Of a DNA stretch of 64,000 nucleotides, positions 1 to 64,000 are shown in pieces. Both the position numbers and the translations under genes were made by a program. Position 1 is the stretch's first letter; each line of letters starts with the position of its first letter. Under the pieces are notes generated by a model. The model did not search any database and was not told where the DNA came from. It worked only from the letters and a program-made list of their open reading frames with translations. Source of the stretch: an uncultured Bacteroidia bacterium (GTDB lineage: Bacteria; Bacteroidota; Bacteroidia; Bacteroidales; UBA932); the NCBI GenBank assembly GCA_902768985.1, contig CACXNA010000006.1:1-64000 (forward strand). Reading direction: 5' to 3'.

Positions 1-486
1 GCATCGGCCCTGGATGTCAATCTGGTAGAAGATGACGGCTTTCTCACGCGTGACCCCGATGCGGTATTCCTGGATGAGGGAGGAAACCGTTATCGGGTCA
101 AAAAGGGTGCGGAGAAAGGTGATGAAATCGGAGTCGAGGGTGGGGCGGATGCTCCTGGCAACAATGTTGTCCGGGATGGTGTCCACTTTGTCCACTCGGT
201 GGACGGGTGGACAGGGTGGACGCTGGTGGACGGATTTATTCAGCCACTCCGGAGCCTTGCGCCAGTCTTCTGCGTTGGGTCTGGCCTCCGGATGGTCCTT
301 GAAGTACTGGCGCGGGGTGTAATGGTAGTTGCAGCCGGATTCGTGGTCGCACCGGCCAACAGTCTCGTGGAGAGGGTTTCCGTCGTTGTCGACGTAGAGC
401 GTGAAGCAGCGTTTCCCGCCACAGTTGGGGCAAGTGTGACGGGAGGCAGTGCCGGCATATTTCTGAAGATGATAGTTAAATTCCAT
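1..486 (-). CDS. DUF6371-type zinc-ribbon protein of a mobile element (3' part cut by window edge)
   Basis: The reading frame is open from an ATG at 486 down to base 1, so only the first 162 residues are seen. A zinc ribbon is visible: C19-P-N-C22 followed by C46 and C52, with the motifs VGRCDHESGC and YHYTPRQYF that are typical of Bacteroidetes DUF6371 proteins. These proteins are coded next to RepA-like ATPases in integrative elements and are thought to act in replication or mobilisation, possibly primase-like. The gene follows the RepA-like gene by 12 nt, so they are probably co-transcribed. The linker near residues 86-102 is encoded by a cluster of GTCCAC/GTGGAC hexamers (see that entry). 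Function beyond family is inference. Confidence 0.75.
   Translation of the reverse strand, partial: MEFNYHLQKYAGTASRHTCPNCGGKRCFTLYVDNDGNPLHETVGRCDHESGCNYHYTPRQYFKDHPEARPNAEDWRKAPEWLNKSVHQRPPCPPVHRVDKVDTIPDNIVARSIRPTLDSDFITFLRTLFDPITVSSLIQEYRIGVTREKAVIFYQIDIQGRC
181..231. repeat. GTCCAC/GTGGAC hexamer cluster inside the DUF6371-type gene
   Basis: On the plus strand GTCCAC starts at 181 and 190, and its complement GTGGAC at 199, 207, 216 and 226. Six hexamers are thus spaced 8-10 bp apart and arranged head to head. A related cluster lies in the 3' end of the neighbouring ATPase gene. Confidence 0.8.
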
Positions 487-498
487 TGCTGTAGGGTT

Positions 499-1578
499 TT
501 ACTCTGATTCCTGGTTCTCGAAAAGGCTTTGTCCACCGTTGTCCACTTTGTCCACCTTGTCCACGCTGTCCACGGTGGACACCTGGTTGGACTGCTCTGC
601 TTTAGCGATGATTTTACCGACCATCGACTTTGAAATGCCAACCTGGGCGGCGATGTCACGGTAGTTCAGGCCCTGCTTGTGAAGTTCTACGACACGCATA
701 TCGCGCTGGATAATGTCGTTGTCGTCAGGCTCTGAGAGGTGGTTTTTCTCAGGCTCCGTGTACAGGAAGTTGAAGCGGACCATGTCATCCTCCTTGCTGA
801 GTTCGAAGACCATCACGGAACCGGCTCCGTAGGAGAAACCTCCGTAACGGACTTTCAGCTGCTTGACGAAGCGGAAATTTTCGTCCTTGGAACTGAGGCC
901 GATGGCGAATACACTGTCAAAGTAGTTGAACAGTTTCTTCGATCCTGCGAGGTCGTTCTGGGTGATGGGTGCCCAGGTGTGGCGTTTGGGCGTGTGGGCA
1001 ATGATCAGGATGGACCAGGCGTACTGCTGCTTGAGTTTGAGGAGTTTCATCATGAAGGTGCCGGCGTCCTGGCCTTTCTCCGCGTTGTTGCAGAGGTAAC
1101 CGATATTATCCACGATGATAACGGGGGTCTTCATCTGCAGGGCGGCTTTCTCGATGTTGCCAAGGATGCGGTCTTCCCAGTCCTTGAGATCCATGCGGGC
1201 CGGTACGATGGTAGCCCGAAAGAAGTTGTCAGGGAAGCGGTGCAGCTGGCCGGTTTTCTTGTTGGTGTAGCGGTCCTGAAACTGCTTTGCAGAGAGTTCG
1301 CAATCAAGGTACAGGACACGGAAACGCTGGGCGATTCCTTCTGCAATCTGGACTGCGAAGAGGGATTTACCGATATTGGAATCAGCAAAGAGGCAAGAGA
1401 CTTCGCCCTGGTACCAAAGCTTGTCGTAGAGCGGTTCTGGGTCGGGTTCCTTGGAGGCGTCAAGGAGGGTGTCGTTGACGCTCTTAACGGCAAGCATGTC
1501 GATGTCGGTGGTGTGCGCCTGGGCTTCCACGGCAGCCGTGATGGCTTCGACAGGGTTGATGCTATCCGTTGTTTCCAT
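499..1578 (-). CDS. RepA-like AAA/RecA-fold ATPase with C-terminal HTH
   Basis: A 359-residue protein. The Walker A motif ADSNIGKS is at about residues 65-72, the Walker B strand VIIVDN at about 153-158, and LIIAHTPKR at about 191-199 fits the sensor region of RepA/DnaB-type hexameric helicases. The C-terminus (about 298-335) reads as a helix-turn-helix (NYRDIAAQVGISKSMVGKII) followed by a VDK repeat tail. I chose the ATG at 1578 over the one at 1626 because it leaves a short 17-nt overlap with the upstream DUF3853 gene. It is likely the replication helicase or initiator of the integrated element. The tail is encoded by a cluster of GTCCAC hexamers. Confidence 0.8.
   Translation of the reverse strand: METTDSINPVEAITAAVEAQAHTTDIDMLAVKSVNDTLLDASKEPDPEPLYDKLWYQGEVSCLFADSNIGKSLFAVQIAEGIAQRFRVLYLDCELSAKQFQDRYTNKKTGQLHRFPDNFFRATIVPARMDLKDWEDRILGNIEKAALQMKTPVIIVDNIGYLCNNAEKGQDAGTFMMKLLKLKQQYAWSILIIAHTPKRHTWAPITQNDLAGSKKLFNYFDSVFAIGLSSKDENFRFVKQLKVRYGGFSYGAGSVMVFELSKEDDMVRFNFLYTEPEKNHLSEPDDNDIIQRDMRVVELHKQGLNYRDIAAQVGISKSMVGKIIAKAEQSNQVSTVDSVDKVDKVDNGGQSLFENQESE
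531..580. repeat. GTCCAC hexamer cluster at the 3' end of the RepA-like gene
   Basis: GTCCAC starts at 531, 541, 550, 559 and 568, and the complement GTGGAC at 575-580. Spacing is mostly 9 bp, that is three codons, and the translated product is a VDS-VDK-VDK-VDN tail. The same hexamer is clustered again at 181-231 although the peptide coded there is different. Confidence 0.8.
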
Positions 1579-1864
1579 CCTTGTGCGTCTTGAAGAGTTC
1601 AATGGCCTGGTCGGCATCAATAACAATCTTGCGGCCCTGCTGCATGATGGCTGGCTTGAGGAAGCTGTCCTTGTAGCGTTGTGCCGTCAGGTGCGAGCAG
1701 CTGAAGAGAGATTGGATGCCCTTCAGGCCATACACGTAACGGCGGGGGCCTCCGGATACGGACTTGACCGCTTCGGTTTTGGGCTGGATTCCGAGCTCCC
1801 GGAGGAGTTCTTTGAGGTCGCCGACCGTGAGGGCGGCAATGGGTGTTGTGTTTTCGATAATCAT
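1562..1864 (-). CDS. DUF3853 family DNA-binding protein
   Basis: A 100-residue protein with the pattern TVGDLKELLRELG near the N-terminus and YVYGLKGIQSLFSCSHLTAQ followed by IDADQAIELF. This is the winged-helix, excisionase-like layout of Bacteroides DUF3853 proteins found at the head of mobile-element replication operons. It is the first gene of the leftward operon; its stop lies inside the start of the RepA-like gene, which suggests translational coupling. It may bind the palindrome at 1893-1906 in its own leader, but that is inference. Confidence 0.75.
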   Translation of the reverse strand: MIIENTTPIAALTVGDLKELLRELGIQPKTEAVKSVSGGPRRYVYGLKGIQSLFSCSHLTAQRYKDSFLKPAIMQQGRKIVIDADQAIELFKTHKDGNNG

Positions 1865-1892
1865 TTTTCTGATGATTAAAGGTTAAACAAAA

Positions 1893-1906
1893 CACAACCG
1901 GTTGTG
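1893..1906. promoter_or_regulatory. Perfect 14-bp palindrome, candidate operator
   Basis: CACAACCGGTTGTG is its own reverse complement and sits in the untranslated leader of the DUF3853 gene, 29 nt before its start. This is a plausible dimer binding site for an element-encoded regulator. Confidence 0.5.
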
Positions 1907-1930
1907 CAGTAATTTCTGCGAGCGCTGGAA

Positions 1931-1973
1931 CAAAGGTATATCAGTTTTTATGATAGCGCAATATGCTGATATA
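1931..1973 (-). promoter_or_regulatory. Promoter of the leftward operon with a flanking inverted repeat
   Basis: Read on the minus strand, TACCTTTG at 1938-1931 matches the Bacteroidetes -7 box. TATATCAG (1937-1944) and CTGATATA (1966-1973) form 8-bp inverted arms that overlap the -7 box and reach into the -33 region, as an operator would. Confidence 0.45.
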
Positions 1974-2243
1974 GTTGGGTTTACACCTTTCGAATTAGAG
2001 TAAACTCTACAATAAGAAACGATATTAAAGCATACTTAAAAAGCACTTCAACTTGACACTTTTTTGCGAATCTGTTCAGTTGATGTGCGGTTTGAGTTTG
2101 TTTTAGTTTGGTTTGGTAATAATTGGGGTATAGGGTGTCAAATTGTTGTGCAGGTGAAAGTTTGGGGGATTGACTGGCGCTTGTATGTTAAGTAAATTTG
2201 AATCAAAGATTTACGAAAACAAGATTAAAACAGTTCTTAAACT

Positions 2244-3290
2244 ATGATAGCGCTTCCTTCCATTGCTTTCGGGGGCTTTTCTGGGTCGGCAAAGGGTGTT
2301 ACGGCTCGCCAAGTGGGCGGCCGTAGCATCCTTTCCTTGAAATGCTATCCGACAGGTGTAGCGACGGGAGCCCAGCTTGCCCGTCGGGCTTCATTGAAGA
2401 AGATTTCCAAGAGCTGGGTGGCGCTCACGAATGAGCAGCGCCAGGAGTGGGACCGGCTGGCAGAACACGCCTCCGGTGCTTCGTCGCTGGGCCAGAAGGC
2501 CGAGCTCTCCGGTATGAACCTGTACGTGCGCCTGAACGCGAACCGCGTGATGGCCGGGGAGGCTGTGATGGCCGATGCTCCGGCGGCGCAGGTGGCTGTG
2601 CCGAATGTGGTGTATGGCTCCGTGGCGGTGACGCCGCAGTATATGGCCCTGGGCGGAATCAAGCACGAGAGTGCGCCGTTCAAGTTGGTGGTGAAGATGT
2701 CTGGTTCGCAGAGCGCGGGGATTTCCAATGGCTGGAGTAAGACTGTGATTATTACTCCGGGTATGGAGGATGACTGGGGCGAGGCGGACGTGACTACGCT
2801 TTATATGAAGACGATTGGCGTGGAGCCGACGCCCGGGCAGAAAGTGTTTGTGGAAGCTTATTGGCTGGATACCGACACCGGTTTTGCCGGACAGGTAGCG
2901 AGGGAGGCTGTGATTGTGACGGGTGAGGCTCCTGTGCAGCGTAGGGTCAGGGTGACTATGGATGTTTTGGATCCTACTGAGGATAACAACGTCACTGCCA
3001 TTGACGTGGACTTTTCTACGGGCGCTCCCGTGGCACAATTCAACGCTGTATGCCTGGGACACAGCAATGTCGCTTCCTCTGAGGTCTATCTGTCCCAGCA
3101 GCTCCCTGCAGAAGTTATCGGTACTGGTGTCTGCCTCGGCCGTGCAAATGATCCTAACGGCAAGATTGTCGCTCAGTCCTACCTGGTCTATATCCGCAAT
3201 TATGGCGGCAAGTCTGAAATGACCTTTGCTCATCGTGGCGGCTACTACGTGGCAAAAACGGAGTGCTTCGGAGCCGGTATCATCTATTAA
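2244..3290 (+). CDS. SAKGVTA-motif protein, paralog A (mobile-element associated, function unknown)
   Basis: A 348-residue protein with no signal peptide. Its first ~100 residues match the product at 4733-5425: both have IPSIAF, SGSAKGVTA, a central W..LTNEQ...W segment, then SG.NL..RLN. The spacing resembles small phage or element proteins of Bacteroidetes that carry a Q..R...W..L...Q...W core. The C-terminal two thirds differ between the paralogs and look beta-rich. It is first in the rightward block, which also holds holin-like and spanin-like genes, so a structural or particle-related role is possible. The function is not established. Confidence 0.6.
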   Translation: MIALPSIAFGGFSGSAKGVTARQVGGRSILSLKCYPTGVATGAQLARRASLKKISKSWVALTNEQRQEWDRLAEHASGASSLGQKAELSGMNLYVRLNANRVMAGEAVMADAPAAQVAVPNVVYGSVAVTPQYMALGGIKHESAPFKLVVKMSGSQSAGISNGWSKTVIITPGMEDDWGEADVTTLYMKTIGVEPTPGQKVFVEAYWLDTDTGFAGQVAREAVIVTGEAPVQRRVRVTMDVLDPTEDNNVTAIDVDFSTGAPVAQFNAVCLGHSNVASSEVYLSQQLPAEVIGTGVCLGRANDPNGKIVAQSYLVYIRNYGGKSEMTFAHRGGYYVAKTECFGAGIIY

Positions 3291-3308
3291 CCTTCAATCT
3301 GAAACGCT

Positions 3309-4049
3309 ATGTTCAACAGTACAGGAAATAACTTCGGTGCCGGCCAGATCTCCTTCAAGGATTATCAGGTTTCCAATTACGTGGTGCTGAATGCGAAGTT
3401 CAGCTTTGATCCCACCAGCGCAGAGTACCAGGCTTGTGACCAGCTGGAAATCTACGTGCCGGACCTCAGCATAGACCGCAGTGCAGTTGGTGCTGTCTTC
3501 GTCCGCTTTATGGAAGATGCGCACTACTCCTGGGGTGATTCTATCTATGATGGCGGTTCCATCCTCAAGTCCTGGGTGAAAGACAAGAACACCATCGTGA
3601 TTGAGAAGCAGCCTTGGTTTGACCAGAATGGCCCGCTCATCATCTACATCCTCACGCTCTACCCGCAACTCAACCAAGGTGCCAACACCATCAAAGGAAC
3701 GCAGCAGCGCCTAACGATGACAACGCCGGATAACTACCTGCGCTTCAACTACGAGACCTTTATGGTGGAGTTTGAGCACTGGGTTTTCATCCATCTACTG
3801 TTCTCCGGATGCTCCTACGCTTACAGGGATTCTCTCTGGGAAGTGGTCATGGAAGAGCTGCCGGCAGACATCACTGCAGATGTCCCCATCTGCGGAGGCG
3901 GCAACCAGATGCACCCGGAGTGCGACGGCATGGCAGAGGCCCACATCGAGAACAAGACTCTCTCCAACCAGCGCCGTGTGATGGGATTCTGGGACACTGG
4001 ACACGATCCGTTTGTGTATGCGTTCCTTGTAAGAGATAATAATGCGTAA
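3309..4049 (+). CDS. Unrecognised protein of the element's rightward block
   Basis: A 246-residue protein that I do not recognise. It has no signal peptide or membrane segment. It is rich in aromatic residues (repeated Y, W and F) and predicted beta structure. A cluster of C, H and M near residues 180-215 (VPICGGGNQMHPECDGMAEAH) could bind metal. It starts 18 nt after the SAKGVTA protein and ends 5 nt before the holin-like gene, so it is surely in the same transcript. Position between a possible structural protein and lysis-like genes makes a virion or tail-like component conceivable, but nothing in the sequence proves it. Confidence 0.55.
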   Translation: MFNSTGNNFGAGQISFKDYQVSNYVVLNAKFSFDPTSAEYQACDQLEIYVPDLSIDRSAVGAVFVRFMEDAHYSWGDSIYDGGSILKSWVKDKNTIVIEKQPWFDQNGPLIIYILTLYPQLNQGANTIKGTQQRLTMTTPDNYLRFNYETFMVEFEHWVFIHLLFSGCSYAYRDSLWEVVMEELPADITADVPICGGGNQMHPECDGMAEAHIENKTLSNQRRVMGFWDTGHDPFVYAFLVRDNNA

Positions 4050-4054
4050 CGGCC

Positions 4055-4540
4055 ATGACGCAGAAGAAGAAAATAGAACTTACTCGCCTGCAGGGTATCA
4101 TCGCAGTGGCCAGCTTCACCAGCGGTGTCCTGATCGCGGCTGTGTGCCTGTTCTTCATCGAGCCCCTGGGGGAGATAGCTTCTTCGGCTATTTCGATTGT
4201 GAGCGAGCTGCTGGTCCTCTGCGGGGCGATCCTGGGCGTCAAGGCCTCTTACGATGTCAAGTTCCGGAAGTTCGAAGCCGAGCTCCGGGCTCGCTTCTGC
4301 CTGCAGTACTGTCCGCCAGCTTCCATCGACGGACAGTACCAAGGTGGAAGTCCGAACGGAGACGGTCATCGAGAAGGATACCGTCCTGGTCGAGATGCCG
4401 GTTGTCGTGGAGCGGGTCGCAGTCCTGGACACGGTGTCACATCTGGAGAACAAATACGCCGCTTCCTCGGCCGTGGTTTCCGACGGAGTGCTGAAGCACA
4501 CACTGGAGACGAAGCCCGTGAAGTTGCCGGCGGTTGTTGA
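4055..4540 (+). CDS. Holin-like small membrane protein
   Basis: The first ~85 residues have the layout of Bacteroidetes phage holins: a charged MTQKKK start, a membrane segment at about 14-35, a second at about 43-62, and a basic VKASYDVKFRKFE tail. The frame continues to 161 residues, but the last ~75 (rich in G, R, S) look like an out-of-frame read-through of the spanin-like gene, which is coded in another frame here. Either the stop was lost by an indel or the two genes really overlap. The role, permeabilising the inner membrane, is inferred from family resemblance. Confidence 0.55.
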   Translation: MTQKKKIELTRLQGIIAVASFTSGVLIAAVCLFFIEPLGEIASSAISIVSELLVLCGAILGVKASYDVKFRKFEAELRARFCLQYCPPASIDGQYQGGSPNGDGHREGYRPGRDAGCRGAGRSPGHGVTSGEQIRRFLGRGFRRSAEAHTGDEAREVAGGC

Positions 4541-4730
4541 CAAACAGATCGTGTATCGGGATTCCTTAATATATAGGGACCGGGTACAGACCGTGACGGT
4601 TGAAGTGGAGAAAAAGTTGACCGGCTGGCAGCAAGCCAAGCTTAGAGTCGGTGGATTCTGCTTCTTTGCCGTGATTTTGATTGCACTTTATTTTCTTATT
4701 ACTCAATTTATTAACCTTAAACTCTTCTGA
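4254..4730 (+). CDS. Spanin-like (Rz-type) protein with lipobox and C-terminal membrane anchor
   Basis: A 158-residue frame that overlaps the holin-like frame by up to 287 nt. LASAC at residues 13-17 resembles a lipobox, but the residues before it are polar (S, G, K, P), so a normal signal peptide is missing or in another frame. The middle has alternating charged/hydrophobic strands with repeated DTV, RDS and YRDR motifs. Then LTGWQQAKLRVGG leads into one membrane helix at about 132-150. This layout is typical of the gene after the holin in Bacteroidetes prophages. I propose it joins inner and outer membrane during lysis or release. The N-terminus is uncertain. Confidence 0.5.
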   Translation: MSSSGSSKPSSGLASACSTVRQLPSTDSTKVEVRTETVIEKDTVLVEMPVVVERVAVLDTVSHLENKYAASSAVVSDGVLKHTLETKPVKLPAVVDKQIVYRDSLIYRDRVQTVTVEVEKKLTGWQQAKLRVGGFCFFAVILIALYFLITQFINLKLF

Positions 4731-4732
4731 CT

Positions 4733-5425
4733 ATGAAGTACATTCCTTCCATCGCCTTCGAGGAGATGAGCGGCAGCGCCAAGGGCGTAACGGCCGCAAA
4801 GATGAAGAACCGCAAGTACATCCGCAACCGCGGGTATGGCGGTTCCGTCAGGACCCAGGACCAGGCTAAGGTCAAGGGCATTTTCAAGCGTCTGACCACG
4901 ATGTGGCGCTCGCTCACCAACGAGCAGATCCTCGCGTGGAACAAGCTTGCCCTCAGCCAGCAGGGCCGTAGCGTCCTCGGTACCGGTGCCAAGATTTCCG
5001 GTGCCAACCTGTTCACCCGTCTCAACTACTGGATTGTCGCCTGTGGCGGTGCCCCTGTGACCACGCCTCCGACTCTCGTGGGAGTTGAGAACCCTTCCAC
5101 CGCCACCATCGTGTGCCAGGGTGACACCTTTACCTTCAAGCTGGATCAGGCTCTCGCCGACAACGGCGGCATCTTCCTGGTCATCGAGGCCACCGAAGGT
5201 CAGTCCAATGGCGTCTCCCGCGCCCACGCGAAGGCCTCTGCCATCAAGATGGTGGAAGAGCCCACCGCCGCAGCTGTCGACATCCGTGCCGACTACGTGG
5301 CCAAGAACGGTGCTCCCAGCGCCGCAGCGCCGAAGATTTTCTTCCGCTACTACTACGTCAACTCCAGCACCGGCGAGAAGTCCGGTACCATGCTGGCTGA
5401 GGTGGCGTGGACTGCCGGAGCCTAA
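4733..5425 (+). CDS. SAKGVTA-motif protein, paralog B
   Basis: A 230-residue protein. The N-terminal ~100 residues are paralogous to the product at 2244-3290 (shared SGSAKGVTA, LTNEQ, SG.NL..RLN and near-identical spacing), while the rest is different and Ala/Thr rich. It is the last gene of the rightward block, 2 nt after the spanin-like gene, and is followed by a strong terminator. No signal peptide or membrane segment. Two copies of one fold at either end of a small operon with lysis-like genes suggest paired structural parts, but this is inference. Confidence 0.6.
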   Translation: MKYIPSIAFEEMSGSAKGVTAAKMKNRKYIRNRGYGGSVRTQDQAKVKGIFKRLTTMWRSLTNEQILAWNKLALSQQGRSVLGTGAKISGANLFTRLNYWIVACGGAPVTTPPTLVGVENPSTATIVCQGDTFTFKLDQALADNGGIFLVIEATEGQSNGVSRAHAKASAIKMVEEPTAAAVDIRADYVAKNGAPSAAAPKIFFRYYYVNSSTGEKSGTMLAEVAWTAGA

Positions 5426-5480
5426 TAAAAGGCCTTCCTTGATCTTCGCTCTTTTGACGGGCGAGGGGACAAAAAGATTT

Positions 5481-5512
5481 CCTGCCTTCCTTTCGGGGGG
5501 CAGGTTTTTTTT
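5481..5512 (+). terminator. Intrinsic terminator of the rightward element block
   Basis: A 10-bp stem (5481-5490 with 5495-5504, two G-T pairs) with a TTTC loop, followed directly by eight T residues. Confidence 0.9.
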
Positions 5513-5622
5513 GTTTTTATCCGGACGTATGGTGTGGAAATGTCGCGGGAGGTCCCTGGCTCGACCCGGGCTCCGACCCCCGATTTTAGGGTTTACAGTA
5601 TAGGGGAGGCTAATAAAGAAAA

Positions 5623-5664
5623 TTATACACAACTCGCCAAAACTGTGTACGAAATTGTGTATAA
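5623..5664. repeat. TTATACACAA inverted repeat near the tRNA-linked end
   Basis: TTATACACAA at 5623-5632 and its exact reverse complement TTGTGTATAA at 5655-5664, separated by 22 bp. TTATACACA fits the DnaA box consensus TTATnCACA. The pair sits 34 bp from the tRNA 3' end, so arm-type integrase sites are an alternative. Confidence 0.55.
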
Positions 5665-5697
5665 CCTCTGTAACTTGCTGATTTTCAGCGTATTTTG

Positions 5698-5770
5698 TGG
5701 AGCATAGGAGAATCGAACTCCTGACCTTTTGAATGCCATTCAAACGCTCTACCAACTGAGCTAATACCCC
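5698..5770 (-). tRNA. tRNA-Ala (anticodon GGC)
   Basis: A 73-nt tRNA on the minus strand. The acceptor arm GGGGTAT pairs with ATGCTCC and includes the G3-U70 pair that identifies alanine tRNAs. The D-arm begins AGCTCAGTTGGTAGAGC, the anticodon stem TTTGA/TCAAA encloses loop ATGGCAT with anticodon GGC, and the T-arm has TTCGA. The CCA end is not encoded. Its 3' end faces the mobile-element genes at 1-5425, the usual orientation for integration at a tRNA 3' end. Confidence 0.95.
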
Positions 5771-5836
5771 GTTTGTGGAATGCAAAGGTACTACTTTTTT
5801 TCGAACCTGCAAGTGATTTCTCAAGAAAATTGGGAG

Positions 5837-5844
5837 TATCTTTG
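5837..5844 (+). promoter_or_regulatory. -7 box, probably leaderless start
   Basis: TATCTTTG ends 4 nt before the ATG at 5849, so transcription should begin at or next to the start codon. Confidence 0.6.
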
Positions 5845-5848
5845 CGCC

Positions 5849-6505
5849 ATGAAATACAAACTGGTCATTTTTGATCTCGACGGCACCCTCGTCGACACGA
5901 TTGCGGACCTGGGCGCGGCAGCGAACGCGGCCCTGGCCGCGAAGGGCCTGCCGCAGCACGCGCCGGACGCGTTCCGGGGGATGGTGGGGCACGGCGTGCG
6001 CAACCTGATGAAGCAGGCGATGCCGGAGGCGATGCGCGCGGACGAGCAGGCGCTCGATGCGCTCCTGGAGGTCTTCTTACAATATTACATTGAACATATC
6101 GACGAGCGCTCGCGCCCCTATCCCGGCATCCGCGAGCTGCTGCAGGAGCTGCAGGCCGCCGGCGCGGAGCTGGCCGTCGCCTCGAACAAGTTCCAGGCGG
6201 GCGCGGAGAAGCTGGTCAGCCGGATGTTCCCCGAGATCGCATTTGCCGCCGTCCTCGGCGGCCGACCGGGTGCGCCGCTGAAGCCGGACCCTGCCATCGT
6301 GGACGAGATCCGCTCGCGCGTGGGCGTCTCCCTTCGGGAAACGGTGATGGTGGGCGACTCCGCCACGGACATCGCCACCGCCGCCGGCGCGGGCGTCGAC
6401 TGCGTGGCGGTCAGCTGGGGCTTCCGCACGCGGGAGCAGCTCGGCGACGCGCCGCGCATCGTCGATTCGGCGCCGGAGCTGCGGGCGCTGCTTTTTGCAG
6501 AATAA
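5849..6505 (+). CDS. gph: HAD-family hydrolase, phosphoglycolate phosphatase-like
   Basis: A 218-residue protein. Motif I FDLDGTLVDT lies at residues 7-16 with both catalytic aspartates; the cap follows; motif II is VASNK; the conserved lysine is in PLKPDP; motif IV is MVGDSATDIATAAGAG. This is the complete haloacid dehalogenase set with the small helical cap typical of Gph/PGP enzymes, which dephosphorylate 2-phosphoglycolate or related small phosphates. I took the ATG at 5849 because the -7 box at 5837-5844 excludes the upstream ATG at 5780. Substrate is not certain because HAD paralogs vary. Confidence 0.85.
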   Translation: MKYKLVIFDLDGTLVDTIADLGAAANAALAAKGLPQHAPDAFRGMVGHGVRNLMKQAMPEAMRADEQALDALLEVFLQYYIEHIDERSRPYPGIRELLQELQAAGAELAVASNKFQAGAEKLVSRMFPEIAFAAVLGGRPGAPLKPDPAIVDEIRSRVGVSLRETVMVGDSATDIATAAGAGVDCVAVSWGFRTREQLGDAPRIVDSAPELRALLFAE

Positions 6506-6541
6506 TCATTATTGGGGATTGCCCGAAGGGCGAAAACGTAT

Positions 6542-6549
6542 TATCTTTG
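6542..6549 (+). promoter_or_regulatory. -7 box of the FMN-binding protein gene
   Basis: TATCTTTG ends 5 nt before the ATG at 6555. Confidence 0.55.
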
Positions 6550-6554
6550 CGACC

Positions 6555-6932
6555 ATGAAACGTGCTATGATCTTTCTTCTGGGCGCCTGTGTGTGCCTGA
6601 ACGCCGCGGCGGCGAACAAGACGCCGAAGACGGTTGTCATCAATACTGAGAAACTGGGCAAAGAGGTCCTCGGCTACGCCGGCCCCACCCCGATAGAAAT
6701 CACCGTCACGGACGGCAAGATCGAGAAGATCGAGGCCCTGCCGAACGTCGAGTCGCCCGGCTTCTTCCAGCGGGTGCAGGAGAGCACTATCTTCACGGCG
6801 CTCATCGGCAAGACCGTCAAAGAAGCCTCCGAAGTGAAGCTGGACGCCGTGAGCGGTGCCACTTACTCTTCGAAGGCTGTCATTGAGAACATTCGCCTGG
6901 GCCTGAAGGAGGCAGCGAAGAAGGTGAAATAG
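6555..6932 (+). CDS. Exported FMN-binding domain protein
   Basis: A 125-residue protein with an N-terminal signal peptide (about 1-20, ending NAAAA) and a single FMN_bind domain. Residues S100-G-A-T103 within DAVSGATYSS match the motif at which ApbE attaches FMN to a Thr in RnfG/NqrC-like proteins. It is much shorter than RnfG and lacks a membrane anchor, so it is probably a periplasmic flavinylated electron carrier. No rnf or apbE gene is adjacent. Partner proteins cannot be named from this window. Confidence 0.75.
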   Translation: MKRAMIFLLGACVCLNAAAANKTPKTVVINTEKLGKEVLGYAGPTPIEITVTDGKIEKIEALPNVESPGFFQRVQESTIFTALIGKTVKEASEVKLDAVSGATYSSKAVIENIRLGLKEAAKKVK

Positions 6933-6953
6933 ATTCCGGGTCAAGCCCGGAAT
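6933..6953. repeat. REP-like palindrome (ATTCCGGG type)
   Basis: ATTCCGGG and CCCGGAAT arms with loop TCAAG, between the convergent FMN-binding and permease genes. The same palindrome recurs at 41822-41842 and inside dsbD at 58214-58234. Confidence 0.8.
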
Positions 6954-6973
6954 GACTATTCTGCCGGGATTGA

Positions 6974-7768
6974 CTACTTATTATTTCTAGTGAACAGGAA
7001 CACCGTCAGGGGCAGCGCGATGATGGCCATCGTGGCGCTGACCGGCAGGTAGATTCCAAAGTTCACGTATTCCACCACGATATAGGTGATCAGCAGCAGC
7101 CCGACTCCCATCGCGCTGGAGAGCAGGTAGTGCTTGCGGATGTCCGTGCTCTTGCACATGATGCGGCTGAGGTTCGGCACGCCCAGGGAGATGAATCCGA
7201 TGGTGCCGCAGATACTCACGGCCGAGGTCACGAGGAACATGATCATCGTCAGGGCGACCGCCTTGCGCCACGCCGGCAGCTCAATCTCGCCGTTGAAGTG
7301 GCGCGTCAGGTCGCGGTGCGAGCCGAGCGCGGCGGCGAAGCCGAGCGCGAACAGCGCCAGCGAGAAGAAGATGTCGCCCGTGGTGACGCCTTCCAGGTGG
7401 AAGTTGGCCGCGCCCCAGAGGTAGTACTGCTTGAGCAGGTCGCCCGTGGGCGCGTTCGTGACCACGATGGTGCCGAGCGAGCCGATGAAGGTGCCGAAGA
7501 TGATACCGAAGGTGATGAGGTTCTGCGTGGAGACGCGCAGGGTCACGAAGAAGCAGATGATCGTGCAGATCAGCGTGCAGACGAAGGACCCGACGGTCAG
7601 CGAGCACCAGCCCGACATCGTGGCGGCCGCGGCGCCCAGACAGGCGGCGCTGCCCAGCCCGAGGGAATAGACGTCCCCGAGCTGGTTGCGCCACAGGTAT
7701 TGCATCTGGATGCCTCCGACCGGGAGCGCGATCCCGGACAGCAGGACATATAGCAGGCTCAGCAGCAT
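6974..7768 (-). CDS. FecCD/BtuC-family ABC permease, N-terminally short
   Basis: A 264-residue integral membrane protein of the cobalamin/iron-siderophore permease family. The stretch GGIQMQYLWRNQLGDVYSLGLGS corresponds to the usual GALLQGLFRNPLADP region, and FISLGVPNLSRIMCKSTDIRK is the counterpart of the conserved FVGLIVPHIAR coupling segment. Family members usually have about 320-340 residues; here the first two membrane helices seem missing. The start at 7768 lies 4 nt after the stop of the B12 receptor gene, so the two are co-transcribed under the riboswitch. No ATPase or binding protein is adjacent. It may be a decayed or accessory BtuC. Confidence 0.75.
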   Translation of the reverse strand: MLLSLLYVLLSGIALPVGGIQMQYLWRNQLGDVYSLGLGSAACLGAAAATMSGWCSLTVGSFVCTLICTIICFFVTLRVSTQNLITFGIIFGTFIGSLGTIVVTNAPTGDLLKQYYLWGAANFHLEGVTTGDIFFSLALFALGFAAALGSHRDLTRHFNGEIELPAWRKAVALTMIMFLVTSAVSICGTIGFISLGVPNLSRIMCKSTDIRKHYLLSSAMGVGLLLITYIVVEYVNFGIYLPVSATMAIIALPLTVFLFTRNNK

Positions 7769-7772
7769 ACAG

Positions 7773-9569
7773 CTAGAACTTGAAGGTGAATCCGCCGAGG
7801 AAGGAGCGGCCCGGCATCGGGTAGTCGCGCACCAGCTCGTAGCGGCAGTCAAACAGGTCGCGGGCCGTGACGTTCAGCGAGAGCACGCCGGCGTTGCCGA
7901 GCGTGAAATCCTTGCTCAGCGTGAGGTCGAGCGTGTTCCAGTTCGGCATTTCGCCGGAGGCGTCGAAGCGGCCGCCGCGCCAGTTCCAGACGGCGTCGAG
8001 GCGCCAGCCGGAGATGGCGGCGTCCGCGGCGAGCACGACGGTGTTCTTGGCGACGTACGGGATCTGCTGGTTGAGGGTGGCGCTGTCCGGGGTCTTGTCC
8101 AGGGCGGACTGCCAGGCGTAGCGGGCGGAGAAGCCGCCGCGGAACCGATCGCCCTCGTAGCGCAGGCTCAGGGCGGCGTCGACGCCCTTGGCCTCCACCT
8201 TACCGATGTTGTACGGCAGCCAGACCCACGGGTCGGCCTCCGACGGGGCGGAGATGATCTTGTTCTGCAGGGAATTGTAGAAGCCGTCCACCTTGATGCC
8301 CAGCGTCCAGTTCTCGCACAGGCCGCGGTGGAAGTCGATACCCACGTCGGTGAGCCAGGCGTCCTCAGGCTTGAGGTTCGGGTTGCCGTAGCCGGGGTAG
8401 TAGAGCTCGTTGAAGGTCGGGGCGCGGAAGGCGCGGCGGCCGAAGGCGACGAGGTCGAAGCCCTCGAAGAGGGTGAAGCGCAGGTCCAGGGAAGGGGAGA
8501 CGCTGTTCAGCGCCTGCTGGCCCTTGTCGAAGGTGCCGCGGTACTCCACGGCCAGGTCGGCGCTGAACCAGCCGGCGCGGATGGCCGTGGCCAGGGCCGC
8601 GATGGCGGCCGTGCGGGCGGCGTCATAGCCGGTGGCCTTCAGGGAGCCGCGCTCGATGTCGGTGGCCAGCGACACGCCCCACCAGTCCGTCAGGCGGAAG
8701 CTGTGGGAGGCGTTCAGCTGGAAGTCGTTGAAGTTGTAGTCGCTGTCGCCCCACTCGCTCTTGTAGAAGAGGTCGTCCCAGGCGGCTTTGGCGCTGAGGT
8801 TCAGGGTGTACAGGTCGGAGAAAGCCTTGCGGAAGGCGCCCTGCAGGAAGAAGTTCTTGTCCTGCTGGCGGTCGGCGGACGGCCAGCTCAGGGAGCCGGG
8901 CGTGCCGCGGTCGGAGGCGTTGTAGTAGGCCTTGGCGTGCCAGTCGCCGCCGTCGAGGACGCCGAAGACGTCGGCGCCGGCGCGGAGCTGCCTGAGGTCG
9001 TTGCCGCTGCGGCGTTCGCCGTTAGGCCCGTAGGGGAAGTCGCCCTTGGTGAGCACACCGGCGGCGTGGGCGCTGACGCTCACACGCTCGGAGGCCTTGA
9101 TGTCGAAGCGGGCGGAGGGCATCCAGGTGCCGAAGGAACCGGCCTGCAGGCCCACCTGGCCGCCGAAGATGCGGTCGCCGAAGACCGGCTTCGCGGTGCG
9201 GAAGGACACGCTGTTCTGCGCATAGTCCACCACGGCGCTGCCGAGGGTCTCCATCGGGAGCATGCCGAGGTCGTTCTGGCCGCTCTGGAAATTGCTGACG
9301 CGCACGCCGTCGAGGTAGATGTCGGTGTGGGCGGTGCCGAGGCCGCGGAGGCTGACGCTCTTCAGGCCGGCGAGTCCGCCGTAGTCACTGATGGAAAGTC
9401 CGGGAAAACGAAGGAGCGCCTGGGCGGCCGTCCCGTCGGCACGCAGCGCAAGGGTGTCCGTCCGGGACACCACGACACCCTTGTCGGCCACGATGGTGAC
9501 GGCCTGGAGGGTATCCGGCGTTTCTGCCACCAGCAGACCCGCCGCAATCAATAAGGTAGAAAAGAACAT
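7773..9569 (-). CDS. btuB: BtuB-like TonB-dependent cobalamin receptor
   Basis: A 598-residue outer-membrane receptor with an N-terminal signal peptide. TonB-box-like TLQAVTIVADK is followed by the plug domain (LRFPGLSISDYGG; SVSLRGLGTAHTDIYLDGVRVSN) and a 22-strand barrel ending in FLGGFTFKF with a C-terminal Phe. The length fits BtuB. A cobalamin riboswitch directly upstream supports B12 as the ligand, and a BtuC-like permease follows. I chose the ATG at 9569 because it begins the signal peptide; the upstream ATG lies toward the riboswitch. Expression should fall when adenosylcobalamin binds the leader. Confidence 0.85.
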   Translation of the reverse strand: MFFSTLLIAAGLLVAETPDTLQAVTIVADKGVVVSRTDTLALRADGTAAQALLRFPGLSISDYGGLAGLKSVSLRGLGTAHTDIYLDGVRVSNFQSGQNDLGMLPMETLGSAVVDYAQNSVSFRTAKPVFGDRIFGGQVGLQAGSFGTWMPSARFDIKASERVSVSAHAAGVLTKGDFPYGPNGERRSGNDLRQLRAGADVFGVLDGGDWHAKAYYNASDRGTPGSLSWPSADRQQDKNFFLQGAFRKAFSDLYTLNLSAKAAWDDLFYKSEWGDSDYNFNDFQLNASHSFRLTDWWGVSLATDIERGSLKATGYDAARTAAIAALATAIRAGWFSADLAVEYRGTFDKGQQALNSVSPSLDLRFTLFEGFDLVAFGRRAFRAPTFNELYYPGYGNPNLKPEDAWLTDVGIDFHRGLCENWTLGIKVDGFYNSLQNKIISAPSEADPWVWLPYNIGKVEAKGVDAALSLRYEGDRFRGGFSARYAWQSALDKTPDSATLNQQIPYVAKNTVVLAADAAISGWRLDAVWNWRGGRFDASGEMPNWNTLDLTLSKDFTLGNAGVLSLNVTARDLFDCRYELVRDYPMPGRSFLGGFTFKF

Positions 9570-9617
9570 AATTTGCGTCGCTAAGGCGGCCTGACCCCGG
9601 GCCACCGGTATCAACTT

Positions 9618-9725
9618 CGTTCGTGGCAGGTATTCGGACTCGATGGAAATCTTACCGTTGCGGGCACAGCTCCGGGCTTACACCGGATTCCCCTTTACGG
9701 TTGCAAAAGCAACGCACCACAAACT
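9618..9725 (-). promoter_or_regulatory. Cobalamin (B12) riboswitch
   Basis: Read on the minus strand, the leader holds the B12-box elements GGGGAATCCGGTGTAAGCC, GAGCTGTGCCCGCAACGGTAA, split here as GAGCTGTGCC and CGCAACGGTAA, then GAGTCCGAATACCTGCC. These are the conserved core of cobalamin riboswitches. A TATCTTTG -7 box lies just upstream at 9732-9739. The riboswitch controls the btuB-permease pair. Confidence 0.93.
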
Positions 9726-9741
9726 TCGGCGCAAAGATAGC

Positions 9742-9780
9742 AAAAAAAATGGGGTGCAAGCTGTCTTGCACCCCATTTTT
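9742..9780 (-). terminator. Intrinsic terminator after the NfeD-flotillin-HTH operon
   Basis: A 16-bp stem (9745-9760 with 9765-9780) containing TGGGGTGCAAG and its complement, loop CTGT, followed on the minus strand by a T-run from the A-tract at 9742-9749. It isolates this operon from the btuB promoter. Confidence 0.9.
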
Positions 9781-9794
9781 AGATGAGCGAACCG

Positions 9795-10001
9795 TTAAGG
9801 ATCCGGTCGGAATTCGAGCAGGTCGCCGGGCTGGCAGTCCAGCGCTGCGCAGAGGGAGTCAAGCGTGGAGAAACGGATAGCCTTGGCTTTGCCGGTTTTG
9901 AGGATCGAGAGGTTTGCAGCTGTGATCCCCACGCGTTCGGCGAGTTCCCCGGAGGACATTTTTCTCCGGGCAAGCATCACATCTACATTAACGACGATCA
10001 T
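9795..10001 (-). CDS. Small Cro/C1-type HTH regulator
   Basis: A 68-residue single-domain helix-turn-helix protein: RKMSSGELAERVGITAANLSILK forms the HTH and the tail FSTLDSLCAALDCQPGDLLEF is typical of the YozG/HTH_26 family. The start is 4 nt after the flotillin stop, so it is the third gene of that operon. It is usually found with membrane proteins of unknown role; here it may regulate its own operon. Confidence 0.85.
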   Translation of the reverse strand: MIVVNVDVMLARRKMSSGELAERVGITAANLSILKTGKAKAIRFSTLDSLCAALDCQPGDLLEFRPDP

Positions 10002-10005
10002 AAAG

Positions 10006-11382
10006 CTATTCCGCTGGTTTCACTTCCTCCGCCGGAGCGGGGGCCTCTTTGGCCTCGCCTTTCAGGTAGCCCGGAAGGCTCATGCCGGCCATCTTGAACA
10101 GCTCCTCAAGCGGCGGGACGGACCCCATCAGGCCGGACACGAAGTTGGCCGTGGCGGTCTTGCCGTTCTCGCTCTTGCCGCTGTCCCAGACGGTGACCTT
10201 GTCGATGTTGATGCCCTTGACGGCCTCGACCTGCGTCTTGACGAGTTCGGGCAGCTTGTCGGTGATGAGCATCGTGATGGCCTGCTGGGCGTCGCCGCCG
10301 GCGGCCGCTACGAGCTGACCGAAACCTTCGGCCTGCTTGGCCAGGATCTCGAGGGTACCGCGGGCCTGGGCGTCCATCTTCGCGAAGATGGCGTCGGCCT
10401 CACCCTTCGCCTTGCGGCGGAGCTGCTCGGCTTCGGCCTCGGCCTCGATGATGGCCTTCTCCTTCTCGATCTGGGCGGACACGACGATGTTGGCCTGCTG
10501 GGTGGCCTTTTCGCGCTCGGCGCGGGCCAATTCGGCGTCACGCTCGCTCTTGTACGCCTCCTCGAGGGCCTTTGCGGCCTGCACCTTCTCGGCTGCGACG
10601 GCGAGGCGCTCGGCCTCGGCCTGCTTCTCACGGCGCTGTGCGTCGGAGTTCGCAATCTCGATCTTGGCGGTGTTTTCACCCTTGACGGCGTCGGCGTCGG
10701 CGGCGGCTACGTTGATACGGGTGTCCTTGTCGGCGACGGCCTTACCGGTCTCACCGTAACGGTTCTGCTCGGCGACGCTCTTCTTCGCGTCGTTGATGGC
10801 CTTGGCGGCGGCTTCCTTACCGAGGGCCTCGATGTAGCCGGATTCGTCGCGGATATCGGTGACGTTCACGTTGATGAGCTTCAGACCGATCTTGCGGAGC
10901 TCGGCCTCCACGTTCGTGGACACGTTGGCGAGGAACTTGTCGCGGTCGGCGTTGATTTCCTCGATGTCCATGGTCGCGATGACGAGACGCAGCTGACCGA
11001 AGAGGATATCCGTCGCGATGTTGCGGATGTCGTCGATGTTCAGGCCGAGCAGACGCTCGGCGGCGTTGGTCATGCTCTCGGGCTCCGTGGAGATACCGAC
11101 GGTGAAGCGGCAGGGCACGTCCACGCGGATGTTCTGCTTGGACAGGGCGTTGGTCAGGTTGCACTCGATGGAGATGGGGGTGAGGTCCAGGAACTGGTAG
11201 CTCTGGAAGACGGGCCAGATGAAGGCGGCACCGCCGTGGATACACTTGGCGGAAGCGTCGCGACCGGTCTTACCGTAGATGACGAGCACTTTGTCCGAGG
11301 GGCAGCGCTTGTAGCGGGCGAGGATGGCCGTGAAGGTCACGAAGAGCACGCCCACGATGATGAGGATGAGATAGAGTTCCAT
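10006..11382 (-). CDS. Flotillin/SPFH-domain membrane scaffold protein
   Basis: A 458-residue protein with one N-terminal membrane helix (about 4-22), an SPFH/Band 7 domain (about 30-200) and a long Ala/Glu/Lys-rich coiled coil (about 200-350) with repeated EAEAEAEQL-like heptads, as in flotillins and YqiK. The C-terminus is Pro/Ala/Glu rich. Flotillins organise membrane microdomains; bacterial ones are usually paired with an NfeD-type protein, and that gene lies 15 nt upstream here. The ATG at 11382 follows that spacing and starts the hydrophobic helix. Confidence 0.88.
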   Translation of the reverse strand: MELYLILIIVGVLFVTFTAILARYKRCPSDKVLVIYGKTGRDASAKCIHGGAAFIWPVFQSYQFLDLTPISIECNLTNALSKQNIRVDVPCRFTVGISTEPESMTNAAERLLGLNIDDIRNIATDILFGQLRLVIATMDIEEINADRDKFLANVSTNVEAELRKIGLKLINVNVTDIRDESGYIEALGKEAAAKAINDAKKSVAEQNRYGETGKAVADKDTRINVAAADADAVKGENTAKIEIANSDAQRREKQAEAERLAVAAEKVQAAKALEEAYKSERDAELARAEREKATQQANIVVSAQIEKEKAIIEAEAEAEQLRRKAKGEADAIFAKMDAQARGTLEILAKQAEGFGQLVAAAGGDAQQAITMLITDKLPELVKTQVEAVKGINIDKVTVWDSGKSENGKTATANFVSGLMGSVPPLEELFKMAGMSLPGYLKGEAKEAPAPAEEVKPAE

Positions 11383-11397
11383 AATACTATTGGGGGT

Positions 11398-12051
11398 TTA
11401 AATGATAACGGAATTGATTTCTTCGACGAGCAGGGTGTTGGAGCTGACCGCTTCCACGACGCGGATGCGTTGGCCGGTCTTGAGGGTCGGACCGTCGGTC
11501 ACGGCCGCGTACTCGCGCACGGAATTGTTGATGGTGATCTGCACCTTGCCTTCGCCGGCGCGCTCGCCCGGGATGGTCAGGTAGACCGTGCCTTCGCAGT
11601 CGACGGCGGACTTGAAGACGTTGATGTTGCCCGACTGCTGCATGTCGGTCAGCCATTTGAAGAGCAGCATCACGATGGCCACCAGTACGATGCCGACCAG
11701 GATGGCGATCAGCATGCGCAGGCCGGTGGCGGGGATGTTGTCCTTGAGCAGGATGGCCGTCCAGCCGAAGCCGATCAGGAAGTTGATGAAGTTGCGGAAG
11801 GTAAGCAGGTTCATCCCGGTGCCGAGATGACCCGACTCGCCCGTTTCGACGTCGGCGCCCACGTCCACGGAGCCGTCGCCGATGTCGCTCGGCCCGGCGG
11901 TGTCCATGTCGGTGTTGATGTCGAAGTCGGTGTCCCCGGCGGCGCCGAGGAAGGTCATTACGGTCTGGATGACGAAGACCAGCGAAGCCGAGAGGGTCAC
12001 GGCCCAGAGGACTTTCATCGCAGGTTCAAGGGAGTTCCACCAGTCAATCAT
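11398..12051 (-). CDS. NfeD/YuaF-like membrane protein
   Basis: A 217-residue protein with three membrane helices (about 13-34, 87-105, 110-130) separated by an acidic loop rich in D and G (DTDFDINTDMD). The C-terminal OB-fold-like beta domain (about 145-217) reads DCEGTVYLTIPGERAGEGKVQI...TGQRIRVVEAVSSNTLLVEEI, as in short NfeD1b/YuaF proteins. Those proteins bind flotillin. I chose the ATG at 12051 since the upstream extension crosses the promoter: TATCTTTG on the minus strand at 12085-12078. First gene of the NfeD-flotillin-HTH operon. Confidence 0.82.
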   Translation of the reverse strand: MIDWWNSLEPAMKVLWAVTLSASLVFVIQTVMTFLGAAGDTDFDINTDMDTAGPSDIGDGSVDVGADVETGESGHLGTGMNLLTFRNFINFLIGFGWTAILLKDNIPATGLRMLIAILVGIVLVAIVMLLFKWLTDMQQSGNINVFKSAVDCEGTVYLTIPGERAGEGKVQITINNSVREYAAVTDGPTLKTGQRIRVVEAVSSNTLLVEEINSVII

Positions 12052-12141
12052 AAGGCAAAATTCTTGGTTTGTTTCTGCAAAGATATAAAAATTTATTGAA
12101 AAACAATAATTATTTACAAATTTTCGCAAAAATATTTTCCA

Positions 12142-12279
12142 GCCGCCTTGCTTGCAGGCAGCTGCCGCTGCCTCGGCTTCCATCCTCGCTTCCCGCTGCC
12201 GCGGGAACCGGATTCGGCGCCACGAATCCTGCTGCGGCTGAGCCTTCGGCTGCGGCACTGCCTGTCGCGCTGCGGCGGC
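12142..12279. repeat. GC-rich palindromic element, MITE-like
   Basis: Imperfect terminal inverted repeats frame a 138-bp GC-rich segment in the gap between the NfeD promoter and the DUF418 gene. The left arm has GCCGCC, then CAGGCAG, then GCCGC; the right arm has the complements in reverse order. It codes for nothing I can recognise. Confidence 0.4.
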
Positions 12280-12299
12280 TGTCTATTGTTCGATGCGGA

Positions 12300-13427
12300 T
12301 TATTGTTTGGCGCCGAGCCAGGTGAGTTTGCGCCAAAGGCCTTCGAGCGGGCCGCGGGGGTGGCTCTTGAACCACCAGCGGATGAAGAGGTACTGCACGA
12401 TGACCATGCAGACGCCCACGAGCACCGCGTAGGTGATGCCGAGTTTGCGGTAGCAGGCGAGGCCATAGCCGCAGAAGATGAAGCTGCCGATGACGGACTG
12501 CAGCAGGTAGTTGGTGAGGCTGGCGCGGCCGAAGGTGCAGAGGTGGCTGAGCGCCCGGCGGAAGCCGGCGAAGGCGTACCAGGCCGAAACGACGGCCGAG
12601 ACGATCATCAGCAGGATGCTCAGGTTGTAGATGGGCTTGAGCCAGGTCTCGACGGCGCTGAAGTCCACGATGCTCAGCGCCAGGACGGCCACGGCGGAGG
12701 CGCCCAGGAGGATGTGCCAGGTGCGCAGGTTGCTGCCTTCGTTGTAGAAGAGGCGCTGGCGGCCCAGCTGCATGCCGAGGATGAAGAGGCAGAGCAGCTG
12801 CGTCAGGCGGCCGCTGTATACATTAAAGAGGATATTCACCTCCAGGCCGTATTTCAGGTTGGTGACGGTGTTCTCCCAGAAGGTGCCGTGCTGGTGCGCG
12901 TCGTTGATATAGCCGTAGACCTCCCAGAGCCGGGAATGGTCGATGGTGGTGCCCGTCAGCAGGCAGAACAGCTCCACCGGCTGGATGGCCAGCACGCCGA
13001 TGATGCACCAGACCGCCGCCGAAGGCAGGTAGCTGATGGGGATGAGCAGCAGGCCGTAGAGCGCGTAGAGCATCAGGATGTCGCCGTCGTAGATGGCGAC
13101 GTTCACCACGCCGAAGAGGAACAGCAGGCACATGCGCCAGGCGAAGCGCCCGGAGAAGCAGCGTCCCTTCTGCTGCTGGTTGTCGTTCATGATGAAGAAA
13201 CTCAGGCCGAAGAGCATCGCGAAGATGCCGTACATCTTGCCGCTGAGCAGCCACGCCAGCACGTTCGCGACGAGGTCGTCGCAGGGGAGGGTGTGCGTCA
13301 CGGGCTCGCCGCTGAAGATGTTGAAATGCTCCACGGAGTGGTAGAGGATGATGCCCGCGACGGCGATGCCGCGCAGCGCGTCGGCCACCTCGATGCGGGT
13401 GTTGGGGAGGTTTCGGGTTTTGTACAT
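12300..13427 (-). CDS. DUF418 (YeiB-like) multi-pass membrane protein
   Basis: A 375-residue membrane protein with about ten hydrophobic segments. It begins with RIEVADALRGIAVAGIILYH, the N-terminal signature of the YeiB family, and ends with a DUF418 domain whose final GPLEGLWRKLTW motif is diagnostic. The biochemical function of the family is not known; acyl transfer or transport at the membrane has been suggested from its relation to acyltransferase-3-like folds. The start follows the radical SAM stop by 2 nt, so the two are translationally linked. Confidence 0.82.
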   Translation of the reverse strand: MYKTRNLPNTRIEVADALRGIAVAGIILYHSVEHFNIFSGEPVTHTLPCDDLVANVLAWLLSGKMYGIFAMLFGLSFFIMNDNQQQKGRCFSGRFAWRMCLLFLFGVVNVAIYDGDILMLYALYGLLLIPISYLPSAAVWCIIGVLAIQPVELFCLLTGTTIDHSRLWEVYGYINDAHQHGTFWENTVTNLKYGLEVNILFNVYSGRLTQLLCLFILGMQLGRQRLFYNEGSNLRTWHILLGASAVAVLALSIVDFSAVETWLKPIYNLSILLMIVSAVVSAWYAFAGFRRALSHLCTFGRASLTNYLLQSVIGSFIFCGYGLACYRKLGITYAVLVGVCMVIVQYLFIRWWFKSHPRGPLEGLWRKLTWLGAKQ

Positions 13428-13429
13428 GG

Positions 13430-14185
13430 TTATCCTTTAATGTCAATGTGGAAGCCTTCGTCAATCAAAGGCTGGACGAGGGCGCGCATCTGCTCGACGG
13501 TGAATTTCTCCAGGCCCGTGGCCGGGGTGGGGCGGTCGATGGTGTAGACCATGATGCGGCGGGGCCGCAGGTCGCGCACGATGGCCATCCAGCCGTCCAG
13601 CACCTCGGGGCTGGAGGAGTCGAAGTCCGGGCTGCGCAGGAACATCGTCTGCAGGACGAAGTTCCCGCCGAAGCCGCGCAGGGCTTCAATCACGCGCGCC
13701 AGGCTGTAGCCGGGCGCCGGGTGGTTGATGCGCTCGACGAGCCCGTCCGTCGGGGCGTCGATCTTCAGGATGGGATTGTCCACCTTCTTCAGCGCCGCGG
13801 CGACCTCCGGGATGTGGGCGCGCGTGGCGTTGGAGAGCACGGAAACCTTCGCGTTCGGGTAGTAGGCGTCGCGCAGCTGGAGCGTGTCGTCGATGATGCG
13901 GGGGAATTCGGGATTGAGCGTCGGCTCGCCGTCGCCGGAGAAGGTGATGGAGTCGATGGGCGTGCCCTCGAGCATGCAGGCGGCCAGCTTGTCCTCCAGG
14001 GCGGAGCGCACCTGGGCGGCGGTGGGGAGGACCTTGTCGTCCCGGCCGTCCTTGTTCCAGCCGCATTCGCAGTAGATGCAGTCAAAATTGCAGATCTTGC
14101 CCTGGCGCGGCAGCAGATTGATGCCGAGCGACGACCCCAGCCGGCGGCTGTGGATCGGGCCGAAAACCGTCTCCTCTCGTAACAT
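13430..14185 (-). CDS. Radical SAM protein, COG0731-like
   Basis: A 251-residue radical SAM enzyme. The cluster-binding C32-x3-C36-x2-C39 lies in KICNFDCIYCECG, and FSGDGEPTLNPEF is the SAM-binding GxGEP-like motif. FGPIHSRRLGSSLGINLLP at the N-terminus is characteristic of COG0731 iron-sulfur oxidoreductases, many of which act in tRNA base modification or have unknown substrates. The substrate is not apparent here. It forms a two-gene unit with the DUF418 membrane protein. Confidence 0.82.
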   Translation of the reverse strand: MLREETVFGPIHSRRLGSSLGINLLPRQGKICNFDCIYCECGWNKDGRDDKVLPTAAQVRSALEDKLAACMLEGTPIDSITFSGDGEPTLNPEFPRIIDDTLQLRDAYYPNAKVSVLSNATRAHIPEVAAALKKVDNPILKIDAPTDGLVERINHPAPGYSLARVIEALRGFGGNFVLQTMFLRSPDFDSSSPEVLDGWMAIVRDLRPRRIMVYTIDRPTPATGLEKFTVEQMRALVQPLIDEGFHIDIKG

Positions 14186-14292
14186 GCTTCAGGTGTTGAA
14201 AAAGTGTTGAAAAACGCTGGACAAAAATAGCAATTTTTTTTCTCGGAGTGGGAAAAAACAAGTAACTTCGTGGCACAATTTCAAACAGCATT

Positions 14293-15228
14293 ATGAAAGC
14301 TATCCTCAGCACTGATTTTCATTTCCCCGGACAGGTTGCCAAGTACACCGGCAAGGTCCGTGACGTGTACAGCATCGGCTCCGATTACCTCGTGATGGTC
14401 GCCACCGACCGCATCTCCGCCTTCGACGTCGTCCTGCCGAAGGGCATTCCTTATAAGGGCCAGGTTCTCAACCAGATAGCGTCCAAGTTCCTGGACGCGA
14501 CGGCGGACATCATCCCGAACTGGAAGATTGCCGAGGTGGACCCGATGGCCACGATCGGCTGGCGCTGCGAGCCCTTCAAGGTTGAAATGGTGATCCGCGG
14601 CTACCTCACCGGCCACGCCTGGCGTGAGTACAAGGCCGGCAAGCGCACGCTCTGCGGCGTCGCCCTCCCGGAGGGCATGGTCGAGAACCAGCGCTTCCCG
14701 GAGCCCATCATCACCCCGACCACCAAGGCCGCCGAGGGGCACGACGAGGACATCAGCAAAGAGGAGATCATCGCGCAGGGCATTGTCTCCCGCGAGGATT
14801 ACGAGCAACTCGAAAAATACACCCGCGCCCTCTACGCGCGCGGTACGGAGATCGCGGCCGGCAAGGGCCTGATCCTCGTGGACACGAAATACGAATTCGG
14901 CAAGCGTGACGGCAAGATCATCCTGATGGATGAGATCCACACGCCCGATTCCTCCCGCTACTTCTACGCCGACGGCTACGAGGAGCGCCTCGCCAAGGGC
15001 GAGCGCCAGAAGCAGCTCTCCAAGGAGTTCGTGCGCGAGTGGCTGATGGCGAACGGCTTCCAGGGCCAGGCCGGCCAGCAGGTGCCGGAGATGACCGACG
15101 AGGTCGTCGCGGGCATCACCGACCGCTACGTGGAGCTCTACGAGCACATCACCGGCGACAAGTTCGCCCCTGCTCCCGGCGACGCCGCCCGCATTGAGAA
15201 CAACATCAACAATTTCCTGAAAAAATAA
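14293..15228 (+). CDS. purC: SAICAR synthase
   Basis: A 311-residue phosphoribosylaminoimidazole-succinocarboxamide synthase. [29 protein letters not shown] contains the nucleotide-binding loop, [19 protein letters not shown] is the PurC signature, and [11 protein letters not shown] with [13 protein letters not shown] completes the active site. The length matches the long form found in Bacteroidetes and yeast. It ligates aspartate to CAIR in de novo purine synthesis. purB follows 6 nt later, the enzyme of the next step, so this is a functional operon. Confidence 0.96.
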
Positions 15229-15234
15229 GCGGCC

Positions 15235-16530
15235 ATGATCGAGCGATATTCCAGAAAGGTCATGCGGGACGTGTGGACCGAGGAGAACAAGTTCAACGCC
15301 TACCTCGAAGTCGAAACCCTCTCCTGCGAAGCCTGGAGCAAGCTGGGTGTCATCCCGGCCGAGGACGTGGAGAAGATCCGCGCGAACGCGAAATTCGAAG
15401 TCTCCCGCATCCGGGAGATCGAGGAGCAGACCCGCCACGACGTGGTCGCCTTCACCCGCGCCGTCAGCGAGAGCCTCGGCGAGGAGCGCAAGTGGGTCCA
15501 CTACGGCCTCACTTCCACCGACGTGGTCGACACCGCCAACGGCTACCTCCTCCAGCAGGCCGACAAGATCCTCCTGCAGGACCTCGAGGACTTCCAGGCC
15601 GTGCTGAAGAAGCGCGCGCTGGAGTTCAAGGACACCCCCTGCATCGGCCGTACGCACGGCATCCACGCCGACATCACCAGCTTCGGCCTGAAGTGGGCAC
15701 TGTGGTACGAGGAGATGAAGCGCAACATCGAGCGCTTCCAGTACGCCCGCCAGGGCGTCGAGGCCGGCAAGATGAGCGGCGCCGTGGGCAACTTCGCCAA
15801 CATCCCCCCGTTCATCCAGGACTACGTCTGCGAGAAATTGGGCATCGCCTCCGCCGACATCTCCACGCAGGTGCTGCAGCGCGACCGCCACGCCTACTAC
15901 ATCGCCACCCTGGCCGTCATCGCCTCCACCCTGGAGCAGATGGCCTTCGAGGTGCGCAACCTCCAGCGGACCGAGGTCCGCGAGGCGGAAGAGGCCTTCC
16001 GCAAGGGCCAGAAGGGCTCGAGCGCGATGCCGCACAAGCGCAACCCGATCAGCTCGGAGAATATCTGCGGCTGCGCCCGCGTGATGCGCGGCTACATGTC
16101 CGCCTCCTGCGAGAACGTGGCCCTCTGGCACGAGCGCGACATCTCCCACTCCTCCACGGAGCGTATCATCCTCCCGGACGCGACGGAGCTGCTCGACTAC
16201 ATGCTGACCCGCTTCAAGGGCATTCTGGAGAACCTCACGGTCTATCCGGAGAACATGATCAAGAACATCTGGCGCACCAACGGCGTCATCTTCGCCCAGC
16301 GCGTGATGAACGCGCTGATCGGCAAGGGCCTCGCCCGCGAGACCGCGTACGACACCGTCCAGCCGATCGCCATGAAGGCCTGGTCCGAGGGGCTCGACTA
16401 CAAGACGCTGCTGCTCGCCGACGCAGGCGTGATGGCGCAGCTGACCCCGGAAGAGCTGGAGTCCTGCTTCACGCTGGAGTACTACTTCAAGAACGTCGAC
16501 TACATCTTCAAGCGCGTCGGCATCCTGTAA
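15235..16530 (+). CDS. purB: Adenylosuccinate lyase
   Basis: A 431-residue fumarase/aspartase superfamily enzyme. The signature [10 protein letters not shown] lies at residues 262-271, GRTHGIHAD at about 138-146 holds a catalytic His, and TSTDVVDT at about 93-100 binds substrate. It cleaves SAICAR to AICAR and adenylosuccinate to AMP. It thus acts after both PurC (upstream in the operon) and PurA (convergent gene downstream). Confidence 0.97.
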
Positions 16531-16542
16531 GCCCGCCGCGCA

Positions 16543-16582
16543 AAAAAATCCCCCGGAAGCAGCCGCCTCCGGGGGATTTTTT
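16543..16582. terminator. Bidirectional terminator between purB and purA
   Basis: AAAAATCCCCCGGA and its exact complement (16544-16557 with 16568-16581) around a GC loop. The A-tract on one side and the T-tract on the other serve both converging genes. Confidence 0.92.
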
Positions 16583-16595
16583 ATCGGGTCACGTC

Positions 16596-17861
16596 CTAGC
16601 GGAGAACGATCTCCTTGCGGTCAGGACCGACGGAAATGATCTTCACCGGGCAGCCGGTCTCCTTCTCGATGAAGGCGATGTAGTCCTTGAGCTCCTGCGG
16701 GAAATCCTCGTACTTGCGCACGCCGGTGATGTCGCAGTCCCAGCCCTTGAACTCCTTGTAGACGGGCTTCACTTCCTCGCCGCTCTCGAAGGGGAAGTAG
16801 TCCAGCTGCTTGCCGCCGATCTCGTAGGCGACCGCCACCTTGATGGTCTTGAAGGTGTTGAGGACGTCGGACTTCATCATGATGAGCTCGCTCACGCCGT
16901 TCATCATCACGGCGTACTTCAGCGCGACGAGGTCCAGCCAGCCGCAGCGGCGGGGACGGCCCGTCGTGGCGCCGAACTCGTGGCCGATCTGGCGGAGCTG
17001 CTCGCCCGTCTCGTCGAAGAGCTCGGTCGGGAAGGGGCCGCTGCCCACGCGGGTGCAGTAGGCCTTGAAGATACCCATCACCTTGCCCACGCGGTTCGGG
17101 GCCACGCCGAGGCCCGTGCAGACGCCGGCGGTCATGGTGTTGGAGGAGGTGACGAACGGATAGGTGCCGAAGTCGATGTCCAGCATCGAGCCCTGGGCGC
17201 CCTCGGCGAGCACCGGGACGTCCTTGGCGAGGTAGTCGTTGACCACCAGCTCGCTCTCGATGAAGGGGAAGCGCTTCAGGTCCTCGACGGCCTGCAGCCA
17301 CTGCTTCTCGTAGTCGGTGATGTCATACTGGAAATCGTACTGCGCCAGCAGGCCGAAATGTTTCTGTTTCAGCGCCTCGTAGCGATTCTTGAATTCGGGG
17401 GAGAGGATGTCGCCGATGCGCAGGCCGTTGCGGCCGGTCTTGTCCATGTAGGTCGGGCCGATGCCCTTCAGCGTGGAGCCGATCTTGCCCTTGCCCTTGG
17501 CGGCCTCGGAGGCGGCGTCGAGCATGCGGTGCGTCGGGAGGATGAGGTGGGCGCGCTTGGAGATGAGCAGCTTGCCGGTGATGTCGCCGGCCTTCTGCTC
17601 GATGGCGCGGATCTCCTCCATGAGGATCACGGGGTCGATGACGACGCCGTTGCCGATGACGTTGACGGAGTCCTTGCGGAAAATGCCGGAAGGAACGGTG
17701 TGGAGCACAAAGTGGTCGCCGTCGAACACCAGGGAATGGCCGGCGTTGGGGCCGCCCTGGAAGCGGGCAATGACTTTGTAATCAGGGGTCAGGACATCGA
17801 CCACCTTGCCTTTTCCCTCGTCGCCCCACTGGAGCCCGAGCACGACATCGATTTTCTTCAT
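16596..17861 (-). CDS. purA: Adenylosuccinate synthetase
   Basis: A 421-residue enzyme. LGLQWGDEGKGK at residues 8-19 is the GTP-binding P-loop-like signature with catalytic Asp, FQGGPNAGHS carries the catalytic His, and GIGPTYMDKTGRNGLR is the IMP site. It forms adenylosuccinate from IMP and aspartate. I chose the ATG at 17861 (MKKIDVV) as the P-loop spacing then matches the family. It faces purB, which handles its product. Confidence 0.97.
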   Translation of the reverse strand: MKKIDVVLGLQWGDEGKGKVVDVLTPDYKVIARFQGGPNAGHSLVFDGDHFVLHTVPSGIFRKDSVNVIGNGVVIDPVILMEEIRAIEQKAGDITGKLLISKRAHLILPTHRMLDAASEAAKGKGKIGSTLKGIGPTYMDKTGRNGLRIGDILSPEFKNRYEALKQKHFGLLAQYDFQYDITDYEKQWLQAVEDLKRFPFIESELVVNDYLAKDVPVLAEGAQGSMLDIDFGTYPFVTSSNTMTAGVCTGLGVAPNRVGKVMGIFKAYCTRVGSGPFPTELFDETGEQLRQIGHEFGATTGRPRRCGWLDLVALKYAVMMNGVSELIMMKSDVLNTFKTIKVAVAYEIGGKQLDYFPFESGEEVKPVYKEFKGWDCDITGVRKYEDFPQELKDYIAFIEKETGCPVKIISVGPDRKEIVLR

Positions 17862-17991
17862 AATCAACAATAATTAGTTATTTCAATCCAAACCTTAAAG
17901 GTAGCAATAATTCTCGGGATTGCCAAAAAGTTAACCATGAATCGGGGAAGAAAAAACTTTATTATCTTTGTATGTTTCAAAACCGCATACC

Positions 17992-18555
17992 ATGTTCCAG
18001 AGAATCCTTGCCGTTCTGAGCGCCGGCGTCCTGCTGTTCGCCGGCTGCCGCCAGTCTTCCTTCCCGACCGTGGAGGGCAGCGTCATTGACGCCACGATCC
18101 ATTCCGTCACTGTCCAGACGCCCGAAGGCGGCTCCTTCACCGTGAGCACCCTGGGCACGGATCCGATGCTGGTGCCGGGCGTGCTGCCCGGCGACGAGGT
18201 GCGGATCGCCTACGAAACGCTCCCTGACGGGGAAACGTTCCGCGCCGTGCGGCTTGACATCACCACGCCGTCCGCCTACCGGCTGCTGCCGGGTATCTGG
18301 CGCGACTGCACGGGCCCCGTGGAAGTGGGCCTCGTGCTCGCCGAGGACGGCTCCGCCCGCGCCGTGGGCCTGGCGGACCTGAACCTGCGGGACTGGTCGC
18401 TCGACGGCGACAGCCTGATCCTGACGGCTGCGGACCCGACGAGCCCCGATGGCAAGGTGACGCTGATTTATATCATTGAGCAACTGGATGTTGACTCGCT
18501 GGTCCTGGCGACCACCGAGGGGGTCGTGTGCATGAACCTCTCCCGGGCTGAATGA
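17992..18555 (+). CDS. Lipocalin-like lipoprotein
   Basis: A 187-residue lipoprotein. The signal peptide ends in LFAGC with the acylated Cys at 19. The N-terminal half is an OB-like beta domain; the C-terminal half (about 100-180) matches the Lipocalin_3 type: LPGIWRDC...GLVLAEDGSARAVGLADLNLRDWSLDGDSLILTA. The ligand is unknown. A TATCTTTG -7 box lies at 17963-17970. The stop overlaps the MATE start by 4 nt (ATGA), so the two proteins are made together and may serve one export or envelope process. Confidence 0.72.
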   Translation: MFQRILAVLSAGVLLFAGCRQSSFPTVEGSVIDATIHSVTVQTPEGGSFTVSTLGTDPMLVPGVLPGDEVRIAYETLPDGETFRAVRLDITTPSAYRLLPGIWRDCTGPVEVGLVLAEDGSARAVGLADLNLRDWSLDGDSLILTAADPTSPDGKVTLIYIIEQLDVDSLVLATTEGVVCMNLSRAE

Positions 18556-19928
18556 CCAAAGACGAACTGCTGGCGCGACTCCGCGGAGGCGAGCCGATGA
18601 GCGGGGGTGAGCAGTTCAAGCTCACCCTCCTGCTTGCGTGGCCGTCCATCATGGCCCAGCTCGCGATGTGCCTGATGAGCTACATCGACGCGGCGATGGT
18701 CGGCCGGCTCGGCTCCGAGCAGGCCGCCGCCATCGGCCTGGTCAGCAGTACCACCTGGATCTTCGGCAGCTTCTGCTATGCCACCTCTTCCGGCTTCAGC
18801 GTGCAGATCGCGCACCGCTGCGGGGCGAAGGATTTCGTCGGCGCGAAGCGCATTTTCCGCCACGGCGTGCTCGCCTCGCTCGGCATCAGCGTGCTGCTCA
18901 TGCTGCTGGCCGTGTCCATCCACCGCGCGCTGCCGCACTGGCTCGGCGGCACGCCGGAAATCCTCGCGGACGCGTCGGCTTACTTCCTGATCTACGCGCT
19001 CTTCCTGCCGCTGCTGCAGCTTGCGGTCTTCTGCGAGGCGACGCTCATCGCGAGCGGCAACGCGAAGGTGCCCGGCATCCTCAGCGTCGCGATGTGCGGG
19101 CTGGATGTCGTCTTCAATTATGTATTCATTTTCCTGCTCGGCATGGGTGTGAAGGGCGCTGCCCTGGGGACGGGGCTCGCCACCGCCGCTGCCGGCGCAT
19201 TTCTCCTCTGGTACGCCGTGCGGCGCAGCCGGGAGCTCCGCCAGGACGAATACGTGCGCCCCACCGCGCCGGAGCGCCGGCAGGTGTCCCGGCAGGCCTT
19301 CGGCATCAGCTGGCCGCTGTGGATCCAGAACCTCATCTCCCGCGGCGCCTACATCGCCGCGACCGTGCTCGTGGCGCCGCTCGGCACCATCGCCATCGCC
19401 GCCAATTCCTTCGCCATCATCGCCGAGGGATTCTGTTATTTGCCCGGCTACGGACTGGAGGATTCCGCCACCACGCTCGTGGGCCAGAGCCTGGGTGCGA
19501 AACGCCCCGACATGGCGAAGCGTTTCGCCTGGATTACCATTGGCACGGGGGCCTCGATGATGGCCTTCCTGGCGGTGCTGATGTGGCTCTTCGCACCGCA
19601 GATCATGGGCCTGCTGAGCCAGGATCCGGAAGTGATCGCGCTGGGCGTGAAATGCCTTCGCATCGAGGCCTGGGCGGAGCTGCTCTACGGCGTCAGCATC
19701 GTGGCCTACGGCTGCTGCATCGGCGCCGGCGACACCCTGGTCCCGTCGCTGATCAACCTGCTGAGTATGTGGGTGATACGCCTCGGTCTCGCGCTCTGGC
19801 TCATCCCCCGCTACGGCCTGGTGGGCTACTGGGTCGCCATGGCCACCGAACTTTGTGTCAAGGGCCTCATCTTTGCCGTCCGCATCGGCCGCGGCCGATG
19901 GATGAAAACGCGGCTGACCGCCGCCTAG
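18552..19928 (+). CDS. MATE-family efflux transporter
   Basis: A 458-residue membrane protein with about 12 hydrophobic helices in two related halves. LLLAWPSIMAQLAMCLMSYIDAAMVGRLG and the equivalent SWPLWIQNLISRGAYIAATVLVAPLG carry the paired MATE motifs (P..., then ..D..mvG.lG). These antiporters export cationic drugs or metabolites with Na+ or H+. Its start ATG overlaps the stop of the lipocalin-like gene. Substrate is unknown. Confidence 0.9.
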   Translation: MTKDELLARLRGGEPMSGGEQFKLTLLLAWPSIMAQLAMCLMSYIDAAMVGRLGSEQAAAIGLVSSTTWIFGSFCYATSSGFSVQIAHRCGAKDFVGAKRIFRHGVLASLGISVLLMLLAVSIHRALPHWLGGTPEILADASAYFLIYALFLPLLQLAVFCEATLIASGNAKVPGILSVAMCGLDVVFNYVFIFLLGMGVKGAALGTGLATAAAGAFLLWYAVRRSRELRQDEYVRPTAPERRQVSRQAFGISWPLWIQNLISRGAYIAATVLVAPLGTIAIAANSFAIIAEGFCYLPGYGLEDSATTLVGQSLGAKRPDMAKRFAWITIGTGASMMAFLAVLMWLFAPQIMGLLSQDPEVIALGVKCLRIEAWAELLYGVSIVAYGCCIGAGDTLVPSLINLLSMWVIRLGLALWLIPRYGLVGYWVAMATELCVKGLIFAVRIGRGRWMKTRLTAA

Positions 19929-19994
19929 CGCACTTGTTAATAACTCTGTTGAAAAAAACACTTTCTCTCCCGGGCTTTTGCTCTGGAGATAGAC

Positions 19995-20002
19995 TAAATT
20001 TG
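19995..20002 (+). promoter_or_regulatory. -7 box of nrdD
   Basis: TAAATTTG, about 70 nt upstream of the nrdD start; the leader after it can form a short GCGC/TCCC hairpin. Confidence 0.5.
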
Positions 20003-20072
20003 TACTTCGAGCGCCGTTCCCGAGGGAGCGCCTCCTAGTAGTGCTGACCGCAGAATAATCAACAAAAGCAAT

Positions 20073-22271
20073 ATGGACGTACGTAAAACCAACGGCTCTT
20101 TTGAAGAGTTCGACAAAGCCAAACTTGCCCGTGGCATTCACGAGGCCTACAAAACAGCAGGGGAGTACTGCGACGATTCGATCGTGGTCTCCATCATCAA
20201 CAATCTGTATGTCTACGAGGGTATCACCAGCCGTGAGATCCGTCGTCAGGTGGAGGAATCCCTGATGTCCGTGAACAAGAAGGTCGCGCATGCCTATATC
20301 GACAAGTTCGACGCGGACCTCGACCTTCGCAAGAAGCGCGACTTCATCAAAGACTATATCAAGGCGTCCAACGCCGCGACGGGCTCCAAGTTCGACGCCA
20401 ATGCCAACGTCACCCGCAAGAACATCGTGACGCTGGGCAACGAACTCTATAAGGAGAACAACATCAAGCAGAACCGCTACATCATGCAGGACAAGATCAA
20501 GGCGCTGTACGGCCGCGCCCTCGCGGACCAGTACATCACGGACCTGGAGTCGCACGTCCTCTACAAGCATGACGAGTCCGGCACCCCGGGTTTCCCGTAC
20601 TGCGTCGCCATCACGATGTATCCTTTCCTCGTCAGCGGCCTGAAGGAGCTGGGCGGCGTGTCCATCGCCCCGACCGACCTCAAGAGCTTCTGCGGCGAGT
20701 TCATCAACCTGGTGTACTCCGTGTCCTCCCAGTTCATGGGTGCCGTGGCCACGCCGGAGTTTCTGATGTACCTGGACTACTTCATCCGCAAGGACTACGG
20801 CGACAACTATCTCGAGCACCTGAACGACGTCGTGGAGAACAACGTCAAGCAGCGTACGCTCGTGAAGGTCATCGACAACTACTTCCAGCAGGTGGTCCAC
20901 TCCATGAACATGCCGGCCGGCAACCGCGGCTACCAGACGGTGTTCTGGAACATCGGCTACTTCGACAAGCCCTACTTCGAGGGCGTGTTCGGCGACTTCT
21001 TCTTCCCGGACGGCTCGAAGCCGAAGTGGGAGACCCTCGACTGGCTGCAGCGCCACTTCATGAACTGGTTCAACGAGGAGCGCAACAACTACATCCTCAC
21101 CTTCCCGGTGGAGACGATGGCCCTGCTGACCGACGGCGGCGACGACTTCGCCGACAAGGACTACGCCGACTTCACCGCCGAGATGTGGTCCAAGGGCCAC
21201 AGCTTCTTCTGCTACCTCTCCAACAGCCCGGACTCCCTGTCCAGCTGCTGCCGCCTCCGCAACGAGATCCAGAAGGAGGACGGCCACAACCATACCACCC
21301 ACCAGTACTCGATGGGTACGGCCTCCGTGGCCACGGGTTCCAAGTCCGTGATGACCATCAACTTGAACCGCCTGATCCAGGATGCCGTCCGCCGCTACTT
21401 CCAGGAGCGCCGCGGCGTCAACCTCGAGGCCGGCAAGCCCCTCAATCCCGTTTCCCACTTTTACGACAAAGAAGACCTCTACAACAACTACATTGACAAG
21501 GACATCCGCGAGATGACCGAGCGGGTGCACAAGTACCAGATCGCCTTCAACGAGATCATCAAGGACTTCCTGAAGGCCGACATGCTGGACGTCTACAAGG
21601 CCGGCTTCATCGACATGAAGAAGCAGTACCTGACCGTGGGCGTGAACGGCCTGACCGAGGCCGCCGAGTTCCTGGGCCTGAAGGTCTCCCCGAATCCCGA
21701 GTACGGCGATTTCGTGAACACGATCCTCGAGACCATCAACATCGCCAACCGCAAGGACCGCACCCCGGACGCCATGTTCAACACCGAGTTCGTGCCGGCC
21801 GAGAACCTCGCCGCCAAGAACTACAAGTGGGACAAGAAGGACGGCTACTTCGTCTCCGAGAAGCACAACCTCTACAGTTCTTACTTCTATAACCCTGAGG
21901 ATGTCGAGGTGTCCATGATCGACAAGTTCAAGCTCCACGGCGAGGACTTCGTGAAGTACCTCGACGGCGGCTCCGCCCTGCACATGAATATCGCCGAGCA
22001 CCTGACGAAGGAGCAGTACCGCAGCCTGCTGAAGACGGCGGCCCACTATGGTACCAACTACTTCACCTTCAACTGCCGCAATACGGTCTGCAACGACTGC
22101 GGCTACATCAGCAAAGACACGCTCACCAAGTGCCCGAAGTGCGGCAGCGAGAACCTCGACTACCTCACGCGCGTGATCGGTTACCTCAAGCGTGTGTCCT
22201 CCTTCGCGGAGCCGCGCCAGATCGAAGCTCAGCACCGCTTCTACAATCCGAAGGACGTACCGACCGCATGA
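20073..22271 (+). CDS. nrdD: Anaerobic ribonucleoside-triphosphate reductase
   Basis: A 732-residue class III enzyme. An ATP-cone (about 1-90, VRKTNGSFEEFDKAKLARGIHEA) is followed by the ten-stranded catalytic barrel. The C-terminus has the Zn site CNDCGY...CPKCG and the glycyl-radical segment TRVIGYLKRVSSF. It reduces NTPs to dNTPs with a glycyl radical and works only without oxygen, so the host lives anaerobically. The activase gene nrdG overlaps its end by 4 nt. Confidence 0.95.
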   Translation: MDVRKTNGSFEEFDKAKLARGIHEAYKTAGEYCDDSIVVSIINNLYVYEGITSREIRRQVEESLMSVNKKVAHAYIDKFDADLDLRKKRDFIKDYIKASNAATGSKFDANANVTRKNIVTLGNELYKENNIKQNRYIMQDKIKALYGRALADQYITDLESHVLYKHDESGTPGFPYCVAITMYPFLVSGLKELGGVSIAPTDLKSFCGEFINLVYSVSSQFMGAVATPEFLMYLDYFIRKDYGDNYLEHLNDVVENNVKQRTLVKVIDNYFQQVVHSMNMPAGNRGYQTVFWNIGYFDKPYFEGVFGDFFFPDGSKPKWETLDWLQRHFMNWFNEERNNYILTFPVETMALLTDGGDDFADKDYADFTAEMWSKGHSFFCYLSNSPDSLSSCCRLRNEIQKEDGHNHTTHQYSMGTASVATGSKSVMTINLNRLIQDAVRRYFQERRGVNLEAGKPLNPVSHFYDKEDLYNNYIDKDIREMTERVHKYQIAFNEIIKDFLKADMLDVYKAGFIDMKKQYLTVGVNGLTEAAEFLGLKVSPNPEYGDFVNTILETINIANRKDRTPDAMFNTEFVPAENLAAKNYKWDKKDGYFVSEKHNLYSSYFYNPEDVEVSMIDKFKLHGEDFVKYLDGGSALHMNIAEHLTKEQYRSLLKTAAHYGTNYFTFNCRNTVCNDCGYISKDTLTKCPKCGSENLDYLTRVIGYLKRVSSFAEPRQIEAQHRFYNPKDVPTA

Positions 22272-22738
22272 TCAAGTACATCCCGGAGCTCACGGACATC
22301 GTCCTCGAGGAGATTCCGGACAAAGTGACCCTGGCAGTTGAAATCAGCAACTGCCGGGGTTCTTGTCCCGGGTGCCACTCGCCGTTCCTTAAGCGGGACA
22401 TCGGCGAGGAGCTGACGCCCGCCGTCGTGGACAAGCTCATCGCCGACAACTTCGGGGTCAACTGCTTCCTCCTGCTGGGGGAGGGCAAGGACGCGCAGGC
22501 CCTGCTGGGCATCGCCGAGCACCTGCGCACGGCGCATCCGGACCTGGAGCGCGCCGTCTATTCCGGCCGCCCCGAGGTGGAGCCGGAGATCTACGCCGCG
22601 TTCGACTACGTCAAAGTCGGCCCCTACGTGGAGGCGGCCGGTCCGCTCAACAGCCCGACCACCAACCAGCGCCTCTACCACCACGGGGAGGACATCACTT
22701 TCCGTTTCTGGCACAAAGGTCTGGAGGATAAGCAGTAG
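22268..22738 (+). CDS. nrdG: Anaerobic ribonucleotide reductase activating protein
   Basis: A 156-residue radical SAM activase. Cluster cysteines C29, C33 and C36 lie in NCRGSCPGCHSP. It generates the glycyl radical on NrdD. The ATG at 22268 overlaps the nrdD stop (ATGA), which argues for this start and for coupling. The length is typical. Confidence 0.93.
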   Translation: MIKYIPELTDIVLEEIPDKVTLAVEISNCRGSCPGCHSPFLKRDIGEELTPAVVDKLIADNFGVNCFLLLGEGKDAQALLGIAEHLRTAHPDLERAVYSGRPEVEPEIYAAFDYVKVGPYVEAAGPLNSPTTNQRLYHHGEDITFRFWHKGLEDKQ

Positions 22739-22785
22739 CTTATCTTCCTTTTTTTGTTTATATTCGCCCAAAATCTACCACATTT

Positions 22786-24708
22786 ATGAATTTATTAACC
22801 GTTCTCCTGTCGCTGCTGCCGGTCCTGTCCGGCCCCGACGCCCGGCTCCAGGTGGCCTTCGAGGACACCGCCGGCCAGCTCCGCTACACCGTCGCCTACG
22901 ACGGCAAAACCCTCGTGGCCCCGTCCCTGCTGGGCCTTCAGACCAACGAAGTCGACTACACCCGCCTGGAATGCGTGTCCGTGGACACGCAGGAGGGGCG
23001 CGACACCTATGTGCTCGACCGCATCAAGGCCTCGCACATCGACCACGCCGCGCTGTGCGCGGTGCTGCATTGCCAGAACCCCGACGGCCGCAAGCTCGAC
23101 ATCGAGTGGCACCTGACGGCGAATGACGCGGCCTTCCGCTACGTCATTCCGCGCGAAGGTGAGACGGGCAGCGTGCGCGTGCTCGCCGAGGCGAGCGCGT
23201 TCCGATTCCCCGAAGGGACGACCGGCTTCCTGACGCCGCAGAGCGACGCGATGATCGGCTGGAAGCGCAGCAAGCCCAGCTACGAAGAGCACTACACCCT
23301 CGACGCGCCGCTCGACCGGCGCTCGCAGTACGGCCACGGCTACACCTTCCCGTGCCTCTTCCGCGTGGGCGGGGACGGCTGGGTGCTGGTCAGCGAGACC
23401 GGCGTGGACAGCCGCTACTGCGCCTCCCACCTGTCCGACTACGACGCGGCCGAGGGCTACACGATCGCCTTCCCGATGCCGGAGGAGAACAACGGCAACG
23501 GCACCGTGGAGCCGGCCTTCAGCCTGCCCGGCGCCACGCCCTGGCGCACGATCACCGTGGGTGCCGACCTGGCGCCGATCGTGGAGACGACCATCGCCTT
23601 CGACGTCGTGACGCCGCGCTACGAGACCACGCGCAGCTACCGCTACGGCAAGAGCAGCTGGAGCTGGATCGTCTGGCAGGACGCCAGCATGAACCAGGCC
23701 GACCAGGTGGCCTACATCGACCTGGCGGCGGCCATGGGATGGCCTTATATTCTGATTGACGCGGGCTGGGACCAGGAGTTCGGCCACGCCGGCATGGAAG
23801 AGCTGGTGCGCTATGCCCGCAGCAAGGGCGTGGACGTGTTCCTGTGGTATTCCTCCAGCGGCTGGTGGAACGACATCGTCCAGAGCCCCGTGAACGTGAT
23901 GTGCGACCCGCTGGCGCGCAAGCCGGAGATGCGCTGGATGGAGAGTATCGGTGTGAAGGGCGTCAAGGTGGACTTCTTCGGCGGTGACAAGCAGGAGACG
24001 ATGCGCCTGTATGAGGCCATCCTCAGCGATGCCGACGATCATGGCCTGATGTGTATCTTCCATGGTGCGACCCTGCCGCGCGGCTGGGAGCGGATGTATC
24101 CGAACTATGTGGGCAGCGAGGCCGTCCTGGCCTCCGAGAACATGGTCTTCGGCCAGAACCACTGCGACCTGGAGGCCATGCACGCCGCCCTGCACCCGTT
24201 CCTGCGCAATACGGTGGGCTGCATGGAGTTCGGCGGCGTGTTCCTGAACAAGCGCCTGAACCGCGCCAACGGCGCCCCGGGCCCCGGCGGCCGCGTCTTC
24301 GGCACGCAGCGCCGCACCACGGACGCGGCCGAGCTGGCCGTGGCGGTGCTCTACCAGAACCCGATCCAGAATTTCGCGCTCACGCCGAATAACCTCACGG
24401 ACGCGCCTGCGGTCGCCATCGACTTCATGAAGCAGGTCCCGACGACCTGGGATGAGACGCGCCTGATCGACGGCTATCCCGGCCGCTACATCGTGCTGGC
24501 GCGCCGCCAGGGCGCGACCTGGTACGTCGCGGCGATCAACGCCGGCGACGAGCCCGTCAAGCTGGATGTGAAGGCCGTGGAGGCGCGCCTGGGCGGCACG
24601 GCCCGCGTGCTAAGTACGGGCAAGGACGGCCTTCAGGCCGCCCCTGCACCGAAAAAACCGCTCAGCATCGCCCAGAACGACGGTGCCGTGCTGGTCATTA
24701 ATCTTTAA
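22786..24708 (+). CDS. Glycoside hydrolase family 97 enzyme
   Basis: A 640-residue secreted GH97 protein: short signal peptide, N-terminal beta-sandwich (about 20-270), (beta/alpha)8 barrel (about 280-560, YRYGKSSWSWI... WPYILIDAGWDQEF), and a C-terminal beta domain. KGVKVDFFGGDKQETM puts an Asp near residue 395 where retaining GH97 alpha-galactosidase-type members have their nucleophile; inverting SusB-type alpha-glucosidases lack it. So a retaining alpha-glycosidase is likely, substrate uncertain. CCAAAATCTACCAC sits just before the ATG and matches the candidate small RNA at 38851-38944. The gene ends 11 nt inside the convergent regulator gene. Confidence 0.87.
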   Translation: MNLLTVLLSLLPVLSGPDARLQVAFEDTAGQLRYTVAYDGKTLVAPSLLGLQTNEVDYTRLECVSVDTQEGRDTYVLDRIKASHIDHAALCAVLHCQNPDGRKLDIEWHLTANDAAFRYVIPREGETGSVRVLAEASAFRFPEGTTGFLTPQSDAMIGWKRSKPSYEEHYTLDAPLDRRSQYGHGYTFPCLFRVGGDGWVLVSETGVDSRYCASHLSDYDAAEGYTIAFPMPEENNGNGTVEPAFSLPGATPWRTITVGADLAPIVETTIAFDVVTPRYETTRSYRYGKSSWSWIVWQDASMNQADQVAYIDLAAAMGWPYILIDAGWDQEFGHAGMEELVRYARSKGVDVFLWYSSSGWWNDIVQSPVNVMCDPLARKPEMRWMESIGVKGVKVDFFGGDKQETMRLYEAILSDADDHGLMCIFHGATLPRGWERMYPNYVGSEAVLASENMVFGQNHCDLEAMHAALHPFLRNTVGCMEFGGVFLNKRLNRANGAPGPGGRVFGTQRRTTDAAELAVAVLYQNPIQNFALTPNNLTDAPAVAIDFMKQVPTTWDETRLIDGYPGRYIVLARRQGATWYVAAINAGDEPVKLDVKAVEARLGGTARVLSTGKDGLQAAPAPKKPLSIAQNDGAVLVINL

Positions 24709-27700
24709 GGTTCTTGACGAACGCCGAAGGCGAAATGTTGAACTGCTTCTGGAAGCTGGTCGCGAAATACGACGGTGACGAGAAGCCGACCATGTAAGCC
24801 ACTTCGTTGACCCGGTATTTCTGGGAAGACAGCATCTCTGCCGCCTGCTTCAGGCGGCAGAGTCGTATATACTCGTTGATGTTGAGGCCGGTGTTGGCCT
24901 TCACCTTGCGGTACAGCGTACTCTTGCTCGTGCCGATCAGGGACGTGAGCGTCTCGATGCTGAGGTCCTGCTCCGCCATGTGCTTCATCACGATGCCGTG
25001 CAGCTTCTCCATGAACTCCTCGTCCATCTTGCTGGTATTCACGCTGTTGAAGTGCGTGAGCGGGGAGTCGGTGAACTGCTTGTAGGCGATGTCGCGGTTC
25101 TTGAACAGGCTGGCGATGTTGGCGCGCAGCAGCGCGATCGGGAACGGTTTCTCGATGTAGCCGTCGGCGCCCACCTCGAGGGTCTGCAGGCGCGTCTCCA
25201 TGCCCACGGCTGCGGTCAGCAGCAGCACGGGCAGGTGGCTGAACTCCATGTTGGTCTTGATGTAGTTGCAGAGCTGGCAGCCGTCCATCAGCGGCATCAT
25301 AATGTCGCTGACCACGAGGTCGATACGCTCCTCCTGGAGCTTCTCTACGGCATCCTGGCCGTTCGCGGCCGTGATGACGTTGTACTCGTCGGAGAGCTCG
25401 CCGGCCAGGTAGCCGCGCATCTCGGCGGAGTCCTCGACCACGAGGATGGTGTGGCGGCTGCTGTCGAAGTCGGCGTTGCGCGCGTCTTCATCTTCCGTCC
25501 GCTTGCGGTCCTCGATGCGGATCTGCTGTTGCTGCTCGACCGGCAGCTCGAGCACGAAGGAATTGCAATCGCGGGCGCCGGCGTCGAGATACAGCTTGCC
25601 GTTGTGCAGCGACGCGAGGGTGCGGGCAAAGGCCAGGCCGAGGCCCGTGCCCTGGCTCTTGCGCTCCTCGCCGACCTGGTAGAAGACTTCGAAGATCTTC
25701 TCGCTCTCGCGGGCGGGAATCTTCTCGCCGTTGCTGTTCACCCGCAGGATGGCGCTCTTGCCGTCGGCGGACGGCTTCAGGGACACTTCGATGCGGTCGC
25801 TCGTGTATTTGATGGCGTTGGAGAGCAGGTTGCTGACGATCTTCTCCACGGAGTCGCGGGCACACATGACCTCGAACGGCTGGTCCGGGATGTCCTCGCG
25901 GAGGGTAATCTTCTGCTCCTCAGCCATTTGCTCGAAGTAGCGGCAGGACTTGCGGACGATGGCGCCGAGGTCCTCCTTGAGGAAGACCGGCTTGATCTCG
26001 TTCTGCTCCATGCGGCGCAGGTCGAGCAGCTGGTTGGTCAGGCTGAGCAGGCGGTCGGTGTTGGCCTGGATGGTGAGCAGGTCCTTCTCCGACTCCGGCG
26101 TGTAGTTCTTCTCCTCGATCAGCTTGTCGAGCGGCATCTTGATGAGCGTTAGCGGAGTGCGGATCTCGTGGGTGATGTTGGTGAAGAAGTTGATCTTGGC
26201 GTCGTAAATCTCTTTCTGCTTCTGGTTCTCCATACGGGAGAGGTGGCGCGCACGGTCGCGGCGGCGCTTCATCTCCAGTTCGTAGAAGAAGAGGCCGATC
26301 AGGCCCAGCACGAGGAAGCCATAAATGATTTTGGCCGTCTTGCTCCACAGGGCCGGCGCCTCGATGTCGAATTCCAGGGTTTGCCGTGCGTCTTCGTTCT
26401 CCGAGCCGACGATGGCGACGTCAAAGACGTAGCGCCCCGGCCGCAGGCCGGTGAAATTGACCTGGTTCTCCGTCGTCGTGGGGGCGGAGAGGAGCACGCG
26501 GTTGTTGCGCTTGAGGCTCCAGGAGAAGGTGGTCTGGCGGATCACGGAGAAGTCCGGCGTGGCGAAGCTGATGGACAGCAGGGAAGCGTCGCGGGACTTG
26601 ACGCTGAGGCGCTTGGTGCGTATGGTGGAGCGGCCGTCCTCATGCAGGCGCAGGGTGCGCTCGGCGTTGGTCGCTTCGATGCTCGTGATGTAGAGGGCGT
26701 GGCCCATCGCGGCCTTCTTGATCTTGCTCGGCGAGAAGCCCGCCAGGCCCTGGGTGTTGCCCATGAAGATGTAGCCGCTGCGCGTCATCAGGGATGCGCC
26801 GTAGGAGAACTGGGCGCCCAGGATCTGCTGCCGGTCCTCGATATAGCCCTGGATGTTGAGCGCTTCCCCGTCGATGCGCACGATGCCGCGGGTGGTGGAC
26901 ACCCAGAGGACGCCGTCCTCGTCTTCCGCCACGGCGCAGGTCACGTTATTGTTGAAGGCCTCGGTGCGCGGGAAGGCATGCACCCGGAGGTTGGACAGGT
27001 TGGGGTTGGGGTCCGTATAGCAGAGGCCGCCGCCTTCGGTGGTGATCCAGACGCGGTGCCGGCTGTCTTCGAAGAAGGAAGTGATGCGGTCGGCTGTCAG
27101 GCCGCGGTCGGAATCCACCGTGAGGTGGGAGAGACCGTTGCCGCCGCTGTCGCGGCAGAGGAAGCCGTCGCCGTAGGTGCCGATCCAGAGGTTGCCGCGG
27201 CTATCCTCGAACAGGCAGTGGACGAATTCCTTGCAGGGGGGCTCGACCGGCACGAACTGGTCCTGCTCGGGATCCAGGACGTAGAGGTTGCGCTGTCCGC
27301 CCGTGAAGATGCGCCCGTCGGAGGTGCGCAGGCCGCAGCCGTTGGCACCGGACACGGTGTAATGCTTCTTCACGACATGGCGCTTGCGGTCGTAGCGGTA
27401 CACACCGCTGCCGAAGGTATGGATCCAGAGGTCGTCGCCGTCGGCCGTGATCTGCTGCATGTTCAGGGCCGGGGAGATCTCGTAACTTTCATTGGTGCCG
27501 CGGTCGGCGGAGATGGTGTTCAGGCCGCCGTCCTCGGTGCAGAACCAGATGTTGCCGTCGTCGTCCGTGACGATGGAACGGACGATGGAGCCGATCATCG
27601 AGCGGGGACTCGGGTTGGGGTAGAACAGCATGAAGGTGTCGGCCTTGTTCTCCCAGACGTTGATACCGTTGTAGTAGGTGCCGATCCAGACGTTGCCCAG

Positions 27701-28600
27701 ACGGTCCTTGCTCAGGCTCGTGGCCAGGTTGGCGGACAGGGAGTGCGGGTCGGCATCCTCGGGATGCAGCTCGACGAGCTCGCCCGTATTGAGGTTCTGG
27801 ATAAAGAGGCCGTGCGAAGAAGCGATCCAGTATTCGCCGGGCACGCGCTCGAGCATCTGGCGGACCTCCAGGCCCATTTTCCGCGTGGAGAAGACTTCCG
27901 TCGCGGTCAGGTTGAGGTTGGTCGTGCTGATGAGCAGGACCTGATCGATCGTGGAGGCCAGCAGGTTGCCGCCCTGGGCCGGCTCGATGTCGGTCAGGTG
28001 CATGGTCAGCGACGTTTCTTCAAACTGGTCGCTGCGCTTGTTGTAGTTGAACAGCTTGCCGCCGGCCGACAGGACCCACACGGCGTCGTTGCTGTCGACG
28101 ACGATCTTGCGGGGATAACTGGTGCCCGTGGTGTAAGCCTTGACGTCGCCCGTGGCCTTGCTGTAGCGGTAAAGCTTGTCGCCCGTGAGCCAGATGCCGC
28201 CCTTGCCGTCCGGCTGGAGGTCGAAGCTCGCGCCGGTGCCCAGCCGGCCGAGACGCTCCGTTTTCCCGGTGAAGGGATCGTAGTAGCCCACGCCCTCCGA
28301 CGTACTGAACCAGATCAGGCCGTCCTCGTCCTCGGCGATGTCCACCGTGGCCAGCGTCGTGATGTCCGTGCCTCCCAACGCCGGGTCCGGGCTGCGGAAG
28401 TCGTAGCCGTCGAAGCGGGTCAGGCCGTCACGCGTGCCGATCCAGACGAATCCGAACTGGTCCTGGTAGGTACAGTGGATGGTGTTGGAGGGGAGGCCTT
28501 CGTGGGTGGTGAAGTGGCCGAAGTAATAGTAAGGCGCAGCCGTGGCGGGCCTGGCGAGCAGGCCTGCGAGCAGCAGGAAGGGGAGTAGGGCGTGTCTCAT
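24698..28600 (-). CDS. Hybrid two-component system regulator (HTCS) of the PUL
   Basis: A 1300-residue single-chain sensor-regulator. Signal peptide, then a two-component propeller sensor (about 25-680, repeated GLPSNTI, DGLTRFDG, WIGT and LWIGTYG units), a Y_Y_Y domain, one membrane helix near 755-775, histidine kinase with H-box FTNITHEIRTPLT (His near 813), ATPase N/G boxes (NAIKYT; GTGLGLAFA), a receiver domain with Asp near 1098 in DLVVSDIMMP, and an AraC-type HTH at the end. It probably senses an oligosaccharide in the periplasm and activates the SusCD and hydrolase genes around it. The start is MRHALL; an ATG 9 nt upstream is possible. Confidence 0.93.
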   Translation of the reverse strand: MRHALLPFLLLAGLLARPATAAPYYYFGHFTTHEGLPSNTIHCTYQDQFGFVWIGTRDGLTRFDGYDFRSPDPALGGTDITTLATVDIAEDEDGLIWFSTSEGVGYYDPFTGKTERLGRLGTGASFDLQPDGKGGIWLTGDKLYRYSKATGDVKAYTTGTSYPRKIVVDSNDAVWVLSAGGKLFNYNKRSDQFEETSLTMHLTDIEPAQGGNLLASTIDQVLLISTTNLNLTATEVFSTRKMGLEVRQMLERVPGEYWIASSHGLFIQNLNTGELVELHPEDADPHSLSANLATSLSKDRLGNVWIGTYYNGINVWENKADTFMLFYPNPSPRSMIGSIVRSIVTDDDGNIWFCTEDGGLNTISADRGTNESYEISPALNMQQITADGDDLWIHTFGSGVYRYDRKRHVVKKHYTVSGANGCGLRTSDGRIFTGGQRNLYVLDPEQDQFVPVEPPCKEFVHCLFEDSRGNLWIGTYGDGFLCRDSGGNGLSHLTVDSDRGLTADRITSFFEDSRHRVWITTEGGGLCYTDPNPNLSNLRVHAFPRTEAFNNNVTCAVAEDEDGVLWVSTTRGIVRIDGEALNIQGYIEDRQQILGAQFSYGASLMTRSGYIFMGNTQGLAGFSPSKIKKAAMGHALYITSIEATNAERTLRLHEDGRSTIRTKRLSVKSRDASLLSISFATPDFSVIRQTTFSWSLKRNNRVLLSAPTTTENQVNFTGLRPGRYVFDVAIVGSENEDARQTLEFDIEAPALWSKTAKIIYGFLVLGLIGLFFYELEMKRRRDRARHLSRMENQKQKEIYDAKINFFTNITHEIRTPLTLIKMPLDKLIEEKNYTPESEKDLLTIQANTDRLLSLTNQLLDLRRMEQNEIKPVFLKEDLGAIVRKSCRYFEQMAEEQKITLREDIPDQPFEVMCARDSVEKIVSNLLSNAIKYTSDRIEVSLKPSADGKSAILRVNSNGEKIPARESEKIFEVFYQVGEERKSQGTGLGLAFARTLASLHNGKLYLDAGARDCNSFVLELPVEQQQQIRIEDRKRTEDEDARNADFDSSRHTILVVEDSAEMRGYLAGELSDEYNVITAANGQDAVEKLQEERIDLVVSDIMMPLMDGCQLCNYIKTNMEFSHLPVLLLTAAVGMETRLQTLEVGADGYIEKPFPIALLRANIASLFKNRDIAYKQFTDSPLTHFNSVNTSKMDEEFMEKLHGIVMKHMAEQDLSIETLTSLIGTSKSTLYRKVKANTGLNINEYIRLCRLKQAAEMLSSQKYRVNEVAYMVGFSSPSYFATSFQKQFNISPSAFVKNLKD

Positions 28601-28760
28601 CAGGACCATTAATATAATACGGCTGCAAGTTAGCCATTATTCCTTTAAATATGGGTTCAATCGTTTTAAATATGGATTCTATATCGAAATCTTTTCAGGG
28701 AAAACGCGCGCTTTCTTAAAATAACTGCATCTTTATTGAGCAAATGTGCAAAGAAAATTG

Positions 28761-28768
28761 TATATTTG
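28761..28768 (+). promoter_or_regulatory. -7 box of susC1
   Basis: TATATTTG, 66 nt before the susC1 start. The segment from here to the ATG resembles the one before susC2. Confidence 0.65.
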
Positions 28769-28833
28769 TTTTGATTTAACCAAGACACTAAACTGGGTTT
28801 GCAACCCTATTATAACCAAATATTATTAATTCT

Positions 28834-31800
28834 ATGACCAAACAACTGTTTGCGAAAGCGGCAACGATCGTCATGATTTTTGCTGCGAGTCTCTTGGGGA
28901 TGAGCTCAGCTCTTGCCCAGAATGCTCCCATTCGCGGTACCGTCGTTGACTCCGGCAACCAGCCGGTCATCGGCGCGGCTGTGATGGTTCCCGGCACCAC
29001 CACCGGTGCCACGACCAACATCGACGGCGCGTTTGAACTGCGCGTCGCCCCCGGCACCACGCTGGAGGTTTCCTGCATCGGCTACACCACCCGGCGCGTG
29101 ACTGCCGCCAACGGCATGACCGTCGTCCTCGAGGATGACACCGAAATGCTCGAGGAAACCGTGGTGATCGGTTACGGTGTCCAGAAGAAGAGCGACCTCA
29201 CCGGTTCCGTTGCGTCCGTGCGCACCGCCGAACTGTCCGACCGTTCGACTTCCGACGCCGCCGCCGCCCTCCAGGGTAAGGCTGCCGGTGTGCAGATCTT
29301 CAACGCCTCCGGTGCTCCGGGTTCCGGCTCTGAGATCCGCGTCCGCGGTCTGTCCTCCAACGGCTCCGCCGGCCTCGGCCCGCTCCTCATCGTGGACGGC
29401 CTGAAGGTGGACAACATCCAGTATCTGGATCCTGCCATGATCGAGTCCATCGAGGTCCTGAAGGATGCCGCCTCCGCCGCCATCTACGGCGCCCAGGCTG
29501 GTAACGGTGTCGTGCTCATCACCACGAAGAGCGGCGCCAACGCCAAGGGCCGTGACGGCAACATCTTCTACAACTACAAACTGACCCTCAACACCGTCGG
29601 CAAGAAGGCCGAGGTCATGAACGCCCAGCAGTACATCGACTGGAACGAGCGTGCCGGCCACTGGACCCGCGAAGAGATCATCGCTGACGGCAAGTGGGAT
29701 GGCAAGACCGAGACCGACTGGGCTTCCGTCGTCTTCGGTACCGGTATTTCCCACAACCACACCTTCGGTGCCCAGGGCAGCAACGACCGTGGTAAATACT
29801 ACATCTCCCTGAACTACACCGACCAGGATGGTATGGTCGTGGGCAACAAGGACTTCTACAAGCGCCTCACCGCCCAGGTCAACGCCGACTACAAGATCAA
29901 GTCCTGGTTCCAGGTCGGTACCAACACCTCCATCGAGCGCTATCGCAGCCAGTCCCTGAGCGAGCGTTCCGAGTACTCCAACGGTGAGAATGGTACGTCC
30001 CTGCTGGGCGCCCTCGTCATCGACCCGCTGACCCCGGTGTACTACACCTCCTACGATCAGCTGCCCATCGGTATGAAGGACGCCATCGCCGCCGGTATCA
30101 CCGTGTACCGCCCGGCCGACCATCCGGATTGGTACTACGCTACCTCCAAGTTGCAGGAAGGTGACGGCGGTAACCCGCTCGTCTTCCGCGACCGTAACCA
30201 GAGCAAGAACGAAGGTTGGAACATCCGCGGTACCGTCTTTGCGAACTTCACCCCGATCAAGGAGCTGGTCATCACCTCCCGCCTCGGTTATCGCATCGCG
30301 CAGAGCTACTCCTCCAACTACCTGGAGCCGTACTACCTGAACTTCAAGCTCAACTACAGCAACTACGCGATCACGGCTACCTCCTCCCAGAACTACTACT
30401 ATCAGTGGGAGAACTTCGCCAACTATAATAAGGTGTTCGCCGGCAAGCACGCCCTCGGCGTTATGGCCGGTATGTCCTACACCTTCTCCGACCGCCGCGC
30501 CGTCGGCGCCCGCCTCGAAGGTACGGATCCTCTGAAGGGTTATGCCGAGAACTTCCGCTACATCAGCCAGGACAACGGTTCCGGTACGAAGACCTTCAAC
30601 GGCACTTCCGACCCGACCCAGAGCACGCAGATCTCCTATTTCGGCCGTCTGACCTATAGCTTTGACAACCGTTACAGCCTGCAGGCCAACTTCCGTGCGG
30701 ATGCGTTCGACTCTTCCAAGCTTTCCACCAAGAACCGCTGGGGCTACTTCCCCTCCGTGTCCGTGGGTTGGACCATCAGCAACGAGCGCTTCATCAAGGA
30801 CAACGTCAGCCGTGACGTTCTCAACCTCCTCAAGATCCGCGCATCCTGGGGTATCAACGGTAATATCGCCGTGCTGAGCAACTACGCTTACTCCTCCGAT
30901 ATCAGCTACAACTCCGCCCAGTATCAGTGGGATGTGGTGGACAACACCATCTACAACGGTTCCAGGCCGGACCGCCTGGCCAACCCTGACCTGACCTGGG
31001 AGACCTCCAAACAGACCGATATCGGTCTCGACGCCCGCTTCCTGAACAACCGTCTCTCCTTCGGTTTCGACTGGTACAACAAGATCACCGACGGCCTCCT
31101 CATGACCGTGAACCCGGTGTTCGAAGTCGGTGCCGGTTCCACCCAGCGCAACGCCGGTGCCATCATGAACCGCGGTGTTGAGATTGAAGCCGGCTGGCAG
31201 GATACTGTCGGCGACTTCCACTACAGCATCAACGCCAACTTCTCCACGAACAAGAACCTCGTGACCTACATGAACAAGTCCAACGGCGACCGTGTCCCCG
31301 GTTCCAGCTTCTCGAACTTCAAGATGACGACCGTCTTCGAGGAGGGCTACCCGGTGTGGTATCTCCGTGGCTTCCAGTATGCTGGTCCCACTTCCGAAGG
31401 CAAGGCTCAGTTCTACGCAGCTGACGGTACCCTCACCACGGCTCCGACCGACAGTGATATGACGTACCTGGGCAGCGGTCTGCCGACCTACAACTACGGT
31501 ATCACCTTCCGCGCTGACTGGAAGGGCCTCGACTTCGTCCTCTTCGGCACCGGCGCCGGCGGCAACATGATCATGCCGTGCGTGTTCCGTACCGAGCACC
31601 CGCAGATCAACTCCCTGAAGTACTTCTACGAGAACGCCGACAAGACCCTCCCGTCCATCAAGGAAATGAGCAACAACGCCGACTTCTGGAGCTCCGACGC
31701 CAACCTCTTCAAGGGTGACTACTTCAAGATCAAGCAGATTCAGCTGGGTTACACCCTGCCGAAGAGCTGGATGCAGAAGATCTTCCTGAGCAGCCTGCGC

Positions 31801-31956
31801 ATCTATGTTTCCATGGATGACTGGTTCACCTTCACCAAGTACCCTGGCTTCGACCCCGAGACGGTCTCCACCGGTTCCAACAGCGGTATGGGTCTGGATA
31901 AGGGTTCCTACCCGAACTCCAAGAAGCTCCTCTTCGGTGTCAACATTATGTTCTAA
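28834..31956 (+). CDS. SusC/RagA-family TonB-linked outer-membrane transporter (pair 1)
   Basis: A 1040-residue receptor: signal peptide ending ALAQ, a carboxypeptidase-D-like domain (IRGTVVDSGNQPVIGAA), the TonB-box-like ETVVIGYGVQKKSDLTGSV, a plug domain (LLIVDGLKV, VLKDAASAAIYGAQAGNGV) and a large barrel ending in FGVNIMF. It imports glycans with the SusD lipoprotein coded 17 nt downstream. The first ~230 residues are close to those of susC2, but the barrels differ, so the two pairs may import different oligosaccharides. Induction by the adjacent HTCS is likely. Confidence 0.95.
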   Translation: MTKQLFAKAATIVMIFAASLLGMSSALAQNAPIRGTVVDSGNQPVIGAAVMVPGTTTGATTNIDGAFELRVAPGTTLEVSCIGYTTRRVTAANGMTVVLEDDTEMLEETVVIGYGVQKKSDLTGSVASVRTAELSDRSTSDAAAALQGKAAGVQIFNASGAPGSGSEIRVRGLSSNGSAGLGPLLIVDGLKVDNIQYLDPAMIESIEVLKDAASAAIYGAQAGNGVVLITTKSGANAKGRDGNIFYNYKLTLNTVGKKAEVMNAQQYIDWNERAGHWTREEIIADGKWDGKTETDWASVVFGTGISHNHTFGAQGSNDRGKYYISLNYTDQDGMVVGNKDFYKRLTAQVNADYKIKSWFQVGTNTSIERYRSQSLSERSEYSNGENGTSLLGALVIDPLTPVYYTSYDQLPIGMKDAIAAGITVYRPADHPDWYYATSKLQEGDGGNPLVFRDRNQSKNEGWNIRGTVFANFTPIKELVITSRLGYRIAQSYSSNYLEPYYLNFKLNYSNYAITATSSQNYYYQWENFANYNKVFAGKHALGVMAGMSYTFSDRRAVGARLEGTDPLKGYAENFRYISQDNGSGTKTFNGTSDPTQSTQISYFGRLTYSFDNRYSLQANFRADAFDSSKLSTKNRWGYFPSVSVGWTISNERFIKDNVSRDVLNLLKIRASWGINGNIAVLSNYAYSSDISYNSAQYQWDVVDNTIYNGSRPDRLANPDLTWETSKQTDIGLDARFLNNRLSFGFDWYNKITDGLLMTVNPVFEVGAGSTQRNAGAIMNRGVEIEAGWQDTVGDFHYSINANFSTNKNLVTYMNKSNGDRVPGSSFSNFKMTTVFEEGYPVWYLRGFQYAGPTSEGKAQFYAADGTLTTAPTDSDMTYLGSGLPTYNYGITFRADWKGLDFVLFGTGAGGNMIMPCVFRTEHPQINSLKYFYENADKTLPSIKEMSNNADFWSSDANLFKGDYFKIKQIQLGYTLPKSWMQKIFLSSLRIYVSMDDWFTFTKYPGFDPETVSTGSNSGMGLDKGSYPNSKKLLFGVNIMF

Positions 31957-31973
31957 TCTAACATAGCGTTATC

Positions 31974-33704
31974 ATGAAAAAATATATCATTATAGGTATT
32001 TCTCTTGCGACGGCGCTGTTTACGCTCGCGTCCTGCAACCAGAGCCTGCTCGACATCCCGAAGAAGGGTGTTATTGCCTACGAGTCGTTCTATGACGGCT
32101 CCGAGGAGAGTGCGGAATCCGCAGCGCTCAACGCTTATGCTGCGGGTATCAAGGCCATCAATGTTTCAGATTTGGACTTCGGTCACTGGAATATCGCTCC
32201 GGCCCACTTTGTTCTTATGAATGCTCCCTCCGACGACAGCTATTACGGTTCCGGTAGCGAGAGCGACCATATCTTTGGTCTGGAAATCAATGAATTCCGC
32301 AAGTCCTTCGGTAGCAACAGCAATGTTGTCGTTGCCGACTACAAGGCTTTCTACCAGTTCATCTACGCCTGTAACCTGGTGATCGACAACTTCGATCCGG
32401 CTACCAGCGCCAAGGTGGCCCGCAACGTGGCCGAGGCCCGCGTGCTCCGTGCTTTCGCACACCTGCACCTCGCCACCTTCTGGGGCAACCCGCCGAAGAT
32501 GGACCACATCATCGAGGCTGACGCCCATCCGTCCAACTGCGACCATGCCGAACTGCTGGCCTGGATCATCAAGGAATGTGAAGAGGCTTCCGCCGCCCTG
32601 CCTTCCCGCAATGGCAAGAACGACAAGAACGGTGCTGTCCGCCTGACCAAGGAGGCCGCCCTGGCCATCGAGGGTAAGGCTCAGGTCTTCGCCGGCGACT
32701 ACAGCGGCGCCAAGACCACCCTCAAGAAGGTCATTGATTCCAACAACTACGACCTGGTCCCCGGCGAGGATATGTGGAACATGTTCCACCGCGCCGGCGA
32801 CGGCAGCCCGGAGAAGGTGTTCGAGTTCAACTATGTCGACAATACCAACCTGAACAACTTCGGAGGCTTCCGTCACTTCCAGCGCAGCCAGTCCTGCTTC
32901 TGGCGTGACCTCCGCAAGCTCCCTATGCCGTTCTTCCAGATTAACAACGCATGGGGTGGCGGCGGCAACCCGTCCGAGTCCTTCGTCAATGCCATTATGC
33001 AGAATGAGCCCAACTCCTACCGCCGTAAGGCCTGGCTCATCTCCTACGAGGAGCTCCTGACCGACTACTCTTATCCTTCCATTCCGGGTGATGATACGAT
33101 GACCAAGGCGCAGAAGCTTTTGGATCCGAACCGTGGTATCACTTCTTCCGCCTACTTCGGCAATGTCGGCTGGTTCCTGACCAAGTACGCTCCGCTCGAG
33201 ACCGAACTGAACCAGAACAGCAAGGATGGCAACGACAACAACACGCCCGTCATGCGTTACGCCGAGGTGCTGCTCCTCTATGCTGAGGCCTGCGCAATGA
33301 GCAACGATTCCGACGGCAGCGGCCTTGCCGCCCTCAACAAGGTGGCTTCCCGCGCCGGCGCTCCGACCTACGCGACCCTGACCCTCGACAACGTCAAGAA
33401 GGAGAAACGCTTCGAGATGTTCATGGAGGGTGTCCGTTTTGCCGACCTTGTCCGCTGGGGCGACGCCGCTACGGTGCTCAAGGACCAGTACAAGGAGATC
33501 CCTTCCTTCAAGGATCCGTTCGATGCCGCTAAGGGCACCCCGCATAGCGCTGTGGTGTTCATCTCCGATACGCGTGAAGCTGGCGACTACGGCTTCGTGA
33601 AGGGCAAGAACGAGCTGATGCCGTACCCGCTCGGCGAACTGCAGCTCAATGCCTACAACGAGGAAACCGGCGAAGGCATCCAGCAGAATCCGGGTTGGAA
33701 TTAA
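31974..33704 (+). CDS. SusD/RagB-family glycan-binding lipoprotein (pair 1)
   Basis: A 576-residue lipoprotein: signal peptide with lipobox LASC, N-terminal TPR helices (about 80-260), and the family features ARVLRAFAHLHLATFWG, MRYAEVLLLYAEACA and the end QQNPGWN. It binds glycan at the cell surface and caps SusC1. It is followed by a terminator, so pair 1 is its own transcription unit. Confidence 0.95.
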   Translation: MKKYIIIGISLATALFTLASCNQSLLDIPKKGVIAYESFYDGSEESAESAALNAYAAGIKAINVSDLDFGHWNIAPAHFVLMNAPSDDSYYGSGSESDHIFGLEINEFRKSFGSNSNVVVADYKAFYQFIYACNLVIDNFDPATSAKVARNVAEARVLRAFAHLHLATFWGNPPKMDHIIEADAHPSNCDHAELLAWIIKECEEASAALPSRNGKNDKNGAVRLTKEAALAIEGKAQVFAGDYSGAKTTLKKVIDSNNYDLVPGEDMWNMFHRAGDGSPEKVFEFNYVDNTNLNNFGGFRHFQRSQSCFWRDLRKLPMPFFQINNAWGGGGNPSESFVNAIMQNEPNSYRRKAWLISYEELLTDYSYPSIPGDDTMTKAQKLLDPNRGITSSAYFGNVGWFLTKYAPLETELNQNSKDGNDNNTPVMRYAEVLLLYAEACAMSNDSDGSGLAALNKVASRAGAPTYATLTLDNVKKEKRFEMFMEGVRFADLVRWGDAATVLKDQYKEIPSFKDPFDAAKGTPHSAVVFISDTREAGDYGFVKGKNELMPYPLGELQLNAYNEETGEGIQQNPGWN

Positions 33705-33756
33705 TCGCAAATTCCTGAAATCTATTCGTTCTACATACGAATAATTTGTTAGTGGT

Positions 33757-33791
33757 TGGGAGGCACCCTGTGAAGGCTGCCTCCCATTTTT
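33757..33791 (+). terminator. Terminator after SusCD pair 1
   Basis: TGGGAGGCA (33757-33765) pairs with TGCCTCCCA (33778-33786); a T-run follows. Confidence 0.85.
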
Positions 33792-33869
33792 ATTAAAATT
33801 CTAGACCATACACGTGAACTATTTTTAAAAATAACTGCGAAATTTTTGAACAAATCTGCAAACTTTTGT

Positions 33870-33877
33870 TATATTTG
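33870..33877 (+). promoter_or_regulatory. -7 box of susC2
   Basis: TATATTTG, 65 nt before the susC2 start. The leader contains TTAACCAAAAT (33920-33930), which is complementary to the candidate small RNA at 38851-38944. Confidence 0.65.
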
Positions 33878-33942
33878 CGTGTTCAACCATAGTTGGACAC
33901 ATGGGACCCGCAACCCTTTTTAACCAAAATATTATTAATTCT

Positions 33943-36900
33943 ATGACCAAACAATTGTTTGCGAAGGCAGCAACGGTCATCATGATCTTTGCTGCAAGTC
34001 TCTTGGGAATGAGCTCAGCTCTCGCCCAGAATCCTGCCATTCGCGGTAATGTGGTCGATTCCGGCAACCAGCCGGTGATCGGCGCAGCCGTCGTGGTGCC
34101 CGGCACCACCAATGGCGTCACGACGGATCTCGACGGTAAGTTCGAAATCCGTGTCGCTCCCGGCACTACGCTGGAAGTTTCCTGCATCGGTTACACCACC
34201 AAGCGCGTTTCCGCCGCCAACGGTATGACCATCGTTCTCGAAGACGACGCTGAAATGCTCGAAGAGACCGTGGTGATCGGTTACGGTGTGCAGAAGAAGA
34301 GCGACCTGACCGGTTCCGTCGCCTCCGTCCGCGAGGACGACCTGCAGAACCGCTCCACCTCCGATGCAGCCGCCGCCCTGCAGGGCAAGGCTGCCGGCGT
34401 GCAGGTCATCAACGCTTCCGGTGCTCCGGGCAAGGGCGCTGAGATCCGCGTCCGCGGTTACTCCTCCAACTCCGGCAACATCGGACCGCTCCTCATCGTG
34501 GACGGCTTGAAGGTTGACAACATCCAGTACCTGGATCCGGAAATGATCGAGTCCATGGAAATCCTGAAGGACGCCGCCTCCGCCGCCATCTACGGCGCCG
34601 AGGCCGGTAACGGTGTCGTGCTCATCACCACCAAGTCCGGCAAGAAAGGCGAGGGCAAGATTTTCTACAACGGCCAGTTCACCCTTTCCAGCCTGTCTCG
34701 CAAGCTTGACATCATGAACGCCGCCGACTACATCGCCTTCGAGAAGGCCTGCGGTTACCTGAGCGATCAGGCTCTCAGCGATGCCCATTACGACGGGCTC
34801 GATGTGAACTGGAGCAATGAAATCTTCACTCCGACCTGGAGCAACCGCCACACGGTGGGCTTCTCCGGCGGCAACGACCGTGGCAATCTCTTCGTTTCCC
34901 TGAACAACGTCCACAACAACGGTATCGTCCGTGGTGACAAGGATGTGTACGACCGTCTGACCTTCCAGGTCAACGCCGACTACAAGATCAAGGATTGGCT
35001 GACCGTCGGCGTCAACAACTCCATCGAGCGCTGGAGCACCAGATCCGTGTCCGAGGCGAACGACAACGGCTCCTTCATGCTGTCCGCCATCACTTCTTCT
35101 CCTTTGTTCCCTGCCGCTGGCGACCGGGCTCTGCTCGAGAAGTACTATGCGAATATGATCGACTATGAGAAGAAAGGATATAACCTGATCACCGACCCTG
35201 ATTCCGGCCTGTATTGGCTTCCTCCCCGTATCGGTTCCACCCAGTCCGGCCACCCGTTCGTGCAGCGTGATGCGTCCGACAGCAAGAGCAGCGGCTTCAG
35301 CATCCGTGGCGTCGCCTACCTGAACTTCATGCCGTTCAAGGGCTTCGTGTTCACGTCCCGCTTCGGCTATCGGATCTCCCAGAACAACAGTCACAACTAT
35401 TCTGCTCCTTACTACAGCAGCAACACGGTGAAGTCCGACAACTACAGCATTTCCGCCTCGGCCAACAATGGTTGGTACTACCAGTGGGAGAACTTCATCA
35501 ACTACAACCGCACCTTCGGCAAGCACGATGTCGGCGCGATGGCCGGTATGTCCTATATCGAGAACAACTGGGACAACGTCAGCGCTTCCGCTTCCGGTAC
35601 CGACATCCTCAAGGGCTATGCCGAGAACTTCCGTTATCTGGACTACCTGCTGTCCGACGGCGTCACCAAGAACATGAACAATGCTCCCGGCCGTTCCGCC
35701 AGCCTGTCCTACTTCGGTCGTCTCTCCTATTCCTATGACAACCGCTACAGCATCCAGGCCAACTTCCGCGCCGATGCGTTCGACTCCTCCAAGCTTCCGT
35801 TCAACAAGAAGTGGGGTTACTTCCCGTCCGTGTCCGCTGGCTGGACCATCAGCAACGAGCCGTTCTTCAAGAACAACGTGGACCGCAGCGTGGTCTCCTT
35901 CCTGAAGCTTCGCGCCAGCTGGGGTATCAACGGTAACATCAACGTGCTGAACAACTACCCGTACTCCACGTCGATCATGGCCAACGCCGTGTACTATCAG
36001 TACGATCCTACCAGCCCGACCCTGTCGATGGGTTCCATCCCTTCCGGTCTTGCGAATCCTGATCTGAAGTGGGAGACCTCCGTGCAGCTCGACTTCGGTC
36101 TTGACGCCCGTCTGTTCAACAACCGCCTGACCATCGGTATCGATTACTTCAACAAGGACACCAAGGACCTGCTGGTCGGTGTGAGCCCTGTGAAGGAAGT
36201 CGGTCTTCCTGCCTTCGGTGACCTGGGTGTCGCCACCAACGTGACGATGAACGCCGGTTCCGTGAACAACCGCGGTGTCGAGCTTGAGCTCGGCTGGCGT
36301 GACCAGATCGGTGACTTCAGCTACACCATCAACGGCAACGCCTCCTGGCTGAAGAATACGGTCACCTATGTCGAGCCCACCGTCGGCCAGATTACCGGCC
36401 GCGTCCCGCAGGGCTGCGAAATGGGTACCTACTTCGAGCAGGGCCACAGCATCTGGTACCTCCTCGGTTATCAGGCTGTTGGCTTCGACAACGAGGGCAA
36501 CGCCCTGTACCGCACCGCTGACGGTGGCCAGACCGCCTCTCCTTCGCAGTCCGACCGCGTTGACCTGGGTTCCGGTATTCCTAAGTTTACCTACGGTCTG
36601 ACCATCAACCTCAGCTGGAAGAATTTCGACCTCACGATCTTCGGTAACGGTATCGCAGGCAGCAAGATTTTCCCGACGTCCTGGCGTCCTGACCGCAAGG
36701 AGTGCAACACCTACGCCTACTACTGGGCCAACTCCTGGGACAACCCTGCCGTGAACAAGGCCAACGCCAAGTTCCCTGCCGCTGACAAGTGGAGCACGCA
36801 GTCGTTCTCCTCTACGCTGACCCTCTTCGACGGTTCCTACTTCAAGATCAAGCAGATCCAGTTGGGTTACACCCTGCCGAAGCAGCTGACCCAGAAGGCC

Positions 36901-37071
36901 AAGATCAACAACCTCCGCATCTTCGCCGCCCTGGACAACTACATTACCTTCACCAACTACATCGGGCTGGATCCGGAGACGGCTACCAACGGTGGCTCCG
37001 CCGCCGGTATTGACATGGGTAACTACCCGACTGCCAAGTCCCTGATTCTCGGTGTCAACCTCGAGTTCTAA
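33943..37071 (+). CDS. SusC/RagA-family TonB-linked outer-membrane transporter (pair 2)
   Basis: A 1042-residue paralog of the product at 28834-31956: same signal peptide, carboxypeptidase-D-like domain, TonB-box-like segment and plug motifs, with a divergent barrel ending in LGVNLEF. I chose the ATG at 33943, which aligns with that of susC1; upstream leader sequence is also alike. It partners with the SusD-like protein coded 19 nt downstream. The tandem arrangement suggests duplication followed by divergence in substrate. Confidence 0.95.
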   Translation: MTKQLFAKAATVIMIFAASLLGMSSALAQNPAIRGNVVDSGNQPVIGAAVVVPGTTNGVTTDLDGKFEIRVAPGTTLEVSCIGYTTKRVSAANGMTIVLEDDAEMLEETVVIGYGVQKKSDLTGSVASVREDDLQNRSTSDAAAALQGKAAGVQVINASGAPGKGAEIRVRGYSSNSGNIGPLLIVDGLKVDNIQYLDPEMIESMEILKDAASAAIYGAEAGNGVVLITTKSGKKGEGKIFYNGQFTLSSLSRKLDIMNAADYIAFEKACGYLSDQALSDAHYDGLDVNWSNEIFTPTWSNRHTVGFSGGNDRGNLFVSLNNVHNNGIVRGDKDVYDRLTFQVNADYKIKDWLTVGVNNSIERWSTRSVSEANDNGSFMLSAITSSPLFPAAGDRALLEKYYANMIDYEKKGYNLITDPDSGLYWLPPRIGSTQSGHPFVQRDASDSKSSGFSIRGVAYLNFMPFKGFVFTSRFGYRISQNNSHNYSAPYYSSNTVKSDNYSISASANNGWYYQWENFINYNRTFGKHDVGAMAGMSYIENNWDNVSASASGTDILKGYAENFRYLDYLLSDGVTKNMNNAPGRSASLSYFGRLSYSYDNRYSIQANFRADAFDSSKLPFNKKWGYFPSVSAGWTISNEPFFKNNVDRSVVSFLKLRASWGINGNINVLNNYPYSTSIMANAVYYQYDPTSPTLSMGSIPSGLANPDLKWETSVQLDFGLDARLFNNRLTIGIDYFNKDTKDLLVGVSPVKEVGLPAFGDLGVATNVTMNAGSVNNRGVELELGWRDQIGDFSYTINGNASWLKNTVTYVEPTVGQITGRVPQGCEMGTYFEQGHSIWYLLGYQAVGFDNEGNALYRTADGGQTASPSQSDRVDLGSGIPKFTYGLTINLSWKNFDLTIFGNGIAGSKIFPTSWRPDRKECNTYAYYWANSWDNPAVNKANAKFPAADKWSTQSFSSTLTLFDGSYFKIKQIQLGYTLPKQLTQKAKINNLRIFAALDNYITFTNYIGLDPETATNGGSAAGIDMGNYPTAKSLILGVNLEF

Positions 37072-37090
37072 TCTTAGAATGACTACGAAT

Positions 37091-38785
37091 ATGAAAAAGA
37101 TATTTATCGCCCTGACCGTTGCAGCCGCTTCCCTGATGTTCGTGGGATGTGAGAGTCGCCTGGATATCCCCCGCAAGGGTGTGATCGACATGTCGACCTT
37201 CTACCAGACCGACGCCGATGCCGAATCCGCGCTCGTGGCTGCCTATTATACCGCCGGCCGTTTCCTCTCCAACACGATGTGGACCACCGCCGGTTGGAAC
37301 GACTGCCCGTTCCTTTCGATGTGGGAGTACGCCTCCGACGAGATTTTCGTCGCCGGTTCCGATAAGACCGATGGCCAGTCTGGTAACGAAATCCAGGCTT
37401 TCCGTGCGGACTACAACAACTCCTTGATTGCAGGTACGTATGAGTGCTACTACATGATCATCAAGGCCGCCAACGACGTGATCGATCATTTCGCCGAGGC
37501 TGCCGACACGCAGGTCAAGAAGCGCTGCGTGGCCGAGGCCCGCATCCTCCGCGCCCAGGCTCAGCTGCTCCTCGCCCTTGGATGGGGCACCGCTCCGATT
37601 GTCGAGAGCAACCTGGCCGGTGACGCCAAGCCGGAGAATGCCGCCTCTCAGGACGCTGTCCTCCAGTGGATCGCCGACGAGTGCGACAAGGCCATCCCTG
37701 ACCTGACCTCCAAGACTTCTGTCGATGACAAGAAGGGCGCCGTGAAGGTTACGAAGGAGTTTGCTTATGCCCTCAAGGGCAAAGCCCTCATCAGCAAGCA
37801 CGACTATGCCGGTGCGAAGACCGCTCTCAAGGAAGTTATCGATTCCAAGCTCTACAAGCTGGTTCCGGGTGATCAGATGGCTTCCCTGAACCACAACAGC
37901 GGCCGCGCTTCTACCGAGGCGGTGTTCGAGCTCAACTTCCAGTTCTTTGACGGCATGAATGCCTATGGCCGTACGCAGCCGAACTTCCGCTGGCTGTGGT
38001 CCTGGCGTTCCGACCACATGAACTCGCCGACCGGCGATGGTTCCGAGCTGGTCGTCGGCGGCTGGGGCTGGGTCAACCCTTCCCAGAAGTTCGTGAACAA
38101 AATTCTTGAGTATGACGGCATGGATTCCTATCGCCGCAAGGCTTGGATCAAGAGCTATGACGAAGTGCTCTACGATATGCCGTACACCTCCGACAAGGAC
38201 GGTGTCGACAAGAAGACGGACAAGACCCGTGGTGTCATGGATTCCGGTCTTTACGGTCACGTCGGTTACTTCATGTGGAAGCGTCTCTTCCGCCAGGAGG
38301 ACCGCGTGATGGCCGACGGCAACGTCGCCAACTGGAACCTCACCCTCATGCGTTACGCCGAGGTGCTCCTTCTCTATGCAGAGTGCTGCGCCCAGACCAA
38401 CGATGACGGCAGCGGCCTCGCCGCCCTGAAGCTCGTCAACGAGCGTGCCGGTTCCAAGACTCCGGTCACGGTGTGCGACATGAAGACGGTCAAGTCTGAG
38501 AAGTTCCTCGAGGGCTGGCTGGACGGCACCCGCTTCCAGGATCTCATCCGTTGGGGTGATGCCGCGACGGAGCTTGCCGACAACGGTAAGTACTATCCCA
38601 CCTTCTACGATGCAATGTCCAAGAAGGGCGAAGCGGTACACCGCGGCTACATCGACGAAAGCGATGCTGATTGGTGCGCCAAGCTCTACAATGTCGGTTT
38701 CAAGACCAATAAGAACGAGCTCTTCCCGTTCCCGTTCAACGAAATGCAGCTGAACCCGAACCTGGTCCAGAACCCTGGCTATTAA
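37091..38785 (+). CDS. SusD/RagB-family glycan-binding lipoprotein (pair 2)
   Basis: A 564-residue lipoprotein with lipobox FVGC, followed by ESRLDIPRKGVIDM as in SusD proteins, TPR helices (EARILRAQAQLLLALGWG) and MRYAEVLLLYAECCAQ; the C-terminus is NLVQNPGY. The ATG at 37091 begins the signal peptide; an upstream ATG at 37052 lies inside susC2. The binding partner is SusC2. A terminator follows. Confidence 0.94.
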   Translation: MKKIFIALTVAAASLMFVGCESRLDIPRKGVIDMSTFYQTDADAESALVAAYYTAGRFLSNTMWTTAGWNDCPFLSMWEYASDEIFVAGSDKTDGQSGNEIQAFRADYNNSLIAGTYECYYMIIKAANDVIDHFAEAADTQVKKRCVAEARILRAQAQLLLALGWGTAPIVESNLAGDAKPENAASQDAVLQWIADECDKAIPDLTSKTSVDDKKGAVKVTKEFAYALKGKALISKHDYAGAKTALKEVIDSKLYKLVPGDQMASLNHNSGRASTEAVFELNFQFFDGMNAYGRTQPNFRWLWSWRSDHMNSPTGDGSELVVGGWGWVNPSQKFVNKILEYDGMDSYRRKAWIKSYDEVLYDMPYTSDKDGVDKKTDKTRGVMDSGLYGHVGYFMWKRLFRQEDRVMADGNVANWNLTLMRYAEVLLLYAECCAQTNDDGSGLAALKLVNERAGSKTPVTVCDMKTVKSEKFLEGWLDGTRFQDLIRWGDAATELADNGKYYPTFYDAMSKKGEAVHRGYIDESDADWCAKLYNVGFKTNKNELFPFPFNEMQLNPNLVQNPGY

Positions 38786-38807
38786 TAGTTGATTCGGACT
38801 ATATGTC

Positions 38808-38839
38808 AAAGGAGCCGCGCTTCATGCGCGGCTCCTTTT
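38808..38839 (+). terminator. Terminator after SusCD pair 2
   Basis: GGAGCCGCGC (38811-38820) pairs with GCGCGGCTCC (38826-38835) around TTCAT, followed by TTTT. Confidence 0.9.
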
Positions 38840-38850
38840 GTGTAAATGGT

Positions 38851-38944
38851 GAAATTAAAACGGGTTGCGCTCACGCGGAACCCGTTTCCCACAATACAAT
38901 TAACCAAAATCTACCACCCGAATTGTTGCGAGTCGGGTTTGACA
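38851..38944 (-). ncRNA. Candidate PUL small RNA
   Basis: On the minus strand a -7 box TACCTTTG (38955-38948) precedes a ~94-nt segment with small-RNA layout: a 5' hairpin (ACCCGA with TCGGGT), about 30 unpaired nt, then an intrinsic terminator (AAACGGGTT with AACCCGTTT, 38858-38866/38879-38887) ending TTTTAATTT. The unpaired part is the complement of CCAAAATCTACCAC (38904-38917), which recurs exactly at 22768-22781 just before the GH97 start, and of TTAACCAAAAT, which recurs in the susC2 leader. A leaderless 24-codon ORF from 38945 is an alternative reading. No clear -33 box is seen, so confidence is limited. Confidence 0.4.
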
Positions 38945-39115
38945 TTACAAAGGTATCTCCTTTTTTTCTAACGTTTTATCACACAAAGACCAATTACGAC
39001 AAATCTTGTTTCAAATGATTAAAAAGAGCGTGGATATTTTGTTGTCAATTTTTTTATTGTTGTGAGAATGCATCATTTATAACGGGTTGCTGTTCCGATA
39101 ATATGTTTTTATTGC

Positions 39116-39123
39116 TATATTTG
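39116..39123 (+). promoter_or_regulatory. -7 box of the GH9 gene
   Basis: TATATTTG, 27 nt before the ATG at 39150. Confidence 0.6.
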
Positions 39124-39149
39124 AGAGATTAACCGTTTAATTATCGCAC

Positions 39150-41816
39150 ATGAAACGTACCCTAATCCTTTTGTCCCTCCTGCTGTTGGGCGCTGCCGCG
39201 TCCGCGCAGGGACTCCGGCTCAACGAGTTCGAAGTCTTCGAAGAAAACGGCATTTCCGTGCTGGTCTACAGCAACCAGTACAACGGCATGTTCTGTGACG
39301 AGAAGACCGCCGGCGTGGAGCTCATCCAGCATGGCGAGCGCATCGTCACGGGCGGCGGCATCCGCCTGATGGACACGCCGGAGCAGTGGGATATCTATCC
39401 CGACATCCTGCGGCGCGACCTGGACCGCTCGCGGCAGTCCATCGATATGACCTTCGAATATCCGGACTACGCCTTCCGGCCGCGTATCGTCGTGGCTGCG
39501 AAGGGGACCGCTTTCACGCTCAGCGTGTACCTTGACGAGCCGGTCCCGGCGAAGCTGGAGGGCAAGGCGGGCCTGAACCTCGAGTTCTTCCCGGCGAGCT
39601 ACCACGGTAAAACGGTCTACGTGGACGGCAAATCGCTCATCCTGCCGAACTACCCGGCCGGCGACACGCAGATGCGCCCGGTCAGTGAGAAGATCCCGCA
39701 GTTCTTCGGCCTGTCGACCTTCGACGACCGCGGACGCGGGGAGTTCATTGACCCGGAACCGTTTGCCGTAGGCAAGCGTCTGGTGATGGCGCCGGAAGAT
39801 GACGACCTTCGCGTGGCCGTGAGCTCGGAGCAGGGGATCTGCCTCTTCGACGGCCGCAACCTCGCGCAGAACGGCACCTTCGTGCTCCGCACCCTGCTGC
39901 CTGCCGGCAAGACCGGCAAGGTGGTGGAGTGGACGGTGCAGCCGGCGTACGACCCCGACTGGGTACGCCAGCCGAATATCGGTTTCTCGCAGGTCGGCTA
40001 CACGCCCGCCCAGAAGAAGGTGGCCGTGCTGGAGCTCGACCGCCGCGATCCGGTGGCCGCGACCGCGCGCATCTGGCGTATCGCCGAGGACGGCTTCCGC
40101 CAGCTGGCGAAGGAGGTCCCCGTGAAGGAGTGGGGCGTCTACAACCATCGCTATAATTACGCGCGCGTGGACTTCTCCGACGTGCGCGAACCGGGCCTCT
40201 ATTGCATCGAGTACAAGGGCACGCGCACCAATCCGTTCCCGATCGACGCGAATGTCTACGCCGGCACCTGGTATCCCACGATGGATGTGTGGCTGCCGGT
40301 CCAGATGGACCACATGGAGGTCAACGAGGGCTACCGCATCTGGCACGGCCGCTCGCACATGGACGACGCCCTGCAGGCGCCTCCGGGCTACGAGCAGATG
40401 GACGGCTACCGCCAGGGTCCTGAGACCAACACGAAATACAAGGCCTACGAGCACATCCCGAACCTGGCTGTCGGCGCCTGGTATGACGCAGGCGACTTCG
40501 ACATCCAGTCCGGCACCGTGATCGGCCTGACGCAGCAGTTTGCGACCCTCTGGGAGGAATTCCGCCCGGAGCGCGACCAGACCTATATTGACCAGAAGAC
40601 GCAGTTCGTCGACATCCACCGTCCGGACGGCGTGCCCGACGTGATCCAGCAGTGCGAGCACGGCGTGCTGAACATCAACGCGCAGGTGGAGAACATCGGT
40701 TTCGTGGCCCAGGGCATCGTCCAGGGCACGATGCACCAGTACCACCACCTCGGCGACGCCTCCACGATCACCGATAACTTCGTCTACGACGCTTCGCTCG
40801 CCCCGTATGAGCAGCGCGGCCTCTTCACCGGCACGCGCGACGACCGCTTCGCCTTCACGACCAACGGCGCCAACCCGGCCGGGCAGATGTCCACCATCGC
40901 CGCGCTGGCGGCTGCGGCCCGCGTGCTGAAGCCGTACAACCCCGAGCTTGCGGAGCGTTCTTTGAAGAACGCGGTCAAGCTCTGGGAGGAGAACTTCGAG
41001 GCGGCCGATCCGGCCCGCAACGCCGCGGGCATGGGCTTCGGCGGCTTCGGGATGGGCGGCGACGGCCGCATCTCGGCCGCCATCGAGCTGTGGCGCACGA
41101 CGGGGGAGAAGAAGTATCGCGATTTCTTCGAGCCGAAGGTGCTCGCGCAGCTCAAGCCGGTCGAAATGCCGCAGACCGCACGCGCACGGACGGGCATCGG
41201 CCGCCAGGGCGTGGCCCGTGGCGTCGAGGTCCCGCAGGGCGAGGCCATCGGCAGCACGGGCGGCTGGGGCCGCATGGGCTTCGGCGGGGTCAACCTGACC
41301 ACGGCGCTCTCTATTTATAAGGAGATGGACGCCAGCTTCCAGGCGCAGGTGCGCGAGGCGCTGCCCGCGTACGTCGAGAGCCTGAAGGCCCAGGCGGAGA
41401 CCACGCCGTACGGCGTGCCCATTTCCGGGCGCAGCTGGGGCGGCAACGAGCAGATCCTGGGCTGGGCCCTGAACTGCTACAACGTCTGGCGCCTCTTCCC
41501 GGATGCCATCGACCCCGAGCTGGTGCTCGACGGCCTGAACTATCTCTACGGCTGCCACCCGTACAGCAACGTGTCCTTCATCACGGCGGTGGGCGCCAAG
41601 ACCAAGAAGGTGGCCTACGGCAACAACCGCGCGGACTATACCGTCATCCCGGGCGGCCTGGTGCCGGGTCTGCTGCTGATGGCCCCGGACTACATGGAGA
41701 ACAAGGACGACTATCCTTTCCACTGGGGAGAGAACGAGTGCTGCACCCGCAATGTGGTCCAGCTCGTGACCATCGCCCTGGCGGCGGAAGAGATTACGGC
41801 GGCTCTGGCTCGCTAA
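39150..41816 (+). CDS. Glycoside hydrolase family 9 (endoglucanase-type)
   Basis: An 888-residue secreted enzyme: signal peptide ending ASAQ, an N-terminal beta region (about 20-265), an Ig-like CelD_N domain (about 275-370, QVGYTPAQKKVAVLE), then the (alpha/alpha)6 GH9 domain. GAWYDAGDFD near residue 443 holds the catalytic base Asp pair; NYLYGCHPYSNVSFITAVG and the final HWGENE (Glu acid near 863) are the C-terminal GH9 signatures. A Gly/Met/Arg-rich insert lies near 625-715. Family members cleave beta-1,4 or mixed-linkage glucans. Its place after the second SusCD pair suggests a beta-glucan target for that part of the locus. Confidence 0.88.
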   Translation: MKRTLILLSLLLLGAAASAQGLRLNEFEVFEENGISVLVYSNQYNGMFCDEKTAGVELIQHGERIVTGGGIRLMDTPEQWDIYPDILRRDLDRSRQSIDMTFEYPDYAFRPRIVVAAKGTAFTLSVYLDEPVPAKLEGKAGLNLEFFPASYHGKTVYVDGKSLILPNYPAGDTQMRPVSEKIPQFFGLSTFDDRGRGEFIDPEPFAVGKRLVMAPEDDDLRVAVSSEQGICLFDGRNLAQNGTFVLRTLLPAGKTGKVVEWTVQPAYDPDWVRQPNIGFSQVGYTPAQKKVAVLELDRRDPVAATARIWRIAEDGFRQLAKEVPVKEWGVYNHRYNYARVDFSDVREPGLYCIEYKGTRTNPFPIDANVYAGTWYPTMDVWLPVQMDHMEVNEGYRIWHGRSHMDDALQAPPGYEQMDGYRQGPETNTKYKAYEHIPNLAVGAWYDAGDFDIQSGTVIGLTQQFATLWEEFRPERDQTYIDQKTQFVDIHRPDGVPDVIQQCEHGVLNINAQVENIGFVAQGIVQGTMHQYHHLGDASTITDNFVYDASLAPYEQRGLFTGTRDDRFAFTTNGANPAGQMSTIAALAAAARVLKPYNPELAERSLKNAVKLWEENFEAADPARNAAGMGFGGFGMGGDGRISAAIELWRTTGEKKYRDFFEPKVLAQLKPVEMPQTARARTGIGRQGVARGVEVPQGEAIGSTGGWGRMGFGGVNLTTALSIYKEMDASFQAQVREALPAYVESLKAQAETTPYGVPISGRSWGGNEQILGWALNCYNVWRLFPDAIDPELVLDGLNYLYGCHPYSNVSFITAVGAKTKKVAYGNNRADYTVIPGGLVPGLLLMAPDYMENKDDYPFHWGENECCTRNVVQLVTIALAAEEITAALAR

Positions 41817-41821
41817 TAGTC

Positions 41822-41895
41822 ATTCCGGGCTTGACCCGGAATCCCAATATTTTATACGTCATTCGCCGGCTCAGACCGGCGAATCTCGTTTTTTT
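41822..41895 (+). repeat. Two REP-like palindromes, the second acting as a terminator
   Basis: ATTCCGGG/CCCGGAAT (41822-41842) in the opposite orientation to the copy at 6933, then ATTCGCCGG/CCGGCGAAT (41861-41884), followed by CTCG and a T7 run (41889-41895). The second hairpin with its T-run should end transcription of the GH9 gene. Confidence 0.75.
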
Positions 41896-41898
41896 ATG

Positions 41899-41906
41899 TA
41901 TATTTG
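41899..41906 (+). promoter_or_regulatory. -7 box of the aminotransferase gene
   Basis: TATATTTG ends 7 nt before the ATG at 41914. Confidence 0.6.
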
Positions 41907-41913
41907 CGCTATT

Positions 41914-43107
41914 ATGGAAATCTCGCAGCGAGCACAGAACATGCCTTCTTCCCCGATCCGGAAGCTGGCGCCGTACGCCGACGCGGCCAAGCGCAACGGC
42001 GTGCATGTCTATCACCTCAATATCGGCCAGCCAGACATCAAGACCCCGCAGTGCGGTCTTGACGCCCTCAAGGCTGTGGATCGCAGCATCCTGGAGTACA
42101 GCCCCTCCGACGGCTACCTCTCGCTGCGTACCAAGATGGTGCAGTACTACGCAGAGTACGGGATTTACCTTTCTCCGGAGGAGATCATCGTCACCACCGG
42201 CGGCTCCGAGGCGGTGCTGTTCGCGTTTTTGGCTTGCCTCGGGCCGGGCGACGAAGTGATCGTCACGGATCCGTTCTACGCCAACTACATGGCCTTCGCC
42301 ATCTCTGTGGGCGCCGTGATCAAGAGCGTCAAGACCAACATCGAGGACGGCTTCCGCCTGCCCTCCGTGGAGGCGTTTGAGGAGCAGATCACCCCGCGCA
42401 CCAAGGCCATCCTGATTTGCAACCCCAACAACCCGACGGGTTACCTTTATACCCGCAAGGAGATGCAGCGCCTGCGCGATATCGTCAAGAAACACAACTT
42501 GTTCCTGTTCAGCGATGAGGTCTACCGTGAGTTCATCTACACGGGCATGCCGTATATCTCCGCCTTCCACATGGAGGGGATTGAAGAGAATGTCGTGCTG
42601 TTCGACTCCGTGTCCAAGCGCTACTCCGAGTGCGGCATCCGCATCGGCTGCCTCTGCACGAAGAACAAGGCCGTTCGCGACGCGGTGATGAAGTTCTGCC
42701 AGGCGCGCCTGTCGCCGCCGCTGCTCGGCCAGATCGTCGCCGAGGCGACGATGAGCGTGCAGAAGGAGTATCTGCACAGCGTGTATGAGGAATATCTCGA
42801 GCGGCGCAACTTCCTGATCGACGGGCTCAACAAGATCCCCGGCGTGTATTCGCCCATCCCGATGGGCGCTTTCTACACGATGGCGAAGCTCCCCGTCGAC
42901 GATGCCGAGAAATTCTGCATCTGGTGCCTGCGTGACTTCCAGTACGAAGGCGCCACGGTCATGATGGCGCCCGGCGCCGGCTTCTATACCGAGCCCGGCG
43001 AGGGCCGCCAGGAGGTCCGCATCGCCTACGTCCTCTGCAAAGAGGACCTCGCCAAGGCCCTCGTCGTCCTCCAGAAGGCCCTCGAGGCCTACCCTGGACG
43101 CCTCTAG
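41914..43107 (+). CDS. PLP-dependent class I/II aminotransferase
   Basis: A 397-residue fold-type I enzyme. HLNIGQPDIKTP is the N-terminal substrate loop, TTGGSEAVLFAF binds the cofactor phosphate, CNPNNPTGYLY holds the conserved Asn, SDEVYREF the Asp/Tyr, and SVSKRYSECGIRIGC the PLP Lys near residue 235. It resembles aspartate or aromatic aminotransferases of the PatA/AspC type; the amino donor is not certain. I chose the ATG at 41914 by the promoter spacing. The stop codon directly abuts the inverted-repeat element beginning at 43108. Confidence 0.88.
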   Translation: MEISQRAQNMPSSPIRKLAPYADAAKRNGVHVYHLNIGQPDIKTPQCGLDALKAVDRSILEYSPSDGYLSLRTKMVQYYAEYGIYLSPEEIIVTTGGSEAVLFAFLACLGPGDEVIVTDPFYANYMAFAISVGAVIKSVKTNIEDGFRLPSVEAFEEQITPRTKAILICNPNNPTGYLYTRKEMQRLRDIVKKHNLFLFSDEVYREFIYTGMPYISAFHMEGIEENVVLFDSVSKRYSECGIRIGCLCTKNKAVRDAVMKFCQARLSPPLLGQIVAEATMSVQKEYLHSVYEEYLERRNFLIDGLNKIPGVYSPIPMGAFYTMAKLPVDDAEKFCIWCLRDFQYEGATVMMAPGAGFYTEPGEGRQEVRIAYVLCKEDLAKALVVLQKALEAYPGRL

Positions 43108-43148
43108 CCGCCTCGCACACAACGCCAACGCACGGGCGCCCGGCTTCA

Positions 43149-43278
43149 ATCCTCATTTGAGCCCTTTTTTGAGGATGCAGATCGGTTTTGGCCTGGTTTA
43201 TCCTCAAAATGGGGCTGTTTTGAGGATGGAAGCTGGTTTTTGGAGGGTTTGTCCTCAAATCGGGGTGTTTTTGAGGAT
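43149..43278 (+). repeat. Left array: three 28-nt palindromes with 23-nt spacers
   Basis: Palindromes at 43149-43176, 43200-43227 and 43251-43278, each of the form (A/G)TCCTCAaa...ttTGAGGAT with an 8-14 nt loop. Spacers 43177-43199 and 43228-43250 are exactly 23 nt and related to each other (core GGTTTT(T)GG and GGTTT end). The period is 51 nt. The layout looks CRISPR-like, but the spacers are conserved and no cas gene is near, so this is a REP/BIME-type array. Confidence 0.88.
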
Positions 43279-43376
43279 TTGAAGAAAGATTATCGGGGTT
43301 AGTTTTTTCTTTTCGCGAAAAATCCCTATCCTTGTACTCGGAGTGAGGCCTTTGTTTAACCAATAAAGGTTTCTTT

Positions 43377-43970
43377 ATGGAGACTATTGAAAAACCCGTC
43401 GCCTCCCCGTCAACCCGGGAGGCCCTCATCCAGGAAGTTCTGGATGAACACCGTTCCCTGGCGCATGGTGCGCTGGATGATCTTATGTACGAGGCCTTCC
43501 TCGAGATTGGCCGTATTCTCAACACCCCGGACAGCGAAGATCCTGGCGAGGCCCAGGCCGGAAGTCTTGCGCCTGCTCCTATTCAGGCTGTGAGCGGCAT
43601 GTCCGCCTTTGCCTTGCGGCAGATCCAGCACCATGCCGCCGCCGGAGACCTCGCGGATTGGCTGGCAGGCGGCGCCGACAAGGACAAATACCTCTACCTG
43701 CGCGATTTCCTGAATCTCGGCAAACTGCAAGCCGAAGAGCTGCGCCAGCGCTACCCAAAAGCTTTCACGAAGTGGACCGACGACCAGGACCAGGCGCTGC
43801 TTGCGGAATACCAGCGGGCGGCGGAGGGCGGAAGGAGAGTGGACTGGAAGAAACTGTCCGAGCCCTTCGGGCGAAATGTTAACGCCATCAAACTCCGCCT
43901 GGAGCGGCTCGGGGTTGACCTGGGCGCCGAGGCAGGCCATTCCAGAAGGCCGGGAGGGCCTGCCCAGTGA
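43377..43970 (+). CDS. Myb/SANT-like DNA-binding protein paired with the transposase
   Basis: A 197-residue protein that I do not recognise by name. The C-terminal part (about 130-180) reads FTKWTDDQDQALLAEYQ...VDWKKLSEPFGRNVNAIKLRLERLG: three predicted helices with regularly placed W residues, like a Myb/SANT or homeodomain-like fold. The N-terminal part is acidic and helical. It begins 99 nt after the left array, with a TATCCTTG box near 43327, and its stop overlaps the transposase GTG start (GTGA). I infer that it binds the palindrome arrays or regulates the transposase. Confidence 0.6.
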   Translation: METIEKPVASPSTREALIQEVLDEHRSLAHGALDDLMYEAFLEIGRILNTPDSEDPGEAQAGSLAPAPIQAVSGMSAFALRQIQHHAAAGDLADWLAGGADKDKYLYLRDFLNLGKLQAEELRQRYPKAFTKWTDDQDQALLAEYQRAAEGGRRVDWKKLSEPFGRNVNAIKLRLERLGVDLGAEAGHSRRPGGPAQ

Positions 43971-44935
43971 ATCCGGAATCCGTATGCGAGGCCGCCTTTT
44001 CCCGGGGCGGCCCGTATTGGCATCTCTATACGGATGGGGACGGGATGCCGATCTTTTTTGCGGAACCGGTCGATTTCGTGTTCGGTATCACGTTGTTGGG
44101 GATGAGTGCAGCGGAGATTCCCCGCTGCAGGATTATCACTTTTACGTTGATGAGCAATCATATACACGTCATCCTGGCTGGTTCTGAGGCAGATGTCCGC
44201 GCCTTTTTCTCCCTGTTTCGGGCGCGCCTGCAAAGATATCTCGCCAGAAAGAAACGCTTTTGGCCTTCCGAGCGCTTCGAGGCTTCGCTTTTCCGCATTC
44301 CCGACCTGCGCGCGCTTCGCAGCGAGATTATCTACGTCAACCGTAACGGTTATGTGGTCTCGCCGGACTGTACACCGTTCTCTTATTGGTGGAGCGCTGG
44401 CGCATACTTCTTTAACCCGATGGCCGGGTTGCTCCCTACTGCTTCATTTGCGGAACTGCCACTTCGGGAGCGACGGGAGATGTGCCATAGCCGGGAGGCG
44501 GATCTGCCCGACCATTACAGAGTGCTTTTGTGTTTGCCCCTGCCGGCGGACAGGAAAGTCGGCCCCGTCCTGGCGGCCCCTTCGTTTTGCGCCTTGGGGG
44601 AAGCGGAATCGTTCTTCCGGGATGCACACCAGTATTTTCGCCTGCTCGGCCGAGACCAGGAAGCGCAGGCGGAGGTGGCGCGGCGGCTGGGAGATAAGGT
44701 GTTTCTGACGGACGACGAGCTGTTCGGAGCCGTCTGTGCCTTGTGTGCCAAAGAATATGATGTTTCCAATCCTGTCCTGGTACCTGCCGACGGGAAATTG
44801 GACCTTGCCCGGAAGATGCATTTCGACTATAACGCCTCCAACAAACAGATCCAGCGGATGCTACGGCTGTCGCCCGCCATCGTCGAAGACCTCTTCCCGA
44901 GCGCCAAACCTATCCTCAAAAACACCCGGAATTGA
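43967..44935 (+). CDS. REP-associated tyrosine transposase-like protein (HUH/Y1 family)
   Basis: A 322-residue single-strand DNA transposase of the IS200/RAYT superfamily. The HUH motif is H65-I-H67 in LMSNHIHVIL, and the candidate nucleophile is Y123 in IIYVNRNGYVV, corresponding to the YI..NP motif of RAYTs. A C-terminal region (about 280-315, MHFDYNASNKQIQRMLRLSPAIVEDLF) looks like an added helix-turn-helix. The start is a GTG overlapping the stop of the upstream gene. The stop codon (44933-44935) lies inside the first palindrome of the right array. Likely role: cutting and joining the flanking palindromes. Confidence 0.8.
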   Translation: MNPESVCEAAFSRGGPYWHLYTDGDGMPIFFAEPVDFVFGITLLGMSAAEIPRCRIITFTLMSNHIHVILAGSEADVRAFFSLFRARLQRYLARKKRFWPSERFEASLFRIPDLRALRSEIIYVNRNGYVVSPDCTPFSYWWSAGAYFFNPMAGLLPTASFAELPLRERREMCHSREADLPDHYRVLLCLPLPADRKVGPVLAAPSFCALGEAESFFRDAHQYFRLLGRDQEAQAEVARRLGDKVFLTDDELFGAVCALCAKEYDVSNPVLVPADGKLDLARKMHFDYNASNKQIQRMLRLSPAIVEDLFPSAKPILKNTRN

Positions 44936-45041
44936 GGATAAGTCCGTCCAAAACCGACTTCTGTCCTCAAATACACCCCATTTTGAGGATAAACCAGCCA
45001 AAAACCAGTTTCTGTCCTCAAAACTAGGCCAAAATGAGGAT
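44912..45041 (-). repeat. Right array: three 28-nt palindromes with 23-nt spacers, inverted
   Basis: Palindromes at 44912-44939, 44963-44990 and 45014-45041; spacers 44940-44962 and 44991-45013, both 23 nt. Read on the minus strand the spacers match those of the left array (core GGTTTT(T)GG, end GGTTT or GACTT). The first palindrome overlaps the end of the transposase gene. Confidence 0.88.
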
Positions 45042-45098
45042 AGGAGCCGGTTTGCCCGTGCGGGGGCGTTGCGGAGGGCGGAGTGGAAGCCAGAGGGC

Positions 45099-45722
45099 CT
45101 ACGACTGGGACTCCGCGTCGAAGATTGCGTCGAACAGGGTGCGGAGGCGGGGTTCGTCGGCGATGAGGGCGCGGAGGGCGGCGAGGCGGCCGGCGTTGGG
45201 GGACTCGGGGATCCAGAGCTTGAGGTAGCCGCCCTCCGCGTACTTCTCGTGGAGGTGCTCCAGGGTGCGGCGCCAGTGCTCCTCGCGGTCGAGCTCGGGG
45301 TAGTGGGCGAAGCCGAACTGGACGGTGCGGCGGACGATGGTCTCGGGCTCGATCTGCCGGTCGGCCTCGGCGATGATGCGCCCGTAGATCGAGCGGGGCT
45401 CGTGGTCGAGCGAGGCGCGGTGGTCCTCCGCCGCCTGGGCGATGGTCTCGATCTGCTCGGGGGAGAACCAGCGGGGGAGGGCGACGTCCTCCCGGATGAT
45501 GCGCCCCGACACCAGGTGGTGCGTGGCGCGGTCCGCGCAGAGGCCCGTGTCGTGGAAGGCCGCGGCGGCGTAGATCATGTCCCGGTCGACGGGATAAAAA
45601 ACCGCGAGCGCCAGGGCGTCGCGGATCACGCGCTCGACATGCGGGCGCTGGTGTGCCTTGTCAAAGGCGTCGTAGCGGGGAAGAATCTCCGCCTCCACGT
45701 AAGCTTGCAGTTCTGCTATCAT
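45099..45722 (-). CDS. HD-domain phosphohydrolase
   Basis: A 207-residue protein with the HD metal-binding pattern: H28 in HQRPHVERV, H57-D58 in AAAAFHDTG, H69 or H100-region residues in ATHHLVSG and AAEDHRAS, and D119-area DRQIE. It belongs to the general HD superfamily of metal-dependent phosphohydrolases, most often acting on nucleotides. The substrate is unknown. It lies 27 nt after the OmpA-TPR gene on the same strand and ends next to the transposase element. Confidence 0.75.
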   Translation of the reverse strand: MIAELQAYVEAEILPRYDAFDKAHQRPHVERVIRDALALAVFYPVDRDMIYAAAAFHDTGLCADRATHHLVSGRIIREDVALPRWFSPEQIETIAQAAEDHRASLDHEPRSIYGRIIAEADRQIEPETIVRRTVQFGFAHYPELDREEHWRRTLEHLHEKYAEGGYLKLWIPESPNAGRLAALRALIADEPRLRTLFDAIFDAESQS

Positions 45723-45749
45723 ACGGGAGGCGAAGATACGAAATAATCT

Positions 45750-47123
45750 TTAACGGTCGATCTCTTCCAGGATGGGAGCGGCCTGCCGGATGCCGCCGTC
45801 GAGCGCCTTCCGGAAATGCGGAACCGCCGCCTCGTAGTGCTCCTGCGAAGCCTCGAACACGCCGCGGGCGTACTCGGCTTCAGCGGACGAGCCCGCCTTG
45901 GCGAGCAGCGGCTTGGCCGCTGCGTAGTTGCCGGCGGCCATCTCCGCGTTGGCGGCGTTCAGGTTCGCCACCGGATCGTCCGGGAACTGCGCCAGTGCTG
46001 CGCGGCAAATGCGGGTGTGCTCCGCCGTGCCCGGCTTATACTGACCCGCGGCGGCGTAGAACTCCGCCAGCGTCAGGTTCTCCGGGGCCGTCTCCATCAC
46101 CGCGAGGATGTCCTTCGGCTCCTCGTAGCCGGCGATCTCGTAGTCGATGCAGTAGCGCACGCGGCGCAGCTCGGGCAGGCACTCGGTGCTGATCGTCCGC
46201 CACGAAGCGGTGTGCTTGCTGCGGATCGCCTGCTCCTTGGCGTCGGGCTCCTGGTCGCTGTCGATAATCGCCAGGATGTCCTCCTTGTCCGCCAGCTCGG
46301 AAGCCGTCACGTAAGCGCGCAGGCCGGCCCAGTCTTCCGCGACGAAGTCGGTCTGGAAAATCTCCTCCGGCAGGTCCAGCTGCTTGGTGAGATAGGTGCG
46401 GATGGCTTCCGCGCGCGAAGCCGCCAGCTTCTCGTTGAAGGCGTACCGGCCTTCCGGCGAAGCGCCGCCCTGCAGCACGATGCCGCGGATGGTCACATTC
46501 GGGGTGGCGCGCACGGTCTCGATCGCCGTGCGGATCTCCTCCAGCATGGCGGCGTTGTCCCGCAGCTTGGGATTGATCCGATTGTTGCCAACGGAGAAAA
46601 TGACGGATCCCTCGCCGCTCAGGGAGCGTGCCTTGACCTGCGCGGGCGCAGGGGCGTTGAGGTAGGCGGGATGATACTGAATAGGAGGACGCTGGTAGGC
46701 GGCCAGCGAATCCACGCGCTCCACGCCGCCGTCGCCGCAGCAACCCTCATAGAGGGTCACGAGCTCCAGCTTCGAATCATCCATCCAGCGCGCAAACGGG
46801 ACGGCGGTCGCGTAGTGCATCGTGGCGGGAAGATCCTGCTTGCCGTAGACGGCGTCGCCCTCGGTCACGCCGAGGCCGGAGAGGAAGTGGTAATGCTTGT
46901 CTTTAAGATAGAGGCCGACCGGCTTGAGGTTCAGCGTGTCGGCCTCGCCCACGATGCGCGGCATCAGGGCCAGGGCTTTGATCCCGCGTACGAGCTCAGC
47001 GTCGAGTTGGAAATCGGCGGCGACCTCCATCTGCTTGCCGTTGCGGACCAGGGAGGCCTGCTCCGTCTGCGCCAGGGCTGAAAGCGGGAACAGAAGTACA
47101 AGGACTGTGAAAATACGTTTCAT
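45750..47123 (-). CDS. Outer-membrane protein with OmpA-like domain and TPR repeats
   Basis: A 457-residue exported protein: signal peptide ending SALAQ, an N-terminal beta domain (about 20-150), an OmpA_C-like region (about 165-300; IRGIVLQGGASPEGRYAFNEKLAASRAEAIRTYL), and C-terminal TPR-like helices (about 330-450). The N-terminal part resembles the DUF3868-type proteins of Bacteroides envelope loci, though I cannot confirm it. OmpA-like domains bind peptidoglycan. I chose the ATG at 47123, which begins the signal peptide; the upstream frame lies in AT-rich intergenic DNA. Confidence 0.68.
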   Translation of the reverse strand: MKRIFTVLVLLFPLSALAQTEQASLVRNGKQMEVAADFQLDAELVRGIKALALMPRIVGEADTLNLKPVGLYLKDKHYHFLSGLGVTEGDAVYGKQDLPATMHYATAVPFARWMDDSKLELVTLYEGCCGDGGVERVDSLAAYQRPPIQYHPAYLNAPAPAQVKARSLSGEGSVIFSVGNNRINPKLRDNAAMLEEIRTAIETVRATPNVTIRGIVLQGGASPEGRYAFNEKLAASRAEAIRTYLTKQLDLPEEIFQTDFVAEDWAGLRAYVTASELADKEDILAIIDSDQEPDAKEQAIRSKHTASWRTISTECLPELRRVRYCIDYEIAGYEEPKDILAVMETAPENLTLAEFYAAAGQYKPGTAEHTRICRAALAQFPDDPVANLNAANAEMAAGNYAAAKPLLAKAGSSAEAEYARGVFEASQEHYEAAVPHFRKALDGGIRQAAPILEEIDR

Positions 47124-47296
47124 GAATGAATACGTTTTTAAAATAACTGAGTAATACAAGCTGGAGAATAGCATAAACTGGTATACCCAGCTTGCGCCAT
47201 TGTAAAATATTATATGAATACAGACCTTGTGTGTGCAAAAATAGTAAAAATTCTGAATTCGATACAAAAATATTTGCAAAATATGGAGAATAGTGT
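47124..47296. other. AT-rich divergent promoter region, no gene
   Basis: Upstream of both the OmpA-TPR gene (minus) and the coiled-coil lipoprotein gene (plus). I see no ORF with coding character. A TATGTTTG box for the rightward gene is at 47297-47304. Confidence 0.5.
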
Positions 47297-47572
47297 TATG
47301 TTTGTGTCGGTATCAGCAAGGATATACCTATGACTATTCTACGCCCTTTCCCTATCAATCGGCGCTCTCTTTTGTCGTTACCTCTTGTAACTCATTGTGA
47401 ATCAATGAGTAATTTGCTCATAGAAGTCCCGGATTCTAGCCGTCCCGGCGGCTGACTGACAGGTGTGGTTCCCGCAGTATGCGGGGGGCCACACCTGTCG
47501 TTCTATTGTGAATACCAGACCCTGAAAACAATTTTACCTTATCACCTAATTATTAACTAAAACCAAAAAGAA
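47297..47572 (+). promoter_or_regulatory. Promoter and long structured 5' leader
   Basis: After the -7 box TATGTTTG (47297-47304), about 265 nt precede the ATG. Hairpins seen: CTCATTG/CAATGAG (47391-47409), GCCG/CGGC near 47440-47452, and a strong one with GACAGGTGTGG/CCACACCTGTC arms (47458-47468, 47489-47499) enclosing CCCGC/GCGGG. No good T-run follows, so this looks like a structured leader and not a simple terminator. Confidence 0.45.
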
Positions 47573-49243
47573 ATGAAATTTAAAGCATTATTTGCAGGTG
47601 TCCTGATAGGAGCCATCGCCCTGTCTTCCTGCGTGAAAAATGTTGAGTCGCCGGAAGTGACGGCTCTCCGCAACGCCCGCGCCGACGAGATTCGCGCCCT
47701 GGCCGAGTACCATCGCGCCGAAGCCGCCGCTGCTACGACGCTGGCCAACGCCCAGGCCGCCCTCGATCAGGCCCAGGCTGCTTACATCGCTGCTCAGACG
47801 CAGACGGAACAGGCGAACGCCGCTTCCGCCAAGGCACAGGCAGAGCTTGATCTCCAGCGCGCCCAGTATGCGAAGGAGCTTGCTGAATTGCGGTATCAAA
47901 TTCAGTTGCTGCAGTTGCAGCAGGAGCTGGCGGCCGCTGTCGTGGCGGGTCAGATTGAAGCCAACGACAACTTACTCGAGGTTCTCGCCCAGTACAATAT
48001 TGCCCGTTCCGGCCTGGTGGATTTGGTGGCCGATCTGGAAGATGATGAGTTCATGCTGGCTTTACTCAAGGAAATTGTAGAATCCGTTGATCCGACGGTC
48101 TACATTGAGGAGCTGAATAAAAAGGCTCAAGAAAATATCGCTAAGAAAGAGGCGGCGATCGCCCGCGTTCAGAAGGAACTGGATGCCATCAATGCTTACC
48201 GGACCTTTACACCGGATCAGCTGAAGGATAAGGAACTGGCTGCGCGGCTTGCACTCATTGACGCCAACACTAAATTTGAGCAGGCTGCCGATAATGAAAG
48301 CAAAGCATGGGATGCTTTTATTGAGAGTCGGAATGCAATCATGAATACAACTGTTTACTACGATTTATGCGACGAACAGGTATCCATGGGTTCTTCCGAA
48401 TTACGTTCATTCTTAAACAAGTATTCAACCGGTCTTCACTTCCAGGACAATCCTGAGACTGGCGTCCATGAATGCTATGTTGTTAATAGCGAGAGTAAAA
48501 AAGTTGTTATTTTTAATTGGGCCACCTGGGAATATGCGGATTTGGAGCGTTACCCGGAAGCCAAGGACGGTATCTATGAAGGGGATGTTTGGACTTTGAT
48601 CAGTCCTTCCTGGACTTACTTTGCCCCTGGCATTGACGCCGCGAATCTCGAGGCCATGTACAACGAATGGCGCAAACCGTTGGCGAAGGCAGTCGAAGAT
48701 GCCAAGGCAGAGGATCCTGTCGATGAAACCAAGGTAGAAAACGCCCAGAAGGCGCTTGACGCTATCGATGATGACTATGCCAAAGTAACAGCCGTGCTTA
48801 CGGAAATGGCCGCCGCCAAGCCCGCCTTCGATGCCACCGTGAAGAAAGCCGAAGATACCTATCTGGAGTACGACAAGCGCCAGAAGGCCTACTATGACGC
48901 CTTGCAGGTCAAGAATGACGCTCAGGCTGAGTATGACGCCATCCAGAACCTTCTCTATTATGTTGACGAGTATGGCAATCAGGTGGAAATCGAAGAGAAG
49001 ATTGCGGAGCTTGAAGATGAAATCGAAGACCTGCAAGTGGATATCTTCTGGATCCAGAGGGACCTGATTGAAGACACGATTGATGTCCAGCAGATGGTCC
49101 AGCAGATGGAGGCCCAGATTGCCCGTCTGGAAACGGAAGTCGCAGAACTGAAGGATCAGATTGCGGTTCAGCAGAAGGTCGTTGCTGACCTCAAGGCCCA
49201 GCTCGAAGCTATGCTGAACGGCATTAATGGCGGTGCCGCCTAG
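47573..49243 (+). CDS. Coiled-coil lipoprotein of unknown function
   Basis: A 556-residue lipoprotein with lipobox LSSC (Cys near 20). Residues about 30-130 form an Ala-rich coiled coil (repeated AQAAL, AQTQTEQA), 150-215 a second helical part, 230-350 a globular part with several W and Y residues, and 355-550 long Glu/Lys/Gln coiled coils. Such a protein could form a rod from the outer membrane. A beta-barrel gene follows 51 nt downstream and may be its partner. No enzyme motif is visible. Codon use is AT-richer around 48200-48600 than in neighbours. Confidence 0.65.
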   Translation: MKFKALFAGVLIGAIALSSCVKNVESPEVTALRNARADEIRALAEYHRAEAAAATTLANAQAALDQAQAAYIAAQTQTEQANAASAKAQAELDLQRAQYAKELAELRYQIQLLQLQQELAAAVVAGQIEANDNLLEVLAQYNIARSGLVDLVADLEDDEFMLALLKEIVESVDPTVYIEELNKKAQENIAKKEAAIARVQKELDAINAYRTFTPDQLKDKELAARLALIDANTKFEQAADNESKAWDAFIESRNAIMNTTVYYDLCDEQVSMGSSELRSFLNKYSTGLHFQDNPETGVHECYVVNSESKKVVIFNWATWEYADLERYPEAKDGIYEGDVWTLISPSWTYFAPGIDAANLEAMYNEWRKPLAKAVEDAKAEDPVDETKVENAQKALDAIDDDYAKVTAVLTEMAAAKPAFDATVKKAEDTYLEYDKRQKAYYDALQVKNDAQAEYDAIQNLLYYVDEYGNQVEIEEKIAELEDEIEDLQVDIFWIQRDLIEDTIDVQQMVQQMEAQIARLETEVAELKDQIAVQQKVVADLKAQLEAMLNGINGGAA

Positions 49244-49294
49244 TCCAACCCAACCCATCCTATACAAGTTTAATCCGACAATTCATTCAACAAG

Positions 49295-50044
49295 ATGAAT
49301 ATTAAACGTTTAACAACCCTTTTCCTTGCATTGCTCGTCGGCGCCAGCCTGCTGGCGCAGGAGCAGGTCGGGCGCGTGAAGCCCGTCCGCTTCAGCGCAG
49401 CCGTGACGGTCGGCGCCAACGGGTATGCGAGCGTCGGGGCCCTGGATGGCAGGGCGGCGCTGCAGGAAATGCCGGAACTGTCCGTCAACTGGATGGACAA
49501 GGCACCTGCGTTCGGCGTGGAAGCCAGCCTGCTGTTCTGCGACAAGTGGAAGCTGGATGTGGGAGGAACCTTCAATTTCTCCTATAACCCCGGCTACCTC
49601 GGTGTCCCGGGCACGGCGGGTGACGACGGCTTTGTGATCGGCGACGTGCCCGAATATCGGGCCGTGCCGCAGGACCAGAAGGTCGGCTACCTTGCCTACA
49701 TTGCCTGCAGCTATTACTTCCGGGTGCCCAAGGTTCCTGCGCTGCGTCCCTACCTCGGGATCCGCTTCTCGGGTACCTACGCGCAGAACCAGCAGAAATA
49801 CGACGAACTCGAATCGATGGGCATCTCTGTCGGCGAGACCTTCCAGCTCGGTGCTTCGGTCATCGCAGGCATTGATTACTATCTGACGTCCAATTTCTAT
49901 ATCGGCGGCGGAATCGATCTGGCCCGCTACATCTATGGCGTGGCGCAGTACCGCCCGCAGGAGGGCCTGCCTCTCCTGGCCGGTGATACCCACAACATCG
50001 GCGCCTTCGGCGCGCCGCGGCTGAAGATCGGATTCCTGTTCTAA
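49295..50044 (+). CDS. Outer-membrane beta-barrel protein
   Basis: A 249-residue protein with a signal peptide ending SLLAQ and alternating amphipathic strands with aromatic ends, finishing ...RLKIGFLF with a C-terminal Phe, as in barrels inserted by BAM. About eight to ten strands fit the length. No ligand or enzyme motif. It is probably co-transcribed with the coiled-coil lipoprotein and followed by a terminator. Confidence 0.7.
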   Translation: MNIKRLTTLFLALLVGASLLAQEQVGRVKPVRFSAAVTVGANGYASVGALDGRAALQEMPELSVNWMDKAPAFGVEASLLFCDKWKLDVGGTFNFSYNPGYLGVPGTAGDDGFVIGDVPEYRAVPQDQKVGYLAYIACSYYFRVPKVPALRPYLGIRFSGTYAQNQQKYDELESMGISVGETFQLGASVIAGIDYYLTSNFYIGGGIDLARYIYGVAQYRPQEGLPLLAGDTHNIGAFGAPRLKIGFLF

Positions 50045-50064
50045 CATTTGGTTTTATGGTTAAT

Positions 50065-50109
50065 TGGGAGGGGACCTCACGGGGTTCCCTCCCTTTTTGC
50101 GTTTTTTTT
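50065..50109 (+). terminator. Terminator after the beta-barrel gene
   Basis: GGGAGGGGACC pairs with GGTTCCCTCCC (50066-50076 with 50083-50093), followed by TTTTTGCG and a T8 run. Confidence 0.88.
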
Positions 50110-50111
50110 CG

Positions 50112-50119
50112 CATCTTTG
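50112..50119 (+). promoter_or_regulatory. -7 box, leaderless type
   Basis: CATCTTTG ends 4 nt before the ATG at 50124. The box begins two bases after the T-run of the preceding terminator. Confidence 0.5.
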
Positions 50120-50123
50120 CAGT

Positions 50124-50804
50124 ATGAAACGCATTCTGTTGATCATGACCCTGCTGCTCGCGGGCTTCGCCGCGTGGGCAGGGGAGCCGTATTGTTGCAC
50201 AACTCCCGGCCGCACGCTCGTTTACGAGCGGACCAAGGCGAACGGCCGCATCGAGCGGACCGTCACGATGGAGTACACCGCCGTGCGCCGCAGCGGCACA
50301 AAGCGCCTCGTGGATTGCATCCTCACGGTGCGCGGCCCCGGCGGGGCGGAGCTTTATGGCGGCCCTTCCGAGCAGACGACGACCGTCAACGCTGACGGCA
50401 CGGTGGTGCAGAATCTGGGCGAGTCGCTTCGCGCGGTGCTGCACAACATGTTCCCGGGCGCCGCGCAGAGCGTGGAGGATATTCCCGCCATCCTGCCGGC
50501 CGACATGAAGCCCGGCGACAAGCTCCCGGACGGCCGCGGCACGGTCAAGACCGGTGTCATGACCCACTCCATGGAGATCATCGAACGCGAGGTGCTCCGC
50601 TACGAGCGCGTCACCGTGCCCGCGGGCACCTTCGACTGCATCGTGGTGCGCGAGCACAAGATCGAGCGCGGCATCGGCCGCAACCGCGACACCCTCACCG
50701 AGAACTGGTACGCGCCGGGCATCGGCCCCGTCCGTCACGACTCCTATAATTATAATAATGGTAACCCCACCTTCGGGGCGCGCGAAGTCCTGAAAAAGTA
50801 TTAA
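50124..50804 (+). CDS. Exported DUF3108-like protein
   Basis: A 226-residue protein with signal peptide ending AAWAGE. The body is a beta-rich domain of the type YERTKANGRIERTVTMEYTAV...VPAGTFDCIVVREHK...ENWYAPGIGPVRHDSYN, which matches the repeating pattern of DUF3108/TapB-like periplasmic proteins (a lipocalin-like barrel around a conserved YAPG..GPV motif). The function of the family is unknown. The next gene's promoter overlaps its stop codon. Confidence 0.65.
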   Translation: MKRILLIMTLLLAGFAAWAGEPYCCTTPGRTLVYERTKANGRIERTVTMEYTAVRRSGTKRLVDCILTVRGPGGAELYGGPSEQTTTVNADGTVVQNLGESLRAVLHNMFPGAAQSVEDIPAILPADMKPGDKLPDGRGTVKTGVMTHSMEIIEREVLRYERVTVPAGTFDCIVVREHKIERGIGRNRDTLTENWYAPGIGPVRHDSYNYNNGNPTFGAREVLKKY

Positions 50805-50809
50805 CTTTG
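50802..50809 (+). promoter_or_regulatory. -7 box overlapping a stop codon
   Basis: TAACTTTG starts with the TAA stop of the preceding gene and ends 6 nt before the ATG at 50816. Confidence 0.5.
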
Positions 50810-50815
50810 CAGGAT

Positions 50816-52099
50816 ATGAAAATGATCCACCGGCTTCTGGTCCTCCTGCCGCTGCTGACGCCGCTCGCGTCGGCGGCCCAGGCGCCGTCCGACACCCTCG
50901 CGCTGGAAGCGTCCCGCGTCGAGGAGGCGGCCCGCCGGCTGGTGGAGGCAGGTTTCACGAACGTGCGTGCGGTGGAGACCGCGGCGTTCACGGCCTTCAC
51001 GGTGGAGAACGATTACTACAAGCTCCCGGCGGACGGCTTCGCCCGCGCCGTGCAGATCCTGGAAGGTGCCGGGCTGGACGAGTCCAAGCCCGTGAAGATC
51101 ATCGGCACTTCCTTCAAGGTCCCCGAGGTCACGATCAGCTATAACCCCGCTGAGGGCCGCTGGCGGACGACCAAGCGCCTCGACGCGTCCTGGGACGCCG
51201 TCCGGAAGCAGCCGATGCTGAACAATTCTTTCGGCAAAGCCGACATCAATGTCTATCCGCAGGTCAGCCTGATGAACCTGATCATCACCCAGGTGTATCA
51301 GTCCCTCTGGCAGCTCAGCCCGGCCCTCGAAGTGCCGCTCTGGCCGGGCGCCAAATTCAGCTATCAGGTCAAGATCCCCGTCTTCAACGACGGCTACGGC
51401 GTCACGGAAGGCCTGCCGCACCCGGGTTTCATCACCCTGTCGCAGCGTTTCCGCGATCCCTGGCACCTGAACGTCTTCGGCAAGCTCACGCTGGGTATCT
51501 TCAATTCCAATTACACGGGTGCCGCGCTGGAGCTGGCCTACTGGTTCCCCAACGAGCGCTTCTGGATTGACACGAAGATGGGCTACCTGGATCAGGTGCG
51601 CTTCGGCCCCTCGGTCATCGCCGTCGGCGGCGTCCGCAAGAAGGGCCCGCTGCCCGAATGGCTGGTCGGTTTCTGGTTCCATCCGAACGCCACCCCCAAC
51701 TGGCGCTTCGTCTGGAACGCCGCCATCAACTATTACAACCCTTCCCTCCAGACGCAGTTCACGCTGCGCGTCGAGCGCTTCCTGCTGCGCGACTATGGTG
51801 TTAAGTTCGAGATGATCAGGCATTTCCGCCACTGTTCGATCGGCTTCTACGCCATGAAGGGCCTGGACAAGGCGGCCCACACCAACGGCGGCTTCCGCTT
51901 CCAGATCGCCCTGCCGCCGTACCGGAACCGCCGCTATGGCTACGTCCCCCGGATCACGACTTCCGGCCAGATGGGCATGAGCTACAACGCAAATAACGAG
52001 CAATACTATTATAAGGAGTTCCGTTCGGAAGCTTCGGACAACATCATGTCGAAGAACTACTATAATCCTTATTATATAGAATCTGCCCTAAACCGATAG
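50816..52099 (+). CDS. YjbH-like outer-membrane protein
   Basis: A 427-residue protein with signal peptide ending SAAQ, a helical/beta N-terminal region (about 25-130), then a barrel-like part rich in Y, W and F (DINVYPQVSLMNLIITQVYQ; LTLGIFNSNYTGAALELAYWF). The layout resembles YjbH proteins, which take part in polysaccharide export in other bacteria and are found as single genes in Bacteroidetes. I chose the ATG at 50816 by the promoter spacing; 50822 is also possible. No glycan synthesis gene is next to it here. Confidence 0.6.
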   Translation: MKMIHRLLVLLPLLTPLASAAQAPSDTLALEASRVEEAARRLVEAGFTNVRAVETAAFTAFTVENDYYKLPADGFARAVQILEGAGLDESKPVKIIGTSFKVPEVTISYNPAEGRWRTTKRLDASWDAVRKQPMLNNSFGKADINVYPQVSLMNLIITQVYQSLWQLSPALEVPLWPGAKFSYQVKIPVFNDGYGVTEGLPHPGFITLSQRFRDPWHLNVFGKLTLGIFNSNYTGAALELAYWFPNERFWIDTKMGYLDQVRFGPSVIAVGGVRKKGPLPEWLVGFWFHPNATPNWRFVWNAAINYYNPSLQTQFTLRVERFLLRDYGVKFEMIRHFRHCSIGFYAMKGLDKAAHTNGGFRFQIALPPYRNRRYGYVPRITTSGQMGMSYNANNEQYYYKEFRSEASDNIMSKNYYNPYYIESALNR

Positions 52100-52146
52100 A
52101 AATCGGTCATTTTTCTGAGATATTTTGCTTTTTTAAATTTTTTATT

Positions 52147-52249
52147 GTATCTTTGTCGGCTGGAGAGTGGTATGTCCTGACGTGACGTACGTCTTTCCGC
52201 AGGTAATTAGTTGATAATAAGTTTAATGTTTAATATTTATTTTAAAGAA
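52147..52249 (+). promoter_or_regulatory. Promoter and leader of the His-rich lipoprotein gene
   Basis: The -7 box TATCTTTG lies near 52148-52155, about 95 nt before the ATG. The leader contains the 10-bp palindrome GACGTACGTC (52184-52193). Confidence 0.45.
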
Positions 52250-53215
52250 ATGAAAAAGTTTATTTCTCTCATTGCGTTAGTTGGTGTATTCGCCGCTTGC
52301 GAGCCTGAGAATCTTCAGACCGCTTTCACCGTGTCCGAGGCCACCGCTACGATCAACGTGACCGTGCTCTGCCCTGCTCCTGGTTTCGACTCGAGCGCTG
52401 CGACCGTCACGTATGCGTGGTCCAACGGTGCGACCACTCAGTCCATCACCGGTAATCCGGCCATCGCTGCCGGTTCCGTTACCGTGACCGCCACTTACGA
52501 CGGTGCTTCCCGTTCCGAGACTGTCTCCTTCCCGCAGATCTTCGCCGGTATGGACGCTGTCCTGAATGCTACTGTCCTTCTGCCGTACAATGCCGGTGGT
52601 TATGAGGTTGACTTTGATGTCGTTGACGAGACCAAGACGGTCGAAGTCTATGGCCTCATCGCTGCTGCCCACGGCCATGGCTACAAGGCCGCTCAGACCG
52701 TCGAATACGGTGGCCAGAAGTACAAAGTCTATATGATGGAGAATGCCAGCGAGTTCATCCTCGAGGATACCTACAGCTGGACTTCCTATGATGGCTTCCT
52801 TGTCAACGATGACCTCGTTGTGAATCCCGATACCGAAGCTGATTTCGGTGCTTCCGTTGAGGAAATCTACGATTACGTCGAGTACATGTCCTACATGTAT
52901 TACGATGAGATCGAAGAGTCCCTCGACTTCTCCGTCGGTGCCTGGTCCCTCTACAACGTGATCAACCCGGTGTTTACCACGACTGATAAGATTGCCATTA
53001 CCGCTACGCCGCTTCCGGGTAGCAACAACCCGGCTCTCCCTGTGCTTGGTACCTTCTCCATCTCCTACCTGTCTTCTGCTGCCGGCGCCGTCGAGATCGC
53101 TCACCCGGATCACGCCAGCCACTATGTGCCGCACTCCGGCCACTACACCCACGATGGTCACGCCCTCCACGGTGACAACAACAACGCTGGTGGTGGTATC
53201 ATCACGGCCGAGTAA
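52250..53215 (+). CDS. Lipoprotein with histidine-rich C-terminal tail
   Basis: A 321-residue lipoprotein (lipobox FAAC, Cys near 16). Residues about 25-95 are an Ig-like beta domain (ATINVTVLCPAPGF...TGNPAIAAGSVTVTATYDG) resembling Bacteroides DUF3869-type proteins. The middle is acidic and Tyr-rich (YDYVEYMSYMYYDEIEESLD). The last 45 residues contain nine His in AHPDHASHYVPHSGHYTHDG and ALHGDNN, a likely metal-binding tail. Codon use is strongly biased to a few codons, suggesting high expression, as in the OmpA gene 46 nt downstream. I choose the ATG at 52250, which starts the signal peptide. Confidence 0.65.
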   Translation: MKKFISLIALVGVFAACEPENLQTAFTVSEATATINVTVLCPAPGFDSSAATVTYAWSNGATTQSITGNPAIAAGSVTVTATYDGASRSETVSFPQIFAGMDAVLNATVLLPYNAGGYEVDFDVVDETKTVEVYGLIAAAHGHGYKAAQTVEYGGQKYKVYMMENASEFILEDTYSWTSYDGFLVNDDLVVNPDTEADFGASVEEIYDYVEYMSYMYYDEIEESLDFSVGAWSLYNVINPVFTTTDKIAITATPLPGSNNPALPVLGTFSISYLSSAAGAVEIAHPDHASHYVPHSGHYTHDGHALHGDNNNAGGGIITAE

Positions 53216-53261
53216 TTCGGACTTGCGTACCTTAGTATAACGAATTTAAAAGTAACTAGAT

Positions 53262-54425
53262 ATGAAACTTAAAGCACTCGCTCTGTCTATCGCTCTCGCA
53301 GCCGGCATGTTCGCTGCGAACGCTCAGACTGCTTACAAGGGGAATGACATCTTTGTCGGCATCGGTGGTGGCGTTATCTCCGTCTACAACCGCGGCTTCA
53401 ACACCCCGAATGTGTACGGCAACATCATGGTCGGTAAGTACATCACTCCGGTTTGGGGTGTCCGTGCCGTCATCGGTGGTCCTTTCCAGACCCTCGACTC
53501 TGTCGCCGGCAACGCTACCGATCGTACCGGTGGCCTCGCCGTCGCCCGTGGTTTCAAGAACCAGCTGTTCGGTGAGATCAACCTCGATGGTATGATCAAC
53601 TTCAGCAACATCTTCGCCGCTGACCTCGCCAAGTTCGATGTCTATGGTTTCGTCGGTCCGACCGTGAACTTCTCCAAGGAGAACTCCAAGTTCGCCAACG
53701 AGGCTGATCAGAACGCTGTGGCCGTCAAGGTCATTGAGAGCAACGCTTTCAAGACCCGCTTTGGCGCTACCGCCGGTCTCGGTCTCGGTTATAACTTCAC
53801 CAACGCCTTCGAGCTCGCTATTGAGGGTCGTTTCGGCATCACCCCGTCCCTCTTCGGCGACGCTTCCCAGTATCGCAAGGGTGAGGGCACCGGTCGCCTG
53901 ACCCTGAACGCCATCTGGACTGTGGGTGGCAAGCATGGCAAGTTCGCCCGCGCTGCTGCCGCTGCCGCTGCTGCCGGTTACCTCTCCAAGGAGGCTGCTG
54001 ACGCTCTGGCCCGCGAGTACGCCGAGAAGAACCCGAAGATCATCGAGAAGGTGGTCGAGAAGGAGGTCATCAAGGAGGTCGAGAAGCTCGTCAACAAGGA
54101 GATCCCTGCTTCCACCGCTGTCTTCTTCGACATCAACAAGGCTGTCCTCTCCGCCAAGGATAAGGCTCGCCTGCAGCTCTATGCTGACGAGATCAAGGGC
54201 GTGGACGCCAAGTTCGTCGTCGCCGGTTACGCTGACAAGAAGACGGGTAGCGCCAAGCGCAACCAGACCCTGTCCGAGCAGCGCGCCAAGGTGGTGTACG
54301 ACTTCCTCGTCGCCCAGGGCGTTCCTGCCAGCAAGCTCGAGACCGTCGCCTACGGTGGTGTCGATCCGATCTTCTTCAACAACGATGTGCTGAGCCGCAC
54401 CGTTATCCTCAAGCCGAAGAACTAA
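53262..54425 (+). CDS. OmpA-family outer-membrane protein
   Basis: A 387-residue protein with signal peptide ending AANAQ, an N-terminal eight-strand barrel (about 22-225), a linker with repeated E-K-V-V-E-K-E-V-I-K-E-V-E-K heptads (about 255-280), and an OmpA_C peptidoglycan-binding domain (about 285-385; FFDINKAVLSAKDKARL, YADKKTGSAKRNQTLSEQRAKVV). It ties the outer membrane to the wall. Very biased codon use marks it as a major protein. A strong terminator follows. Confidence 0.93.
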   Translation: MKLKALALSIALAAGMFAANAQTAYKGNDIFVGIGGGVISVYNRGFNTPNVYGNIMVGKYITPVWGVRAVIGGPFQTLDSVAGNATDRTGGLAVARGFKNQLFGEINLDGMINFSNIFAADLAKFDVYGFVGPTVNFSKENSKFANEADQNAVAVKVIESNAFKTRFGATAGLGLGYNFTNAFELAIEGRFGITPSLFGDASQYRKGEGTGRLTLNAIWTVGGKHGKFARAAAAAAAAGYLSKEAADALAREYAEKNPKIIEKVVEKEVIKEVEKLVNKEIPASTAVFFDINKAVLSAKDKARLQLYADEIKGVDAKFVVAGYADKKTGSAKRNQTLSEQRAKVVYDFLVAQGVPASKLETVAYGGVDPIFFNNDVLSRTVILKPKN

Positions 54426-54454
54426 TAATTCTTTAGATAAATATTACTCTCCCG

Positions 54455-54488
54455 GAGAGCCCGCGCTTCAGTGCGGGCTCTCTTTTTT
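54455..54488 (+). terminator. Terminator after the OmpA gene
   Basis: GAGAGCCCGC (54455-54464) pairs with GCGGGCTCTC (54473-54482), followed by T6. Confidence 0.92.
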
Positions 54489-54554
54489 GTGCCATCTTGA
54501 TGTTTTGACAGAATTTCATTATATTTGCATATTGTATGTTAGGTATCCTCTGCG

Positions 54555-54824
54555 ATGCTCGAAGATGTCAAGTCAAATATCGCCAAGTTGGTAGCGCTGT
54601 ACGAGGCCGAGAGGCAGCGGGCGGACACACTTGCCGGGAAGCTGGCCGCGAGCGAGGAGAAGAACCTGCAGTACAAGGAGCAGATTGCTGATTTGAACCA
54701 ACAGATAGACAATCTCGAGTTGCTGCGCGCCTTCCAGGCCGCCGGCGACCCTACGGAGTCCAAGGCCCGGATAGAACGGCTGATTCACGAGATTGACAAA
54801 TGCATAAAGCTGCTGGAGAACTGA
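54555..54824 (+). CDS. Small coiled-coil protein upstream of zapA
   Basis: An 89-residue, almost wholly helical protein with heptad repeats (ERQRADTLAGKLAASEEKNLQYKEQIADLNQQIDNLELL). It lies 1 nt before zapA and has a TATATTTG box at 54520-54527. Its place and shape suggest a division-associated coiled coil comparable to ZapB, but no homology is claimed. Confidence 0.68.
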   Translation: MLEDVKSNIAKLVALYEAERQRADTLAGKLAASEEKNLQYKEQIADLNQQIDNLELLRAFQAAGDPTESKARIERLIHEIDKCIKLLEN

Positions 54825-54825
54825 T

Positions 54826-55116
54826 ATGGCCCAGGACATCACATTGAAAGTTGCGGGCAAGCCCTATCGCCTCAGTGCTGCATCTCCCGAGATGGAGCAG
54901 TTGATGCGCCTTGCGGCTGCTGACGTTTCCGAGATGGTGACCAAGTTCGACGCCCGGTTCCCGGACAGCAGTCCGGAGGACAAGCTGGTCTTCGTGGCGA
55001 TCCAGGAAGCCGCCGGCAAGCTCTCCGCCCAGAAGAAAATGTCGCGCCTCGTTGCAGAGGTGGAGGAACTTCAGGGGGATGTAACGAGCTATCTGGAGGG
55101 TATAACGAAAAAGTAA
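54826..55116 (+). CDS. zapA: Cell division protein ZapA
   Basis: A 96-residue ZapA: N-terminal beta hairpin ITLKVAGKPYRLSAASPEMEQLMRLAAADVSEMV and C-terminal coiled coil. ZapA bundles FtsZ filaments at midcell. The position before a 6S-like RNA and rny is the common Bacteroidetes arrangement as I know it. Confidence 0.85.
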   Translation: MAQDITLKVAGKPYRLSAASPEMEQLMRLAAADVSEMVTKFDARFPDSSPEDKLVFVAIQEAAGKLSAQKKMSRLVAEVEELQGDVTSYLEGITKK

Positions 55117-55118
55117 TA

Positions 55119-55271
55119 GCCGTCAGGCCCATCTTCTGAAAACAACAAGTTCTTCGGAACCGGGTCAACTCGCGCTGAGGAAGGCAAGCCCGCTGGACGG
55201 GAAGCCCGATACAGAACGGAGCCCAAAACATAATCAGAGGCTTTCTGAAAGCTCGGCTGACGGCTTTTTTT
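55119..55271 (+). ncRNA. ssrS: 6S-like structured RNA
   Basis: About 150 nt between zapA and rny form a long rod: GCCGTCAG (55119-55126) pairs with CTGACGGC (55257-55264), then CTTCTGA with TCAGAGG further in, and a T7 run ends the transcript. The rod with internal bulges and its place behind zapA match 6S RNA, which binds RNA polymerase. Sequence identity to 6S is not tested here, so the name rests on shape and position. Confidence 0.55.
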
Positions 55272-55275
55272 CTAT

Positions 55276-55308
55276 AACAGTATCTGCTTCGGAAGAGTAG
55301 ATACTGTT
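55276..55308 (+). other. Hairpin before rny
   Basis: AACAGTATCT (55276-55285) pairs with AGATACTGTT (55299-55308). It lies between the 6S-like RNA and rny and may be a second terminator or part of the rny leader. Confidence 0.45.
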
Positions 55309-55330
55309 TATTATATTATAGAAACTAACT

Positions 55331-56869
55331 ATGTTTTTGTACTACATCCTAGCAGCAGTTGCCGGCGCCGTCCTGGCACTTGCAATTTATATACTCGTCA
55401 GCCGCTCCGCGTCCAAGGGACGCGCGGACGCCATCATTGAGAAGGCGAAGCTGGAGGCCGAAAGCATCAAGCAGCAGAAGATCCTGCAGGCCAAGGAGAA
55501 GTTCCTCCAGCTCAAGAGCGAGCACGAGAATTTCGTGAACAACAAGAACAACGAGCTCCGCGAGCGTGAGAACAACATCAAGTCCCGCGAGGGACAGCTC
55601 AAGCAGCAGCAGGGCGAGCTGGACCGCCGCCAGCATGATCTGGATTCCCAAAAGGGCCAGGTGAACGCCCTCAAGACCAAGCTGGACGCCAAGATGGAGG
55701 AGTGTGAGCGCGTGACCGCGCAGGTCAACAAGGAGCTGGAGAACATCGCCGGCATGTCCGCCGAGGACGCCCGCAAGATGCTTGTCGAGAACATGAAGGC
55801 CGAGGCGCGCAGCGAGGCGCAGGCCTACATCAACGATACCATGGACGAGGCGCGCCTGAACGCCGCCAAGGAGGCGAAGCGCATCGTGATCAACACCATT
55901 CAGCGTACCGCTACGGAAACGGCCATCGAGAACGCCGTGACGACCTTCCCGATCGAGAACGACGAGGTCAAGGGCCGCATCATCGGCCGTGAGGGCCGCA
56001 ACATCCGCGCGCTGGAGGCCGCCACGGGCGTGGAGATCGTCGTGGACGACACGCCCGACGCCATCCTGCTGTCCGCTTTCGACCCGGTTCGCCGCGAGGT
56101 GGCGCGCCTGGCGCTGCACCAGCTGGTGATCGACGGCCGCATCCACCCGGCCCGTATCGAGGAGGTGGTGACGAAGGTGAGCAAGCAGCTCGAGGACGAG
56201 ATCCTGGAGACGGGCAAGCGCACCTGCATCGATATGGGTATCCATGGCCTGAATCTGGAGCTGGTCAAGCTGATCGGCCGCATGAAATACCGTTCTTCTT
56301 ACGGACAGAACCTGCTGCAGCACTCCCGCGAGGTGGCGAACATCTGCGCCATCATGGCTTCCGAGCTGGGTCTGAACCCGAAGGTGGCCCGCCGCGCCGG
56401 CCTGCTGCACGATATCGGTAAGGTGAGCGACGTGGAGCCGGAGCTGCCGCACGCCCTGCTGGGTGCCAAGCTCGCGGAGCAGTACAAGGAGCGTCCCGAG
56501 ATTTGCAACGCCGTGGGTGCGCACCACGAGGAGATGGAGATGACCTCTATCTACGCGCCACTGGTGCTCGTGGCCGACGCCATTTCCGGCGCCCGTCCGG
56601 GTGCCCGCCGCGAGGTGATCGAGTCTTACATCAAGCGCCTGAAGGGCATGGAGGATCTGGCCGCGTCTTATCCGGGCGTGACGAAGTCTTACGCCATCCA
56701 GGCCGGTCGCGAGCTGCGCGTGATCGTGGGCGCCGAGGAGGTGTCCGACGAGCAGGCCGCCCGTCTGTCCACCGACATCGCCCAGCGTATCCAGGATGAG
56801 ATGACCTATCCCGGCCAGGTGAAGATCACCGTCATCCGTGAGACGCGTTCCGTCGCTATCGCGAAATAA
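55331..56869 (+). CDS. rny: Ribonuclease Y
   Basis: A 512-residue endoribonuclease. N-terminal membrane helix (about 2-22), long coiled coil (about 30-200), KH domain with [28 protein letters not shown] (about 218-245), and HD domain with [12 protein letters not shown] (about 357-368). It starts mRNA decay at the membrane. The length is typical. Confidence 0.96.
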
Positions 56870-56881
56870 TACCGTTGCCCC

Positions 56882-58735
56882 ATGTCCCGCCTGCTCTTGC
56901 TGATCACCCTGCTGCTGCAGCTGACGCCGCAGATTCACTGGAAGTCCGAGGTCAAGGAGACCGCGGACGGTCAGCAGATTGTCCTGACGGGCGATCTGGA
57001 CGAGGGGATCGACCACGTGACCGGCACGGTCACGTATATGCCCTGCGCCGGCGAGGCCTGCTACATGCCCGTCGACTGGGACTTCGAGGCCTTTGTCGAA
57101 GCTACCACCGTTGCGCCGGAGTTGGCGGATCAGGGTAGTGCCTCCGGAGACCGTAGCCACCCTCGGCTTCGTAAGAGGGAGGGGCCCGCTGCCGAAGGCA
57201 GTGGGAAGGGTCCTGCGCAGCAGGACGTCTCAGGAGGCACTACCCTGTCCGCAACGGAGGCGCAATCGAATCTGTGGGCATTGATCCTGGAGGCGATTTT
57301 GTGGGGATTTGCGATGCTGCTGACGCCGTGCGTGTTCCCGATGGTGCCGATGACGGTCTCCTTCTTCATGAAGGGCAGCGAAAATGCCCGCCAGGGCCGC
57401 CTGAAAGCCTTCTTCTACGGCCTCTTTATCGTGCTGCTGTATACGGTGCCGATTAGCGCCATTATTGGCGCGACTTGGCTCGTGGGCGGCAGCGGCGTCA
57501 CGGCCGACATCTTCAACTGGCTCTCGACCCACTGGCTGCCGAATATCCTCTTCTTCCTGGTCTTCATGGCCTTCGCCGCCAGCTTCTTCGGCGCGTTCGA
57601 GATTACGCTGCCGTCGAAGTGGACGAACGATGCCGACAAGAACAGCGACCGCAAGGGCCTGGGCGGCATCTTCTTCCTCGCCCTGACGCTCGTGCTCGTC
57701 AGCTTCAGTTGCACGGGCCCCATCGTCGGCACGGTCTTGATCAAGAGCACGCAGGGAGAGTTCTGGACCCCGATGGTCACGATGCTGGCCTTCAGCGTCG
57801 CCTTCGCGCTGCCGTTTACGGTGCTCGCGCTCTTCCCTTCGCTGCTGAAAAAGCTCCCCAAGAGCGGTGGCTGGCTCAATTCCGTCAAGGTGGTCCTCGG
57901 CTTCATCGAGATCGCTCTCGGCTTGAAGTTCCTCAGCACCGCCGACCAGACCTACCACTGGCACCTGCTGGACCGCGAGGTCTACCTGGCCATCTGGATC
58001 GCCGTCTTTACGCTGCTGGGGCTGTATCTCATCGGCAAGATCCGCTTCAAGCACGACACGCCGCTGGAGTACCTCAGCGTGCCGCGCCTGACGCTCGCCA
58101 TCGCCGTGTTCGCCTTCGTGGTGTACCTGCTGCCCGGCATGTGGGGCGCGCCGCTCAAGGCGCTCTCCGGCTACATGCCGCCGATGGAGACGCAGGACTT
58201 CGTTCTGTCAGAGATTCCGGGTCAAGCCCGGAATGACTATAATGGTGCCCGGAATGACTATAATGGTGCCCGGAATGACGACGCGGCGCTGACGGGCGCA
58301 GCGGGGACGATCACCGTCGCCCACGGGCTGCAGGCGTATGACAACCTGCCCGACGGGCTGGCCGCGGCGAAGGCCACCGGCAAGCCGGTCTTTCTCGATT
58401 TCACGGGCTACGGCTGCGTGAACTGCCGGGAGATGGAGGCGCGCGTGTGGTCGGATCCGGAGGTGCTGCGCCGCCTGCGCGACGACTTCATCATCGTGGC
58501 GCTGCACGTCGATGACAAGACGAAACTCCCGGAATCTGAATGGGTTCTCAACGATAAGGGCAAGCCCCTCAAGGACGTCGGCCGGGTCAATTCCTACATC
58601 GCTTTGCACGACTTCGGCGTCAACGCCCAGCCCAACTACTTCCTGTTGGACGAAAACGGGAACCGGCTCGCCGGTCCCCGTCCTTACAACCTTGATATCC
58701 AATGTTTTATCGATTTCTTAGATACTGCTTTGTAG
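56882..58735 (+). CDS. dsbD: DsbD-type thiol:disulfide interchange protein with two in-frame repeat insertions
   Basis: A 617-residue protein. The N-terminal domain is short, about 75 residues, with CAGEAC as the likely cysteine pair. The central membrane part has TPCVFPM and SCTGP cysteines in eight or so helices, and the C-terminal thioredoxin domain has GYGCVNCREME. It passes electrons from cytoplasmic thioredoxin to the periplasm. Two foreign-looking segments keep the frame: residues about 82-123 (palindromic element at 57125-57252) and about 445-466 (REP palindrome with 21-bp tandem repeats at 58214-58279). Both lie in linkers, so the enzyme may still work. Confidence 0.85.
   Translation: MSRLLLLITLLLQLTPQIHWKSEVKETADGQQIVLTGDLDEGIDHVTGTVTYMPCAGEACYMPVDWDFEAFVEATTVAPELADQGSASGDRSHPRLRKREGPAAEGSGKGPAQQDVSGGTTLSATEAQSNLWALILEAILWGFAMLLTPCVFPMVPMTVSFFMKGSENARQGRLKAFFYGLFIVLLYTVPISAIIGATWLVGGSGVTADIFNWLSTHWLPNILFFLVFMAFAASFFGAFEITLPSKWTNDADKNSDRKGLGGIFFLALTLVLVSFSCTGPIVGTVLIKSTQGEFWTPMVTMLAFSVAFALPFTVLALFPSLLKKLPKSGGWLNSVKVVLGFIEIALGLKFLSTADQTYHWHLLDREVYLAIWIAVFTLLGLYLIGKIRFKHDTPLEYLSVPRLTLAIAVFAFVVYLLPGMWGAPLKALSGYMPPMETQDFVLSEIPGQARNDYNGARNDYNGARNDDAALTGAAGTITVAHGLQAYDNLPDGLAAAKATGKPVFLDFTGYGCVNCREMEARVWSDPEVLRRLRDDFIIVALHVDDKTKLPESEWVLNDKGKPLKDVGRVNSYIALHDFGVNAQPNYFLLDENGNRLAGPRPYNLDIQCFIDFLDTAL
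57125..57252. repeat. Palindromic MITE-like element inside dsbD
   Basis: Terminal inverted repeats GCGGA(T)CAGGGTAGTGCC and GGCACTACCCTG(T)CCGC at the two ends, with inner hairpins CCCGCTGCC/GGCAGTGGG (57185-57205) and GTCCTGC/GCAGGAC (57210-57226). The core 57131-57247 is 117 bp, a multiple of three, and has no stop in the dsbD frame. Confidence 0.8.
58214..58279. repeat. REP palindrome with 21-bp tandem repeat inside dsbD
   Basis: ATTCCGGG/CCCGGAAT at 58214-58234. The right arm plus GACTATAATGGTG is repeated with a 21-bp period (58227, 58248, partial 58269), coding RNDYNGA repeats in frame. Confidence 0.85.
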
Positions 58736-58738
58736 AGA

Positions 58739-58759
58739 TTCGCCGGTCAAGCCGGCGAA
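58739..58759. repeat. REP-like palindrome (TTCGCCGG type) between dsbD and punA
   Basis: TTCGCCGG and CCGGCGAA arms around TCAAG, between two convergent genes. Same type as 41861-41884. Confidence 0.75.
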
Positions 58760-58766
58760 AGACGTA

Positions 58767-59594
58767 TCAGAGCGAAGCAATCATTTTGTTGAAGAGGTCG
58801 GACATCTTCATGGCCGCGGCGTCAGCCTGCTTGACGACATCGTCGCCGTCGTTCAGGTTCTTCGGCTGATTGTCGAAATTGGCGCAGTTCGTCACCACGC
58901 TCATGCCGAAGACGCGCAGCCCGCAGTGGCGGGCGACGATCACCTCCGGGATGGTGGACATGCCGAGCAGGTCGGCGCCGATGGTGCGGTAGAAGCGCAC
59001 CTCGGCGGGCGTCTCGTAGGTCGGCCCCGTGCTGCCGAAATACACGCCCTTGCGGGGCTCGAAGCCCAGCTCGGCCGCGCATTTCTGCGCCAGCGCCTGC
59101 AGCTCCAGGTCGTACGCGCAGGTCATGTCCGGGAAGCGCGGGCCCATCTCGTCGAGATTCGGCCCGATCAGCGGGTTGGGGAACATGCTGATGTGGTCGC
59201 GGATGACGACCAGGTCGCCCACGCGGAAGTCCGGATTTGCCGCGCCGGCGGCGTTGGACACGAAGAGGAACTTCACGCCGAGGACGGCCATCGTGCGCAC
59301 GCCGATGGTCACGAGGTCCATCGGATACCCTTCATAATAGTGGAAGCGGCCCTGCATGGCCATGACGGTCTTCCCGCCCAGGCGGCCGATGATGAAATTG
59401 CCTTTGTGACCCACCGCGGTCGAAATCGGGAAGCCCGGGATGTCGCGGTAGGGGATCACGACCGGCTGCTCGATGCGGTCGGCCAGGCGGCCGAGGCCGC
59501 TGCCGAGCACGATGCCCACGAGCGGGGCGTAGCCGCCGGTCTGCTGGCGGATATAGTCGGCTGCAACTTGGTATGTGCGGATTCTACTGTCCAT
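58767..59594 (-). CDS. punA: Purine-nucleoside phosphorylase (class II, trimeric type)
   Basis: A 275-residue enzyme. LGSGLG (about 30-35) binds phosphate, GHKGNF and QGRFHYYEGY belong to the ribose/phosphate site, VSNAAGAANPDF and GPTYETPAE to the base site, and TNCANF follows near the end. It splits inosine and guanosine to base and ribose-1-phosphate. The amidohydrolase gene upstream also handles adenosine-type compounds, so a purine-salvage unit is likely. Confidence 0.93.
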   Translation of the reverse strand: MDSRIRTYQVAADYIRQQTGGYAPLVGIVLGSGLGRLADRIEQPVVIPYRDIPGFPISTAVGHKGNFIIGRLGGKTVMAMQGRFHYYEGYPMDLVTIGVRTMAVLGVKFLFVSNAAGAANPDFRVGDLVVIRDHISMFPNPLIGPNLDEMGPRFPDMTCAYDLELQALAQKCAAELGFEPRKGVYFGSTGPTYETPAEVRFYRTIGADLLGMSTIPEVIVARHCGLRVFGMSVVTNCANFDNQPKNLNDGDDVVKQADAAAMKMSDLFNKMIASL

Positions 59595-59615
59595 AGTATT
59601 CTCTGTTTTAGTGTT

Positions 59616-60890
59616 TTACGAAATCTTGGCGAGGACCTTGCGGGCCTCGGTGAGGATCTCCCGCTCGCCCGGAATCTCGCGGTGGCGCATCAGGAACTTG
59701 CCGTCGCAGATGACGGAGTCGATGCAGTCGGAATGGGCCGAATAGACCAGGTTCGCGAGGAACGGGCCGGGGGAGAGGAAGAAAGTGTTGTCGGTGTCCA
59801 CGAGCGCGAGGTCGGCCGCGGCGCCTTCCTCGATGCGCCCGGCGTCGAGCCGCAGGGCCCGCGCGCCGTTGCGCGTGGCCATGTCCAGCAGCTCCGGCAG
59901 CGGCAGGGCCGAGGGGTCCTCCCGCCAGGCCTTCTGGAAGATGGCGGCGTTCTTCATGGCCTCGAGCAGGTCGAGGTTGTTGGACGACGCGCAACCGTCC
60001 GTGCCCAGGCAGAGGTTGATCCCGGCGTCGCGCATCTCGTTGTAGAGGAAGCGGTAGCCGGAGGAGAGCTTGGTGTTCGAGTTGATGTTGTGGATGCAAT
60101 GCACGCCGTGGGCGGCGAGCAGCTCGATGTCGTGCGGCGAGAGCCAGAGCGTGTGGGCCGCCAGCAGGCGGGGGGAGAGCACGCCCAGGCGGTCGAGGTA
60201 CTCGACGGGCGTGAGGCCGCCGTGCGCCGCCTTGCAGTTTTCGACTTCCCCGCGCGTCTCGCAGAGGTGGATGTGCAGGGGGACGTCGTATTTCTTCGAA
60301 AGTTCGTTGGTCCAGACGATCATCTCCTCGCTGACGGAGTAGATGGCGTGGAAGGCGAGTTCGTAGATGTGCCCGGGGTCGCCGGCGTGCAGGAAGGCCT
60401 CGCTCTTGGCGACGCACTGCTCCTTCTGGCGCTCCGACTCGCCGCGGTTGCCCTTGTCCATGACGTCGTAGCCCGTGGCGATGCGCATGCCCATCTCGCG
60501 GGCGGCCTTGACGGAGGAGTCGAAGAACCAGTACTGGTCGTTGAAGGTCGTCGTGCCGGTGCGGATCATCTCCAGGCAGGAGACCTTCGTCGCCCAGTAC
60601 ACGAAATCGTGGTCCAGGTGCTCCTCGACCTTCCAGATCTTGTCCAGCCAGGCGGGGAAGAGCATATCCTCGCCGATGCCGCGCATCAGCGACATCGGGG
60701 AGTGCGTGTGCATGTTGATCAGGCCCGGAATGGCCACCATGCCCGAACAGTCCATGATGTCCAGGTCGCCGGCCATCTCCCAGTCGGCACACGAGCCGAC
60801 TGGCCCGATCTTTCGGATCCGGCCCTGCCCGATCAGGATGTCCTTGCGTTCATCCCCGAGGGTGACGTCCCTGAGGAGGATGGAAGCCAT
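59616..60890 (-). CDS. Amidohydrolase, MTA/SAH deaminase type
   Basis: A 424-residue metal-dependent deaminase. H61-x-H63 in INMHTHSPMSLMRG, then HIHLCETRGE, AHTLWLS and GTDGCASSNNLDLLE give the full metal and substrate set of the TrzN/MtaD group. FHAIYSVSEEM lies between. Members deaminate methylthioadenosine, S-adenosylhomocysteine or adenosine. I chose the ATG at 60890 (MASILLRD); the upstream extension overlaps the DUF3276 gene. punA, 21 nt downstream, could use the product. Confidence 0.85.
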   Translation of the reverse strand: MASILLRDVTLGDERKDILIGQGRIRKIGPVGSCADWEMAGDLDIMDCSGMVAIPGLINMHTHSPMSLMRGIGEDMLFPAWLDKIWKVEEHLDHDFVYWATKVSCLEMIRTGTTTFNDQYWFFDSSVKAAREMGMRIATGYDVMDKGNRGESERQKEQCVAKSEAFLHAGDPGHIYELAFHAIYSVSEEMIVWTNELSKKYDVPLHIHLCETRGEVENCKAAHGGLTPVEYLDRLGVLSPRLLAAHTLWLSPHDIELLAAHGVHCIHNINSNTKLSSGYRFLYNEMRDAGINLCLGTDGCASSNNLDLLEAMKNAAIFQKAWREDPSALPLPELLDMATRNGARALRLDAGRIEEGAAADLALVDTDNTFFLSPGPFLANLVYSAHSDCIDSVICDGKFLMRHREIPGEREILTEARKVLAKIS

Positions 60891-60894
60891 CAGA

Positions 60895-61236
60895 TTAAAG
60901 GTTTTCGAAATCCGCTTCTCCGAAGCCTTCGGCGGTCCGCTGGGGGATCTCGCCGTGGAAGCAGTTGTCGCGGATGTAGGCCACGACCTCTTCCAGGCCT
61001 TCGGCAAATTTCTCGAAATCTTCCTTATAGAGGAATATCTTGTGCTTGTCGTAGTTGAAACTGCCGTCCGGATTGGTGCGGCGTTTGCTCTCGGTTATCG
61101 TCAGGTAGAAATCCTTCCGGCCCTTGGTGGCCTTGACATCGAAGAAATAGGTCCGCTTCCCGGCCCGAACGGGCTTGGAGTACACATCTTCTGCATCTCG
61201 GCTGTCGTAGCGCGAATCGTAATCGTCTCTGTACAT
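60895..61236 (-). CDS. DUF3276 (PUR-alpha-like) protein
   Basis: A 113-residue protein with an acidic, Tyr-rich N-terminus and one PUR-type repeat: TYFFDVKATKGRKDFYLTITESKRR...KHKIFLYKEDFEKFAEGLEEVVAYI. Single-PUR proteins of Bacteroidetes and spirochaetes bind nucleic acids. It starts the operon with the amidohydrolase (4 nt gap) and punA. The biological role is unknown. Confidence 0.85.
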   Translation of the reverse strand: MYRDDYDSRYDSRDAEDVYSKPVRAGKRTYFFDVKATKGRKDFYLTITESKRRTNPDGSFNYDKHKIFLYKEDFEKFAEGLEEVVAYIRDNCFHGEIPQRTAEGFGEADFENL

Positions 61237-61293
61237 AGCGTTATTTTGGTTGATATCTTCTTACAAAAATAGGATTTTTTATCGATTACTTGT

Positions 61294-61301
61294 TATCTTT
61301 G
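61294..61301 (+). promoter_or_regulatory. -7 box of nusB
   Basis: TATCTTTG, 21 nt before the ATG at 61323. Confidence 0.6.
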
Positions 61302-61322
61302 CAGATAAATTTGTTTGAAAGT

Positions 61323-62243
61323 ATGCTCAACCGAAGAATTCTCCGTATCAAGGCCTTCAAGACCATTTACTGCTACGCAGAAAACCACGGTATGACTCTC
61401 AAGGAAGCAGAGTCCCTTCTGGACCTTTCATGTGAGTCCACGCGGGACTTGTACCTGTTCCTGCTCGCCCTCACGGGCCCGCTGACCGAAGAGGCCCGCG
61501 CCCGCATCGAGGCGGCCCGTGCCAAGTTCAACCCCACGGAAGAGGAGCTGCATCCCAACCTCAAGTTCGTCAATAACAAAATCGCGCCCCTGTTGGCGCA
61601 GGATCCCGATTTCAGCAAGCTCGTGTCCCGCAAGAAATTCGCCTGGGACCAGTACGACGTGCTGCTGCGCCACCTCTATGAGCGCATCCGCAGCCGCAAG
61701 TATTTCCAGGAGTACCTGGAGAGCGGCGAGGACTCGCTGGAGGAGGACGCGCGCCTGTGGTGCAAGATCTACGAGCGCGAGCTGGAGGACAGCACCGAGT
61801 TGTCCGCCATCCTCGAGGATCTGTCCATCCACTGGAACGACGACCTGGGCTATGCCCTGGGCTGGTGCATCCGCTCCATGCGCGAACTGGGACAGGGCGG
61901 GGTGTGGCGGCTGCCGCCCCTCTACCAGAGCGAACTGCCCGGCGGGGAGGCCCTTGAGAGCGACAAGAAGTTCGTGGTGAACCTGCTGCGTACCGCTTAT
62001 GCCCATTATGATGATTTCTGCGCGCAGGTGGCGGCGCTCACGCCCGGCTGGAACCGCGACCGGCTCTGCACCACCGACCTCTGCCTGATCGCCTGCGGCA
62101 TGGCCGAGGCGAAGATGGCCCCGGCGGTCTCGCCGCGCATCATCATCAACGAGTATGTCGAAATTTCGAAGTATTACAGCACGCCCGAGAGCAGCGCTTT
62201 CGTGAACGGCCTGCTGGATAAATTGATTAACCAACACGAATAG
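61323..62243 (+). CDS. nusB: Transcription antitermination factor NusB
   Basis: A 306-residue protein of the long Bacteroidetes form. It begins MLNRRILRIKAFKTIYCYAE, matching the usual RR..R..A...LY start, and ends with the NusB helices DRLCTTDLCLIACGMAEAKM...RIIINEYVEISKYYSTPESSAFVNGLLDKL. NusB binds boxA RNA with S10 in rRNA antitermination. I chose the ATG at 61323 by homology and promoter spacing. It begins the nusB-yajC-ybbR-coaE operon. Confidence 0.93.
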   Translation: MLNRRILRIKAFKTIYCYAENHGMTLKEAESLLDLSCESTRDLYLFLLALTGPLTEEARARIEAARAKFNPTEEELHPNLKFVNNKIAPLLAQDPDFSKLVSRKKFAWDQYDVLLRHLYERIRSRKYFQEYLESGEDSLEEDARLWCKIYERELEDSTELSAILEDLSIHWNDDLGYALGWCIRSMRELGQGGVWRLPPLYQSELPGGEALESDKKFVVNLLRTAYAHYDDFCAQVAALTPGWNRDRLCTTDLCLIACGMAEAKMAPAVSPRIIINEYVEISKYYSTPESSAFVNGLLDKLINQHE

Positions 62244-62246
62244 AAT

Positions 62247-62579
62247 ATGAATATGATGCTTTTACAGGCAGCTCCCGCTGCCGGACAGGGTGGCAGCAGC
62301 TGGAGCTTCCTCCTGATGCTCGCCCTGATGTTCCTGGTGATGTGGCTCTTCATGATCCGTCCCCAGCGTCAGCAGCAGAAGAAACTCGAGGAGATGCGCA
62401 ACGCCCTCAAGAAGGGTGACAAGGTCATCACCGCCGGCGGTATCTACGGTACCATCGCCGACGTGGACGAGCGCACCGTGCTCGTGAAGGTGGACGGTGA
62501 GGTGAAGATCCGCGTGGACAAGAGCTCCATCAACAAGGACACCACCGCCGAGGCCCCTGCCCAGAGCGACAAGAAATAA
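62247..62579 (+). CDS. yajC: Preprotein translocase subunit YajC
   Basis: A 110-residue protein with one membrane helix (about 20-38, FLLMLALMFLVMWLFMI) followed by RPQRQQQKKLEEM and LKKGDKVITAGGIYGTIADV, the YajC signature. It accompanies SecDF in protein export. It starts 3 nt after nusB. Confidence 0.95.
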   Translation: MNMMLLQAAPAAGQGGSSWSFLLMLALMFLVMWLFMIRPQRQQQKKLEEMRNALKKGDKVITAGGIYGTIADVDERTVLVKVDGEVKIRVDKSSINKDTTAEAPAQSDKK

Positions 62580-62582
62580 GGC

Positions 62583-63512
62583 GTGAAAGTCTGGGTACAG
62601 TTCCTGCTCTGCGTGCTGTTCTCGGCCAGCATCTGGCTCGTTCTCAATCTGTCGCTGGATTACGTGGCGATTGTGAGCGTCCCGGTGACGGCCCGGAGCA
62701 ACATCGAAGGCCGTGCGGCCCTGTCGCAGTCGGAGGCCACCGTGACCGCCCAGGTCTCGGCGTCCGGCTACCGGCATGTGGTCATGGCCCGGCGGCACAA
62801 GCGCACCGGCCAGGTGAGCTTCGCCGCGTCGGACTTCCGGCACACGGAGGGGGATCGGTACGCGATTTCCAATACGGCCCTCTATCGCTACGCTTCCCAG
62901 ATTTTCGGGGAAGGCGTGACGGTGGAGAGCTTCATTTCCGAGGATCCTGAATTCTCCTTCCCGGAGGAGACCTTCAAGAAGGTCCCCGTCCGGCCCGTCC
63001 TGGCGCTCGACTACGCGCCGCAGTACATGGCGCTGCGTCCGCTGCAGCTGCAGCCGGACTCCGTGCTCGTGTACGGCGAGCCGTCGCGGCTGGAGAACGT
63101 GTCCGTCGTGGCGACGAAGCCGCTCGACCTGGACGGCCTGCGCAGCAGCGTGCACGGCAAGCTGCGGCTGGAGACGCCCCTGGGCGTGCGCCTTTCGCAC
63201 GACGAGTGCGTCTATTCGCTCGAGGTCACGCGCTTCGTGGAGTTGCGCTCCGAGGTGCGCCTCGAGACGCGCAACGTCCCGGCCCGCGTGGACCTGGCGG
63301 TCCTGCCTTCCACGGCGACGGTCGTGTTCCGCTGCATCTTCCCGACGGCGACCGATCCCGCCCGGCAGGCGAAGTTCTACATCGACTACAACGACTTCGC
63401 CGGCTCGATGAGCGGCCGCTGCGTGGCACATTGCGAGCATCTCCCGTCGAATGTGATCGACTACTCGATCACGCCGGAAGTGTTTGACTGTCTGGTGAAA
63501 ACGGCGGAGTAG
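62583..63512 (+). CDS. YbbR-like domain protein (CdaR-type)
   Basis: A 309-residue protein starting with GTG, 3 nt after yajC. One N-terminal membrane helix (about 5-22) precedes YbbR-like beta domains (for example SVPVTARSN...VTAQVSASGYRHVVM and VLVYGEPSRLENVSVVATKPLDLDGL). In Firmicutes such proteins regulate the c-di-AMP cyclase CdaA; the Bacteroidetes version sits between yajC and coaE. Its role here is not shown. Confidence 0.85.
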   Translation: MKVWVQFLLCVLFSASIWLVLNLSLDYVAIVSVPVTARSNIEGRAALSQSEATVTAQVSASGYRHVVMARRHKRTGQVSFAASDFRHTEGDRYAISNTALYRYASQIFGEGVTVESFISEDPEFSFPEETFKKVPVRPVLALDYAPQYMALRPLQLQPDSVLVYGEPSRLENVSVVATKPLDLDGLRSSVHGKLRLETPLGVRLSHDECVYSLEVTRFVELRSEVRLETRNVPARVDLAVLPSTATVVFRCIFPTATDPARQAKFYIDYNDFAGSMSGRCVAHCEHLPSNVIDYSITPEVFDCLVKTAE

Positions 63513-63514
63513 CG

Positions 63515-64000
63515 ATGCGCACGATCCTGGTCACGGGCCCCATCGGGAGTGGCAAGAGCGAGGTCTGCAAGTACCTCGCCTCGCTCGGTTTCCCGGTTTA
63601 CGAGTGCGACGCGCGCACGAAGATGCTCTACTCGCTCGTCCCGGGCCTGAAGTGCAGCATCGAGGAGCGGCTGGGACTGCCCTGGAGCGAGATCGGCCGC
63701 GTCTTTGCCGAGCCGGACAAGCTCCGGACGCTGGAGGAGATGGTCTATCCGCATGTGCTGGAGGACCTGAAGGCCTGGAAGGCCGCGCAGAAGACGTCGC
63801 TGCTCTTCGTGGAGTCGGCGATTGCGCTGGACAAACCGCAGTTCGACGGCCTCTACGACAAGGTCCTGCTGGTCACGGCGCCGTACGAGGTGCGCGTGCA
63901 GCGCAACCCCAAGGCGGCGGAGCGGGACGCTCTGCAGGCGTTCGACCCCGCGCGGGCCGACTGGGTCCTGGAAAACGAAGGAACGAAAGAAGAATTGAAC
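63515..64000 (+). CDS. coaE: Dephospho-CoA kinase (3' part cut by window edge)
   Basis: The first 162 residues are seen. TGPIGSGKSEVCKYLASLGFPVYECD has the Walker A motif G8-S15 and the following CoA-binding region, and VESAIALDKPQFDGLYDKVLLVTAP is the typical lid-flanking segment of CoaE. It phosphorylates dephospho-CoA in the last step of CoA synthesis. It starts 2 nt after the ybbR-like gene. Confidence 0.93.
   Translation, partial: MRTILVTGPIGSGKSEVCKYLASLGFPVYECDARTKMLYSLVPGLKCSIEERLGLPWSEIGRVFAEPDKLRTLEEMVYPHVLEDLKAWKAAQKTSLLFVESAIALDKPQFDGLYDKVLLVTAPYEVRVQRNPKAAERDALQAFDPARADWVLENEGTKEELN

Follow-up and report, generated by a model that had tools for sequence, protein, structure and literature searches.

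REP transposases choose and move their repeats in ways that remain unsettled, and a locus on contig CACXNA010000006.1 of an uncultured Bacteroidia bacterium (GCA_902768985.1) raises the question anew. Here a gene for a predicted single-tyrosine nuclease lies between two inverted arrays of short palindromes set at a constant distance from one another. Is this geometry an oddity of one locus or the property of a family, and what might the nuclease do with it? The stretch analysed, positions 1 to 64,000 of the contig (64,000 nucleotides), is called the window below.

The window locus and its nuclease

The core TCCTCA-N14-TGAGGA is present in six palindromes, which stand in two groups of three on either side of a pair of genes; all four spacings are 51. 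With up to one mismatch allowed the window gave six matches, all of them exact, against a mean of 0.15 in shuffled sequence (0/100 shuffles reached six). The left palindromes, which like those on the right have no strand, are found at 43149–43176 (ATCCTCA-N14-TGAGGAT), 43200–43227 and 43251–43278, and the right ones at 44912–44939, 44963–44990 and 45014–45041, the first of the latter containing the stop codon of the nuclease gene (TGAGGA at 44933–44938). Both spacers of the left array (43177–43199 and 43228–43250, plus strand) are 23 nt long with a T tract in the middle; those of the right array (44940–44962 and 44991–45013, minus strand), also 23 nt, have an A tract and are inverted with respect to the left. 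The first-pass annotation had placed the palindromes and the 23-nt spacers correctly, but gave a palindrome length of 28 nt which must be corrected to a strict 26 nt, since the 28-mers at 43251, 44963 and 45014 start with G and end with T, a non-complementary pair. Its 51-nt period is likewise borne out, though not the statement that this is "kept six times", as six palindromes make four spacings, two per array. Together the arrays form an inverted repeat of 139 nt, 78% complementary, and the spacers are therefore alike, within and between arrays, once the right array is inverted, as had been remarked. An 18-nt inverted repeat (89% complementary, 43120–43137 and 45054–45071) lies just outside both arrays; similar sequence is also found beside the arrays of locus L035 and, by eye, of L036.

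The first of the two genes (43377–43970, plus strand) encodes a product of 197 aa whose Myb-like match is weak (PF13921, E = 0.0036, 17.9 bits versus a cut-off of 22.9). It overlaps by 4 bases the nuclease gene (ORF 43967–44935, plus strand), the predicted 322-aa product of which has the HUH motif as HIH at residues 65–67 and a putative catalytic tyrosine at Y123. A Myb-like gene was found at only three of the 27 relative loci searched, the closest ones (L035, L036 and L038); it was accordingly rejected as a general partner, and the two-gene operon seen at first does not hold for the family. In the closest relative this gene matches in two overlapping frames (L035:3911–4494) and may be frameshifted.

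Residues N64, H65, H67, Y123, R126 and N127 are invariant in the 24/24 aligned family proteins, three of which were trimmed at a stop codon. We consider the 322-aa protein to be a divergent HUH/single-tyrosine nuclease with predicted catalytic activity, and the proposal of an HUH nuclease with cognate palindromes is supported. Relationships to described families are faint. The family profile matched ISDra2 TnpA (2xm3) weakly around the HUH motif (E = 0.031); Pfam Y1_Tnp gave weak matches in 8/24 members (best E = 0.0023), the window protein having no Y1_Tnp match in its Pfam search, and NCBIfam REP_Tyr_transpos weak matches in 10/24 (best E = 0.00028). Against the latter (NF047646) the window protein scored 14.1 bits, below the RAYT cut-off of 80, and a RAYT identity is thus not supported by score. 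Its tyrosine motif is YVNRNG (YVxRN), not YIxxNP. A C-terminal stretch, ASNKQIQRMLRLS, was read by eye as a possible helix-turn-helix, and windows at residues 174–181 associate with half-site identity slightly above the permutation limit (0.058 and 0.061 versus 0.041 and 0.040), a possible tie which is a lead only.

The own genome contains one copy of the gene, plus paralogs at 26–27% identity. Two distant paralogs have palindromes of their own: GGGGAAGGT at a spacing of 75 on both sides of the gene in L004 (C1:224293), and, in L002 (C3:65771), AGGTGTCCA, for which a single spacing, of 83, lies upstream.

A register common to the family

Among 27 loci, namely the window and L035–L060, 24 are flanked by palindromes of one family in which one or more spacings are near 51. 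In this first flank scan no such spacing was seen at L047, L052 or L058, though at L047 51-base repeats are readable by eye and a later scan found one near-51 spacing. The 27 loci gave 87 spacings, of which 73 were 51 and six were 52, the other eight being 6, 49, 50, 75, 93, 102, 102 and 103.

A larger set, which took in 59 of the further family matches from a sample of the genus, comprises 118 loci or, with eight loci dropped as duplicates, 110 distinct proteins including that of the window and the two distant paralogs. A protein was counted as having a spacing of 49–53 if its locus had at least one, or at least two where the locus had over three spacings. By this rule 75/110 distinct proteins have such a spacing at the gene, as compared with 3/300 random stretches in the same scan; the flank scan found none for the remaining 35. 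Two or more spacings of 49–53 were present for 61 of the 75 array-bearing proteins, the other 14 resting on one, and in 60/110 there are palindrome copies on both sides of the gene together with a spacing of 49–53. In all, 262/331 spacings fell within this range (51: 184, 52: 43, 50: 20, 53: 14, 49: 1). The proportion follows the profile score: 27/29 above 400 bits, 22/24 at 300–400, 13/15 at 200–300, 6/24 at 150–200, 7/16 at 100–150 and 0/2 below 100. The presence of arrays beside homologous genes and the conservation of their geometry were the two points on which the initial claim had been staked and, with 75/110 proteins at 49–53, it was not refuted. A looser scan of the 37 loci lacking a spacing of 49–53, run without a null and often reading one or two spacings per locus, returned 73–75 in four (L004, L244, L258 and L263), 83–88 in nine (L002, L242, L248, L252, L254, L265, L266, L267 and L272) and 84 in L273.

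The palindromes themselves are far from constant. The 75 proteins with a spacing of 49–53 have 59 different best half-site words, some of which are shifted readings of one site, so that the true specificities are fewer. That the palindrome sequence differs widely and the distance stays near 51 suggests that the distance itself is of importance to the system. It is this conserved register with changing palindromes which is new.

Arrays away from the gene

The own assembly (2.35 Mb in 28 contigs) was found to contain 73 single palindromes with an inner gap of 8–20, as against one for the reversed pattern used as control; among the matches listed, about two thirds of the 73, the inner gap is 16 once and 14 otherwise. 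A two-palindrome pattern gave 42 forward and 38 reverse matches, each array being counted from both strands, versus 0 and 0. All are 57 nt long, that is, of period 51, and the counts did not change on widening the allowed gap from 23–27 to 10–40. The loci that were read contain 32 clusters (29 loci plus the two window arrays), 20 of two palindromes, nine of three and three single, in which 38/38 spacings are 51, a count that omits one own palindrome of inner gap 16 in L062. The search for arrays elsewhere in this genome, which had been proposed as a check, was thus positive. Judged by the longest ORFs 18/29 loci lie "inside" long reading frames; as the high GC content probably makes many of these spurious, the placement was given no weight. 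A further palindrome, ATTCGCCGGC...GCCGGCGAAT, is repeated beside own-genome arrays at L013, L063, L071 and L076.

Do arrays elsewhere match the palindrome at the gene? The scans covered 25 genomes, 24 of them from the first 27 relative loci together with the own genome; by accession L045 and L050 belong to the genomes of L037 and L048, and L061, a weak and short match, was left out. All of these 27 loci but L061 are recorded as Bacteroidales or Bacteroidia. With allowed gaps of 10–40 and 8–40, respectively, TCCWCA arrays were detected in 8/8 genomes with TCCTCA or TCCACA at the gene versus 3/17 others, and TGTTCC arrays in 7/7 genomes with TGTTCC at the gene versus 0/18 others. The exceptions for TCCWCA, in genomes in which another palindrome was found at the gene, are G091 (one match), G095 (five) and G098 (one); among the 18 others for TGTTCC, G089 has a single, non-array match of gap 9. 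The listed matches have a period of 51 or 52, bar a few of 48–50 (G077, G078, G080 and G095) and that of G089. In most cases the palindrome in arrays distant from the gene is the one found at the gene of that genome, and the co-occurrence of array and transposase which the first-pass annotation asked to see in relatives is there. Two genomes, identified by accession, have two systems each: L037 and L045 with palindromes TGTTCC and GTATGC, and L048 and L050 with AAGCAC and GTGCGG, both at periods of 51–52.

Dispersed copies were observed in the own genome, G077, G078 and the TGTTCC genomes. CGTTCA arrays, on the other hand, occur in 1/61 genomes, G001 (74% complete), where 12/12 matches of period 50 are at the gene, and in G096 all 4/4 TCCTCA matches are at the gene. 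Families whose arrays are confined to the gene argue against a general rule of dispersal. Of the 61 genomes sampled from the genus, 7 have TCCTCA arrays and 52 the protein family, with as many as 11 matches in one genome. A search of 393 genomes from the order, at E 1e-15 or better, detected the family in three, namely the own genome and two others belonging to its genus; the attribution to Bacteroidales is thus too wide for the genomes sampled. The predicted nucleases of this family belong to gut bacteria.

The arrays also differ between related species. For each of four own arrays there is one relative or more that lacks it at the corresponding site (six comparisons in all): array 1 of L080 in G078 and G080, array 2 of L080 in G077 and G078, array 1 of L079 in G078 and array 2 of L079 in G080. 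The exact insertion ends at these empty sites are unreadable, the intergenic parts being too diverged. G077, the closest genome reached, shares 8/11 array sites with the own genome, and many arrays are therefore old; its sites L142, L144 and L145 had no match among the own-genome stretches compared. At one shared site the arms differ on both sides together, GTGCGC/GCGCAC versus GTACAC/GTGTAC. As to the element itself, L035 and L036 have it next to the genes that adjoin it in the window, and in unchanged orientation (the HD gene being recognised by eye in L036). On contig CACWOH010000026.1 (L038) these two genes, the HD gene again recognised by eye, enclose the complete element in the opposite orientation, an arrangement to be expected from recombination between inverted arrays.

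Possible mechanisms and relation to known systems

We think it probable that the system works in a REPtron-like manner, an HUH nuclease acting on its own palindromes in a fixed register, on two neighbours jointly, with units being copied or moved. The nuclease would recognise its cognate short palindromes, present on either side of the gene in arrays of opposite orientation and, in several genomes, dispersed over other sites in groups of two or three. Specificity would lie in the arms, some 6–8 bp on each side, which differ widely between relatives, and the centre-to-centre distance of about 51 is common to most members of the main clade. Two neighbouring palindromes would be engaged at once by a dimer or a higher-order complex spanning one register unit; one strand would be cut and rejoined, so that palindrome-spacer-palindrome units spread, by copying or transfer, as short non-autonomous elements. 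The arrays, their register across the family, the agreement of array with gene and the interspecies differences in array content are observations; that the protein recognises and cuts the palindromes, engages two of them together and moves the units is our inference.

A narrower proposal, which we regard as possible though tentative, is that the complex would act as a molecular ruler and read the distance between palindromes on double-stranded DNA, set at about 51 in the main clade and at 52–53, perhaps also 73–75 and 83–88, in its sister clade. If so, arm specificity and register would evolve separately, and differing palindromes could be combined in one register.

The form of DNA recognised bears on these proposals. 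Averaged over 54 loci, the unit has a GGCC-like centre with A at –7 to –5, T at +4 to +7 and the arms outside, and an A/T-rich tract (A+T 0.73–0.78) at 24–27 from the centre, about midway to the next; successive A/T tracts are separated, centre to centre, by about 12, 20 and 19 bases. In even-length palindromes pairing is 0.64–0.94 at 8–15 from the centre, in part by construction as palindromes were found via complementary 6-mers, and 0.52–0.58 at 4–7. Among 65 different own palindromes, in which the pattern fixes six arm pairs, the inner pairs do not covary: the third from the centre is paired in 0.09 (shuffle 0.27) and the fifth in 0.68 (0.72). The outermost pair is paired in 0.55 versus 0.45 (p 0.01), a value which can be coloured by the alphabetical orientation of strands. 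As the inner arms do not covary, four or five of the six palindromes in the window have a single-strand stem of only 6–8 bp, a point against the REPtron-like reading. The non-covarying inner arms and the placed A/T tracts would favour some recognition of duplex DNA. Such recognition, unlike the single-strand recognition reported for TnpAREP (PMC8266576), is the main opening for something new.

One might go further and suppose that the arrays are duplex operators, the protein, perhaps through its C-terminal region, binding double-stranded palindromes at a fixed helical position; the arrays would then be mainly regulatory or chromosome-organising, and HUH activity secondary or confined to the gene. 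The lack of inner covariation, the recurring A/T tracts and the two families with arrays at the gene only agree with such a role. We nevertheless hold it to be unlikely, for no variation is seen in the HUH and tyrosine residues, movement explains more easily the interspecies differences in scattered arrays, and helical phasing of the few period classes was not significant (p = 0.32). The same p value weakens the suggestion that a period near five helical turns puts all palindromes on one side of the DNA, for which the placing of the A/T tracts provides some grounds.

Somewhat less probable still is a register kept by descent only, in which unequal recombination or slippage of an ancestral unit preserved its length with no selection on distance. 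The arrays are indeed direct repeats whose copy number varies (up to nine in one flank of L220), and one site shared with the own genome is longer in G077 by 45 bases, not 51, which include a further palindrome and lie between GGG repeats. A FastTree tree of 105 rows, those under 130 bits being left out, speaks against this. Its main clade of 68 rows includes 62 with arrays, 51 of these at a modal period of 51, and the sister clade of 37 rows includes 11 with arrays of 52–53. On it the half-site label must change at least 48 times (62 rows) and the period 13 times (73 rows), a contrast somewhat overstated in that any one-letter or frame difference counts as a new label. Moreover, spacers share little sequence between loci besides the A/T tract, and palindromes of another family fall at offsets of 51–52 from TCCTCA arrays. 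The latter, GTGCRC...GYGCAC, continues TCCTCA arrays at L009, L033, L070, L076 and L077, at offsets of 51 (L033) or 52 (L009, L070, L076 and L077). Among the 22 strong palindromes listed within 320 bases of arrays members of this family further lie at offsets of 103 (L070 and L077) and 206 (L070), but also 105 (L062) and 82 (L072), and the mean palindrome score at offset 52 is only fourth of 320. We read the two palindromes as mosaic arrays in nearly one register.

That the palindromes are transcription terminators or mRNA hairpins sitting by chance at gene ends is very improbable, since, although few shuffled versions (0 to 6 of 200) match the single-strand folding of the six in the window (–3.6 to –8.0 kcal/mol), palindromes also stand upstream of the gene, no T run directly follows the stem in the window, and the palindrome follows the nuclease and not the genes of the host.

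To return to the REPtron-like reading, there appear to be dozens of nuclease/palindrome pairs in nature which differ in half-site but have nearly one geometry, and recognition and the role of spacing can therefore be tested separately. Should the pairs prove specific, they would provide a set of orthogonal nucleases.

Among known systems, IS200/IS605 (ISDra2) resembles the family through the weak profile match to ISDra2 TnpA, but here the own genome has no near-identical gene copy, its paralogs being at 26–27%, and there are several palindromes on each side. Comparable are TIRtrons (TIRYT), in which long terminal inverted repeats enclose the gene of a tyrosine transposase; copies occur elsewhere, some of them self-complementary (PMC3733652). 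The inverted arms in the window are 139 nt long and 78% complementary, but each of them is a palindrome array; the description of TIRtrons in PMC3733652 includes no fixed register. TnpAY1 subclass 2.6 shares with our family its occurrence in Bacteroidetes, NH[LIV]H, the lack of GT[AG]G, and atypical gene-flanking structures with copies elsewhere (PMC6006769); it differs in having YIH[QN]NP and about 179 aa. The words array, tandem, spacing and period are all absent from the main text of PMC6006769, and our family may overlap with subclass 2.6. A fixed register in Bacteroidetes was not found in literature titles and abstract openings, in which subscription journals are thinly covered.

The closest parallel is the REPtron, RAYT/TnpAREP with its REP/BIME sequences. 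Common to both are HUH plus a single tyrosine, palindromes flanking the gene, one palindrome family per gene, dispersed copies and more than one system per genome. The REPtron has a GT[AG]G tag at the 5' foot, whereas here GTRG stands in 32/720 palindrome flanks (4.4%) versus a background of 6.5%, and at half or more of the palindromes in 3/62 loci. The present proteins, of about 320 aa, have YVxRN for the YIxxNP found in most subclass-2 table rows of PMC6006769. REPs are described as paired with an inverted REP across a variable linker (PMC8266576), most REP dimers having spacers of 20 to 100 bp, some conserved or of similar length (PMC3733652); the palindromes here are in direct tandem at a fixed register. 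Because it is without the GTRG tag, the YIxxNP motif and the curated family score, we place the family outside RAYT/REPtron membership, and call it a variant which would nonetheless work like a REPtron.
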